Below, piece by piece: positions 1 through 64,000 of a stretch of 64,000 nt of DNA. A model generated the notes under the pieces. The model was given only the letters and a program-made list of their open reading frames with translations. It was not told the origin of the DNA and did not search any database. Every line of letters begins with the position of its first letter. Within the stretch, counting starts at the first letter, position 1. Source of the DNA: Xiphydria camelus (Eukaryota > Arthropoda > Insecta > Hymenoptera > Xiphydriidae); contig OY783200.1 in assembly GCA_963678675.1 (NCBI GenBank), positions 2,616,501 through 2,680,500 of the forward strand, given 5' to 3'. Made by a program: the position numbers and the translations under genes.

Positions 1-1338
1 CAAATTGATGAATACGCGCATTCTCAAGATTATACACTTTTTAGTAATCGCAAGAAAAATGTCAATCTTTTTTTTTAATGCCTGTAAACTGATTAACTTC
101 ATTTCAACTAAATGGACATAAAACGTGGCAACGTTGCACTGATGACGGACGAAGTAAGTTGGCAGCAAAGTCGGTCAGTACGATTCATCGATTATCGGCC
201 GAGCGCTGTTTTGAGGAGCAGACATAGCCTCTCTCTTTTCCTCGACGAAAGTGTAAACAAAAGTTGCACGTGTCGAGTAAAAGTGAGATAAAAAATTTTG
301 TTTACTTCTCAAGAGCTCAAGAATTTCGATGGGGAGGAAGAAGAGTGTCAAAGCAAACATACGAAAGGAAACTCCCGAATTACGAAATTTCGCGCTCTTG
401 GCTTTCCAGATCTCACCGTGACGTCACTACTCAGCGCTGCCACTTTTCTGCATACGGCCGCCGCATCAAGTGAAAGAATCCTTTTTTTTCTGTCAGTTTT
501 TCGACAATAACGCCAAATTGGCTGGATCAAATTTTCTGTTTTTTTTTTTCTCAAAAATACTTGATATAAAATCCTGTGAAATTAACGAGTTTTTGTCGTA
601 GTTTGTCTTTTTCAAAGTTTCTTTTTTTCGCATTTAAAGGAGTATGCCCATGAGAGGGCCTGTGTTAAAACTTTCATTTTCAAAAATTAATTACGAAAAA
701 ACGGCTGGACCAAATTATCTCAAATTTAAGCACGTCTTATAACACATATCACACGTTTTTACTTAAAAAAAATCAGAGTGATTTATCTAACATGGAAAGG
801 GGCAAATTTTTTGGTCGGAGAATATCGACAGTTTTTCGGGTGGCTTATCGTTGGCGCTGGTCAGCGAGGTGACCTTGAGGCGCGGAGATGCGGAACGATC
901 CAAACGTTTTTCGTACCAAAACGACGACCAACGGACCGTGAGAAATGTATGATACTCGAAATAAAAATGCAGTCCGTCCCCCGCGCGCACCGCGTCGGAA
1001 TACCCGTGGAGCCGAGGGCGTCGGGACGCTCCCATACACTCCCCGAGCGTCGTCCACTTCATCCCAACGCTACATTATGCCAGTCATCCCCCCTCCGCGT
1101 ACTCGACAGCGTTACAATGCGGCTGCAGTTCGGGGGACGCGCTTTCTCGTTGAAGCAATTTTTTCTCACAATGTCCGGCACGTGGGAGCATTCCGATCGG
1201 TTGATTTATGGGAATGCGCCTGCGTTTCGGCGAACCCCGAGCTTTGCAACCTGACTGTTCGAAATGTTAGCGCGTCCAATTTGTAAGATTCACATCGGCT
1301 TTTGTTTGTCGTGGCTGGACTCGACGACGTTTTCTGTT
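1..1338. other. Intergenic, no gene recognised
   Basis: The stretch is AT-rich with homopolymer T/A runs. Short open frames exist on both strands, the longest across 778-1254, but none has convincing coding character or splice context. The part from about 860 to 1260 is richer in GC than its surroundings and could be regulatory. I see nothing more specific. Confidence 0.5.
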
Positions 1339-1613
1339 TATAATTCGACGCTCGCAAATAAGAACATCTCGTATCTCAATAACGACAGTTTCTCAGAAAG
1401 TAGGTTTCAAGTCGATAATATTTATGGCAAATTTTAATATTAACTAGATACGATTAAACTACTTTTTAAAAAAATCCACATATTTGCAAAAATAATGTAG
1501 AAATCACGGTTTCAATCGAAAGAGGAGAATTTCTTATATTGAAAAAAGTGATGTTAACTCATTTTGGTCGAAAATTGAGATACGATGTTCTTATTTGCGA
1601 GCGTCGAATTAAT
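1339..1613. repeat. Inverted-repeat (MITE-like) element
   Basis: Arms of about 40 bp at roughly 1340-1384 and 1572-1612 are near-perfect reverse complements. The outer end reads ATTCGACGCTCGCAAATAAG and the inner part ATACGATGTTCTTATTTG. About 190 bp of AT-rich DNA separates the arms. This is what a short non-autonomous inverted-repeat element looks like. The superfamily is not identifiable from the ends. Confidence 0.65.
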
Positions 1614-2471
1614 GTACGCGTACTTGATTACGGCGAAAGAAATATTTCTATTAAATGCAAAAAAAATTTTCACCCAGTGAGTGCCTTTACCTGTTTTTAC
1701 AAAGAAAAATCGAAGCAGTCGAAGGTCAAAATAGAAAATAATCCGCAGTGAAATTTGTGCGGGTACTCGCGAAAAAATATCTTCATTTAAATTATTTGTA
1801 TTTTCACATATTTAATTCGCAATCTGTTTACCATATGAGAGGCTAAACTTACTCGCCAGGAATGAAACTTCAATCACTATTATTTCAGTATTTATGTACT
1901 TTTGGCCTACATCGATGTAAGACTTTGTTGTACAAAAAATGTAATCTTCGAAAAAAGTATTATACAAATATAAGCCAAAAAAAGCTCATAGGTAACAGCA
2001 ACTGAAATTTCTTTCTTGGAGAGAGTAAGTGTTTAGCCTCGTAATGAATATCACCCGAAGGAAAATAATTATTCTCTCTCTCAAGATTATAAATACGCTT
2101 GTCTCTACGATTTTCTAATGTCATTGAAAACCCAGAGAAACACACTTATGCCGAGCAACGAGTGCGAAAAAAAGATAGGTTTACCGCACGTTGACTCAGT
2201 TGCATTTTTGAATATCGCTTTCCAGCTAAAATAAAGTCGAAAATGAGAAATAAACAAAAATACAAAAGGTAAATATCTTGCCCGAATTTCTCAAACCTGC
2301 GATACAAAAAAAAATTGTGGGAACACCAAATTGCATAGACCTTGCATTTTTTCCCAACATGTCGGTATGTAGGTACATATGTAGGTGCACTCGTCTGATT
2401 GCATCGTGGGTGTGTTGCAATGGCGAACTGCCTGTCGCGTGACGACTTACGTCGAACGCAACCCTAAATGT

Positions 2472-2696
2472 TTCTCTCTCTCTCTCTTTCTCTCTCGCAA
2501 TGACATATCGTGCAATTGCTGAAAGTGTCCGCAAACAAGGTATCGCGCCTCGTATGCAATATGCATGGAGGAGCGGATGGCTTACTGAGAAACACGCATT
2601 AGCATAGGACTTCCCCGCTGTGTGTGTTTCGTTCTGCTTCTTATGCCGCTCGGAAATGACGGAGGGACTGAAGCTGTCGGTGGGAGAGGTCCGCAA

Positions 2697-2733
<37 letters not shown>
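2472..2733. repeat. Paired (CT)n and (GA)n microsatellites
   Basis: A TC/CT run occupies 2472-2496 and a GA run occupies 2697-2733. They lie about 200 bp apart in opposite strand sense, so they could pair into a hairpin. Each is an ordinary simple repeat. Confidence 0.85.
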
Positions 2734-2737
<4 letters not shown>

Positions 2738-2984
2738 GAAAATGTGAGGAGGGTTAGGGCTGCTTCGATTAGATTCGACCTCGAGACGTTGCTCGTTAAG
2801 GTGCTTTCTTAACGACTGCTGCAGTTCGTGCATTTGTAATTAATGTATTCGAAATAATGACAATATTAATCGTGCTGCAGCAATGCAACTCTTTGGCTGT
2901 CTTACGTCTTTTATCGGCTTCTAAGAACAGCCTTACGGAGAGTGTTGCACTGATGACAAAATGAACTGAGTTTGAATGAAATGA

Positions 2985-3540
2985 AAAATAAATTTTCTCC
3001 TTTGAATTTTTTTTATCGACATCTCGGAAACTAAACTGTCGACCATATTTTCTGTTGTATTTTTTTAGACTGATTTCAAGGATAATCAATTTATCGATAA
3101 CATTGCAAAAGAACATCGAGATATCGATGGTTTTTTTGGAAAAATATAATTTTTTCCACGTAAAATCATCGGTATCTTCTGTTTCCTTCGAGATACCGTC
3201 AGTGAATCTAATATTTTTGGAATATGCATGACAAAAATTAATGGGACAGGTTAGTCGAGCGATCGATTCTAAAGATATCGATTTTTCAAAAATCCCTTCA
3301 CATTTTCGTAAGTATCAGAATCTCTCGAATCCTTCACTTAACCATTCCATCTTATCAATTTGTTCACTCTGATTCCAAAAATCATTGATTTACCGAGAAA
3401 ATCTCAATGAATTTAGAGATATCCTTACTTTTCTAAAGAAAAAATCATTTTTTCCTAAAAAAAATCGCCGTTAGTTCACATTTCCTTCAATATATCGATC
3501 TTACAACTGTTCTCAGCTTTGATTCGAAAATTATACATAA
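2985..3540. repeat. Diverged copy of the palindromic ATATCGATG repeat family
   Basis: The segment contains fragments such as GAGATATCGATGGTTTTTTT, a sequence near GTCGAGCGATCGATTCTAAA, and GGAAATATGAGATATC-like pieces. These resemble the units that build the 14786-16392 element. No terminal repeats can be set here. I read it as an old, decayed relative. Confidence 0.5.
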
Positions 3541-3548
3541 CCTACATA

Positions 3549-4055
3549 CAGGGTCTTCAAAAAGTCCCGGTACGGCTGATTGTCTCAGCGAGAAATCATT
3601 TTAGAGAAAAACGTTTAATGCAAAACTTTCAGGAATTTGGAAAATTTTGAATTTTTGAAATCTGATTTCAGATTCGTGATCAGCGACCCAAAAAACCCAC
3701 TCATACCAAATCTGGTTTAAGTTGAATAAGCCATGAAGAATGTTGTCCTTCTAATTCAAGGAAATTTCCCACTGTGCTCCGCTGACGATAAAGGTCACAT
3801 GAAAAAAAATGGTCAAGGACATGTTTGAATGTGAAATTTCCCGCTCTTTTCATTTCCGGTGTCAAAAAATGGGGGTTCGCATTTAAAAAGATCAATGTGA
3901 CCTTGATATGACCCTGAAAGTCATGATCAAGGTCAAATCCAATACGACCATTGGGTAGCCAGGGAAAAATCCTAAAAGTTTTGCAGGAAACATTTTTCTC
4001 AAAAATGACTTCCCGCTGAGATAATCAGCCGTACCGGGACTTTTTGAAGACCCTG
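3549..4055. mobile_element. TA-flanked DNA transposon derivative (MITE, 507 bp)
   Basis: The left end CAGGGTCTTCAAAAAGTCCC at 3549 matches the reverse complement of the right end finishing at 4055. Similarity continues for about 90 bp inward through GGTACGGCTGATT and the region around CTCAGCG. TA dinucleotides flank both ends (3547-3548 and 4056-4057), as expected for Tc1/mariner-type insertion. The interior encodes no transposase. It is a non-autonomous derivative. Confidence 0.8.
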
Positions 4056-4906
4056 TATACTGGGCCCGTGGTTTGACTCCTCCCACCAAAGGTACTCCTA
4101 GCGCCGCGCGCGGACAAGACAAAAAACGTCTTCGATTCGAGGAATCCCCCATCGACGCCCGTGCAAACGAGCCCGCAATCCCATTTCCCAGCTCGCTTTT
4201 CCTGCGACCGCGACGAGAAGAAATTTTTCTGTTCGACTTTCGCGATAAGGGCGACGTCCAATTAAAAATCTGTCGCGCGATACCTACGGCGCGTTGGCCA
4301 CGCGCGCGTATCCGTGCAACCCAGATTGCGCTAATCGGATTTAATCTCCGCCATATACGGGGAACATGCACTCCGGTATTTACGTTAATAATTTTATCAC
4401 GCATGCGACCCCGCGGGACGTGGACTATCGACGCAACTGCCGTGTCTTTGTGTGCGGTTAATTGTAACGGGACTTCTTATTGCATAATTACATCACGAGA
4501 GATCATCAAATGAGTGTTATTGCAATTTTGTACGATCATTGTAATCGATTTTTATAGGTATATTTATGGTAATTTTATTTCTTTCTCTATATTTTATATG
4601 AGCAGGTATCTCATTGGCTATACATATTTGAGTTTCAACCATTGTCAAAAAAAAAAAAACAAATTACCGAACTTCGCCACAGAAATAAGTAACAAGTCGT
4701 AGGGTAGACTGAAGAGAATCGGACCGCAGGGCGAGTCGGATCATATAGATCCATATTTTATAGATATTTTATTAACTCTATTAACTTATCGTAAACGGAT
4801 TACATGAGTATCTTCATTATCCCGTATTATTTAGATAAATATTTCTCTTAATCGAAGGCACATCGATGTTATAATTTTATTATTAATAGAACTAAATATA
4901 CAAGTG

Positions 4907-5103
4907 CACTGGGAAAAAAAAAAAGATTAAAAATTATTCTGTCAAAAGGATAATCTGAGTACGAAAGGTAAAACAGATAAAAAATTATCCTAAAGAAGGT
5001 TAAATTTTAAACCCTGGAAGGATAATTTTTGATCTATTTTACCTTTCGTACTCGGATTATCCTTCTAACACAGAATAATTTTTTATCTTTTTTTTTCTCA
5101 GTG
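4907..5103. mobile_element. CACTG-ended MITE, family A, copy 1
   Basis: The element begins CACTGGGAAAAA and ends TTTTTCTCAGTG. Long inverted arms include GATTAAAAATTATTCTGT and GAGTACGAAAGGTAAAA, so nearly the whole 197 bp folds back. It is flanked by TG on both sides. A second, clearly homologous copy lies at 34129-34327. Confidence 0.85.
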
Positions 5104-5999
5104 TGGTTAGGAATTGGGTGTAACTGGTTAACAACTGGAACACTTACATTTGTATTTCTTCGGAGAGGAATAAAGTAATGTCAGTGACCGCAATGTTCGT
5201 TTTCACAGCAATTTCTGAAATACGGGCTTCAGATCCGATTCGCTTCGGTCTACCCTATGTGAGAACTATCGAGGAACTGACAAAATGTCTTCGCCCCATC
5301 GCGAGATCCATCGAAATCAGAAAATTTTTTTTGGCTGAAAATACTCTCTATGGTATACAAAATGATATGCCGTTAGCTACAAGTCGATATCTAACGTGAA
5401 AGAGCAATTCTTGAAGTGTAGAAACAGAGACGTGCATAAGCGCGCTAATGTTCGCGCGAAACTTTGAACGCGTTTTTCTCAAAACTGCATTTTAAAAACC
5501 GGTGGCCACTCTAGCTCTGTCAATTTTCAATCAATCGTCTTGATTCTTTTTTTATTTTATTCGCTATATGTTTATCTAGCGAAATACGTACGGTTTTTTC
5601 AAAGTATTGATATTTGCATTTTTTATGCCACATCAATTAACGAAATTTAGGGCCAAATATGTATCTTTTTTTCCCCTTTCAAATCGACGCCATTTTGCGA
5701 AAAATGCATATCTTTGAAAACACGGCTACGTATTTCGCTAGCTTTTGAGCCGCGGAAACTAATTCTTTCTCGTTCATTGTGCTCTAACTCAAACCTGGAC
5801 TGAGTTATCGTGCCCACCGCACGATCATCGATTTTCGCAGCGCTCCGGTAAATCGCCTTTAAAGCCGCCATTTTTACAAATAAAAAAAAATACAAATACA
5901 ATTTTTCGCAGTTTAATAGTAGTGCAATACCTCGCTGTACTTTAATTTCGATAAAAACGTTTCAATTCTTCAGAGGCAATTCTTGAAAAACCGTAATTT
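5104..5999. other. Intergenic, nothing recognised
   Basis: AT-rich sequence with only short open frames lacking coding character. No RNA gene, repeat or promoter motif stands out. Confidence 0.45.
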
Positions 6000-6656
6000 T
6001 TGGTGGTGTAACCCCTCAAGTCGGCGCCGTGAAATTCAGACGGCGATTTCGAGCGGCAGTGGCGGCATGCAACAAGTGCCTGAAAGCGGGAGGAGGCCCG
6101 CGCCTATCGCGCGTTAAAAGCGAGAGAGGCTCCTCGGCTTGGCGGAGGGGTGAGGAGGAGGGCCGGGCGACAAACCGAACACGAAACCGTGCCTCGGCTC
6201 GCGAGCAGCGCGACAGCACCCTCTCCTATCGGCCTCGGCTGATCTCGGACAATTTAGTCGTGGAAAAACGGTACGAAACGGATTAAGAGCGATCGAAGCG
6301 CCTTGACTCGGTTCCCCCTCGATCGCCCTCACCCTGACGCGATAAGAGAGAGCGCGCCGATTTGCCTGCTCGCGCCACTTTCGTGTCGCTACACCCGTGC
6401 GCGGTTCTGTTTTTTACAGTTATTTCCCTTTCTTCGCAAGCCTGTGTAACGCGAAACAGTCACACGAGACCGTGGTGCACTGCTGCACTTACCGGCTGAG
6501 TGAGACTGCCGGGGCCACGCGATTTTCCCCTGTGTAATCGGTTCGTGATAAGGCTCGGCGTTGTACTCGATAAGTTAGACTTCGTGTAGAAGCCGTTTGC
6601 CTGATAGCAAGAATGACGTGACGTTTGTCATGTGGTGTGGTGTCTGTTGCGCCCGA
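6000..6656 (+). promoter_or_regulatory. GC-rich CpG-containing block, probable promoter/5' leader of the downstream gene
   Basis: This block is much richer in GC and CpG than its AT-rich surroundings. It lies immediately upstream of the tandem array and about 2 kb upstream of the long open frame of the uncharacterised gene. Frames on both strands are open simply because the block is GC-rich, and none looks coding. I infer a promoter or first non-coding exon from position and composition only; the transcription start is not defined. Confidence 0.4.
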
Positions 6657-7812
6657 GATTGCATTGGAACTATGTGCTTAGGGTATTCTGGGGAAATTAG
6701 TGATTCCGAGTTGGAAGACTTGAAAAAGTTGGGAAAGTCTAGTTTTGAATTTTACTGTAGCGACTGTGAATATTAGTGTTCCTTGCGTCGATGTGCAGTG
6801 AAGAGAGAATTGTCGCGTCTAAGATTGCATTGGAACTATGTGCTTAGGGTATTCTGGGGAAATGAGTGATTTCGTGTTGGAAGATTTGAAAAAGTTGGGA
6901 AAAAGTCTATAGTTTTGAATTTTACTGTAGCGACTGTGAATATTAGTGTTCCTTGCGTCGATGTGCAGTGAAAAGAGAATTATCGCGCCCAAGATTGCAT
7001 TGGAACTATGTGCTTAGGGTATTCTGGGGAAATTAGTGATTTCGTGTTGGAAGATTTGAAGAAGTTGGGAAAAAGTCTACAGTTTTGAATTTTACTGTAG
7101 CGACTGTGAATATTAGTGTTACTTGTGTCGATGTGCAGTGAAAAGAGAATTGTCGCGTCTAAGATTGCGTTGAAACTATGTGCTTAGGGTATTCTGGGGA
7201 AATGAGTGATTTCGTGTTGGAAGATTTGAAAAAGTTGGGAAAAAGTCTACAGTTTTGAATTTTACTGTAGCGACTGTGAATATTAGTGTTCCTTGTGTCG
7301 ATGTGCAGTGAAAAGAGAATTGTCGCGTCTAAGATTGCGTTGAAACTATGTGCTTACCTAGGGTATTCTGGGGAAATTAGTGATTTCGAATTGGAAGATT
7401 TGAAAAAGTTGGGAAAGTCTAATTTTGAATTTTACTGTAGCCACCGTGAATATTAGTGCTTCTTGCATCGATTTGCAGTGAAAAGAGAATTGTCACGTCT
7501 AAGATTGCATTGGAACTATGTGCTTAGGGTATTCTGGGGAAACTAGTGACTTCGGGCTGGAAGATTTGAAAAAGCTGAGAAAGTCTAGTTTTGAATTTTA
7601 CTGTAGCCACCGTGAATATTAGTATTTCTTGCGTCGATGTGCAGCGAAAAGGGAATTATCGCGCCCAAGATTGCATTGGAACTATGTGCTTAGGGTATTT
7701 TCGGGATGGAAGATTTAAAAAAGCTGAGAAAGTCTAGTTTTGAATTTTACTGTAGCCACCGTGAACATTAGTATTCCTTGCGTCGATGTGTGCAGCGAAA
7801 AGGGAATTATTA
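6657..7812 (+). repeat. Seven-copy tandem array, unit 166-170 bp
   Basis: Unit starts (GATTGC followed by GAACTATGTGCTTAGGG or a near variant) fall at about 6657, 6823, 6993, 7163, 7333, 7503 and 7669. Units are about 90% alike, and the last is truncated by an internal deletion. Each unit carries an ATG opening a short frame. In units 1 (6672-6776) and 6 (7518-7622) it runs 34 codons, whereas middle units carry a 2-nt insertion or other change that ends it early. Each unit also has acceptor-like TTTACTGTAG and GATGTGCAG motifs. The array sits between the GC-rich block and the uncharacterised gene, so it may lie in that gene's leader or first intron. Confidence 0.9.
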
Positions 7813-8575
7813 AAAGGCTGCGCATATTGAGGAAATTCATTGAATTATAATTATGCCGTTAAGGTGGCTACTAGTTGGCAAACTATTCACGACGAGTCTA
7901 GATATACAGCGTCACGCGGTCCGTCGAGGAACGGGACGTCACACAGGGATGTATATTAAATGCCAGGACTAACTAGCCGGGCGACGTGATGAGACATTCC
8001 CTCACGCATCGCTGCCCCTTCTCTGGGGCGCGTCTGACTGCTGGTTCTGGTGGGCGAGAGATTCGCGTCTCGTTATCGATCTGGCGCTGCGAGGTCGAAT
8101 GTTGATATCCGGGGGACGCTCGTTTCCTCCACGTCTTCCGCTATTTTGTGCTGTAAATATTGGCTGGTCTTTATTTTATGGTTATTCGAAAGTCCGTTTA
8201 GAAAGTGAGAGAAATAGGAGTTATTGATGTGGATGCTGGATATTAGAAAATGATAAATAGTTAAACTCTGAGCGTGAACAGTACACTTAAAAAGAAGCCA
8301 CCAGTTACACTTACTTTTCATTGTGCAATCAGCTTTAAGTGCAACGATGACAGATCGTTCTTTGTTGTTTTTCACAAGTCATCCCACCCAGTTCAAAGCT
8401 GCCTGAGATCAGCCACTCGAAATCCTACGAGAAAATCATGCAAGCTACCTTCAATCGTTTTTTCTTTTTTAGTGACATGTAGGTACTCTCCAATATTGTA
8501 GGTATACCTACACTCTGTACAATATTCTCCCATTTTTTTAAAAAAAATACCAGTGAATCACCCGTCAGTCAATAG
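7813..8575 (+). other. Probable leader/intron of the uncharacterised gene
   Basis: No coding frame of note. It contains pyrimidine-rich runs and AG acceptor candidates (for example near 8470 and 8580) that could precede the long exon. Assignment to the gene is positional. Confidence 0.35.
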
Positions 8576-8911
8576 TCATCAGAAAGAGGCCTCATCTCGT
8601 GTCCGTGTCAATGTGCTCCGCGTTACCGGAACTTGTTCGCGCGATCAGCCCAAAGGAAAAACCTCCAGTGTCGAACCTCTCAGCTTCGTCGTCTTCATCG
8701 ACGCATCACCAAGTGTGAAGTGAACCAGGCAGCCTCTCCATCGGTCCAGGACGACCAAACGCGTTTTCTTCTCAGAGATGATCGACCGTTCCTCAAATCC
8801 TCTCGAGCTAACCTCCGAAAGGTCGGAACCCCGAGGAAAGTATGCTGTCCCCCCGACAGCGAGATACACGTCGAGATACTGTCGCATCCTCCGGCGCGAC
8901 TATCCAAGAGC

Positions 8912-11900
8912 ATGACGACGAATCGCGTTAATTTCGACGCGTCGCGGTTCGATGATCGGAATAGCGATGGTCCCGGCAGTCTTCAGCTTCGCGATGAAGA
9001 TCCCGGCAGCGTCAAGGGTGTCCTGAAGAGGAGCTACGACGGGCACAACCTTCAGGACCCGCGGGACTCGCAGATCTGCCTGGATCTGAGGAAGAGTTAC
9101 TGTCATCTCGCCAGAAAGAACTTCTCCTGCAGGTGGGACGTCAGTGGTCACGCGCATCCTAGCTTCGTGACGTCTCGTCTCACGGGAAGCGTCAGACGAA
9201 TGAACGGAAGTGCGGAGAATTCTCGATTCACCGGCGAATTCGTTCCGCGTCTCGATGTCAACGGAAGTGAGAGGTTTTATCGGTCGAGCCCTTCGATCGC
9301 GCACAGCCTCAACGATTCCCAGGTGAATTCCCATCCGCAGAGGCAGCGGAGGTCGCCCAGGAAGAAGTCCAAGGCTGCCAAGTCGACTCCGCTCTTCATC
9401 GACAGACTGAAAAGCGACTTCCAGCAATTCCAGTCTTCCGACGTCTTCGTTTCTAAGCCTCGCTCCCGGAGAAATTGGTACCCCGAATTTTCGACGAGGT
9501 ACTTCCGCTCGGAGATCAATGACTCGAAGGATGTCGAGCCTTCGGAGACGCCGAAGAGGAGCTTCTCTATATTTGTTCCGGACAAGCCGAAAGTTTATTC
9601 GATAGGGTTGTCTTCCGGGGCGAGACCCATTGAATTAGACAAGCGCGAAGATATGGTTTCGAGGCTCGACGGGGCTATATGGAACCTGAAGAGGTGCTTG
9701 GAACTCGTGAGGCGGAGGACAATTTCCGAGACCCCGTCGAAGAGTCCTCGAAGTGCTGACGGTGCTTCTTCGTCGATATTGGACGATTCTTGTCGCGATA
9801 AACCTGCCGCGTCAGTTGATACAGGGCCTTCGATGTCATTCGGTGGGTCGAATGAAGATATCGGTCAAAATATCGGATTAATCGGTGAAGATTCTAACGA
9901 AATTAATAGGAGTCCCCGAAGACAGTCTAATTTGTATCGATCCATATGTCAGGATCGCGTTTCCTTGAACCGTAATGAGTCTAAATGTCAATCAGCTGGC
10001 ACTGACGATTTTGATATCCCGGAGAAAAATCATCGCAGAAGAGAGGCTCGTGAGAAGTTGACCATGAAGTCTTCCACGAGGACGGATGACAGACCTAATC
10101 ATGACTCTTTATTCCAAAAGTCGTTTAATGCCAATTTTTACAGCGAAAGTGACGTATGCAATGATAATTTAATTTCGCGAAATGAACAATTCATTCTGGG
10201 GGACAAACTTGAGAAGCCTTCGCAAGTTGTCGAAGAGGCAAAACTGCGCAAGGGAGCGGAACATTTTACATCCACCGAGAAGAGAATTCGGAGGAAGACA
10301 AGGAAGAGCGTCGTCGGTAGATTTATCACGGAAGATATTTCCGGAGGGAAGAATAATCGTGAAAAGCCCAAATCAACTAAATCAAAGCTTCTGCGATCAG
10401 ATTTAGACGATGGCTCCAGTGGGTGTTTCAGTGACTTCGAGGTTGGAGAGTCTAAAAGTGCTGTATTTGCGTCTTTGAAGAGGAAAATGATGAAGATATC
10501 GTTACGGCAAGAGTCTCTTAAAATTACGAGAAGAAATTCGAAACACAAAAGAAATCTAATTTCTTCATCTAAGCAGAGCGATGAAGGAGTTGGAAGTCAC
10601 TCGACAGCTTACAATAGATGTTCCAGAATTCACGAAAAAGTAGGAAAGAATAATCGTTCCTCTAAAATGTGCAAAAAGCATTCCAGAATTTTCCGGGAAA
10701 ACGCTACAATTTTTAGCGACGGCGGCTGTGTTTTCGACGACGAAGAGATCCCACGTAAAAATCGCTCATCGGCCAAATGCCTCACTGTGAAAGAGGTTCT
10801 TTTGGAAGATCGGGAGAAAGTCAATTTCATTCGTTCCGAATCGCTCTCGAAAAAGAGACTCAATGCTTCCTACAGCGGATTGGAAATCTATCGCAAGAAG
10901 AGACTCCCAGAAGGCAAATTAATCGAAACAGAAATTCTAGATGACATCAAAAGAAGAATAGACAGGGACATCGAGAAAACGTCGTCAGATTTTAATTTCG
11001 ATGAAGAAAGAGATTTCATCTCGTCGACTCCCGAGGCGGAGGTCTATACCAGAAGCTTATCCTGCGAACCTGAAGAGGGAGATGAAGTCCGAGACGATTC
11101 GGGTAAAAGCATCAGTACCGTAGAAGACGTCTCGCTGGACGTGGACCAACATTCCAGATCGATCCTCTCTTCCCTGAAGAAATTAGAGGACATCCTCCTC
11201 TTGGAAGATGAAAACTTGAAAGTTACACCATCTTGCGACGTCTTGATCGAAGACGACGAAATCTCCAGTGTAAATCACATCGACTCCAGCTCTTCTTCAA
11301 GACCTTTCTTAAGCGCAGACTCCATTTGTTCACAAACCAGCGGAAATATCTTCTTCGAGGATGAGAGAACTTGCGAAATATTCGAAAGATCGAACAATCG
11401 CGATGAAGGTAATTAAATATCAATTATTTTAATGTGTGCATACAAATTTTTGAAATTTTTAGAAATAATTTAAATCTATTATACCTACATTAATTACTAA
11501 TATATATATATATAATAAAATAAAATTAGATTTTTTTTATTAAATTCAATTTTTGTTTAAAATTTAATTATTTATATTGATATATACATATAAACAAATT
11601 ATAATAAATATAAATTAAAAATATAAAATAAAAGTAACATAAAATTTTAATAATTAATTAATCGGTATTAGAATTAGAAATATAAATAAATTTAGTAAAA
11701 ATTGTAATTAATTATAAAATTAATAATTAACAATCAATTAATTATAAAAAATAATAATTAATTCTGAGAGAATCTCTTCGAATGTTCGTCAAGGTGGAAA
11801 CACTATTTCAAGTTCACGAAAGGACCTCGTCAGCTCCTCTTTCGAAGATACACCCTCTTCGGGAAGGAAGACACGCAGGAAACAGGACATTTCCGATGAC

Positions 11901-12920
11901 AATTGTCTCCAACTGGAGAACGACGACTGCATCTCCACTCTTCCAAAGATCAATCGCAAGAAGTCGAGCTTGAGGACGACTGCCTCCTCTTCGAGGCAGA
12001 ATTTCGTCGAGTCCGTCGACTCTGGAGTGCTGACGGATTTCTCCAAGAACGAAGCGAATCGCTCCAAGTGCAGCTTCGGCTCCGAGGGAAGTTCGACGCT
12101 CGAGGAATCGCGACGAAGAAGAGGCCTGAAGGATCTTTCAGGTCTGGATTCCGACGGCAGCTACTCGGACGATATGCTGAATCGCCGAGTGGAGAGGGCT
12201 GTGAAGAGGTTTACGGAGGAGCTGATACTGTGCGAGAGGAGGGCCAGAGTGAGGAGTCAGGAGGCGAAGGAGAAGATTTTGAGGGAAAGGCAGAGGGTGG
12301 AGAAAAACAGAAGGAAGATCCGGGGACAGCTGAAAAGGAGGACCAAAGAGGTGGTGGAACGATTGGAATTAACTCCTTCCTGCATCTTGCACCACGTATG
12401 GCACAAACGCCTTTTCACTCGTCATCTTCTGTGAATAACCTTTAAATGTGAAAAATCCAACGTTTTTCTTTGCTTCGATTAAGATAGAAACTGTTTTTAC
12501 AAGTTGTTGTTTAGAAAATTGTTTCATGTCATATGGTTATTTAGAAAAAAATGGTTTTGTCATATATTTTTGTGTACAAAAGACGGAAAAATCACGCAGT
12601 AAGGGGTTGATTTTGAACAAGTCGACAAAATTAAACTTTGTAATTTCGATCTTACATCGCGTCACATTTTATCACGAGTGTTTTCATCTCAGACATCCAG
12701 CAACAGCTCCGAAGATCACGCTTCCTCTAAACCCGAACGCATCCCATCTCGGAAGCTGGACCGATCTTCACCCGAAAGCGGCGTGACGAGTGCGCGCGAC
12801 TCCTCGAAAGCGTCTAAATCCTCCATCGAAGATTATTGGATCGACGACGTATCAACGCCCTCCTTTTTGTCGTTATCGGACTCCGAGTTGGATGCTGTTC
12901 CACATGGACAACCCCAATAA
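8912..12920 (+). CDS. Uncharacterised, disordered, charge-rich protein (about 1,108 aa; 3 exons)
   Basis: I do not recognise this family. Proposed coding exons are 8912-11408 (donor AAG|GTAATT), 11794-12395 (donor CAC|GTATGG) and 12693-12920 (acceptor TTTTCATCTCAG), and the phases agree at both junctions. The first in-frame ATG is at 8912, with A at -3. The same frame is open back to 8576, so an upstream exon could add an N-terminus. A separate 35-codon frame starts at 8611 and could act as a uORF. The protein is rich in S, R, K, D and E, has many SSR/RKK/DDE clusters and appears intrinsically disordered. A Glu/Arg-rich stretch in exon 2 beginning RRVERAVKRFTEEL is a likely coiled coil or long charged helix. 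I see no signal peptide, membrane segment or enzyme motif. The third exon ends in an acidic/serine patch. A possible poly(A) signal AATAAA lies at 13383-13388. The codon pattern and phase agreement make a real gene likely; its function is unknown. Confidence 0.75.
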
Positions 12921-13089
12921 TCTATCCTGACTCCCCGGAGAGTACCAAACGAACTTGATATTTGAATTGTCGCGTTAAAATGTATCCGTTTTGATTGCAA
13001 GTCCCGCGATTTAATCGTATGTCGTCTCGAATGTCAATGAAATGCATCAGTTATTGTACTCCTTGCTGTCCTTCGCTCTTCGTCATCAA

Positions 13090-13247
13090 CACGTTGACTG
13101 TCCCCACGAGGAATTTCTTTCCACCCCAGGACGTCCAAAAATTAAATCACCGTGCATACGGTAATGGCAAATGAATCACATATGTCTCATGGACGTACAG
13201 CGACATTTCAGTATGAATCACATGTGACTCATGGGACAGTCAACGTG
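13090..13247. mobile_element. piggyBac-type MITE (158 bp)
   Basis: Ends CACGTTGACTGTCCC and GGGACAGTCAACGTG are inverted repeats. The right flank is TTAA (13248-13251) and the left flank TCAA (13086-13089), fitting a TTAA target duplication with one later change. The interior contains two related versions of TGAATCACAT..GACTCATGG. There is no coding capacity. Confidence 0.75.
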
Positions 13248-13251
13248 TTAA

Positions 13252-13739
13252 GGTTTCTCGAGCGTTATACTAAAAATAGTGAGAAATGCTTGAAAATGAT
13301 TGCATTGGGTAGATTGAAGTAAAAAAGAAATTCAGTTAAATTTTCAAGTCTCTTAAGAAGCTCGTTGCAAAGATATTTGCATAATAAAATAGCATGTGTT
13401 CTTACGGGTTATAGCCAACAAACCGCGATATTTCTGCGAAAAATAGTGAAAAAATTCGGAAATTTTTTGAACAGCAAGCTTAATGAACTAAAATCATCTA
13501 TACCAATTTTCACGTTCATTAGGAAGCCCGTTATTTTTTTTATTAATTGTTCTTCATAAATTTAACCTTTGATAAGTCAATGTGGCTACGTTGCACGACG
13601 TACAGATGCACGACCAGATGTTTTGGGCTCCATTTTTGAACTCACAGATACACACATACTACTGTAAGTCAAACGTTGTCGCCACATCGCACGAAGAACA
13701 TACTTTAGAGTGTCACTGTACTTGAGCGGACTAACTTTT
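13252..13739. other. Intergenic, nothing recognised
   Basis: AT-rich sequence downstream of the uncharacterised gene. Apart from a possible poly(A) signal at 13383-13388 I see no feature. Confidence 0.4.
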
Positions 13740-14640
13740 AGCAGGGAAAAAGCCCCTGTACCGCTCGAGAAACCTTAATGCGCCAAACGTGCGCTGCAAA
13801 GGACGATCCCCGCTGTTCCAGGTTGACCGTTCACCGCGAAAGCGGCGGACGCGAAATAATTGGAAAGCAAAGACACGTCGATTCCCACCTAGAAGGGTGT
13901 CCAAGTTCGACCGCATCGTTAGACAAACTGATCGCGCAGTCTTTGTGTCCGCTGCGGTTTCCTTTGAGGGACGCGCGCCGCTGTCCGCTCGAGTGGCCAT
14001 GCAAAACGGTCGTCCAGTCGAGAAGACCTGTCGATTCTCTCTCTCTCGCTTCCCCGTTTCCCTTTGTCTCTTTCTCTCGTTCCGTGTTTTGCGCGCCGCG
14101 GACATTCATGTCCGCGTAGGAAATAAGGGTCACCTTTCTCTCCTCCTGTCGGACGCGCGTCCGCATCTGGGGCCGGAGATCGGGGATGTCCGAGGGATCG
14201 AATTGCGAAAACAAACTCGCCCGGTGAAGGTTCGACGATCAAAGCAACGATTCCTGTCCGCGACGTCGTTAGAAATGTATAAATGGGGCGGCGTACCACG
14301 CGTCCCATTCGAAACCGGACATGGCTCTGTGTTGGGCCAATGAGAAACGCATGGCCTCGTGTCTGGTTTGGGGTGGGACCACGTCACGTGCTGCGGGACT
14401 TTCCACAGTTGGGCTGTCGTTATTTCGCAGATCCGCGACACGAATGAGTAATACGTCACGTGAGTTCCACGAGGTTCCAAGTACACTTTTGGTGAAAAAT
14501 GAGATATTTACAGGAACGTGTATAAAAATGAATTGTGCATCTGTTGGTTTCGGAATTTTGCCTTTAAGATCAAAGTTCTCTCTAAGTAACATCTTTTTGC
14601 ACATTATTTGTTTCCACATGGTCTAAGTGCTGTTTACAAG
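13740..14640. promoter_or_regulatory. GC-rich island with TATA/CCAAT/kappaB-like motifs
   Basis: The block is GC-rich and open in several frames on both strands, none convincing as protein. Within it are TATAAATGG near 14279, CCAAT near 14338, CACGTCACGTG near 14380 and an exact GGGACTTTCC at 14395-14404, the classical NF-kappaB/Rel site. The clustering resembles a promoter or enhancer, but no attached transcript can be identified. Single motif matches may be chance. Confidence 0.3.
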
Positions 14641-14785
14641 CTGCTACAAGTTTTCTGTGTATCGTTGTAATTTAGATTGCTGTTTTGTGTTTAAATATGT
14701 CTGATTCAGATGAGTGGTCTGATGTTGCAAGCTCAGGATCTGAAAGTTCATCTCTGTCGTGATATTTTCAATTTTGAATACGATA

Positions 14786-16392
14786 GGGGAGAGTTGCCTA
14801 TATTGAACCGGTACTTAAATTGAAGCTCCTGGCTATTAGTAAATGGGTATTTCTCCACGTCATCTACTTATCAATAGAAATTCAAACCCTCTCTAGTACC
14901 GGTCAGTATGCCTACAAAAAATACATAAGATAAGAGATTTCAATTTTTAACTCCCTTGAAATTTTTTCAATCAAACTCTCGACCGCTCTAGTTGATGTAT
15001 TTTTTCACGCTGATTCCGAAAATGGCAGATATATCAAAGGAAGTATAGGTAAGATATCGGTGATTTCATGTACCAGAAAATTTTTTTTTTCCTAGGAAAT
15101 CATCGATATTTCAGTCTTCATTTGAGGTATCCTCGACATATCTATAATTTTCTTAATCAGCATGGAAAAATACATAAGATAGGATGGTCGAGAGTTCAAT
15201 TTTTCGCGAAAATTGAAATCTCTGAAATCGATCTCTCGACCACCCTATCCGATGTATTTTTTCACGCTGATTCCAAAAATGGCCGATATATTGACGATAT
15301 CTCAAAGGAAATATAAGATATCGGTGATTTCATGTACCAGAAAATTACCTTTTTCACGGAAAATCATCGATATCTCGGTCTTCCTTTGAGATATCCTCGA
15401 TATATCTATAATTTTCGTAATCAGCGCGAAAAAATACATAAGATAGGATGGTCGAGAGTTCGATTCCAGAGATTTCGATTTTTGTCAAAATCTTAAGGCA
15501 TATACTCACGATTTTGACAAAAAATCGAAATCTCTGGAATCGAACTATCGACCATCCTATCTTATGTATTTTTTCGCGCTGATTACGAAAATTATAAATA
15601 TATTGAGGATATCTCAAAGGAAGACCGAGATATCGATGATTTTCCGTGAAAAAAGTAATTTTCTGGTACATGAAATCACCGATATCTTATATTTCCTTTG
15701 AAATATCGCCAATATATCTGCCATTTTCGTAATCAGCGCGAAAAAATACATAAGATAGGATGGTCGAGAGTTCGATTCCAGAGATTTCGATTTTTGGCAA
15801 AATCTTAAGGCATTTACTCAACATTTTTTCAATTTTTCGGGAAAATTGAAATCTCTGAAATCGATCTCTCGATCACCCTATTAAATGTGTTTTTTCACGC
15901 TGATTCCGAAAATCGTGGTTATCAGGTTTATATCTCAAAGGAAATGTGAGATATCAACGATTTTATGTTCGGAAAAATTATTTTTTCATAAAAGAGTCAT
16001 GGATATCTTGGTGTTCCTTTGAGATTTCCTCAATATGTTGATGATTTTCGTAATCAATGCGAAAAAATACACAAGATAGGATGGTCGAAAGTTCGATTCC
16101 AGAGATTTCGATTTTTGGCAAAATCTTAAGCGCTGATTAAAGGATCGCCGAGATATCGATGATTTTCCATGGAAAAAAAAATGTTTTCGTACATAAAATC
16201 GTTAATATTTGATATTTCCTTTGAGATATAGGCAATATATAGGGTATGTATGTTAATAAGTGCATGATTTTTGGAATCAGCGCTAAGATTTTAACAAAAA
16301 TCGAAATCTCTGGAATCAGTAGAAATGCTCATTTACTTAAAATAGCCAGGAGGTTCAATTTAGGTACCGGTTCTATATAGACAACTCTCCCC
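14786..16392. mobile_element. TA-flanked non-autonomous element made of nested palindromes (1.6 kb)
   Basis: Outer ends are inverted repeats of about 70 bp: GGGGAGAGTTGCCTATATTG at the left, matched at the right end, with TA at 14784-14785 and 16393-16394. The interior is a set of repeats in both orientations with the motifs GATGGTCGAGAGTTCGATTC, CCAGAGATTTCGATTTTTG and ATATCGATGATTTTCC. The central palindrome has arms of about 165 bp around 15504 (15340-15670). No transposase frame is present; peptide-like frames here are translations of the palindrome. Related decayed sequence occurs at 2985-3540 and 48700-49140. Confidence 0.8.
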
Positions 16393-16394
16393 TA

Positions 16395-17601
16395 TAGACT
16401 TCTTAAAACCCAAAAAAATATCCCTGTGATGTATGTGAAGAATATAAGCTGGAAGCTGCAAAGAGAAACAAAGAATATTAGTGAGAAGAAACAAATTGAC
16501 TTTAATAAGCACAGGCAATGTTATGGAGTTACATGGTTCGAAGTACAGGTGTTATTTTTTTTTTAATATCTCAGCTGTATGCTTTAACAATGTGAATGCC
16601 AACACATTTACTCTGGCATCCTTTGTAAATAAGATGATTCATACGTTTCCATCCGAAAATTGTTAAAATATGAGTCACAACAAAAGTTGTGTTAAGCTAA
16701 ACTCTAAAAATTGCTTTATCTCAGAAGTTACCAGGATGGACTTAGAACCCTGTGGAACTCACGTGACGATAATCGCTTCGATAATGATAATAATCTACGT
16801 TCGAAATCTCGGCAAAGATGAATTTATCGAAACCTAGCGAAATTACTCACAGACATTATTGTAGATTCGCTGGAGTTCGAATAATTTTCGTTGAATTCAA
16901 TTTTTTATCTTACGTCCAATTCACTTCGAGCCACCTTCTTTTTTTTTTCTAAAGAACGACGTACAGCCTTTTTTATAATCTACGTAGTCGAGTGTAATCG
17001 ATCGTACAGACACCCCATGGCAGCATCCGCTACGAGCGATGTATCGTACAGCCGGGGTTCGAAACGCTGCACGTATCGTCCTACTTCAGAGATCCGAGAT
17101 TACCGTAATATTTATTTCTCTCTTTGTGCGGGATCTTTTATATAAAGGACGGACGATATCAAAGAACGCAAGGGGAATTAGATACCGCGGGACGCATTCG
17201 GAGAGCTCGGCGTCTCTCTTTTCTAAGATACTTTTCCGCGGCTGATCCCCTCCGCCGGCGTCGCGTCGGCTCAATGCGCGTGTACCGATCGAAGCGCGTC
17301 TCGCTCTAATTCCCGCTGCTGCGTGGAAAATAATTATGCTCTTCTTCAACCGGGACGTAAAGACCGCGGATCCCACATTGATAGAGGGACACATTGGTAC
17401 GTAATTTTTTTCAAAAGATTGAGCATGTCATAATTACCTACGTTTGCTCGTTCTCTTATCACTCGTAATTTTGACCTTCGATTCATGACGAAAAATCTCC
17501 CCTGAAACTTACAGAGGGGCCTGTTTTATGTATGTTTCGCTTGATGATACTCCAGTAATTCGGTTTTCTTGTCATTTTTTTATACTGCAATTATTTGCCC
17601 C

Positions 17602-17632
<31 letters not shown>

Positions 17633-18064
17633 CAATTGACCTCGCAGAGTGCGATGAGTCTCAAAGCATATCCGATCGAATGGTGCAATGGTATTTTTCC
17701 ATCACGCTCGGACCTCCTCGCGTCATAATTCCGCGCATTCTCCTGGTAATATCCGAGGCATTTTGATTGGTGGGGCGGGCGTGATTGAATTCCGGACGTT
17801 GTCCCGCGGGAACTGCCGTCCTCGTAAATCCGGTATGTCAGCGGAACGATGTGGAAACAATTACTAAGTCGCAGAAGATCGTCCAAAAAATATCTTTATT
17901 TTTTCAGCATTCGGGAATCCAATTTAATCGTATACAGTCTTTCATTTTTAATCAATTCTAATCTCCCTTTACTAATAGCAATAGTTACCCGGGGAAACAT
18001 GTTTATATACAACCATATATAATTAGATATAATAAGAATTGAAATGTGTATCTATTTGATTATA
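16395..18064. other. Intergenic, with a 28-nt poly-T tract
   Basis: No gene is recognised. There is a T28 run at 17605-17632 and a GC-richer piece around 17030-17330 with no convincing coding frame. Confidence 0.45.
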
Positions 18065-18325
18065 TACACGGAGAAAAAGAATTAATTGGATCTACTGAAA
18101 ATTGCTTGCGGGCTCGCAAGTAATTATTTATTCACATCAATTTGATTTTTTTTTCACATTAAATGAATATTTCTTCCTTGTAATCACATACCTACTATTC
18201 CATATGATTGTAAGGCAGAGAGATATCAATTTGACATATTACAAAATTTCATTCATGTAAATAAATAATTACTTACGACCCCGCAAGTAATTTTTGGTAG
18301 ATCCAATCAATTCTTTTTCTCTGTG
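18065..18325. mobile_element. MITE with 65-bp inverted repeats, TA-flanked (261 bp)
   Basis: The left arm begins CACGGAGAAAAAGAATTAAT and the right arm, reverse-complemented, begins CACAGAGAAAAAGAATTGAT. The arms share GGATCTAC, the GCAAGTAATTATTTATT block and GCTTGCGGG-type sequence. TA flanks both sides (18063-18064 and 18326-18327). The end sequence resembles the CACTG-ended families elsewhere in the window. Confidence 0.85.
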
Positions 18326-19919
18326 TATGGAGAACTATATCTGATCATATATAATCATATATTAAGGCAGACATAATCGATTCCAAAATCTTCGACTTTG
18401 TTCAGATCTATAGTATAATATAATCATATCTGATTATATGCATATGCTCAGATATAGTTCTTCATATCTAATATTCAATTATATATATGATCATGTGTAT
18501 AATTAGATATTGTATAAGAATTTTTTACCAGTTATCATATTTCTGTTTACAAGAACAATTTGTTTCTACAATGTCCATGTGATCGTTTCATATATTTTTA
18601 GAGTATGTAGCTATACAAATTACATCGAGCCAAAGCGTACCAATGTGTGGTAGTACTCGTGTCTACACGCGTGCCAACCCGAGCAAAGATTGCTTCGAGG
18701 AACCCTCTGATCCTCCCGACTGTAAGGAGGGTGAGCCACGTGGTGACGCGTGAAGCCTTCCTCCTTCTCCGATACAATCGGGTCGAAGCAATTTTCGAAC
18801 TGGGCTCGCCACTGTCTTCTCAAAAACAGCCGCTTTTCGACGTCTTATCACTGAAAATGAAATATAACCCATTCGCGCCCTCTTTTCGGTCTACTTTTCC
18901 CTGAAACGGAATAGTTTGAATTTGAAAATAACCGTTAAAACTGGCGCGAAATTCAAACAGATGCGCAGAACACGCATTCGTTATTCCCTTCTTCTGACAA
19001 CGAAATATTCTATTATACATCGCTTACTGCTCTATCGTTATTAATAACTTTGACAGCAACAATCTTACGAGTGACCATGATTTATCAAAATGTGTACAAC
19101 ACGAACGCGTGCAGCAATATCATAATCACACATAAAACACCGCCAAAGCAGCCCCGACAGAATTATTTATCGCCACTGACTGGAAAACTCGCGCCTCCGG
19201 AAAAGTCCCCCATTTCACGCCCCAAATCGACCAACGAACGAGTGTCGTCCGAGCGGAAGGATCCCAGGGATTCGTCCCGGGTACGCGAGACGTGCTTTTC
19301 CGAAGCTTTTACAGTTATTATCCTCGAGATATTTGTCGTCCCCCGGATCGGAGTGATATTGTGGTCAACCGTCCGCGCTCATTGTTTGCCGAGTGATAAA
19401 AGCCCCGAGTCTGTTTGTCCATCTCTCGAAGAACCTTATCCGTTCGTACCGCTCCTTCGTGCTTTCGCTCCTCGCCGCGTGATCTCTTCCTCGGAGGCAG
19501 CCGTCGCCCTTCACCTTTGACCGGTGGTCTTCAGGGTGGCGAACGGGAAATGTTCTGACATTATTCGATATGAATACCGGTTGGGGTGTGGACGGTACTT
19601 AAGGTTGTACCAGGGTGGCGAACTTGTCCGCCCAGACAAACAGGGGTTGCCTTTCCGGGGGTTCGTGGGGCGAGGGCTTTGGACGTGGCTTGAAACAATT
19701 ACGTGATTCACGCCGATTTCCTTTGCTGCAGGGGGTTGCCGCTGCTGGTGTCTCCCCAAATGACGATGGACCATCTACGATCTTCTCTTTGGATGTGGAA
19801 ACGAGAAAATTTGTTACGTCATTCGAGCGAGGTGTGCATGGATAATTTTGTGGATATTGGACTCGAATTACAGCTTGGAATTAAGCGTGACGTTTCGCTC
19901 TATCAATTTAGGACAAATA
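18326..19919. other. Intergenic, AT-rich then GC-rich
   Basis: Positions 18330-18520 are an AT-rich, palindrome-prone stretch of ATATAATCATAT-like motifs. Positions 18620-18900 and 19140-19880 are GC-richer islands with overlapping frames on both strands and no recognised protein. They could be regulatory or non-coding transcripts; nothing decides this. Confidence 0.4.
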
Positions 19920-20650
19920 TTTTTCATTTAAATTTGTCTGATTAGATCTAAATTCTCTGGAAGAGATTAGATCTATGTAGGCCTAATTTTAGATTTAAAT
20001 TTAGCTAATTAGATCTAAATTTTGGAACAGATTAGACCTATTATTAGATTTATGTAGATCTAATGATAGGTCTGCGCAGATCTAAAGTAATAATCTCAAT
20101 AGATCGGGCAAGAGCTTCGATTTAAGAGTGTCGTTTAAGTTTTTCAACTTGGGAAAAATATTTGAGATTTAAAATCATCTAATTAAATCTCATTCTGGAA
20201 GAGATTAGATCTGTGTAGATCCAACAATAGGCCTACGCAGATCTAAAGTAGTGATCTCAATAGATCTAATAAGAACTTGGAATTAAGAGTGTCGTTCAGC
20301 CCTTTTATTATGGGAATAATATTTCTGATTTGAATTGATCTAATTAGATGTAAATTTTGGAACAGATTAGATCTAGGTAGATCTGATGATAGGTATACGC
20401 AGATCTGAAGTTATGATCTCAATAGATCTGGTAAGATCTGTTTTGGATTAATGAATTCTACTTAGATCTATTAACGTAAAAATGATCGAATACAATATTA
20501 GATCAGATCTTGTAAACTCGACTTAGTTCTAACAAGATTTGCTTAGATTTCATTTAGAACGAATGGTCGAAAGAAATGTTAGATTTACTTAGATCTAATT
20601 TGTTCCAAAGAGCAGATCCAATTAGATCAAATTAGATTTAAAATATTTTT
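19920..20650. repeat. AGATCT-rich array with about 162-bp periodicity
   Basis: The six-base palindrome AGATCT and its variants (TTAGATCTAAT, TAGATCTA) recur dozens of times. A longer unit repeats about three times: CGCAGATCTAAAGT or a variant followed by ATCTCAATAGATC at about 20075, 20237 and 20399, each followed by a version of AAGAGTGTCGTT. After 20450 only the short motif remains. There is no coding capacity. Confidence 0.8.
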
Positions 20651-23290
20651 TCCACCGAAAAGTTCAGAGAATTTGGAGAACGAAAAGTAGCAGAAGGACA
20701 AATAAATAATTACACCAATTAAATGGGGCGTGAAATATTGTGCACTTTTTTGTGATAAATATGCGTGCAACATCCGATTCCAAAGTGCAGAAAGAAAGTG
20801 AATGCAAACTCAATAAATTATTGTTTGGAAAACCCGTCGTAATAAAAAATCGAACACCAAACTAATTACGCACAATAATGCGCAACAAATTCAGTTGCAA
20901 TGTTCTCACTCCAAGTGCGCGGAACCTTAAAATAAGAGGAAAAAATGAAACGCCTTTTCTAACGACATTCTACGGTCCAGAATTCTCTCTCCAAGTCCCC
21001 TACGATGATCACCTGTCCTCCGGGAGAGCGTCGAGTGGCGCGCGGAGCACTTTAAAAATTCTTGAGGGATATTTCTATAGAGACCTCCCCCCCCCCACCC
21101 ACCCACCCACCCCCGCCCGTCCCCCTTTCGAATTTTCGCCACTCCACGCTAAAATTCTATTTCGCCGGCGAATAGCAAAGCGAAGATGACAAAGTCGGGG
21201 AAAATTGAGAAACTGCTTCTTGTAGTGGCGGCGGGTGGCGCGACGGGGGCAGGATAGTGGCGTCCGGGATCTCGGAGAGACGCGCGTGGCAAAGCCCCGG
21301 GGACTAAGTAGATTCCCCGGTGCCTTTGTCGAGCGTTGCGACGCCGATCGGACGCGTCGCGCTCGCCCCCAGAAATGCAGCGGCAATCGAATTCCATGGT
21401 TTAACGAGAGGGGGCGACGGAGTCGGGGGGGAAATGAGGGGAAAAGGGGTGAGAAATTCTGAGTCGAAATAAATTAAGATTTTTTTTTTCCCCCGTGAAA
21501 AATGACTTTTACGAATGCCAATTTATAGTGATATTTTCTTTGAAAAAAAAAACGTGTTTCTCAAGATACTCACATTCTTCTTCTCTGCTGACATTTTGGA
21601 CAATTTTTTCCAGTAAAAAAATGTCCACCTGATAATTGTTCCTCGAACGAGACGCACGTAGACGATACGACGTGTCTGTAGGGATTTGTATTTTTCAAAA
21701 AAAAGAGGGGCGGAGGGGGAAGAGGCAGGAAAAAATGAACTACGTCCCGCGTACCTCCCTAGGGGGTGCGACGTAGGTACCTATCTCTTTATCCGAGCGG
21801 CACAAAGGTTTCGCGAAGATTACAGGACAGCCAATTCCTCCTCCCCGCGCAGATTCTATGGGGGTATTACGGCGACACGCAAAAGTAATATGTGGGACGA
21901 CGCGTCATCCCTGGACAATGCTCGCACGGCCCCGGGCCTCTCTTCGATACTTTATTAACCCCTAAACGCACCGCGCGGACAATCTTCGGAATACAGTCGG
22001 ACATTGGAAGCCTTTCTCGATGTTTAATCCTTATTTCAGTAAATAAAACTTTATAGAAAAAAAATAGAACTCAGATTATGAGAAATTATACTTGAATGTT
22101 TCAGTTAAAAATATTAGTACTATATAGTAAAGCTGAAACAGATTGATAATTTATCATTTTTAAGTGATCAATTTATAAAACATTTACGTAAACCTACTCG
22201 TTATATTAGTAGTGGGAAATGACGATTTCAATGTTATTATGTTAAATACTATAGCAAATTTTTAACTATTTGTTTAGTGAAAATTTACTTTATTTCGATT
22301 CTTCCTATTTTTATAGTAATATGTGGTGCGCAACGAGTATTTGCTGAGTAATACTTCGAATTTTTAACTACAGCAGTGTAGTTTTTACTTAGAACCGAGT
22401 CCCGTTTTTCTGTGTGTATTGCAGTTGATACGTACCTTCCAGCCCCTTAAAATGTTTCGTAAATAGCTCCAACTTTCGTTAAACAAAAATAACGATAGAT
22501 GTGAAAGAGAGAATATATGAGAATTTTCGGACTTATTTTAGAAAACTAAAATTAATTGGAAAAGGAAGAAGTGGTGAAAGGTAATATATAGTTTACCCCA
22601 TTGAATGTTGGGACATGTTTATTTTGCCAAATGAAATTTGCCGCATGTGCAATTATGGAAGGCGAATGTTTAGACGACTAATTTTTGAGTAATTAGCGAC
22701 TTATCTGCCGATTCTTAAATAGATTCTAATAGCTATACGTTTATTATCAGATCGATATGATACATTTATACATATAAAACCGACGCTTATGTAATGTTTG
22801 TTAAAGTGTACTTATTTGCAGTTTACTTTATCGAAATTATTGATTGTGAAACGAAACAGTGAAATGAGAGGAAAATCTCTTTGATATGCTGTATTTTGAG
22901 CTACATAATATAAGTATATCTGTCGGTTAATTATTTTTACATGAGCAGCAAAGCATTGGGACAATTGCTGCATATTTGTAAAAAAAAAACTGTTGGATCT
23001 TACATATCACTTGGAGCAAATTCGATTGTCCCGAGAACAATGAGTTTTCCGAATTGCTGCATAATTTTACGGATCACGGTATAAATTAATTATAATTACA
23101 GGTTTTCGTAGGGGGCAGTAGGTATCTATAGATATATTATTTATAACTATGCTACAATCGTTTTTACCTTTTAAAGGTTTTCTTTATAATAGAGCTTTCG
23201 TATAATGCCATCTCGGAACAATTCTTATCAACTAAAAGATTAAATTCTATCCTCTCAAATTCGCACATCTCTCGAGTTCGTCATTTTTGC
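20651..23290. other. Intergenic between the AGATCT array and the nerfin-1 3' end
   Basis: A C-rich simple repeat (CCCCCCACCCACCC type) lies at 21086-21117, within a GC-rich island at about 20990-21450. A smaller GC-rich patch is at 21680-21960. Positions 22000-23290 are AT-rich and unique-looking. I see no coding exon or RNA gene. The GC islands might be regulatory DNA for nerfin-1, but this is unproven. Confidence 0.4.
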
Positions 23291-23300
23291 TTCAAACTCG

Positions 23301-23306
23301 TTTATT
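23301..23306 (-). terminator. Putative nerfin-1 poly(A) signal
   Basis: TTTATT on the plus strand is AATAAA in the nerfin-1 sense. It lies about 110 nt beyond the most distal miR-279-type site and about 1.95 kb after the stop codon. Its position just past the site array makes it a sensible transcript end. Other signals further out cannot be excluded. Confidence 0.5.
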
Positions 23307-23415
23307 TCTACGTTCTTTGTTACCATTCGATGCCCTTTCCGGTTAGTAAAAACTAAGCGTCAACTAAATCTAAATCATACAATTGCATTCTTCCCGAAAT
23401 TGTGAGAAATGTTTC

Positions 23416-24596
23416 GACTAGAAATTTTTTCCACTGACTAGATATCTTTGATAATTTAGTGTTTCTTTGGGCATTATTTGACTAGAAAGTTTTTTTGCGA
23501 TTATCGCGGACTAGACTTTCATGACTCTTGAGAGAGAAGCAAATTAAAATTGCTGGTGTCCCCCACTATTGATGTATACTTTCATATCGTTATGTTATAC
23601 GAGAGAACTTTTTTTACAGACTAGAGATATTTTCTTATGACTTCTCGTGACTAGATTTGTTTTGAAAACCTCCAAAGTGACGTTAAAATTGCAAAAGTCC
23701 CTGTTTGCTTTCTACGACTATACGGTTGTTCCCTTATTTTAACTTAATCTAATTTTTGGTTTTTACAACGTGGACAAATTACCGGATACGTCATCCAATG
23801 CATGCGAATGCACAACTACCTTATTAAATAACTTTGACTAGATTCGGTTGATGTTAGATCAAACGTTTGCAGATACCACGAAACAAGGGAAAGTCGATGC
23901 TCGCCTTCGACAAGTTTAAAATGATTAAACTCTCGAGTTACTTCACTTTCCTTTGATTTGTCGTACCGGCGGAACTGCTTAACGCAATTGTACTTAAATT
24001 AATATTAATCATTACGATCTACTTTGGACTAGACGATACTCTTTCACTCTAAACTAGTAGAATGAAGAATAATGCAAAAATCAGGAATAACAGAACCAAC
24101 TGAAAATTACGCTATCAACGAAATGTAATATATAATAATAGGATGGCGGGAAAACGAGATCCGCTGACTAGAATTTGATTAAAAATTAAATGATAAAAAT
24201 TATTCGAATTCACAAAATTGAACGACCAGATTTTCTGACAAGGATCGACGCCTTAGACTATTATCTCTGCGACAATTAATCCTAAACATATACCTAATTA
24301 CAATTAATACTTTTGACTGTTCCGACTAGATAAAATTTCTGTTACGCAGATGCGTTTGACTAGAAGTACAAATATTTTCCCAGGGAAGAATCGTCGATTC
24401 GTCCCACAGAAATGACTAGAGACTTTTCGCCGAATTCAGCAAGGAGACTTTTGACTAGAATTTTATATTGCGATGACTAGATTATATCACGACTAGATCG
24501 TACACATTTCAAGTGACTTAATTATCTTTGATGCTTCAGCTGTATGACGACGGTCGTTGTCGAAATTACAAAGGACAATTATGGCTTACGACTAGA
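23416..24596 (-). promoter_or_regulatory. Array of 16 miR-279/996/286-family seed-match sites in the nerfin-1 3'UTR
   Basis: The plus strand carries GACTAGA starting at 23416, 23436, 23480, 23509, 23619, 23649, 23836, 24027, 24166, 24324, 24358, 24414, 24453, 24475, 24491 and 24590. In the minus-strand mRNA each is UCUAGUC, complementary to miRNA seed GACUAGA (nucleotides 2-8). Nine are preceded by T on the plus strand, making 8-mer sites (UCUAGUCA). The other seven are 7-mer-m8 sites. A given 7-mer is expected about 0.07 times in 1.2 kb of random sequence. Flanks differ between sites, so this is not a tandem duplication. Several neighbours are 16-44 nt apart, the range where miRNA sites act cooperatively. 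miR-279 regulation of nerfin-1 is known in Drosophila. Confidence 0.85.
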
Positions 24597-25257
24597 TGAT
24601 TCCAATTACATATACAGTTGATCGACATCCGAGAGATACGACTTGCGATTGCTCGATTCATTCTACACGACCCGACGCTTACTTGCTTCATCACTGACCT
24701 ACCTGCCACTCCCACCTGTATCAACTTTATTACATCTACGGACACTAAGAACTATACAGTTTACGATATATCATACAACATACTCCTTGGCCTTTCTCGA
24801 TTATGCACAAATTTACATGATTTTTTTTCCCTTTCCTATTTTCTACGATCCCAATTCATTGCTTTTCTTTTTCGATTGGAGTAATTATAGCGTTGCTTAT
24901 CGTTCCCCTGCCAATTTTCTCACATCTTGCTGTATCCCCCTATCAGTTCATCAGGTGTTCAGACGGTCATCAAAATTATTGCTGGAGCTTACGTTTAATC
25001 CGGTCCAATGAACGAAATCGCCTTAAACTTACATCGCCTAGTGAATTTTTGATTGTTTACTCACAATTTCCGAAAGCCAGCCCTTCACCTTTCGCGCCTG
25101 ACGCGCTCCGGCTGTCTTCTCTTCTTCATACGTGATATCGCGCGAAGTGATGCCGATGAGCCGGCAAAGTCGAGTCCCGTGGAAGCTACATGAGGTCAAG
25201 GCCGAATCTCCAGTAGAGGCCGGGTCGTCTGGGCAGCGGTCTAGCGGGAAATCGGTG

Positions 25258-26625
25258 TCAGGCCATCTCGCCGACGAGCGGAGCGGTGCCAAGGTGAACG
25301 TTGCCCGCCACCAGCGCCTTCCCCCCGATCTCGAGCACCCCGCTGTCCTCGGTTTCCGGATGTTGGCTGGCCACGTGCTTCCTGAGGGCGGCCTGCCTGG
25401 TGAACTTGGCGTCGCACCTGGCGCAGGATATCTCCGTGTTGGTGTTAACCGCAGCCGACGACCCGGCCTCGCCATTGGGTTGCCTCGGTTTGTGCCACCT
25501 TCTGTGCGAGGCCAGATTCGCCGGGCAGGAGAACCTCTTGTCGCACTCCGGGCAACGGTACTCCACGTGGGCTATCCTGGAGCACCTGTGCTGCGCCAGC
25601 TGAAAGGCGTCCTCGTGCAGGTGACGGCAGAGCTTGCACTGGTAGGGCCCGAGACGGTTTTCTATCTTGGCCAGCTCAGCCCGCGCCTCCTCGGTGACCT
25701 CGACGATGTTGAAAGCGGGATCGATGTCACCCGTGACCACGGCCTCGTCCGGGCCCAGGATGACCGTGCCGGAAACGGGGCTGCTGGTGTCCTCGTCGAA
25801 TTTCAGGCGTCTCGCGTGCTTCTTCTTGGGTCTCGGCGGTGGCGATGGCTTTTCCGCGAGCGGTACGACCGGTGCGGGCAGTTTGGGTGTCGACGACGGT
25901 GATCCGGAAGCGGTTTCCTCTTCTCTTGGTCGTTTTCTCGGGCACTGAGGCGGGGACGGTGTGCTGGGTGGGGTCATGGGCGCGTGGATCGTCTGCAGGT
26001 GATGCTGGGGTGTCAGCAAAAGCTGTTGGTGGTAGCTCTGGATGGACTGCAGGTGTGTGGGGCTGGCCAGTAGTAGCTTGTCGTCCGGTATGTGGTACTT
26101 TTGGGTGGTCTCGGCGTTCGGGTAGAGCGGTTGACCCGATTCGGGACGGGCGTGCGGCTCCTTCGTGGCTTCGTCGCGTTCCTTTTGCAGCGGCAGCTGG
26201 TGCTCGTAGTCGTGGCGGGCTGGAAGGGGTCCGCGCGGCAAGGTGGTCGGTTCGACGGTGTCGTCGAGCGCGTCCTCGTCATCGCGGAGATACCTCTGCG
26301 CGTCCAGTCGCCGTTGGAGCTCTTCTCGGTGTCGCCGATCTTCCTCGTCGTCCACCTCGATGGCCTCCTCGGTCTTTGGTGTGCTCGGGGTCGGCGGCGG
26401 CTTCAGGGACAGGTCCAAGGGGCAGGGCGTGACCGAGCGAGCGGACTGCCAGGCGGGGAAGACTTGTTGATGATGATGATGATGATGCTCGATCCTCGAG
26501 TAGTGGTCTTCGAGGGGGATGTAGCTTGTCGTTGAGTAAGGGTGAGCCATGTCCTCGCCGTAATAGCCGCCGAGGTAACTCAGGCCCGGGGCCAGGAAGG
26601 CCCTCGGCAAGGTGCTGTGCAGCAT
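25258..26625 (-). CDS. nerfin-1: Nerfin-1, insulinoma-associated (INSM)-type zinc-finger transcription factor
   Basis: Intronless frame of 455 codons, with ATG at 26625 and stop TGA at 25258-25260. In Drosophila nerfin-1 is a transient regulator in newborn neurons that controls axon guidance and prevents dedifferentiation. The zinc fingers are near the C-terminus. Finger 1 starts YQCKLCRHLHEDAFQLAQH (about 330-353), finger 2 is CPECDKRFSCPANLASHRRW (358-378) and finger 3 is CARCDAKFTRQAALRKH (401-422). Finger 2 and its HKPR tail are the hallmark of the INSM/nerfin family. PLDLS at 69-73 is a CtBP-binding motif, and the N-terminus has PRAFL, reminiscent of the SNAG repressor motif of INSM1. 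Six histidines lie at 47-52. Length is close to that of the fly protein. The long 3'UTR carries the miR-279-type array, and the GC-rich sequence upstream (26630-27200) is the probable promoter. Confidence 0.93.
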   Translation of the reverse strand: MLHSTLPRAFLAPGLSYLGGYYGEDMAHPYSTTSYIPLEDHYSRIEHHHHHHQQVFPAWQSARSVTPCPLDLSLKPPPTPSTPKTEEAIEVDDEEDRRHREELQRRLDAQRYLRDDEDALDDTVEPTTLPRGPLPARHDYEHQLPLQKERDEATKEPHARPESGQPLYPNAETTQKYHIPDDKLLLASPTHLQSIQSYHQQLLLTPQHHLQTIHAPMTPPSTPSPPQCPRKRPREEETASGSPSSTPKLPAPVVPLAEKPSPPPRPKKKHARRLKFDEDTSSPVSGTVILGPDEAVVTGDIDPAFNIVEVTEEARAELAKIENRLGPYQCKLCRHLHEDAFQLAQHRCSRIAHVEYRCPECDKRFSCPANLASHRRWHKPRQPNGEAGSSAAVNTNTEISCARCDAKFTRQAALRKHVASQHPETEDSGVLEIGGKALVAGNVHLGTAPLVGEMA

Positions 26626-28765
26626 CGCGCTCCGAGAGTCCGTCGCCCGCGCCGATTGGAGTCTTGCGCGATCAGGGAAATCGCGTCTCCTCCATACTCG
26701 TGCTGTTCTTGCTGATCGGCAAACCCGAGGTGAAGGATTTTATTCGAAGAGGAAATTGAGGAGCTGTTGGCTTCGGCCAGTAGTTTCCTTCGCCCCGTTC
26801 GACGAGGAAGGCCTCTCACTGCGATTTCCCTGACACTTTCACTGATAAAACTGAGCCTTTCTTGGGATTTCTTACTGCGCAGTCTTCTGCGTTTCTCGAA
26901 CGTCTCGCGACAAGCTCAGCCTTCTTCCCTCGGCGGTGGCCAGACGCCGTGTGAGTCGACGCTACGCGTGCTTAGACTCGTATACCACGAGACGCCGCCC
27001 ACAATCGTTCGTTTCCCCGTCCGATTGGCTCTTCCCCCTCTGCAGCACTGGCGCGTGCCCGCACGCGTCCCCGCGCGTGGATCAGAGGAGAATAGAAGCT
27101 GCGCGGCAGCTGGAGGTGGTGGAAGGGTGGGATGTGGGCTTTTTGTCGGCGTCTGAATGTAAGAGAAGTCGAAATAATAGCAGGACGGCTCCTGGAAAGT
27201 TGTTGGAGGGCCACGGCGGGTGTCTGTAGAGTCGCATCTCGAACCTCGTTTGAGTAGCTCAGAAAAGAGAATCATATGAATAGCAGAATTTTTCACTCGA
27301 ATGATATGACAAATATATATCATGAGTTCCGACGTCAAAGCGATGATAATTTGTTGAAGAAGTAGGAGGATTGTTAGATATTCAATCACTACAAGAAAAA
27401 AGGTGATTTTATATTTTATCTGCTTTACTTTAGAAAGATTCCTAATTTTCTTTAAAAAAAAAACATCAGATTCAGAAATAATAATAGAATACTAAATGGA
27501 ATTAAATTAAAATCCTCCCTAACTGCACTTAACAAACAAAAATCTTGCGAATATTTTTTTCTTCAAAAACATCCACTAAAATTCTTTACAATTTATCGAG
27601 TGCCATGTGGAGCCCAATTGACCAAATCTTCAATTTAATTTTAAGAATATTGATCCTATTAGGTACAGGATTGCAATTCACAATTATTTTAGCAAATCGT
27701 TTCGTAAATGAAACATAAATTCTCGGTTCACAGCAGAACCGAGTCTTTCGACCTGGAAGCACGATCTGATGGTGGTTTTGCGAGGCTTACAGAGCCGCGA
27801 GCACGCGGTTATAATCCGTTGAGCTGCTTAGATAATTAGCGGACAAGAGCTCGCTCGATTATTAGTTGTAAATAATTCGGTTATACTATACCCAGTGGAT
27901 GATAGAGCGCGCCGAGGGTGGGCTCTCTCCCAGTCGCCCATTTACGTGCGCCAAATCCATGTGCAGCGCGTGTGTTTCCATGTGTTTGCGCTCCGGACGA
28001 TTCGCGCGGTTAATCTGCACCCCACGGGGAATCCCCCCTTGGCGGAGGCCGGACAATCACGCTGTAATTGGACGAGAGGCCCTCGAGATGGCACTGCCAA
28101 GACGTTGACCAATCTTTCGCGCTAAAGACCGGTGGACAAGTCGGCAATCAACGCAATTAGGTATTTTCGTCTCTTGTTTTCCCGATTGCACTGTGGTATT
28201 TCGCGTGTTATTCGTTTCAAAGAAATTTTAACTAAACAAGTAGTCGAAGCTTTTGTTTAAATAATTGTCCTCTAAATATTAAAAAAAATTTTTTTTTCGT
28301 AAAAATACCAGAAACATTTTTAGTAGCTGGAACTATGATATATTTCATTTTATCCAAATTTTATTTTTGATATATCAAAGCCAACATTTCTTTTGGATAT
28401 GCATACAACATACCGCTGTATGCAACCCTCCTGTTTATAATCGTCATGAAAATATTCCACGTATTACCGGCGAATCAAATCGATCGACGAGAATTTGACG
28501 TAATTATTTCATTAGCTTTTCGATGGTTTACCAGGCGCCATTCGTGGAATAGTTTTGGTACGAGAAAAAAAAAGGATTGACAGAGAATTTCACTCTCGTG
28601 AAATTTCCCCCATTAGCCGGCGGAATTATTATGAAATTCTCTGGAAAAATTCGCCATTTTAAATTGTTTTTATTTGCAGTTATGAAAAAAACTTCCAATC
28701 AACTTTAGTTTCCTTCATTTTCAGCCCTGTAACAGAGTTGCGCTATAATACAGTTTCTACTCTAC
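26626..28765. other. Upstream region of nerfin-1 (probable promoter/5'UTR, then intergenic)
   Basis: Positions 26630-27220 are GC-rich and continue the nerfin-1 composition. They probably hold its 5'UTR and promoter, although I could not fix a TATA box or initiator. Positions 27230-27890 are AT-rich, 27890-28130 is a small GC-rich island, and the rest is AT-rich. No other gene is recognised. Confidence 0.45.
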
Positions 28766-31700
28766 CCCAGGTAGAAATCGTACCCCGAAATAAGCTTGTT
28801 ACAAGGTTGGCCGGCAAGGTAGAACCTTGCGGCAAGGTTGCAAAACAAGGCTGATGCAAGGCAAATCCGTTACGCGTTTCAATGTTGTGACAGTATGCTA
28901 TGCAAGCTTGTTTCAAGGTAGACTATGGCGCTTGGGACAAGGTTGCGTTGTCGGTAATGAGTCGGTAATGAAGAACATTTGAGGTTAGAATTAAATTTTT
29001 ATATTTTATTGATAATTAAAATTGGGTTACAATACATAGCGATAGCATTACAAATTTAGAAAAATAATGTATAATACTAAGACGAGTACAATTTTATTAT
29101 TCCTACTTTACTATCACTAGGTTTACGGAACCCCGTCAATTTGACGGGTGACTTATTCAATTTCGATTGTTTAATAATATATGAGATTAATTTAACTTAA
29201 CTTTTATTAGGTAATAATCAGGCCAAAAAACAACAAAAATCACTGCTCGTCTGACGTTTGGGTTCCTCTTCGAACGAATCCTTCATTTCGTCTCCGAAGA
29301 GGGTTCGGAGAGGAATCGAAGCGTCAGGCGTGTAGTGATTTTTGTTGCTTTTTTGGCCTGATTGTTACCCAATAAAAGTTAAGTTAAATTAACCTTATAT
29401 ATTATTAAACAATCGAAATTGAATACCTATACCTCTCTTGTACAGCGAAATATAATGTACGGAAAAGTATTCTAACAATTTAGTCTAAAATCTCATAGAT
29501 TCTTAAGATAATATTACTTCTGTCGCCTGTAGTTTAATATTAATTTAACTTAACTTTTATTAGGTAATAATCAGGCCAAAAAACAACAAAAATCACTGCA
29601 CGTCTGACGTTTCGGTTCTTTTTCGAATGAATCCTTCATTGTGTCTCCGGAGAGGGTTCGGAGAGGAATCGAAGCGTCAGACGTGCAGTGATTTTTGTTG
29701 TTTTTTGGCCTGATTATTACCTAATAAAAGTTAAGTTAAATTAATATTAAACTACAGGCGACAGAAGTAATATTATCTTAAGAATCTATGAGATTTTAGA
29801 CTAAGAGTTGGTAGAATACTTTTTCGTACATTATATTTCGCTGTACACAAGAAAGGTATAGGTATTCAATTTCAATTATCTAATAATCTATGAGGTTAAT
29901 TTAACTTAACTTTTATTAGGTAATAATCAGGCCAAAAAACAACAAAAATCACTGCTCGTCTGACGTTTGGGTTCCTCTTCGAACGAATCCTTCATTTCGT
30001 CTCCGAAGAGGGTTCGGAGAGGAATCGAAGCGTCAGACGTGTAGTAATTTTTGTTGCTTTTTTGGCCTGATTGTTACCCAATAAAAGTTACAACAATCTA
30101 AATTGAATACCTATACTTCTCTTGTACAACGAAATATAATGTACGGAAAAGTATTCTAACAATTTAGTCTAAAATCTCATAGATTCTTAAGATAATATTA
30201 CTTCTGTCGCCTGTAGTTTAATATTAATTTAACTTAACTTTTATTAGGTAATAATCAGGCCAAAAAACAAGAAAAATCACTGCACGTCTGACGTTTCGGT
30301 TCTTTTTTAGAATGAATCTTTCATTGTGTCTTCGGAGAGGGTTCGGAGAGGAATCGAAGCATCAGACGTGTAGTAATTTTTGTTGCTTTTTTGGCCTGAT
30401 TATTACTTAATAAAAGTTAAGTTAAATATATATATTAAACTACAGGCAACAGAAGTAATATTATCTTAAGAATCTATGAGATTTTACACTAAATTAGGGA
30501 ACCCTGTCAATTTGACGGATGACTTATTCAATTTCTATTTATGTAGTAATCTATGAGGTTTCAGACTAAATTGGTTAATGACACTGGAGAAAACATGCAC
30601 ATTCCTCTCAAATAGAACCAGATATCGCTGTCGAGGAATCTTCGGGAGATGTGGAGCCAAATCTTCAGTCACGACTGGATTGCTCTGCATGGTCCTACGA
30701 CGTAGCCTGTAGAGCACCGGATCTTATGCTCCTTCTTCTGATCTGAAATACGAATTCGATATAATACTCCTTATAAGATATTAATTTTTTTTTCGCTGCC
30801 TAGCTGCCGCACTGACCAATGCCTGCGGTCCCCTTTCCATGTTACTTTCCTTCCGAGTCGATGGAATCTCTGGCCTTCCTGAACCTCGCGTACCTCCTCC
30901 GGGCAATTTTTCCATCCTGGCTGCATCGATAACGCTGGATCTGCAACTCTATGAAAGACAAGCATATGAGATAATAAAGAAACTTATTCATCTATCTGCC
31001 TCTTGCAAATAATTTCATGAAATTAGCTATTAATACTTACCCTTCTATGCAGGAAGCTGGATAATACTTATTTTCTGCTCGTAGGTCCTTATTCCAAAGA
31101 TCTTGCCCCGAATGTTTTAATCCATTCCGTGTAAACGTTGGTCATTCGTGTCCACGCGATTTTTAACCATTTGCGTGATGCAGTACACACAATCGTTATG
31201 GTTAATTATATCGTTATTTAAATAATTCGATACTGTTTGCTGCGTTAGTATTTTTTTCTAGAGGAATCCTTTTGACATTTTTTGGAACGTATTTAAGAAA
31301 GTAAGGCTGGACATGAATAACCCACGTTTACACTCAACATGCACTAAAAAAACGTTTATACTCAACGTGCACTAAAGAAACGCTTGCACGCGTTAACATT
31401 AAACACTGACGGCTTCTTAAACAAAAAAAAACACGCGTGAACCAAACTGATCGCCACTGATGCTAACCTCAATCTAAGGGCTCTGACAGCTGAGGCGATG
31501 CGCACGCCACGCCGCGGATTTTTATGATATCTATTCGCTAAGCGCAGGGCCGTGTCTAACGAGGGGCCATTTCGTGCCACGCACGAAGGCGCACTAGCCA
31601 TGGGGCGCCGACACTAGAAAAGGGCGCTAAGCATGAAGACGTCTCAACATCTAGAGGCGGCACTGATTCGCTAAACTGCCGGCACAACCTTGTTTTCGCC

Positions 31701-31907
31701 TTGTTTTCGCCTTGTCGCGCGAACCTGGTATCTCTCTGTTATTGCAAGCTTGAAACAGGCTAACGGTACAGGGCAGTGGTCAGTTTCGGCTATGCAAGGA
31801 ACAGACAGGCTTGCAGCAACCCTGTTTTAACCTTGCAGCGTAACCTTGCAAAACGTACCTTGTAACAAGGTTCAACCTTGCACAACCTGGACAGATTTCT
31901 ACCTGGG
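28766..31907. mobile_element. Large transposon-like insertion with terminal inverted repeats (3.1 kb)
   Basis: The left end CCCAGGTAGAAATC (from 28766) is matched by the reverse complement of the right end (to 31907). For roughly 120 bp inside, both ends are full of CAAGGTTG/CAACCTTG-type motifs in corresponding order. The interior holds the fold-back units at 29187-30427 and short exon-like minus-strand pieces at 30535-30965 of unknown identity. I could not set a target-site duplication. It may be a non-autonomous or decayed DNA transposon. No transposase was recognised. Confidence 0.6.
29117..30560. repeat. Four fold-back palindromes inside the insertion, arranged as a ~700-bp tandem duplication
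   Basis: Each unit of about 200 bp starts near TTAATTTAACTTAACTTTTA, reads TCAGGCCAAAAAACAACAAA, turns around a centre of TTCATTTCGTCTCCG type and returns inverted. Units lie at 29187-29392, 29540-29744, 29896-30090 and 30224-30427. Units 1 and 3 and units 2 and 4 are about 700 bp apart with matching spacers, showing a tandem duplication of a two-palindrome block. The spacers around unit 2 are themselves inverted copies, giving a large palindrome centred near 29642. A direct repeat of CAATTTGACGG sequence lies outside (29139 and 30505). Confidence 0.8.
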
Positions 31908-34128
31908 ACAGAGAGGAATAATAAAGAAATCGTTAAATCGCAACCAATCTTTCCCAAGCATAAACACAGTTTACGATTCGATCAAATAGAAACAATGCCG
32001 TTTAACTTATTCCCACTCATGTCAGACAACAAATCATTCGTAACGTTGAAACGTTTTCTTCCAAAGAATTATACGTTTTAAGAGAGTCTGACGAAGCGAA
32101 CCGCCCTCCGCTGAAAAGCCTCTTAGCCGCAAAGCCGTTTCAGTGTAAATACCTAAAAGCATATTCACACGAAAGAACAAAATTGCCTTTTGAATAATTC
32201 ATTCGAAAATACTCGGCGAGTACACCACTCGATTCTCGTTCTTTTTTAGTAAATTACACGCTCTGTAAAATCACCAAATACTCCACTCGTCGTGTACGTC
32301 GGTAATGACTGTATTCATTGAGGAAAACAATTGGGCGAAAAAGTAGGACTTTAATTAAGCAAACTTCGTATTCGGAGACGCTCGCGATAATATTTGTCTT
32401 TTCACCTGAGCTAATTGGCTGTATCCCGAGCGTTCCCACGAATTTTCACGTAATGCGGGGTCTCGCGTCGATTAATCTTTCATGGTCGTCCGAAACTTAA
32501 ATCGATCGTATAATGAGTTTGATGCATTATATACGGCGTTGGAAATATTGACAGCATCGTCGTCTGAGTATTTGCAGGAATTAGCAGAAATATTGGGAAA
32601 TATTATTATCCGGTTGTGTGTCGATCGTGCATTCAACGTCCATTATTAAATAAGGCAACGCGCAGCAGCCCTTTTGAATATGTGATATTGTATGTGATTT
32701 ATGGGCGATGCGAGATACATTTTCAATTGCGTATATTTCGTCTCAGTTTGAGTTAGGTGTCCGTGCGTTTCTGCAGAATTGAAGCGCTTCTGCGTTAAAT
32801 TTTCATTCAACATTCAAAACTGCAAATATTCTTTACTACTCAAGAGGGCTGTGTACATTTGGAACAAGGAAAAGTAGGGTGAATTATGACAATTTGTTTT
32901 TGGTGGAAACATTTTTCTAGAAAAAAAAAATCATACACATCGTAAACTATAAGTATATACTTTTATCCAACAGTTCTGCAAGTTTCATTTAAAAATAAAT
33001 CAAATCGAGGATATGACAGTCATATTTTCGCGATGCCCTGGATATCTTTATTGATATACAGTGGAAATAAGGAATAAAAATTTTGTCTCAGCTAGATAAA
33101 AAAAACTAGTCCTCGACGTAGCCGATTTTAATAATATCGATTTCTTGGATAATGGCAATCATTTTAATATAGACGTGTGATTTTGACTACATAAATCGTT
33201 CATTTGTAGTGTATAAACAATTAACTGTGAAGTATATTGTAAAAATCTTATGTGACGAGGACTGGATACTATCGAGAACGTCTGTAAAAAATGTCAACAA
33301 GAGATCGCCTTATGTATTTACACACACCGTCATAACTGTCCAACTATTATTTAATAGGAATCAACAATATTGTTAATAAATAGTACTATTCCCAATTTGA
33401 TTTATTTTTAAATAAAACTTACAGAGCTGTCAGGTAAAAGTAGATAGTTTAAGGTGTGTATGACTGAAAAAAAAATGTTTTTACCAAAAAATTATAATCA
33501 TAATTCATTATGCTTTGCTGCAGAATAATATTTCTTGCGCCACTTTCTCCTCACATCGTTTCAAAGATAATCTACATACCTGTGTATGTGCCTGCGTGGA
33601 GCAGAGCGACGCGCGGAATTTCCGGCCCCGGGGAAACTCGAAATTCGCGAACGCCGATTCCTCTGGCGAGGAACGCATATAGGTATATAGATGGGTATTG
33701 AAAGCGTAAGCTTTTTGCCTACCGGAATAGCAGGCACAGACGACCGAAGCACGGCGAGGAGAAGGAGAGAAGTGGGTAGTTCTGCATATTTGATGCGATT
33801 TTAATGTGTCTCTGGCTGTTCTGCTTGCACACCCAGCATCCCTTGCGGCTCCACGGGAGGGACAGGAGCGAGTGCCGTGATGCCCTAATCGGCTTACGGA
33901 ACAAGCCACCCTTATCCCCCACCCGCCTCCGCGCGTCTATCCTGCTCGAACATCTACCCTCGCCAGGCTCGTTTTGGACTCCTAAACGACAGCTATTACT
34001 TTGTGGTTTGTTCGGATATCCTTCGGAGACCTTGGGAACGACTTCGTGTGACGAGGTCGCATGTCCCGATCGTATCGAGACGATATTAAATTTCTCGGTG
34101 GAACTAAACGCAGAAAGCATTTTCATTA
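31908..34128. other. Intergenic, nothing recognised
   Basis: Mostly AT-rich. A GC-richer patch at 33570-34090 has overlapping frames on both strands that do not look coding. No RNA gene or repeat stands out. Confidence 0.4.
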
Positions 34129-34327
34129 CACTGAGAACAAAAAAGATTAAAAATTATTCTGTTTTAGAAGGATAATCCGAGTACGAAAGGTAAAATAGAT
34201 AAAAAATTATCCCCTTCCAGGGTTTAAGATTTGACCTTCTTTAGGATAATTTTTGATCTATTTTACCTTTCGTACTCAGATTATCCTTCTAACAGAATAA
34301 TTTTTAATCTTTTTTTTCTTCTCAGTG
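34129..34327. mobile_element. CACTG-ended MITE, family A, copy 2
   Basis: It begins CACTGAGAAC and ends TTCTCAGTG, with TA on both flanks. It shares GATTAAAAATTATTCTGT, GGATAATCCGAGTACGAAAG and GGATAATTTTTGATCTATTT with the copy at 4907-5103. At 199 bp it is nearly the same length, and the two copies are about 90% alike by eye. Confidence 0.88.
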
Positions 34328-34615
34328 TAGATTCCAAAAAATAGTAGGTACATTTAATGTGATTTTCAGTTTGTCATTCGAATCATTTTGGATGGCATTC
34401 GTATTTAAAAATTAACGTTATTTAAAACGTCAATTTGAAAATTAACAAAATGAATGTTGTATACAGATATTTGAAAAAAGTTATAAATAGGTAGGTACAT
34501 ATATGTATGGAGCATTCCGTACCGCTTCAGCCACTCAAAAAATGAATTTATCTTAAAAAAAGTTATACGAGTAGAATAATTGTATCAAATTACACACGAA
34601 ACCTCTTGCAAATCA

Positions 34616-34900
34616 CGAAGGAATCGTATCATTTTATTTTTATTTTTGAAATCGAAAGCCAAGCTCTATTGACGGTACCCTTTTGTTTTCATAATCGACA
34701 AGTAAGAAGAGAATGTTATGCAAAATTATATCAGAAGAGAAAATCGAAAATTCATTGTATCCGTCAAACGCCTAGGTGTTCCATGATGTAACCTTGTACA
34801 ACATTTTTTTTACTTGTTAAATATAAGGAAAAAAAGTTATCGCTGATATGGCTTGGCTTTTGATTTCAAAAATAAAAATAAAACGATATGATTACTCCGT
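34616..34900. repeat. Inverted-repeat element with ~50-bp arms
   Basis: The left arm (34616-34664) contains TTTTATTTTTATTTTTGAAA and TCGAAAGCCAAGC. The right arm (34851-34900) is its reverse complement with a few changes. The loop is about 185 bp. It is MITE-like; the exact ends and target duplication are uncertain. Confidence 0.65.
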
Positions 34901-35323
34901 AATTCATGAGAGAATTGGTTTTATAATTTAGAAGAACTCTCTTTTGCATTCGTATAAGTTAATTTTTGTACACTTTTTGGGATGCATTAAATTTTTTAGT
35001 AGCTTAGATAGCGTAGAATTCCCCATATATCGTGTCCTTTTTTTCTTTCTACGAAACATTTATCTGATTTTCGATTAGAATCGCGTCAGAAATTTTGCAC
35101 AACTTGAAAAATATCCTATTTCGGTGACGCGTTTCCAATATTTCTCCTTCCAAATATCTCTTTTATGACATACAGTAAACGTTTACCTTATGAAACCAAT
35201 TTTTTGCATTGCATCCAAACGTTTCATTTACGTTGCAAGGGAAACATTGCCGGCGCACAATGTTTCGTATTACACGGACGCGTTTGCGGTGTATTCCTGA
35301 AATAAAGTCAGAAAATATATCTA

Positions 35324-35482
35324 CACTGGAAAAAGTATTTAGCTAATCCAGCTATATTTCTGGCTGCCTCAGCAACAACTAGAAAAATATTGCTAGCGTA
35401 GCAAGAATTCTTGCTATGGCGAAGAAAATTATCACTGCCACATTACTATAATTTTTTAGTTGTGGCCAAATTTTTTTGAGTG
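35324..35482. mobile_element. CACTG-ended MITE, family B, copy 1
   Basis: It runs from CACTGGAAAAAGTATTTAGC to TTTTTTTGAGTG, with TA on both flanks (35322-35323 and 35483-35484). The interior includes the palindrome GCAAGAATTCTTGC. The whole element is present in reverse orientation at 36495-36655. Confidence 0.85.
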
Positions 35483-35484
35483 TA

Positions 35485-36494
35485 GCGGGATATTATTCCC
35501 ATCCTTGAATTTTAAGGGGAAAAAATTACGAATGTACAATATTATCCTTGCATTCTGAAATATAAGAGTGTCACGATAGAATTCTTAACGTCAAAGTGGG
35601 CTTTGCGTGTCGATATTTTAAGAAGGGTTGGACGTATCTACGTTATATAGAAGGTGTATCTCGCTGCGCCCTACCTTCGCCGTGTTTGCGGAGCGAACGA
35701 GGGGCATGCGGTTGCCCTAGGCCAGGATGTGCATTATTGGATAGAGTTACGGTTTAAACATAAACCGCGGGAGCAACATCGGGCCTCTTTTTTTTTACTC
35801 GATCGCGCGTATAACGGAGCTTTAAAGAATTCTACATTATTCGAACGAAATCGTTGAGAAGTCTGGATATAAATCTGTTTACTTCTAATATCACTTCTGC
35901 ATTTTAGAGACAAACCCGATCAATGAAATCTTCATAATCTACTGTAGAAATCCAGCTTACATTTCAGTAGACATATTCCACATAATATAATAAAATTTAA
36001 AGACATTCTTAGGACGTCTAAACTACTGCAGGATATCCTGAGGATCTTTTTTGAACACTTCACACTTTTATTATTTACAGTTTCCACTGTATTTCGATTC
36101 TCGATTTTGGAGGCCCGACCCGACCAAGTAATTCGATCTGTCAACAAAGCGGTATTTCCAGCCCCTCGCGACACCCCTTGGTGCATTTTTTTTCTATTTT
36201 CCTAATACTCCGAAACACCAGTTGCTCACTTTCTCTACTTTCGCGGTCGCTCGTCATTGTCCGATCGCCAGCAGAAGAAAGGGCGGAAAATGGCTCGTGT
36301 TTCGGGCTTGCGCCAGGTCGAGGACCTTTGCCAGGTGAGAGGAGGTCTGCTAAATTGACCCAGGTCGTTATTCGGGTCGGAGACGGAGTGAAATGCAAAT
36401 TGCGGAGTTCGTAAATACATGGAAATGGGGGAGTTTGGTTAAAATCCTGTGGAAATTCAAGACAGTAGTGTAGACCAGTTTTACATCCACTATA
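35485..36494. other. Intergenic between the two family-B MITEs
   Basis: AT-rich sequence with a GC-richer patch at about 36180-36410. No coding exon is supported. It is bounded by oppositely oriented MITE copies. Confidence 0.4.
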
Positions 36495-36655
36495 CACTCA
36501 AAAAAAGTTGGCCACAACTAGAAAAAATTATAGTAATTGCAGTGATAATTTTCTTCGCAATAGCAAGAATTCTTGCTACGCTAGCAATATTTTTCTAGTT
36601 GTGTCTGAGGTAGCCAGAAATATAGCTGGATTAGCTAAATACTTTTTTCACAGTG
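36495..36655. mobile_element. CACTG-ended MITE, family B, copy 2 (opposite orientation)
   Basis: It is the reverse complement of the element at 35324-35482, running from CACTCAAAAAAAG to TTTTTTCACAGTG with TA flanks (36493-36494 and 36656-36657). It lies about 200 bp beyond the claspin stop codon. Confidence 0.85.
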
Positions 36656-36789
36656 TATAGTCTCTGAATTTCCGAAAAAATAATCTTGTTATTATGAAGG
36701 ATATATAACTAATTAAAATAGGAGTCGAATAATGAGAATGCGAATGCTCTTGATATTTTTATTATATAAAACCACAGCTTTTCTCTCGT

Positions 36790-36795
36790 TTTATT
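36790..36795 (-). terminator. Putative claspin poly(A) signal
   Basis: TTTATT on the plus strand is AATAAA in the claspin sense, about 80 nt after the stop codon. A second AATAAA at 36856-36861 is only about 12 nt after the stop and is less likely. Confidence 0.5.
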
Positions 36796-36872
36796 TACAA
36801 AGATTATAAAAAATACACGGACAACGTACCTGTATGAACTCCACGCATTTTCGTTTTTATTGCGACTGAATA

Positions 36873-39800
36873 TTAATAACTTATTCTCGACAGCACTTCA
36901 AGACAAAATCGCAAGGTCGATTCAAGCGTAAAATCGTATCTTCGAAATATCGACGTGCTTCGCTTCTCAGGAAAAATGAAATTATCACTCGCGCACAAAT
37001 ATGATTGGTCTCTCTCATTATTGCCGCACGTTCTGCGCTTTGCTCAAATCAAAACAGTCTTTTTCGCTTGGATTGGTCGCCCTCGACCTTCGCGCGTTTA
37101 TTCGTCGTTGGCGTCACGCCCGAGCGAGCTTTCCTCTTGCGCGACTGAAGGACACGTGTCAATTAATTCCCATTTCGCCCACACAACTCGCTTCGTAAAA
37201 ATCGAACGGCATCGAGAAACCGCGTGAAATAAGCAGAATTGACTCACCCTGTTGCCGGGCGTTCGGCTGCTTCCGGCCTGCTCGCTTTCATCGTTCGTCT
37301 CGTCGATTTCGGTGGCGGGACTCAGATGCGCGAAGACGAAGTTCCTGTTGTTCTTCGGCCCCAGAATGGTGGTCTCTTTGTTCTGCTGCACTATCAGCGC
37401 CAGCCGCGCCAGGGATTCTTCACCCCTGGCGAGGAAGGAACTCCGCTGTATCGCGCTCTAGGATACAAAAAAAACCACTCAAGTTGTAATTATGAATCTT
37501 TACAGTGAGAAGAAGATTCGGTAAAATCAACTAACCACATTCAGTTGAATATAGCTGATATTAAATATTTTATCAGATCAAATAATATTCATTCGCCTCG
37601 ATAAAATATTTGCTTGGTTTAACGAAATACATTTATTAAGAAAATATGTTAAGCTAAAACACTATTTTGTCAAGACAAATTAATGTTATTTGAGCTGATA
37701 AGATATTTAGTTGCGACTATTTAACTAAATATTTAGTTGATCTTACCGTCGAAATACCGACATTTATTAAGAAATTATATTAAGCTAAAAAAATATTTGG
37801 TCAGAAGAGCTAATAAAAAATTTCATTGTGATTATTCAACCCGTTTTGTTGATTTTACCGAATTTTTATTCAAGTGTAGATTTTCAATAGCAATTGCCGC
37901 GAGGAAAATATTTTGATTTACCTTCAATACGAACGATTTCGTTGTGGTAGTACTGGGGCTGTCTAAGAGTTCTGATACCGTGCGAGGCATGATAGATTGT
38001 GCTGATTTGTTTGCTACATTTGCCGTTTCTTGGCTCTGACTACTTTTGCTCTTCTTCAACGCTTTCATCCCTAATTTGAAGATCTGGCTGTTTCCCAGAT
38101 CGTTTTCCAAATCGTCGTTCGCGGAACTTTCCTTCTGGAAGAAGAGTTGGAAGAAACGAATTAAGCTCGATTTATTTTAACGGATTCGTTTAAACTACCT
38201 CTTTTTCCTGCAAAAACTTCTCCCTCTCGTGCCTCAATTTCCGCCATTCCAATTCACTCTCCTCTTCCTGCAGATCAGCCGAGGCGTCGTCTCCGTTCAT
38301 TGCGTCAGAATTATCGTAATTGTCGTCTTCGCCTAAACTGTCTGCAAGCGAAGAATGACTTGGTTCGGTTTCATGTTCGTTATTTTTATCACCGTTTCGT
38401 AAGTCGTCCCGTCGCAAAATCAGATTATTACAGAAAGTATGGAGAAGTGTTTTTCTCGTCTTGAAAAATCGTCGATCTTTTTTTGCAGCAGCAATTCTTT
38501 CTACATTTATTTCAATGCAATATTAAATAAATACTGATTCTCTTCTATCTCGTTTTAAGTTCATTCATTTTTACATCATTGGCTAAATTTAATGTACCTA
38601 GTGGTTAATTTTTTTCTAGGAATATAAAAATCGTTTAAATTTTAAGAACAATTTCTTCACCATTAAAAAATATCTTGACCCAAATTAGAGAATGAACTGA
38701 AGAAAATAAATGCATTTGAAGAATTATAGTTACATCAATTTTATCGTTCTCTGGAAAGTATCTCGAAACAAAAAGCAATCCATTTTTTTGACGAGACGAC
38801 GCAATCCTCGAACGGAAAAATCACCTATATTCCTCCACTTGAATTTCCTCTGGCGCCCAGCACCGTCGGAATACAAGTCGCCCTCCTCGAAGAGCATTTC
38901 CTTCAGCATCCTGACGTCCCTCTGATCCTGATCCAAAACCTGCCTCATGTGCATCTTGCCCAATTCCTTCCTCATCCGATTCTCGTCGATATCGTCCGCG
39001 TCTCCCTCCTCGATTTCGAGATTATCCAAATCCTTCTCGTCCTCGTCAGCGGAGCCCCATTCGCTCTCGCTCAGCTCGGCTTCGGCCTCGAGGAAATTAG
39101 CGGCTACCTTCCTGATGTCCTTCTTGGGGACGACGACGATTTCGTTCTCCTCCGAGTCGTAATCCACGAACTTCTCCTCTTCCTCTTCTTCGATCTCGCT
39201 CTCCACTTCGGATAAATCCTCCTCGTTGCTCTCGTCGTCGGACATCTCCAACTTCTTCACCTTCCTCTTCAATTTCTTCTTTTTCTTCATTCCTTCCTCC
39301 GCTTTTCTCGACATTTCTTCCTCGTCCGAAGACAAAACTTTGTAAGAAGTCCAAGGAGCGCTCTTCGTCCCCTCCTTTTCACTCTTCTCACCCAGCATCT
39401 TATCAGGCGATCGCGAACTCTCATCCAGAGTCAATCTCATGTCTTGCGACGTCTCGTTCTCGACTTCGGCGTCCGTTTTTCTCGCTTCTTCCTGCGAATC
39501 GAAGCCCCCCGAGCACAAGTTCATCAACTGAGTGTCGGAAACGTTCCTCCCGGAGGATCTTCCCACCAACTCGACGAGTCCCTCATTTTTATTCTGCGTT
39601 CTCGTGAATTTTCCCGAGCACAGCTCCAGCAAATCGTCCTCGTCCACCGTCGTCTCGTTATCTTCGAATAATTTCTTCTGGAAACTCTGCGATTTCTTTT
39701 CGCACGGAGTCTCTTCCATCGAGAGCGATTCCTCCCTCCTCTGCGGCGAGAAGTCCTCCTTCGACGCGCTCTTCTTCACCGAATCCAGGTGCGAATTCAA

Positions 39801-42800
39801 GGCGGTCAACTGGGTGATCGGCGAGATGAAGCTCAGGGTGTTCGTCGAGACTGACGGGGTTTTGCACGCCTGACTCCTCGCGTCCACATTTTGAGCATTT
39901 TGTTGGTAAACGGGGGGAAGGTCTTCGTCGACGTCGCTCAACCACGTGTCGTTGCTGTTCGTCTCGAACATGTCGACGTCTGTTTTCGTTCGCGGGAAAC
40001 TGGATTTCTTGTCGTTCTTCGCCGCTTCTTCTTCGGACGGCTTCGTCTCCTCGTCGCCGTCGTTCGAATCGTCCTCGAAAGCCTTCACGATTCTCTTCAG
40101 CTTTCTCGGTTCGTCTTCTATCGCCTCTTCATCTTCTTCTTCATCTTCCTCTTCATCCTCTTCTTCATCTTCGTCGTCTTCTTCCTCCTCGTCGTCGTCA
40201 TCTTTCGGATTTTTCTCCGCGCCGAGCACCTCGCTGTATTCCGCCTCTTCGTCGTACTCTTCAGCATCCTCTTCAGCTTCCTCAGTCTCGCTGACTTCCG
40301 CCTCATCGTTGAAGAACGCGCTTTCAACTCGCTTCGTCTCTCGCATCGGCACGTCGTTCTCTTCAGGTTCGCTCTCTCCGCTTTCGCTCAGCTCTTCTTC
40401 GTCTCCTCCTTCTTCCCCGTCGTCCAATCCACAAGTGCTTCTTTCTTCCTCAAACTCTTCTTCATTCGTCTCTTCCGCCTCCTTACGCCTCTGCTCCCAT
40501 TCCGCGTTGCGCTTCGTGGCAATCTTCTGCTTCAGCTCCTCCTGCAGTCGCAAGAACTTCGCCCCGGGTTTTTTCAATTCGGGATCCTCGTCTTCGTTTA
40601 CCGGCGGTGTATACGGAAGCGTCTGCTGCACGATCTTCACGCCGTGCGGTGTCGCTTCCGTGTGAATCACGGTGACCTCGCTGTTCTCCGTCGACTTGCC
40701 CTTCACCGAGTGCCGCATGAATCGGTCCATCAGATTTTTCACGCCCTCCTTGCTGGGCTTCGCGTCTTCGGAGAGGTCGATCACCATGCCCGGAAGTCCC
40801 CTCAATTTTGGCATCTCGTTGGTGACCAACGGCAGTAACTTCTTCTTGACGCTCTTCGGCTTTTCCAGCACATCGTCGTCGTCGTCGTCGAACACCGGCG
40901 GCGGTAGGAAGACCAGTTTACCAATCGATGGCTCTTCCTCTTCGTTAGCTTCGTCGATCGGCTCTAAATTTTCGGAGGTAGTCTTACTCTTCTCGCGAGG
41001 CTTAACAGTCTCTTTGCTGCTCATGCAGGGTGTTACGCAGATCTCCGCATTTTCCGATTGGCTGGTCTTTTCTGTATCGGAGGGATTTTCCAGATCTTCG
41101 GATATCTTCAGGACAAAGTCCTCCGTGTCGTTATCCGGGGGCGAGGTCTCTTTGGTCGTTTCGTTCTTCTCTTCGCCTTCGTCGATTTCACTTCGCAAGG
41201 CTTCGATCAAGCTGTCGATGGTTTCCGGTTGAACGTTGTTTTCGTTTCGATTCTCGATGCTCGTAGACTCGTCGTTCGTTTGCGTAGGGACGTCTTCATT
41301 CCTCGGATCGACTTCCATTTTTTCCTGGAAATCGTCGCCGAACAATTTTCTCGGGACGCTGGCCTCCCTCAAGCCGTCTTTGCGTTCCTTCGGCTTCCTC
41401 GGATGATCTTCCATATTCTCGCATGTTTCCAGTCCCATCGATTCGTCCATTTCCGTTGTCGAAGGCGTTTCTTCCCCTTCGTTTTCATCAGCGTCAATGG
41501 TGAACAGCTTCCTGGGAACTCCGAGATCCTTGACGCCTTGCTTGATGACTTCCTTCTTGTTGCGAGCGTTTTGCACGTTGCCGTCGTTCGCCTTCTGGGT
41601 TTCCGTGATCTCGGTGTCTTTAGCGGCAGGTTCTTCGAGTTTGCTGGCTTCCTCGAGATCGACGTCCGGATTCGCTGGAGTTTCTTGCGCCTGCGACGCG
41701 GTCTTCGGAATAGTCTCGTCCTCGGAATCGGATGATTTGTAAAAGAGCTCCGCTTCTCTTTCTTTCTCTTCCAAGACTTTGCTGTTGTTTCCGGCGAAGA
41801 CGATGCAGTCGCATTTAAAGACGAGAAAGTAAAAGATATCGTGGAACTTGTAGCGGCAATTTTCGGTAGCATAAATGGTCGATAGACCTACTGGTTTTTT
41901 GCTATTGTTGGTTTATTTTATTACGGGACAATTTGTATGTTTGACTCTTTTCTTTTGATCGTTTCAAATCTTACTTTTTCAAGTGCTTCTTTCAGTAAAA
42001 AATTGAATTTATGTAAGTAATTATTGATAAACATAAGTATACACCTTTATTGTTGAATATAAACCTATTTGATTAATTCGCCTCATAATTATTAAAAAAT
42101 TAATAATTCGCTCGTGTAAAACTTACAAAAATCAAAATACGACTTTTTCATTACTACGATTAAGTAATAGATTTAACGATCGCATTTTTTTTATATAAAA
42201 ATTATTAAATAGTGATTTTTTCGATAATTTAATTCGTGCACTCACCTCACGATTTCCGAAGACATTTTGACTTTGGCCGCGGTGGATACCGCTTTGGGAA
42301 GAACTGGTCCTATTTTTCTCCGATTGAAGAAATCCTGGAGTGTGCGCTGCTTCGGTCTATGATAAGGAAGAGATATTTCCGTCTCCCTGAGGAGACGCTG
42401 ACTTTCGCTGCGTATTTGACGCATCGCTTCGTCTTTCGAAGCCCTAATAGATCCCTAAAAAAACAATGATCATCATTGACAAAGCCTTGGGAAGGACCAA
42501 AACCGATCTCGCGCCTATTTAACTGGGTAATTATATTAAAAAAAGAGCTGCTATTATCAGTCGTAACATTTCTAATGATAAACTTGGCTAATGACGAAAA
42601 ATCCAATGACTCAACTTGAAAAACTTCATCATCAATCAGGTCATCAAAATCTCCCCTCAATTCCATTATTATTTCTTCCTCAAATTTCTAACGTCTACTA
42701 TTCATATAAAGCTTTCATAAGACTTAAGAGTAATTTTTTTTACATTTCTGACGAAAATGTTGGTTAATGACGAGAAATCTATTGATTCAGGGTGAGAAAT

Positions 42801-45201
42801 TTCATCGTGGAACTCTTCGTTATTCATCAACCAGGTCATCATGATCAGTTATTATTTATTTCTCAAATTTACAATATCTACCATTCATATAAAACTTTCA
42901 TAAGTCGCTTAGTAATCTTTTTTTTTAATTTCTGACGAAAAATCCAATGACTTGCGGGGCGAGAAATTTCATCACGAAACTTTTTGTCATTGATCAACCA
43001 GATCATCGTCAAAATCCCCTCTCAATTCCATTATTACCTTCTTTCTCAAAAAAATGTACAATATCTATATTCCTCACGTAAAATTTTCATAAGGCTTAAA
43101 ATCATTTTTTTTTTTTCAAATAATTGCTCCAATCGCGAATCTAATTGAGAATCGGTGTTTTCAAATACCACATAAATCAAATGCATGTCCATTTGACTTA
43201 TGTGGTTTTTGAAAACACCGATTCAATTAATTATTGCAATTTTACAGCGGGACTATTTTCATCGCGATCGTTTGTTAGTATAATTATTATGAGCCCGGAG
43301 TGGGGGGTCGGATCTAACAAAATGGCGCCGCGGGCATCTAAGTTATTGCTTGTGCAGATTGCGCGCATCTCTTCCGCGCTGGGAAAACCGAAGAGGATGA
43401 CGACTCCGCTGCTGGGTGAGAAAAGCAGAACAATTAAACGTCTCAATGCTATTTTCTCGCAATATTCTCGGCCGAGGCTCGCCTTTTATCGAAATCGCGG
43501 CTCGGAAGCACAGATATCTCATCCCCGTGCGCAAAGCCAGTAGAAAAAATCGTACTACAGTACATTTTTAGCCTAACTTTTTACAAACAATCGCGCGACG
43601 CGCCTCGAATGCGGCGACTATGATGCGTGCTACGCGAGATAAACAGAAATAACGATTTGTTTCGCAAATTTGAACGGAAGAAGTGAAGATTATTCGTTTG
43701 AATAGCAATTCTCCTATTTTACTAACGCGAAATACTTAAAAATATTTCCTTCAATTTACTAGAAGCAGCGATTATGTAATTTTTCTTCTATAATTTAATG
43801 GGAATTTCATTTTTTTAAAAAGAAGAATTATTTTACTCTTTTAGTTTCGTTTTTCTACGCACCTTTCTCTTCTTTGACGATTTTCCCGCATTTTTCTCTT
43901 CTTTGAGTACATTTTTTTCACTCTCTTCTGTGGGAAGATTGTTGGATTTTTGTCGGCTTTCTTCCTCTTCCGAATCGGAGTCCACGAGAGTCTTGAAGCT
44001 GTATTTCTTCTGAAAGTAAATCTTCTGGTAATCGCGAAGCCGAAGAAGAGACTGAATACACAAAATCAACAGAAAAATGAAGCTTTTTGGGATCTTTAAC
44101 GTACGAAAGTTCCTGAATCTTTACTTATTACAGAAAAATGTACATTTTACGCGACGAATACTTATTTATCGTTAAAATTCTTCAATGATATTTCAATATT
44201 TTGCAAATCCAAAATCCAACTGAGAAATAAAGTTTTTTGGGATTTTCTTAACACACAAAAACGCCTGAATTTTTACTTATTAGAAAAAAATATATATTTT
44301 ACACACGGGAAATATTTAGTTTTCAAAAAATCTTTCGAAGATATTTTATTGTTTTGCAAATCCAAAATATACACCAAGAGAAAAATTGACCAGAATAAAT
44401 GAAACGTTCATTCCTACATTGCTAATTAAAGATTACTCGAACAAATGAAACACTCAATTAGCAAAATACAAATGAACATTTAGCCGATTCTCTCAAATTT
44501 TTCTCCCAGTTTATCGAGTACTAAAAACATTTGTGAAATGTTCCTTGAATTATAGAATCTTTACAGAATTTGAAAGCAATAGTTAAAAAAGACATTTTAT
44601 TGTGTATTCAGTTTTTCATCTAGCCGCTTATCTTCTCATTTACATTAGGTTTTCCAGTAGAATTCTTCTCTTCTCCTTCAAGGCCTGAACTATCTTCGGA
44701 ATCCCCTCGATTCAAATTTTTCTCTTCGGCTTTCTTCTTTTTCTCTCCGCTCGAAGCTTCCTCGACTTCTTCCTCGGAATCGCTATCCGCGATTCGTCTG
44801 ACTTTCTTCGATCTCGACGTTTCCTTTGATTTGTCAAGGTGGGAAACGTTCGAGACTTCCGAATCAGAATCGACGGCGTTTTTATGATCGGATTTCGATC
44901 CGAACGTTGCGGAAAATGTCCTCTCGTCCTCCGAGTCGCTGTCGACGAGCTCTGAGAATTTTTTGAGACGAGAATTTCGCGCAGCGATCACCTCATCGGC
45001 TTTGCTCAAGTCGTCCCCATCGACATCTTCGTCGGTTTGTTTCGACGCTTCGATGCTCTCTGTTTCTTTCGCTGAGTTTTCTGGTGTTTCGTTTGGGGTT
45101 ACAGAGGGAAGTGCATTTTTATTTGGACTTTTAATTTCACCGTCTGCTTTATTTTCATCGTCTGATTTATTAGATATTGATGACGATTCGACTGTTTCCA
45201 T
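36873..45201 (-). CDS. Claspin: Claspin, replication-checkpoint mediator (8 coding exons, 1,523 aa)
   Basis: Claspin rides with the replisome, supports fork speed and lets ATR activate Chk1. Coding exons (minus order) are 45201-44644, 44051-43863, 42454-42246, 41781-38825, 38341-38199, 38134-37922, 37457-37248 and 36965-36873. All junctions have GT/AG sites with matching phase. The total of 4,572 nt is exactly divisible by three. The start METVESSS is chosen because the upstream in-frame sequence looks like leader. Diagnostic features are a family block around SESQRLLRETEISLPYHRP, and a PIP-box-like QRTLQDFF (285-292) suited to PCNA binding. There are also two Chk1-binding-type motifs, LCSGKF (about 1039-1044) and LCSGGF (about 1074-1079). 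Long acidic runs, RKFKWRNI near the end of exon 4, GPKNNRNFVF in exon 7 and SIFRRY in the last exon are further matches. Many SDSE/SDSD sites suit CK2. The last exon's acceptor (CCTGAG) is weaker than the others. Confidence 0.9.
42593..43117. repeat. Three tandem ~175-bp repeats in claspin intron 2
   Basis: Copies begin near 42593, 42769 and 42943 with GACGARAAATC followed by GAGAAATTTCATC-type sequence. Each continues through a TCAATCAGGTCATC-like block and TTCATATAAARCTTTCATAAG, ending in a T-rich run. Divergence is moderate. There is no coding capacity. Confidence 0.75.
43151..43222. repeat. 72-nt hairpin-forming inverted repeat in claspin intron 2
   Basis: Arms 43151-43182 and 43191-43222 are 32 nt each with only two mismatches (ATCGGTGTTTTCAAA at the base), enclosing an 8-nt loop GCATGTCC. 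The stem length is in the range of a pre-miRNA but is more perfect than usual, so a tiny MITE remnant is equally possible. Both strands could form it. Confidence 0.6.
44070..44370. repeat. Tandem duplication (~150 bp x 2) in claspin intron 1
   Basis: Two copies share AAGCTTTTTGGGAT or AAAGTTTTTTGGGAT, TGAATTTTTACTTATTA, an ACATTTTACGCG-like block and TTTTGCAAATCCAAAAT. They join near 44215 and are diverged by perhaps 20%. Confidence 0.65.
44372..44510. mobile_element. Short fold-back MITE in claspin intron 1
   Basis: The left arm starts CACCAAGAGAAAAATTGACC and the right arm, reverse-complemented, starts ACTGGGAGAAAAATTTGAG. Both then share a TAAATGAAC-type block and TTGCTAATT. Nearly all of the 139 bp is palindromic. 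Its ends resemble the CACTG-ended families. Confidence 0.6.
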
Positions 45202-45901
45202 TTTGCTGGCACACTCAAGTTTATAGATAAAAATAAGCTTCGCGTAAAAGTCTATCCGTGATTGTCGACCGAAACATGCCACGCGACTTTTGCCGTCAGT
45301 CGAGTAGCAGAAGACAACTCGTTTGCGCGCCAAAATTAATTATTCGAAGAATAAAATTAGCTGAGAAGAGAAAATCAGGCGCGAAGAATGATTTCCTCTT
45401 TGATAAAACAGAATTTTAGTTCTGAATATATATCGATAGATGGAACCACACTAATCGCTTTAAATTTCTTTCGTTTTACTCATTTTTCTTATTTAAAAAT
45501 ATTGATTCCATAAATCGGAAGAGCTCAAATTTACAACTGACATTCAACAAAATTAAGAAATGCAAATCCGCGCTCGAATCTCGGCAAATTTGAACGCACC
45601 TAATCCCCGAAAGCGCCAGCCCTGATTTTCGGCAAAGATGGCGCGCACCGCGTAGTGCGCTCTGGGAAATTTTCGCGATGGTTGTGTTCGATCGCTCTCG
45701 CTCCAATTTTTCCAATTTACACCTCTCACGCCTTGCCGGCGCTTCAAATAAGTCGAAAAAATTATACTCCGCGCAGTTGGCGAGAATTTACGCGTCGATT
45801 CAGTAAAAATCATATCCCGCGTCGAGCGGGAGAAGTCGGGCAAAGTTGGTCGGGCCGGCCGTGTTTTCGCCTCGGTCGGAAGTTTGCCGCGGTCGTAAAT
45901 C
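45202..45901. promoter_or_regulatory. Shared divergent promoter of claspin (minus) and Prp38 (plus)
   Basis: The two start codons are 700 bp apart in head-to-head orientation, so both promoters must lie here unless first exons are remote. GCGCCAAA at 45327-45334 is, on the minus strand, TTTGGCGC, an exact E2F consensus about 130 bp upstream of the claspin ATG. GGCGCGAAG at 45378-45386 is a second E2F-like site. The half nearer Prp38 (45590-45900) is GC-rich with CpGs and no TATA box, as is common for housekeeping genes. Claspin is a known E2F target in mammals; the site assignment here is inference. Confidence 0.55.
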
Positions 45902-48900
45902 ATGGCGAATCGGACGGTGAAGGACGCGAAGTCGATACGCGGCACGAATCCTCAGTATTTAGTGGAGAAGATCATTCGATCTCGCGTGTACGACTCGAAA
46001 TACTGGAAGGAGGAATGCTTCGCGTTAACCGCGGAGTTGCTCGTCGACAAGGCGATGGAATTGCGGTGAGCTAACCTCGAATATCTTCGCGACCAAATGT
46101 ACCTTTCACAATTTGTAATTCGTACAATTCGGCGTGTCGCTCGACGCTTATTTTCTTATTAGACACTGAAAGTAAGCGTCGAGCGTCATCATAAATTTGT
46201 ATCTCAATTTCGATTCCCCGCTTCGCCGGAGAAGTCTGAAAATTCGCTAAAAATCGTTGATTTTGCAACGAGAAGTGGATTTTCTCCGGGAATGTCGAGC
46301 TTTTTTTTTACATAACGTCGTTGAAGATGCAATAGCTCGTAACCCACAGTTGCCAAAACGAGATTTGGACGTCATAAGACTTGCGGTATATTTGTTTACG
46401 CGTATATGCAAAATCTCAGTTTTATAATAAATCCGGTATTTTAAAAATAATAAGCCTCGTATCCCACACACATAAATGCAATACCACCTAAGCCACGAAT
46501 TTATTCCACTGCTGTGGGTTACAAGTTATTGCATCTTCAAAAACGATAAATTTCGTGCTTTCGTCTTGTTGCAGATTCGTCGGCGGAGTTTTTGGGGGCA
46601 ACGTGAAGCCGACGCCGTTTCTTTGCCTCATCCTGAAGATGTTGCAAATTCAGCCGGAAAAAGACATAATCGTCGAGTTCATAAAGAACGAGGAGTTCAA
46701 ATACGTCCGCGCACTGGGCGCACTGTACATGAGACTGACGGGCACGTCACTGGATTGCTACAAATATCTCGAGCCGCTCTTTAACGACAATAGAAAGCTG
46801 CGAAGGCAGAATCGGCAGGGACAATTCGAAGTGATTCACGTCGACGAATTCATAGACGAACTCCTCCGCGAGGAGCGGAGTTGTGATGTTATATTGCCGA
46901 GGATACAAAAACGTCACGTCCTGGAAGAAAACAATGAATTGGGTGAATATGAGATTGGTTTCTTTATCATTATAATTTATTTTGAATCTAGCCTATATAA
47001 CATTTAATTCTTTGAACATTTATTCATTTAATGATATACTACTTATTATTAATTGAAGCTATGTATGACCTTTCAATTCTTTGGTGACTTATTTATGTGA
47101 TTATTTACTGTATATATTTGAAACTGAACCTATGAAATATTTTATTCTTCAAATAGCTATTTTTTAACCCTTTTAGTGCCGGACGACGATATATCGTCGT
47201 TCGCTCAGGACCGATATTGGTTTTTTTATTAAAAATGATTGAAAATGTAATACTTATACTTCATACTACGTGACTTACATAAAACTATTATCAAACGATG
47301 ATTATTGTTATGAGCAAATATTGTGTGTAGAAGAGAAACTTGTTTATGTTTTTCATCGTGTTTAATATTTATGTTATTCGTATGATTTTCAATATATATT
47401 GAAATACAATTGACACTACATTGTTCTCTCTTTTTTCTGTAATACACTGCATTTTGAATTTTTCAAATATCATTCTTAGTTTGGTTTTTATGAGCTTTTT
47501 ACTAACCTCAGTAAATTCGTCAAATTCCTCCAGTTATCTTCGCATAAACACTCGGTTTTCGCTCGGCACTAAAAGGGTTATTTATATGTATACATACATT
47601 CGCTATGTATTTTTTAACTGAAACTGTATGAACATTGATTCTTTGAACACCTCTTTATTTCATTATATATTTACTATTTATTTTGAAACTATATATAATG
47701 GTATAAATATTTTACTCTGATTCTTTTTTCCTTATTCGATTATTTACTATGTATTTTGAAATAAGTTTATGAAACATTTTATTATTGAAATATTTATGCA
47801 TTTGATTACATGTATACATATATTTATTATTTATATTAAAGGTATAAGATCATTCGATTTTTCAAATATCTGTTTATTTTATTATATATTTACAATTTAT
47901 TTTTAAGTGACACTACGAACATTCAACTTTTATAACACATTCGTTTTATTATTTACTATTTTTTTTTGAAGGAATTATGTACCTATGAATATTCAATTCT
48001 TTGAAGACCTATTTATTTGATTCTTGCTATTTATTTTAGAAAGAAAATTGCAAAGCATTTGATTTCGTAAATACCTACTTATTTGATTATATGTATACAT
48101 GTATTCACTATTATTTATTTTCAACTGAAACTGTATGAACACTCGATTTATTGACCTGTTTATTTATGTGTTTACTATTCATTTTAAACTGAAACTATGA
48201 ATGCTCATTTATTTGAAAATTTATTTCTTTACTTTGTATTTATTTATTTATTTTCAATTAAGACTACAGGAATATTTAATTCTTAGAACACCTATTTGTA
48301 AATAGGTACCTATAATTGCTGTGTCTTTAAACTAAAACTATGAAAATTCAATTTTTTGAACATATATAATATCTATTTTAAAGTAAAAGTATCAATATTA
48401 AATTCTTTGAACACTTATTCCTTTGATAATTTATTACTGATTTTATATTGAAGCTATGAACATTATATTCTTTGAGCGCCTATTTATTTGTTTATTTATT
48501 TATTTTAAAGTTAAATTTTAATATTTTTAATTGAAATTATGGTTATCCGTAGGCATGCTTTACTAATCGAAATTAATAATGTGGAGGTGGTTTCATTTCT
48601 CTGCAATTTTTCTCCCATAACCGAATTATTTCCTTTGTTTACATTTTAATATATGTAATGAGATCATAAATATCATGGTATTTTTTTTGAAGGTGCCTTA
48701 ACGAATTTACAGTTCTTTAAATCAGCGAGAAAAAGTATAAAGAATGGGTTCATTGATTCCAGAGATTTCAATTGTTTCGAAAATTCCAAGGGGCACACTA
48801 AAAGATTTTGCCAGAATTCGGAATTTTTGGTATCCATCATTTGACTCTTCCTTTTGACTCTCAAAGAATACCAAGATATCGATGATTTTCTGTGAGACGG

Positions 48901-50988
48901 GAATTATATCTTTTGCATAAATTTGTCCACATCTTATGCACAAGAAATTATTATATTTCCTTGGAGATATCATTTATGGATCAGTACTTTCTGGAATCAG
49001 CATAAAAGTACATCGAATATTGTCGAGCGATCGATTCTATGAACTTTTCGTGCTGATTACGAAAATCGCACTTATTGAATCCGTATCTCGAAGGAGATTA
49101 TAAGTAATAGTGATTTCCTGTATACATAAATGTGTTTTCCCATAATATTGCCATTATTTCGTTCTCCCTTCGTATTTGTCTTTTATCTCCTTCATTTTCA
49201 TAGAATCTTTACGTACAAACTTCGCTAGAGACTATGTTTCACTATACGTTGAAATGATTGCATTTTCTTTTTATCATTGCACGCCGCACGAAAAAACTTC
49301 CATACAATTTATGCAAACTTTTACTTTCCTTATCACTCAAGATTTTTCTAAACGCAATTAACATTCGCTTTCAATTCTCCAAAACTGTATGCTTATAACT
49401 TGCACATCTGACTTCCCAAATAACCGATTTTAACATTTCATAACTGCATCAAAATGTACCACTAATTGTGAAATTAAATGTTGAGTCATAATCCTGGAAA
49501 AATATACCAAGGAACTGAAAAAGAAATCATTTTTATGGAAGTATTCTTACAGATTTATATATACAGGATCCTTTTGAGAATATTATTACAATGATATAAT
49601 TAAATATTTTAACGACGTGTATGCGTGCTTATTTATTCACCGTAGCAATGAAATGGTGGATGACAATTGAGTTGAGTTTTTACAGAAAAATTATTTTGTG
49701 GTCATAGATGGCCCGCTAAAATGTTTAATTGTACCAGAAAAATAATTTTCACAGGCAGATCAATCAAAAGAATCACTCAAATGATTTTATGTATTCGATA
49801 GGAAGACCACATATTGGTGACTGACGATATATAAAATGCTGAAACTTACAACTCAGTCATATAACATTGAAAGATCAGTTTCTTGTAAAACTGCACGCAA
49901 ATTTTGGCACAAGATGCCCGAAAAATTCATTTAAGAATTCAGAATTGCTGTGCATGGACGATGATCAGAAACTGTTGTGTTGTTTTTGTTGAAATATTCG
50001 TAACAAACTAATCCGGGGAAAATGGTAGATTTAGGTGACTCACTCTCTTAACAAAACTCGACGAACAAAAACCGAACCGAGCTTGTTTATCCTCGCATTC
50101 CTAATTAATTATTTTTAATACCACTTACCACTTCTTCATCCTGTCAATGCTTGTCGCCTTTGTAACGTTATTCATCATTTTACTCCCTTATAACATTCTA
50201 AACAATTCATTAATTTTAACATTCCAAATTTCAATTTTTTTCAATTCTAATCTACTAACTTAACAAACCATATTAACAACTTTTGTTTCATTAGTTTCGA
50301 GAAAAATTCTGTTAATGTTTCTCGAAAAATTAAGCTAAGATAATCACTTCATCACTTTCATTTATGATCCACTAATTTGGCAAACTACATTCGTAGCTTC
50401 TTGTTTATTTATTTCGAGCAAACACTTCAGCTAAAGTATAGAAATATATTTAAGAAATCGCTTAATCGAAATACATAGCTTTATAAAAACTGAAAAGAAA
50501 TACTTTTTCCGCGGGGCGATCGCGAGAAGTCGCCCCGCTCGGAATGCGAGGTTTAAACATTCTCCCTTACAGAGGCCAAAATATCCGCCTTGGAAGACGA
50601 CATGGACGAGGGGATCGAGTCTTCCGAGGACGAGGAATTGCCCCCGATTAAAGAGGAGAGCCGCAAAAGACCCGACGATTACGAGAGGGAGCGGGATCGT
50701 CACAGGGATCGCGACAAGAGGCATTCACGCGTTGAAAAGAAACCCGACCGGGAGAAGCAAAGATCGAGGAGCAGGGAGAGGGACAGAGAGCGCGATCGTG
50801 ACAGGAGGGATCGAAAGCGCAGCAAATCGCCGAAAGTGCTCTCCTCGTCTTACAAAGATCGCGAAAAGGACAGAGACAAGGACCGTTACCGACGGGACGA
50901 TCGGGACAGGGAAAGAGAGCGCGAGAGGGAGAGGGAACGGGAGAGGGATCGGGATCGAAGAAGAGATCGTGATAGGGCTAGGTACTAG
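45902..50988 (+). CDS. Prp38: Pre-mRNA-splicing factor Prp38 (PRPF38A), 3 exons, 315 aa
   Basis: Prp38 is a component of the spliceosomal B complex needed for activation before U4 release. Exons are 45902-46065 (donor GCG|GTGAGC), 46575-46942 (acceptor TTGTTGCAG) and 50573-50988 (acceptor CCTTACAG), with agreeing phases. The product begins MANRTVKDAKSIRGTNPQYL. It contains the family core including ELLVDKAMELRFVGGVFGG, KPTPFLCLILKMLQIQPEKD and YVRALGALYMRLTG, which together fill roughly residues 1-175. From about 190 on it has an acidic stretch (EGIESSEDEE), then a long RE/RD/RS tail typical of metazoan PRPF38A. Length matches the human protein (about 312 aa). Intron 2 is 3.6 kb and repeat-rich. 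A poly(A) signal lies at 51101-51106. Confidence 0.95.
46135..46188. repeat. Hairpin in Prp38 intron 1
   Basis: Arms 46135-46155 and 46168-46188 (core GCTCGACGCTTA) pair with two mismatches in 21 nt around a 12-nt loop. The GACGCT sequence recalls the arms of the 1339-1613 element, but over too short a length to claim relationship. Confidence 0.5.
46321..46540. repeat. Inverted-repeat element in Prp38 intron 1
   Basis: The left arm TTGAAGATGCAATAGCTCGT continues into AACCCACAG (46321-46350). It is matched by the reverse complement at 46512-46540. The right arm ends only about 34 nt before the exon-2 acceptor, so the element lies right against the splice site. MITE-like. Confidence 0.65.
46990..48540. 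repeat. Degenerate ~80-100-bp satellite-like repeats in Prp38 intron 2
   Basis: Variants of the phrase TTCTTTGAACACCTATTTAT, then ATTTACTATTTATTTTGAA and ACTGAAACTATGAACATT, recur roughly every 80-100 bp. They span 46990-47165 and 47590-48530, perhaps 15 copies in all, each strongly diverged. The block is interrupted by the piggyBac-type MITE at 47168-47577, so the repeats predate that insertion. Confidence 0.65.
47168..47577. mobile_element. piggyBac-type MITE in Prp38 intron 2 (410 bp)
   Basis: The left end CCCTTTTAGTGCCG follows TTAA (47164-47167). The right end CGGCACTAAAAGGG is followed by TTAT (47578-47581), a TTAA target duplication with one change. The subterminal sequence has the palindrome CGACGATATATCGTCG. 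No transposase is encoded. Confidence 0.8.
48700..49140. repeat. Diverged copy of the palindromic family seen at 14786-16392
   Basis: Fragments such as TTGATTCCAGAGATTTCAAT, CCAAGATATCGATGATTTTC, GTCGAGCGATCGATTCTATG and GTGCTGATTACGAAAATCGC match units of the larger element. Boundaries are unclear. It lies within Prp38 intron 2. Confidence 0.55.
49141..50560 (+). other. Remainder of Prp38 intron 2
   Basis: AT-rich, with no recognisable repeat, RNA gene or coding exon. Confidence 0.5.
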
Positions 50989-51100
50989 ACTTAATTTTAA
51001 TTTTAGTTACGACGCAGGGGAGGAGAAAATGAGATTTTGTACGAAAACAGGTGTAAAAAAATGTTGTACCAAAAAGGAAAAGAAACAAAATGTTCTATTT

Positions 51101-51106
51101 AATAAA
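51101..51106 (+). terminator. Prp38 poly(A) signal
   Basis: AATAAA lies 113 nt after the Prp38 stop codon and is followed by T/GT-rich sequence (GTGTCGTCTTCATTTCC). This is a normal cleavage context. Confidence 0.65.
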
Positions 51107-52710
51107 CTCAGTGTCGTCTTCATTTCCACTTCTTTTTCATAAGTCGTTCCTCTCGCCACCGACTTTGGTGAGGCGGAGAGAGAGAACGAATTAGCTACGA
51201 GCATACGAATGTTACAATATTTAACGGTGTAATATTGCTACACAGTAGCTTACCCGTGTGTGTTATATGAGTTACGCATGGACTAATTTATTACATACAT
51301 GTGTGTATTTTCGGTGCCTCGCGATACGGATGCACAAAGTAACGGTATTTAAATTTGCGATTATCATGTACAGGAAGCTTGCGAAAAATGGCAACACTGC
51401 ATCGAGACGCTACTTTTGCAATGAGCTTTTACTATTTTTGTTTTTTAATTTCTGTTGTCTTTTATGTTGGAATTTTGTATTTATTGCACTCATTGGAGAT
51501 TCCATTTTTTTTTATTTTCAAATAAAATAAATAATAGAAATGACACATAAAATTAGAAGTAAATGCTTTATAATCGATTTTTTTTCAATAAAGCGTAATA
51601 GACACATTCGTCTTATTTTCTCTATTTAAACAGGAATATTTTATAAATAATATACAGAGTGCAGAGTGGCAGGTTTAAAGAGATAATTTCCATGGAAATT
51701 CCAGGAAACGGACAGCCATTGATTGCGCGCTTTCGATGCAGTGATACGCTTTTTTTTTCCAATGTACGCGCAATAAAAAACAAGTTCAGAATGTCATAGC
51801 CTAGCCGAGAGTGCAGAGTAGCCCTTCTTCTAGCACTCATCGCGTTTAATAACTATTTACATATTTGCACATCTCGTTTTCTCGCATCGTTCGCGCGAAT
51901 ATATTATACTTAAAAAAAACAACATCGTTTGCTATAAGTAGTGAGCAAAGAGTCTCCCTCCATTTTCGCTTGTCCGTACAAAAAGAGAATTGCCTCTGAG
52001 CAAATCCAATCGGAATGGATCTTCGAGAAAATGAAATATCGGGACATTCATAGCGTCTAAAATGCCGTACGTTTCACTGCGTACAGTAAAACCGCTCCGC
52101 AGTCCTATCGCTCTATTTTTTTTTTATTTGGATTTTATATTATAATAATAAGACCTCCCTTTTATATAAACCACCTTGAAAAAGATATTTTCCACCAACT
52201 ATATATAAACTTCCCTTTAAACTCCTATTTTTTTTTAATAAGCGATGCAAATAAAAGGGATGCAGCTCGTATGACTTAGAAATAAATCTATAAAATGGGT
52301 AAAGCTGGAAGGGAAAAAAATAGTTGACTCAAGTAGGCAGAAAATTTCAATAAATGGAATGTTTAATCATGAGAAGTATCTTCTATATTAATTTCAATTT
52401 ATATCAAGGGAGAAGTATTCATAAAAAGCGTTTCAGTTTACGCTGTCCGTCTTGAAATTTCACAATGAACAGCCAAACGGAAGCACGAGCGACAGAAATT
52501 CGGGCAGAGAGCGGAGAAACGAGGGACTGTCGGGAGGTTTTACCGTACGCACTTCACATTAGTAGAACTGAACACATTCGAATCCGCCACTTCTCCTTAA
52601 AACTTCGCTACGCTACTTTGCGAGAGTTCTCTTTGGAAAATCACTCAGCCACTGTAAATCTCGTCGGCGTTCGCGAATAATGATTTCTTTGAGAGTTACG
52701 ATCTATCGCG
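51107..52710. other. Convergent intergenic region between Prp38 and Mon1
   Basis: Both neighbouring genes end toward this interval, so it should hold their 3'UTRs. AT-rich, with a GC-richer stretch at 52460-52680 that has an unconvincing short frame. An AATAAA in Mon1 sense lies at 52123-52128. No other gene is seen. Confidence 0.45.
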
Positions 52711-55700
52711 TTAAAACGTCGGAGAGTTCAAAATAAATAATCTCTCTTCTTCCTTCTTGATCCACTTCAGGAGCTTGCTAACCGCGAGTATGGCGTCGGC
52801 CTTCGTCACCAGAGGCTCGAACGTCACGTACAATTCGAAGCCCGTGGTCACCTGCGAGAAAACCAATCGTTAGCTTTCTTTTTCTCTGATTGATTAATCC
52901 AAAATAGAGTTTTCGACACTGTTAAAAGGATTTGTAAATTGGCTATACATTTTTTTATAAAAAATACAAAAGTATACGCTATAATAAAATATATTATAGT
53001 GTATTTATCTTTTCTATTTATAAATGGAAATAATATCGATTAATGAATATTCAAAAATTTTTAACAGGAACAAATAATCATGAATTATAAATAATGATTT
53101 CATTAGTCATAAATTATAGATAATAAATCAATCATTTAATGAAAATAATATCGGTTAATGGTTATTCAATTATTTAATAGGAATAAATCATTAATTATAA
53201 ATTAATGATTTCATTAATAATAAATATGCTTTTGTCATACAAAAGTATTATAAAATTGAAAGCCAAGCGCAATAATGTGAATCATTATGAATTTTTTTGT
53301 GATTTTCGAAAATAGTTTTGAATTTACAGTTTTTGCTGGAAACGTATCAATTCTGGTACATTTCGAATGGTTTTGTGGTAAATTTAATTGTTTCAATCGC
53401 GTATAGTGATTTTAATGGATAAACTTATATGATAAAAACTTGATGAAAGTAACACGAAGTTTACTACAAAAACTTTTCACAGTGTAGAAGAGATCTGCTC
53501 ACTCACCCACGCGAGCATGCTCTCCTTATCCAGTTGCTGGAATATTAATTTCAACGGCCGACTGGGTGCGTGCAGTCTGTGATGCAGGCACTGATAAAGC
53601 CCCAGCAATCTGAAATCGACGCGAAATTCCTCTCGTGATGAACGAATCCCTGAAAACACCAGAAACGCGAAAATAAACAGCTTTCGTCTCAAATCACCGC
53701 TCGATCTCCTCGTCCGTCGTGTAAGGCGACTGGAAGCTGGGGCTCCAGAACTGCGCGGTGCTGCGGCACTTGTAGAGGACGTGACGCATTTCCGGCAGGC
53801 CGATCTCGGCCGTCGTGACCGACGCTTTGTTCATCGACTTGTTGATCTCCTCCAGACAATTCGTCCGGCGCAATTTCTCGACGATTTTCTGTCGAAGATG
53901 AATCGCGTTGTCAGTCCCCCTCCGCGAGAGAATCTTCGCGCATGTCTTCGGTTTCCTCGTACGCACCTGCTTCGCTTCCGACAGCGTGAAGAACACGTCT
54001 CTGTCGACCGTCAGGAGCAACAGACACGCCTGGCAGTCCTCGGCCAAGTAGGAGACGTGACCGTGCATAAATCCGTTGGCGTCGAATTTCGGCAGGCAAA
54101 TCGGCGTCCAACTCTCCGCCGTTTTGAACGACTCCGAGCTGTCCACCAGATTCTGTATCAGATGCAAGTCCGCCGGGTGTATGAAGTACTTCTTCATCCT
54201 GACCAGCGTCACCAACTGGTTGTTGGCCAGCAGTATCGCGAACACGAGGTTCTGAAAGCGCGCGGAAAACAGCGCGAGATCAGCCGGGGAAATTGTCTTC
54301 AATTTTCTCCTCCCGCGGTTTTTTCCCCCACCTTGATTTTACCGCAAGTCTGAACGATGGTCTGCGTGATGGAGTCCCTCGTCGAGGGCAACAGGGGCAG
54401 ACACTTGACGGCGCCTAAAAAGAACGCCGGCTCCCGGTCCATAAAATTCAACAAGTGATCTATCAGTCTTTCGCTGCCGGTCAGCAGTCTCCTCAAATCG
54501 AAGTTTCGCCTCTGATCGTAAACCCTCGTCAGCTGCGACTGCGTTAAGACGGAGAGGATTTGATTATATACATATCTGGAAAAGCACAGAAACTTTCAGT
54601 GTTCCTCCGTTCGAATCGAAGACAGTTTTGTCGCGGCTCGCGTGTCCCGTGTCAGGTGTCCTACGTACGTGAGTTGAAGTACGAGTTGAGGTACGCTCTC
54701 CAGGGTTTTGGAAACCGAGACCATGATCAGCGGTCCCTTCAGCACGAACACGAAATTCGTGTCGCCCGCGTGCACGGATCTGATCATGTCGTTGCTCGTT
54801 TGAACGAAGGACACCAGAGCCTGCATCACCCCCATTACGGTGACGAGTTTGTCTTCCGAACTGTGCCTCGAGTAGATGGGCTTTCCGGCTTGGCTCAGAA
54901 CGAAGATGTGCTTCCGCTGAGCGAGCCACGCTTTGTTTCGCAGGGGATCCGCGTCCAGGCTGGTTTGGCTGAATCTGTGGGTCGCTTCGTCCTGATAATG
55001 TTAGGGAAACGGTTGATAATTTGTTGGCGATCCTTCGTTTACCGGAAAAATTGTTTATATATAATCACATATGATTATATGTAAACTTTTTTTCCCTGGG
55101 AGTTTTCTTGTGGCGCGTTCTTTTGAAAGTATTTACATAATTCGGGACGATTTTTTTTGACTCTTCGTTTGTTCTTCGCGAGAATTTAAGAGTAAATAGT
55201 GATAGCTCCTGACGAAACCAGTTTATCTTTTAGTATTTTGTTAAAACGTCTTATCTTATCAAAGCAGCTTATTTGTACATTCTGTAATTTTCAGAAGAGC
55301 TTAGAGAAACATCGTTAAAGGGCTATAATAGCGTTTTAGAATCATTGTACAAATATGAAATCTATTTTTGAAAGCGAATCTCAATTCTGTGGTGCATTAT
55401 GAAAATTCCAAGCACAGATATAGCTCTTAAAACGAAGTAACGGATGATGAAATTCGTAATTTCAAAAATATATGGCCTTGAAACGTTGACCTTTCTATCT
55501 GAAAGATATGTCATCTCAATATTCTAAATGAATATTGCATTCTACCAACTGAAAAAAACCGATGATTACTTATTTGTATTTTCTGTAATTTTCAGGAGAG
55601 CTTAGAGAAACATCGTTAAAGGGCCATAATAGCGTTTTAGAGTCATTGTACAAATATGAAATCTATTTTTGAAAGCGAATCTCAATTCTGTGGTGCATTA

Positions 55701-57084
55701 TGAAAATTCCAAGCAACAGATATAGCTCTTAAAACGAAGTAACGGATGATAAAATTCGTAATTTCAAAAATATATGGCCCTGAAACGTTGACCTTTCTTC
55801 TAAAAGCTGTGTCATCTCAATATTCTAAATGAATATTGCATTCTACCAACTGAAAAAAACCGATGATTACAACAAAAAAAATTCCTTGCCAGTAGGAATA
55901 TCCATAAGGCGCCTCATAGATATCCTACAGACGTCTAATTTCTAAAAGGAGTCTGCAGGATATCTGTGGGACACGTTTAGATATTTCAACTACAATGGAA
56001 ACGAATACTGCATTCTACCAACTGAACTACCGATGATTATGTCACTGTAAATGAATATTACAGTGTACACAAATTGATATCCAGTTATAGCAGACCAAGT
56101 GTGATCTTATTAAGTTTCAGGAGAACTTTAAGCAAGTTCAATGTCGCGTAGGACTTGCCAACAGTGATTATTGCTGCACAAGTTGAAAACGATGTGTCAT
56201 CATAAAGGTTAGTATTACATGAACATGTTTATAAGGTGTAAGGTAATTAAAGATAATAATAATTTTTTATTTTCTTTAACATGTTCGATTTTGAGGAAAA
56301 TGAAATAAAAATGACTTAATTTTAGAGTAGATTCCCATATAGCAATGACCGTTATCAGCAGGTCTTGCACCTTTTTCAAATTTCTCTAAACTCTTCTAAA
56401 ACTTATAGAAAACATAGTTAGATGTATTACTTCATACTAGCTGGTAACGCCATCAAGATGAAGCAATTGTCCCAATCATTGACATTCCGAGTAAAGGACA
56501 TATCTTGATAACCGATTGATTAAAAGAAATTCTCTCCAAGGAAAAATCTTCGGTTTTATTTGTGCTTTCTATTAACGCATACAGTACAACTAAAATGCTT
56601 CAAACTAAGTTATTTTCAAGAATCAAAGCATCACTAATTTGCAGTACAATTCAACAGCTGTTCAAACATTGGAACAGTGTCAATGACTGGGACTCCTATC
56701 TTAAGCTATCATAGCGTAGACATCCACTGATAAATTGGTATCGTTAGGAGCCCGGATCGAATCTGAAATTGAAAGAAACTTTTACGTTGGAGTTGAAATC
56801 ATGCAACTCACCAATTCGCCATCATCAACCGCAGTTATATTTTTCGGGTCCGTCGGGTTGACGCCGGTGGGTGTCGCGGTGACCTCCTCGACGTCATCTT
56901 GAATTTCGGAGATCGTGCTCGTCGTACTCCCTTTCATTTGCCTGTCATCGATGCTGCTGCTCATTTCCTGCTCGTACTCCTCGAAGCTGTCCGTGGTGAC
57001 GAGCATCGTCTCCGCGGAAGCGCCGGGTTCGATGCCCGGTTCCTCGATCCCATCGTCGACACTGGAAGGCTCCTTCGCGGCCAT
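52711..57084 (-). CDS. Mon1: Vacuolar fusion protein Mon1 (7 exons, 519 aa)
   Basis: Mon1 with Ccz1 is the guanine-nucleotide exchange factor that loads Rab7 on late endosomes and autophagosomes. Exons (minus order) are 57084-56812, 54991-54669, 54575-54332, 54251-53967, 53888-53698, 53609-53507 and 52851-52711. All have GT/AG boundaries and consistent phases, totalling 1,560 nt. Exon 1 encodes an acidic, disordered N-terminus. Conserved blocks follow: WLAQRKHIFVLSQAGKPIYS and EDKLVTVMGVMQALVSFVQ (first longin domain), then NLVFAILLANNQLVTLVR, HPADLHLIQNLV and SWTPICLPKFDANGFMHGHV (second longin domain). RLLGLYQCLH and the C-terminal EEERLFIL (third longin-type domain) complete it. Length fits the family (human MON1A about 550 aa). 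Intron 1 (54992-56811) carries a tandem duplication. Confidence 0.94.
55268..55869. repeat. 301-bp tandem duplication in Mon1 intron 1
   Basis: Sequence starting CTTATTTGTA at 55268 is repeated from 55569 at about 95% identity. Shared pieces include GAGCTTAGAGAAACATCGTT, TCAATTCTGTGGTGCATTAT and ATATGGCCYTGAAACGTTGA. A fragment of a third copy (TGCATTCTACCAACTGAA, then ACCGATGATTA) is near 56007-56040. The high identity means a recent duplication. Confidence 0.88.
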
Positions 57085-60000
57085 TTGTTATCACCGCTGA
57101 TATTTGGACGGTTTCGGTGTATTTCTAAATTTTCCGTCCAAATTGACATTTAACTGCCACCCATGACAGCTCGACCGCCATCGTTGGCGTTTCTCCTCTC
57201 ACGTCAGGCTCGTAGATCGGATTGGAATGTCCCTGTGATCGATGGAAGTGGCTTTTTGGGGATCTTTATCGGGAAGGGTGGTTCACGTTGGCACTCCTAC
57301 GTTGCGCTGTGGCGCCAGTAGTTCGTTCACTCGCCACCGGCCAAGCTGCGCCGAGAGGGGCACAGGATTTTTAACTTGGAGGGGGGAATGAAAGTCGTGG
57401 AATTCTTGCAGAGGAAATTGTTATTTTATCGAATTCTAGTTGAATTGTTGCACTGTAGTTGTGTTTTCGATAAATATTTCACGTAGGGTGCAAAAAGACG
57501 TTTTTTTGAAAACATTTCTGTGTGTTATGATATTTCTTATTTCGTTTTTAGAAGGAAAAGGGAAAGTCGTTTAGCATTTTGGTAGCATTTCCTACACTAC
57601 CAATTCCGCATATGAAGTTTAGAAGCATATGATTGATTTTAGAGCTTATTAGAATCGTTCTGTGAATTCTAAAATCACTCACTGCATTCTAAAGGCTACC
57701 GACATTATTGAGCGAATTTTGAAAGCATACCTCGTACTTTCTACACTCTCAATATCAGCAAATTGAAGTATAAAAACGTATGTGATGAGCTTTAAATGTT
57801 CCCAAGATTCTATCCTCATTCCAGAATTATTTTCAGCATTATCGTAATATTATCAACATCGTTTAGTTCATTTTAGAAACGTATTACGCATTTTAAACGC
57901 TATAAATACCCTGTCCTATCTTTTTTCAGAATCATTTCCCATATTTATAATTCCATAAATATCGTCCAGCTAATTTTAAAAGCCTAATAAACATTTTAAT
58001 CCCAATCAATATCGTTCAGCTAATTTTAAAAGCCTGATAAACATTTAAACGCTATCAATATCATTCTAAATTTTATCAATAGTATTCTACAAATTTGAGA
58101 TGCATTTGTCGATTTTTAAAAACCGCCAAAATATAGCGCGGAACGTTTTAAAAGTATCAGCATTATTATAATTTCTATTGATATTATCCTAAAAATTTCG
58201 AAAGCATAAATATGTCGCATTTTAAGCGAATTCTACAAGCCATTATATATCCCTGAAATAAAATATTCGACATTTTCAAGATAACACGTGTACAGAGGCT
58301 TCGGTGTGTTTTCGCTCTAACATCAGTACATATTGTGTTATTTTGATTTCAAGAGCGGGCGAGTAATGATAGCTTTTCTCTACAAGTAAATAGTTTTCTT
58401 CGTTTTCGTTTGCAAAATTCGAGTGTTCCCATAACGCGACGGCTCGCCCGCCTTGCCCTATCTTACCCACACAGCAGGTCCATGCGCACTTGGTCAATTT
58501 TGACTCTACGGCGCGTAGAATGGCGAAATTTTCCAAGTGGCTCCTTCTCGCCTAGCCTCTCACAGGAGGTGCTCTCTCTTGCCTCGATCATTGGCATGAT
58601 TCGAGATATTTTAGAGCATCGGCGAATGCGATGCCGAGCTAAGGAACCCAGATTTAAGACCTAGGACCCCTGAAATATTTCGAGCGTTGCGACTCGATCG
58701 CTCCGTTTAATCTGGGCGCCATGCATAATATGAAAGGATGGATGGAAAGAGGAAAAAAGATCGAATGTGAGATGAGTAAATATGGTTCCGGCTGCGTGAA
58801 TTGCCGGCGATTGAGCTTCTCGACGAAGTTTTAGTGGTAAGTTTTCATTTTTTTCGCCTCTTTCCGCATCGGTGATCCGATCTCTTTTTGAGAAAATATC
58901 TCAGTGAGTCGTGATTTCTTTTTGTTGCAGATTGAAAGATAATTGAAATTAAATGGAGAATTGATTAGTTGAGTGATGTTGAGAAAATTGATTAATTGGA
59001 AGATAAGGGGAAATTGATTATCGGAGGAAAATGAGAAAATTGATTGGTTGAATGACATTGAAAATATTGATAAATTGAATGATAATGAGAAAATTGCTCG
59101 GAGATAATTGATATAAGGCCAGAGCTTGAATTGAGTCGATGACGTCAGCGTCTGGGTTTCGTCTGGAATATGTATCGGTGAGTGTTCGCTTTTTTATTTT
59201 AGAAAACTTTTCTCAATCCAATTGATCGTATTATTATTATTATTCGCGACATTCTTATTCGCGTGAAATGTAAAATATTTGATTTCGACAAATACCGATT
59301 GATTATGATTTCTTTCATTGCTCGAGTTCTGATAAGTACACGTTATAAGTGCATTTGTAATCGAATAATCCATATCTCATTCCGATATTTCTTCTGAGAA
59401 ATTTAATACAAACCATGAGTTCAATTTCAGAAGATTCCAACTTTGTCCAAATTCAATTATTTCCATATAAAAAATTTCCCATTTCTACGTCTCCCATTTC
59501 ATGGATCTCTCAATCCTCCAAAATAACTCGATGGTCTTTACTTACTGCAATTCGTTCGTCGATTGCAGATAAGTGTCGCTCTCAAGAATCAAGAATCGTA
59601 CCAAAAGGAACACGTTTTAAGGATTGAGTATAAAGACGAAATTACCGCTGACTGCAGGCGCATGCGTCGTCAACTTATCATCACCGGTGAGTCTCAACTC
59701 TGTTACAGTCCTTCCGCCGTCTCCTGATCCGCGAAATGGCGCTAAATATTGGGAGAACGCGGCGGTCGTATTTTATCTTTCCTCTGCTCCGTCTTTTATT
59801 AGCGTGGCGCAACTGCGTTTAGTAGAATATTTGCAGCGAGAAACACGGAAAATGAATGACTCTCGATTTTTTAAAAAGTAAATATTTCTTTATCCGAATA
59901 ATTGATTTAAAGTAAAAACTACATTCAGTCTTGTGATGTATTGAGATTTTTATTATCTTACGTATTAACGTTGCATTGATCGAGAAATATAAACGTATAG

Positions 60001-60368
60001 TACGTAAAGTATATATTTACGCGACGAACATTAATTTCATTCTTTACACGCTCATTTTTATTAGCGTTTTAATCAAATCTTTTGATGAGTACCGATCCTA
60101 CTCTACGAATCGAAGTACAAATTCTCGCTGCAAATGTAGATTTAAGTGAGGTGTATCAGCCTTTGCAGTTACATGTCCGCTGCTAGTTTTAATGCGTCTG
60201 ACGATCGTTGGTCGTTGTACTTCGTTCTGAAGTGTATTCGAGAAATTATTATTTTTCTGGAAATCATTATCGCGCAGCTTTCGTTTCGACGTTTGAAGGC
60301 TTCCGTTGAATTCGAAGAGGTGCGAAGGGTATCCTTTCGCGAATCCGACTCGGAAGTCCCTTGTATCT
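57085..60368. other. Intergenic upstream of Mon1, with degenerate minisatellites
   Basis: Positions 57090-57370 are GC-rich and probably hold the Mon1 promoter. Positions 57560-58260 contain loosely repeated motifs; a unit of about 57 bp with CAGCTAATTTTAAAAGCCT is duplicated near 57966 and 58017. Positions 58955-59100 carry a short repeat built on GAGAAAATTGATT with a period of about 30 bp. Positions 58420-58700 are a GC-richer patch. No gene is recognised. Confidence 0.45.
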
Positions 60369-60536
60369 CCAAGCAACACGCTTTAAATGACGTCATTTTT
60401 TTTATCAATATGACATCAAACGCCTTTCAGAAATGACAAAATAATGAAGTTTCATCATTATTTTGTCATTTCTAAAAGACGTTTCATGTCATTTTGACCA
60501 AAAAATGACGTCATTTCGACTAAATGTGTTACTTGG
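60369..60536. mobile_element. Near-perfect palindromic MITE with CCAAGYAACAC ends (168 bp)
   Basis: Left end CCAAGCAACACG; the right end reverse-complemented is CCAAGTAACACA. Both arms contain AAATGACGTCATTTTTT, and the centre is GAAGTTTCATCATTATTTTG. Virtually the entire element folds into a single hairpin. No target duplication is evident. Confidence 0.75.
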
Positions 60537-61358
60537 GTTATGTTGTTTTTAGAACTTTGATACGACGCTTTGATCAATTGACGAAACACATTTAGTACGT
60601 CAGTGAAGATAAAAAGTCAATGCGATGAAATCAATGTCAGTGTTCTGAATTGCCTTAAATCGTTATTTACAACAGATACTTCCACCCCAAATGAGCGCGG
60701 GTTTTTCATTCAAGTTCAGGGACACGTAGGGAGGAAATTCGCAGTCACTCGATTACCTTGAAAACTATAATTCGTAATAATACATATTTGCAAAACATTT
60801 ATAACAAAGCAGTACGTTGTGCGTTACTGACTATGCGAAACACGACGACAAAATTTGCCCGCTCACGCAGCTGTATAGAGTTAAATAACACTTCTGTAAA
60901 TATGTGGTGGGGTTGCACGAGAGACAATAATACCAATAATCTCCATAGCCGAGCCGCGCAACGCGCGCGTAAAGCTGATCCTTAGCGCTTTTCTACATGC
61001 GATATTTTATATCCGTGCGAAAGCTGACATCGGAGAAGTCACGCGTTCGCCGTACGATGAATGCCGAAATCGGGGCTCACTCCTCCAACACGTTACGTAT
61101 AAAAATAATTCGTGATCTTCGCCGAAGTTTTCCACTGGGACCGAGAAAATTGTGACTTTTTTTGGTCGCACGTATCATTCGTATTCGCTTCGCGTGTTTT
61201 ATCAGGGCTAACCGGTAGTGCCTTGCGAATCAGTATCCCCATTTCCTACGCCCTCGTGGAAAGTTCAGATTTCTTCAATTACCGGTGCCGAACCCCGTCC
61301 GGGTTTCATCGACGGCGACACGCGAGTCGTTGCGCAATGGCTTCGACGCGCCGATCGT
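60537..61358. other. Intergenic / 3' flank of the FAMeT-DM9 gene
   Basis: No gene is recognised. The part at 60940-61358 is GC-richer and close to the 3' end of the next gene, so part of it may be 3'UTR or downstream flank. Confidence 0.4.
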
Positions 61359-63972
61359 TTATTGACCGACTAGGATCTCGTATTCGGGGAAGGCGACTTC
61401 GGCGCCGCCGTAAGGAATATACAGCACACTGTGGGAAGGCTGCACCTTGCCCACGGTGATCGTGCCTTCGTGGCTGACGCGCCCAACGAAGAGAGGTTCT
61501 CCCTCCTCGGTCTCGCCGGACGGAATGGCGTTGGATGGAATGTTTCCTCCGCTGGTCGGCACCCAGGTTGGATTTCCACCGCAGAGTACCTGGAAATGTG
61601 GCGAACAGACTTGATGAGAAGCTGGGACAGAATAAATCGTATTTGCAGTTATCATAATTAGCTCAAGTCAAAGAAATATCCTTCCCATAATTATACTGTT
61701 TAATTGAAGCTGAACATAGATGGCCGTGTAACGATTTATGACCAAGTTTGTCTATTATTTCCGAGCAAAGTGCAAGGAAAGCATCTCATTTTCAATCACT
61801 ACTCGTGATCGTCTCTAAAGCACCTGATAAAGCTTTGAGCCGATAAAACACCGTACTGTTTTCTCAGCTCAAATCATGTTCAGGCCTCCCTTTAGGGGTA
61901 ATGATGGACATCGCCACAGCAACTCCGCAGTTTGCCAAATGCAAATTCATTTAATAAAATCGCTCATCATTCGACGAAGTATTTATCCTCACCTGATACT
62001 CCGGCTTTCCGTGTTCACCGCCGCCCCACGGCACGTAACAGACGGAGTGGCTGGGCTTCACCTTGCCGGGTATCAACGCCCCCTCGTGTCGCGCTCTGCC
62101 GACAAAGAGAGGCTCGTCGTCGCTGCCGCCCTCGATAGCGCCAGCTGGTACCACTCCATTTGCGGCGTCCACCCAGACGCTGGAGGATGACTGGTACGAG
62201 CTAGCCGGTGCCGGTGCCGATGGGGTGCTCGCAGCGCTGGGATCTGCAACGTTCAACTCATTAGAATCCAAACTGACCCGGGGAAACGGTATGTCAATAT
62301 TTTGGCCGAGCATTCTTCAGGCACCGAGCATGGGAGATAAATGATGCTTATCTAGAGATGGTTTACGTGGGTTTTTAATAACGACGTGCAAAACAAGAGA
62401 GACAGTACACGCTTCATGCTGCATGCAACTAGTGTCCGCGTGCGCTTCTGGCATTAGAAATGCGAAGGAAACTTTGAGCACTTCGCGCAGGTATACGCTG
62501 GGCACACGAAGCCCTGAACGTTTCACGGAGTTAATTTGCGGAGTAGAACATACGTTATCCACATAGAGGGCCACTTATGTGTAGGGTTCACCATTGGACC
62601 TGCGACATAGCAAATATAACGTCTACGATTTATGGAACTGTAGATGACGAGCATCCTCGTTGATTGATCGTGGCGGGTAGAAGAGGTTAAGCAGAAACGG
62701 AAACTGTAATGACGAAACTCTTGAACTGAGGCAGGTACACTTGGTTCTTACCAGATTTCAGTCTAGTTCTGGTGAAAATCAGGAGTACCCAACTCAATTT
62801 AAGAGTTTTATCATTACTGTTGCCAATTCTACTACGATCGATCAACGATAACGCTCATCGGCTATAGTTTCACAAATCGTAGACGTTATATTTGCTGTGT
62901 TGCAGGTACAGTGGTGGACTCTGTGGATGATTAATTGAAAAGAATATTGCTGCGTAGTCTGGACTACAGTTTGCTCTTCTATGTTAATCATTCTCACAAG
63001 GATCCCGTTCCATACAGCATCAGTCTCGTAGAAACATTGCAGAAATGTATTTCCAAGATCAGTGCTGTACGGGGTACCATGTATCCCAGTCCAAACCAGA
63101 AACAGACGTGATTTAGACTCGAAGATACCACGTGTATCTCTAGACTTACGATCACTGCGAGAAGTGTTTTGCATGTTATTACACAAATGAAACAAGGACA
63201 AGAAAGAACAGAAAAACGTCCGAGCGGCTTTTAAATGTGTTTCCCTGAACCCACCAGCGCCATGAAAAAAACTCAAAGTCGAACACGAGGACGTTATTCC
63301 CGCGATACTAAGTGTTACGCCTTTTCGCTCCGTCACCCCTGTTCACGGCTTTTAGAACAGTCCTGCTCGAAGCCTATTTGCACAGATTTACGAACAACGA
63401 CAACGACAATAGCCCCTCGACTTCCAGACGACGATGACAAATTGCTATGTGACATGATTCATACGAGTAATGGGGCAGTCCACTCGTTCAACTTTCAGTA
63501 CCACTATCGCTGGTCTGGTCATACCGGACCAGCGATAGTGGCGTCGAGAGACCACTTTTCAGCCGCGTAAAGGCTGCGCAATGGTTCTCGACGACGAACT
63601 GTGCGCTGACGAAGACGGGGACAAGGAAAACGGTCACCTAGGCATTAGTGAGATCTCCAAACGATATTCCGACGTTAAAGAATCTATGAGAAAGAAATTA
63701 CGCTTCTGGGGTTGGGCCTGCCGGCCCGTTTGGGCCTGCCGGCCTGTTTGGGCTCCGGTGTGCGGCCCGAATCTGAGCGTCCATTTGCCCGTGGCGCCCC
63801 AACCGGTGCGCACGCCAACGTGGCTGATGCCGATCGGGTTCGGGTCCTGCCATTCCAGGAGAACCGGGCCGTTCTCACCTCCCGACCTGACCGCGATGCG
63901 CCCGTCGAGCCAAGAGACGGCGAATCTCTTGGGCTCGTGCGGGCTCAGCAGGTTCGGCGTGTTCACGCGCAC
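61359..63972 (-). CDS. Farnesoic acid O-methyltransferase-like / DM9-repeat protein (partial, 3' three exons)
   Basis: The 5' end lies beyond the window. Exons seen (minus order) are 63972-63702, 62243-61993 and 61589-61359, with acceptors GCGTGGCAG, GTTGCAG and TTTCCAG and phases 1 then 0 between them, giving 250 residues plus stop. Exon 1 carries the end of a FAMeT-type domain (KRFAVSWLDGRIAVRSG, then SHVGVRTGWGATGKWTLRFG). It is followed by a linker with two AQTGRQ repeats encoded by an 18-bp duplication. Exon 2 has a Ser/Ala/Pro linker and DM9 repeat 1 (EPLFVGRARHEGALIPGKVK, SHSVCYVPWGG). Exon 3 has DM9 repeat 2 (EPLFVGRVSHEGTITVGKVQ, SHSVLYIPYGG) and ends FPEYEILVGQ. Despite the name, these proteins lack proven methyltransferase activity, and DM9 modules bind sugars in some animals. 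The stop codon lies inside an AATAAA (61358-61363). The linker donor C|GTAATT is the least certain boundary. Confidence 0.85.
62586..62919. repeat. Inverted-repeat element in the FAMeT/DM9 gene intron
   Basis: Arms 62586-62631 and 62874-62919 share GCAAATATAACGTCTACGAT exactly and GTYCACCAYTGKACCTGC with a few changes. The element spans about 334 bp. A minus-strand frame overlaps its right arm and extends to 63336, but I recognise nothing in it. Confidence 0.75.
63501..63541. repeat. Compact near-perfect hairpin in the FAMeT/DM9 gene intron
   Basis: CCACTATCGCTGGTC at 63501 and its exact reverse complement ending at 63541 enclose an 11-nt segment that itself extends the stem through GGT/ACC around one mismatch. 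The result is a 41-nt hairpin of unknown function. Confidence 0.7.
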
Positions 63973-64000
63973 CTGCCACGCAAAACAATCCCGGGGTTTA

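What the first reader, a model, noticed from the sequence alone, without database searches (positions are those of the whole stretch)
23416..24596. Sixteen miR-279-family seed sites packed into the nerfin-1 3'UTR
Seen: GACTAGA occurs 16 times in 1,181 bp on the plus strand, 660-1,840 nt downstream of the nerfin-1 stop. Nine are full 8-mer sites and seven are 7-mer-m8 sites. I noticed no other GACTAGA in the window. Orientation is right: the minus-strand mRNA reads UCUAGUC, the complement of seed GACUAGA (miR-279/996/286). Known: miR-279 represses nerfin-1 in Drosophila to shape olfactory neuron fate. Inference: flanking sequences are unrelated, so the sites were gained or kept individually. 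The UTR could act as a highly cooperative switch, or titrate the miRNA like a built-in sponge. Spacings of 16-44 nt between several neighbours favour cooperativity.
Basis: partly seen in the sequence, partly recalled or inferred. Interest (0 to 1): 0.9.

Follow-up and report, generated by a model that had tools for sequence, protein, structure and literature searches.

The report
Sixteen miR-279 sites in nerfin-1 tail
In an unnamed insect of the bee, wasp and ant order, the messenger tail of the neuron-fate gene nerfin-1 carries sixteen landing sites for one small regulatory RNA family, the densest such cluster seen in scans of its genome, and a second, smaller cluster lies about 88 kb away on the same strand.

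Summary
In detail: GACTAGA occurs 16 times in 23416-24596, in one orientation only, and nowhere else in the window. The gene is a Hymenoptera nerfin-1/INSM orthologue; the sites lie 662-1842 nt after its stop. Identity among sites is confined to the 7-nt seed match plus a mild A opposite position 1; no hairpins, no tandem repeat, no 3' supplementary pairing. The same genome encodes the matching miRNAs: two mir-279 hairpins (one just under Rfam's cut-off) and mir-996. Close-pair scans of the 357-Mb genome make this array the clear maximum and revealed a second array outside the window: 9 sites, 8 of them 8-mers, 87.5 kb away, same strand, no coding gene recognised around it. miR-279 control of nerfin-1 with many scattered sites is known in flies (PMC1183519), so the relation is not new; the dose, the rank in the genome and the linked array are. 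The spacing argument for cooperativity is not supported (P=0.10-0.15). Most likely a high-avidity miR-279/996 off-switch; sponging is possible, unproven.

The parts
25258..26625 (-). nerfin-1 (INSM family, C2H2 zinc finger) coding sequence, one open frame from ATG to TGA, 455 aa
   Evidence: ORF; Pfam zf-C2H2; first 33 relatives at 57-65% identity; termini align with nine Hymenoptera proteins; only full-length match in the genome. (Searches used 25258-26622, i.e. without the initial Met.)
23285..25257 (-). inferred nerfin-1 3'UTR (distal end assumed just after the AATAAA at 23306-23301)
   Evidence: no RNA data; sequence inference
23416..24596 (-). array of 16 miR-279/996 seed sites (mRNA TCTAGTC)
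24590..24596 (-). site 1 (nt 662 after stop), 7mer-m8
24491..24497 (-). site 2, 7mer-m8
24475..24481 (-). site 3, 8mer
24453..24459 (-). site 4, 8mer
24414..24420 (-). site 5, 8mer
24358..24364 (-). site 6, 8mer
24324..24330 (-). site 7, 7mer-m8
24166..24172 (-). site 8, 8mer
24027..24033 (-). site 9, 7mer-m8
23836..23842 (-). site 10, 8mer
23649..23655 (-). site 11, 8mer
23619..23625 (-). site 12, 7mer-m8
23509..23515 (-). site 13, 7mer-m8
23480..23486 (-). site 14, 8mer
23436..23442 (-). site 15, 8mer
23416..23422 (-). site 16 (nt 1836 after stop), 7mer-m8
24726..24731 (-). AATAAA, possible proximal poly(A) signal before every site, G-rich downstream (weak: such hexamers are expected by chance)
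23301..23306 (-). AATAAA, possible distal poly(A) signal about 110 nt after the last site (weak)

Best explanation
The array is a functional, selection-maintained set of miR-279/996-family target sites in the nerfin-1 3'UTR of a hymenopteran insect. Shown: site number, strand bias, identity limited to the seed match, and presence of the cognate miRNA genes in the same genome. Inferred: in cells that express miR-279/996, several Argonaute-miRNA complexes bind one transcript by seed pairing, recruit GW182 and CCR4-NOT, and remove the message quickly. Nerfin-1 would then be all but absent outside its short window in newborn neurons, even at low miRNA levels. Sixteen sites act mainly as avidity and redundancy: occupancy of at least one or a few sites is almost certain. 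Nothing here requires precisely spaced cooperativity.
For: 16 against 0.03-0.15 expected. 16:0 strand bias, unlike a typical double-stranded DNA element. Information content is full over 7 nt and low outside, except A opposite position 1 (9 of 16, P=0.033) and an A excess 4-7 nt upstream. Sites are slightly more accessible than 560 GC-matched 7-mers (median unpaired 0.140 against 0.088, one-sided P=0.045). Of 51 other insect seeds (recalled) none is comparably repeated; the next are miR-929 with 5 weaker matches, 4 of them overlapping miR-279 sites, and miR-315 with 3. mir-279 x2 and mir-996 hairpins in the genome. Genome-wide close-pair scans: of 65 pairs at 9-39 nt, 8 fall in this array and 5 in the second array; no other place has more than 2. 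Fly literature (passages): nerfin-1 is the top-scoring single-miRNA target of the PicTar fly predictions, with many non-aligned miR-286/279 sites (PMC1183519); massive derepression in mir-279/996 mutant heads (PMC4456407); nerfin-1 UTR reporter half-life 31 min with miR-279, dependent on CCR4-NOT (PMC3510486).
Against: No RNA or CLIP data: transcript end, expression and Argonaute binding are unseen. No comparison with relatives was possible, so selection is inferred from over-representation alone. No sites in the first 661 nt of the UTR. No 3' supplementary pairing and no better duplex energy than control flanks; this does not argue against seed sites but adds nothing. In reporter work (PMC6014984, passages) target sets of different miRNAs in one 3'UTR did not add up, so 16 sites may be well past saturation.
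Confidence: 0.85

Rival explanations
1. Alternative polyadenylation gate: a proximal AATAAA (24731) lies before all sites and a distal one (23306) after all of them, so the short form would escape miR-279 completely and the long form would carry all 16 sites. This is an added layer on the best explanation, not an exclusive rival.
For: All 16 sites lie between the two hexamers; absence of sites from the first 661 nt has P=0.0013 and from the first 527 nt P=0.006 under uniform placement; the sequence after the proximal hexamer is G-rich.
Against: 2.8 AATAAA are expected by chance in this UTR, so the hexamers carry no weight alone; more AATAAA follow at 22745 and 22623; no transcript data.
Confidence: 0.2
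2. Built-in sponge: the long UTR (and the second array) soaks up miR-279/996 and so relieves its other targets.
For: 16 sites in one transcript plus 9 in a linked array; seed-only pairing, which is not expected to trigger slicing (established knowledge).
Against: Needs very abundant transcript relative to miRNA, untested; in flies nerfin-1 itself is strongly repressed (PMC4456407), the opposite of a stable decoy; array 1 sits behind a coding sequence.
Confidence: 0.08
3. Not miRNA sites but binding sites for an RNA-binding protein with a UCUAGUC-like motif.
For: Strand bias fits any RNA-level factor.
Against: The 7-mer is exactly the miR-279 positions 2-8 match, with A opposite position 1 in 9 of 16 and 8 of 9 sites of the two arrays, and nothing looser: 2 one-mismatch neighbours against 1.2 expected. 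Protein motifs are usually degenerate. I know of no such protein, but did not search for one.
Confidence: 0.03
4. Clustered transcription-factor sites (enhancer), or a tandem or dispersed repeat, or a cluster of miR-279-like hairpins on the + strand.
For: A dispersed repeat bounded by GACTAGA does exist in this genome (18 of the 65 pair hits).
Against: One orientation only; no tandem array there; no similarity of array 1 to that repeat by eye; no hairpins (z between -1.5 and 2.0 against mononucleotide shuffles) and no mir-279 model hit in the region.
Confidence: 0.02

Closest known systems
Drosophila nerfin-1 3'UTR as miR-279/286/996 target (passages of PMC1183519, PMC1180435, PMC4456407; Kuzin et al. 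2007 seen only in a reference list)
   Same: Same gene, same seed, several to many sites, many of them non-aligned between species ('scattered' sites); strong repression shown in flies.
   Different: 16 seed sites in 1.18 kb here. The fly passages give 3 predicted sites (MovingTargets) or 2 anchor sites plus 'many additional' (PicTar), without a total. Different insect order, and a second linked array.
Tribolium nerfin-1, a predicted miR-279 target (PMC6961396, passages)
   Same: Conserved target relation outside flies.
   Different: No site number in the passages seen; no array described there.
let-7/HMGA2-type multi-site targets and the CDR1as (miR-7) sponge (recalled, not looked up)
   Same: Many sites for one miRNA in one transcript.
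   Different: HMGA2 has fewer sites; CDR1as is a circular non-coding RNA, whereas array 1 sits behind a coding sequence. Array 2 might be closer to a decoy, untested.

Membership tests
miR-279/996-family seed target (3'UTR) | 7mer-m8 or 8mer match to GACUAGA in sense orientation of the mRNA | tested here: met
   16 sites
miR-279/996-family seed target (3'UTR) | cognate miRNA encoded in the same genome | tested here: met
   RF00754 at C22 (68.2 bits, above cut-off 56) and C24 (52.7 bits, below cut-off, E=2.4e-9; its mature arm has the 21 nt of the Culex miR-279-3p mimic in PMC8507342); RF00948 mir-996 5.5 kb from the C24 copy (43.2 bits, cut-off 40.3)
miR-279/996-family seed target (3'UTR) | over-representation beyond chance, restricted to the seed | tested here: met
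miR-279/996-family seed target (3'UTR) | A opposite miRNA position 1 enriched | tested here: met
   9 of 16, P=0.033, weak alone; 8 of 9 in array 2
miR-279/996-family seed target (3'UTR) | sites lie in the mature mRNA | tested here: inconclusive
   downstream of a verified stop; poly(A) signals not above chance
miR-279/996-family seed target (3'UTR) | conserved in relatives | not testable with these tools
   no insect genome other than the window's own; viral-contig scan for nerfin-1 found no relative
miR-279/996-family seed target (3'UTR) | Argonaute occupancy and repression | not testable with these tools
   repression shown for the fly gene only
Cooperatively spaced target pairs | excess of 8-46 or 13-35 nt neighbour spacings | tested here: not met
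   P=0.15 and 0.10 against random placement
miRNA sponge or decoy | many sites for one miRNA on one RNA | tested here: inconclusive
   16 and 9 sites in the DNA; that each set lies on one RNA is not shown
miRNA sponge or decoy | non-coding, or stable under miRNA binding, and abundant | tested here: inconclusive
   array 1 lies behind a coding sequence; around array 2 no coding gene was recognised, with 2580001-2606500 unread; stability and abundance not testable
mir-279 hairpin gene cluster | foldback precursor around each seed | tested here: not met
Tandem or dispersed repeat | repeated flanks | tested here: not met
   (best pair of flanks of 20 nt or more: 25 nt at 84%)

The most novel reading that the evidence does not exclude
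A miR-279 control domain in cis: nerfin-1 mRNA carries 16 sites, and a separate same-strand, apparently non-coding RNA 87.5 kb downstream carries 9 (8 of them 8-mers). The second RNA would act as a local miR-279/996 decoy that sets the threshold above which nerfin-1 is shut off. Two arrays for the same seed without overall sequence similarity, the only two of this size seen in a 357-Mb genome by close-pair scans, lie within 90 kb (chance about 5e-4).
Probability: 0.1. Interest if true: 0.85.

Novelty: new variant of a known kind. Interest (0 to 1): 0.6.

Why it matters
Most miRNA targets have one or two sites and are tuned modestly (general knowledge). A natural transcript with 16 seed-only sites for one miRNA family, in a gene whose miR-279 control is genetically established in flies, is a test bench for how repression scales with site number, for site turnover (gene-level constraint with little position-level constraint), and for whether extreme arrays act as switches or as sponges. 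The linked second array gives a directly testable candidate for a decoy or co-target.

Tried and rejected
Rejected: cooperativity from spacing; miRNA gene cluster on the + strand (around array 2 one of 18 folds reached z=-2.8, with no Rfam hit); tandem or dispersed repeat origin; 3' supplementary pairing with miR-279c/d (mean longest run 3.3-3.4 nt against 3.3 background); decay halo of near-miss sites (2 against 1.2 expected); array 2 as a duplicate of array 1 (the two best blastn stretches, 24 nt at 92% with E=4e-4 and 37 nt at 81% with E=0.02, both hold seed matches; a shared origin of single sites is not excluded); array 2 as the 3'UTR of a rhomboid gene (none of 9 Rhomboid matches on C28). 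Poly(A) hexamers as evidence of transcript end: no better than chance.

Led nowhere: viral-contig scan (29 pattern matches, none a relative); Rfam on the window (0 hits) and around array 2 (0 hits); 20 ORFs near array 2 against Pfam (three hits at E 0.066-0.087, all under the curated cut-offs); Kuzin et al. 2007 is not held. The hexamer coding scan is rough: 4 of its 11 training pieces were out of frame (34, 18, 7 and 8 stops). It still recovered the zinc-finger frames at 2532-2543 kb (scores up to 221) and on the minus strand between 2544 and 2580 kb found nothing above 19.4. 2580001-2606500 was never read, so a distant coding part of the array-2 gene remains possible.

Full report
Observation. 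The window holds exactly 16 GACTAGA, all on the + strand, between 23416 and 24596, and none in reverse. On the minus strand this is TCTAGTC, the perfect match to miRNA positions 2-8 of the miR-279/996/286 family. Nine sites have A opposite position 1 (8-mers); seven do not. On the mRNA strand every CTAGTC and every TCTAGT within 23300-25257 belongs to a full 7-mer. The over-representation is beyond doubt: 0.05-0.15 expected from dinucleotides and 0.03 from the density in 250 kb of the same genome (12 background sites on both strands, after setting aside the two arrays and three miRNA seeds; the stretches were partly chosen near the miRNA genes and the arrays, 8 of 19 were arbitrary). In sliding 1.19-kb windows of the + strand the only other 7-mers among the 40 top rows (13 or more copies) are homopolymers and TTTATTT types.

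Gene. The minus-strand frame 26625-25258 encodes a 455-aa C2H2 zinc-finger protein. A protein search gave 1861 matches, of which 120 were listed. Every listed row with an organism name down to P0076 is, by my knowledge of the genera, from Hymenoptera; the first 33 rows have 57-65% identity. The names given are mixed: several are insulinoma-associated or egl-46, others are hypothetical, 'homeobox', 'myb-like' or other automatic labels. An alignment with 11 relatives shows both termini in register with the nine Hymenoptera proteins (the two beetle proteins end earlier), so the stop at 25260-25258 is the true end. It is the only full-length match in the genome; two others reach 30-34% over less than 80 residues. 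That the insect insulinoma-associated protein is nerfin-1 is established knowledge. The host is therefore a hymenopteran; no tool named its species.

Anatomy of the sites. Across the 16 sites identity is complete for seven positions and drops at once, apart from A at the position-1 neighbour and a mild A excess 4-7 nt upstream (12 of 16 A at -7). There is no supplementary pairing to hymenopteran miR-279c/d (sequences from PMC6835379, passages seen), no foldback and no mir-279 covariance hit (the only weak Rfam match in 22000-26000 is an unrelated snoRNA at E=2.6), and no repeat structure beyond short pairs such as one 25-nt flank pair at 84%. Sites are slightly more open than GC-matched 7-mers (one-sided P=0.045). 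Near-miss sites are not in excess (2 against 1.2). This is what independent gain and retention of seed-only sites would leave.

The miRNA is there. The window's own genome (G000, 357 Mb, 38 contigs; window = C28:2616501-2680500) contains a mir-279 hairpin at C24:12528985-12529068, whose mature arm has the 21 nt of the miR-279-3p mimic printed for Culex (PMC8507342, one passage). A mir-996 lies 5.5 kb downstream on the same strand (C24:12534575-12534639), and a second mir-279 copy at C22:9607113-9607200 on the minus strand. The C24 mir-279 copy scores 52.7 bits, under Rfam's cut-off of 56, but with E=2.4e-9 and a clear hairpin. Expression of miR-279c/d in bumblebee heads is reported in PMC6835379 (passages). 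A full Rfam scan of the genome did not complete, so there may be more copies.

Genome-wide rank. A scan for three GACTAGA with gaps of 5-35 nt gave 5 hits (reversed-pattern control 0): two inside the nerfin-1 array, two short visible repeats on C6 and C21, and one at C28:2552280. Pairs with gaps of 9-39 nt: 65 hits (control 59), of which 8 in the nerfin-1 array, 5 near C28:2552280, 18 copies of one dispersed repeat, and no other place with more than two. Pairs at 40-70 nt: 28 hits (control 79), 4 in the nerfin-1 array, 1 in the second. Outside the two C28 arrays close pairs are no more common than the reversed-pattern control (52 against 59, 23 against 79). Evenly scattered sites more than 70 nt apart would be missed by these scans, and the tool calls its counts lower bounds.

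A second array. Around C28:2552280 there are 9 GACTAGA in 3.1 kb (2549289-2552375), all in the same orientation as at nerfin-1, none reversed, 8 of 9 with A opposite position 1. Expected 0.07 from the background density, 0.14 from dinucleotides. It is not a copy of array 1 as a whole; the two best matching stretches (24 and 37 nt) hold seed matches. It lies 87.5 kb from array 1, outside the window. On the minus strand the next genes downstream are C2H2 zinc-finger frames at 2532-2543.6 kb, recognised by eye and not run against Pfam. Upstream, to 2580 kb, neither 20 open frames tested against Pfam nor a rough coding scan gave a convincing exon. It is thus either the far 3' end of a gene with distant or small coding exons (2580001-2606500 was not read) or a non-coding RNA; transcription itself is not shown. 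That the only two large arrays sit within 90 kb of each other has a chance of about 5e-4. I have no explanation that I would call established; co-regulated neighbours or a cis-linked decoy are the candidates.

Mechanism. Shown: sites, orientation, seed-limited identity, cognate miRNA genes. From work in flies (passages seen): miR-279 and miR-996 repress nerfin-1 in vivo (PMC4456407), and a nerfin-1 3'UTR reporter is degraded through CCR4-NOT with a half-life of 31 min when miR-279 is present (PMC3510486). Inferred: the same happens here with higher avidity. Sixteen sites make occupancy nearly certain and make the gene robust to loss of single sites, which fits the report of many non-aligned sites in fly nerfin-1 (PMC1183519). 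The array begins only 662 nt after the stop (P=0.0013 for none earlier) and an AATAAA precedes all sites, so a short isoform could escape; but such hexamers are expected by chance, so this stays a hypothesis.

Compared with what is known. nerfin-1 as the top-scoring multi-site miR-286/279 target was published for flies in 2005 (PMC1183519), listed with 3 sites in another prediction (PMC1180435), and target conservation in Tribolium is reported (PMC6961396). In my ten searches (open-licence PMC papers only; the listings of 29, 30 and 119 were cut at 20 of 63, 30 of 105 and 12 of 1,823) and in the passages read I saw no report of a 16-site array, of hymenopteran nerfin-1 sites, or of a linked second array. 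Kuzin et al. 2007, the main fly paper on nerfin-1 and microRNAs, could not be read. The finding is a strong variant of a known target relation, not a new kind of system.

Noticed in passing
L022:9289-9756 and L023:1880-2375 (G000:C28:2549289-2552375, 64 kb left of the window): Second same-strand array of 9 GACTAGA (8 with A opposite position 1), no coding gene recognised around it; candidate non-coding co-target or decoy of miR-279/996.
   Followed up: partly
L001:1451-1534, L004:5541-5605, L002:1486-1573: mir-279 and mir-996 hairpins 5.5 kb apart on contig C24 and a second mir-279 copy on C22.
   Followed up: yes
G000, 18 places listed (e.g. C6:10183621-10183673): A dispersed repeat of about 49-53 bp bounded by GACTAGA at both ends (GACTAGATACAATATAT...GACTAGA).
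   Followed up: no
L001:1792-1887: Nearly perfect palindrome that scores below cut-off on the mir-1263 model on both strands; looks like a mobile inverted-repeat element near mir-279.
   Followed up: no
window 20043-20436: 2.4 copies of a 161-bp tandem repeat rich in AGATCTA.
   Followed up: no
window 23443-23459 and 24523-24539: Short duplicated motif TATCTTTGAT in the nerfin-1 UTR, once directly beside a miR-279 site.
   Followed up: no
window 23464-23470: One 7-nt match (CCAAAGA) to the recalled miR-9 seed in the UTR; miR-9 also controls nerfin-1 in flies (PMC12064045, passage).
   Followed up: no
window 46492-47007 (+) and 53694-54338 (-): Open frames with a PRP38-family match and with the second longin domain of FUZ/MON1/HPS1.
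   Followed up: no
window 8576-11416 (+) and 38730-41912 (-): Long open frames of 946 and 1060 aa without Pfam match; the second is very acidic and resembles claspin by eye (recalled, untested).
   Followed up: no
G000:C10:33386808-33386924 (-): Three GACTAGA within 117 nt, another small group seen by combining.
   Followed up: no
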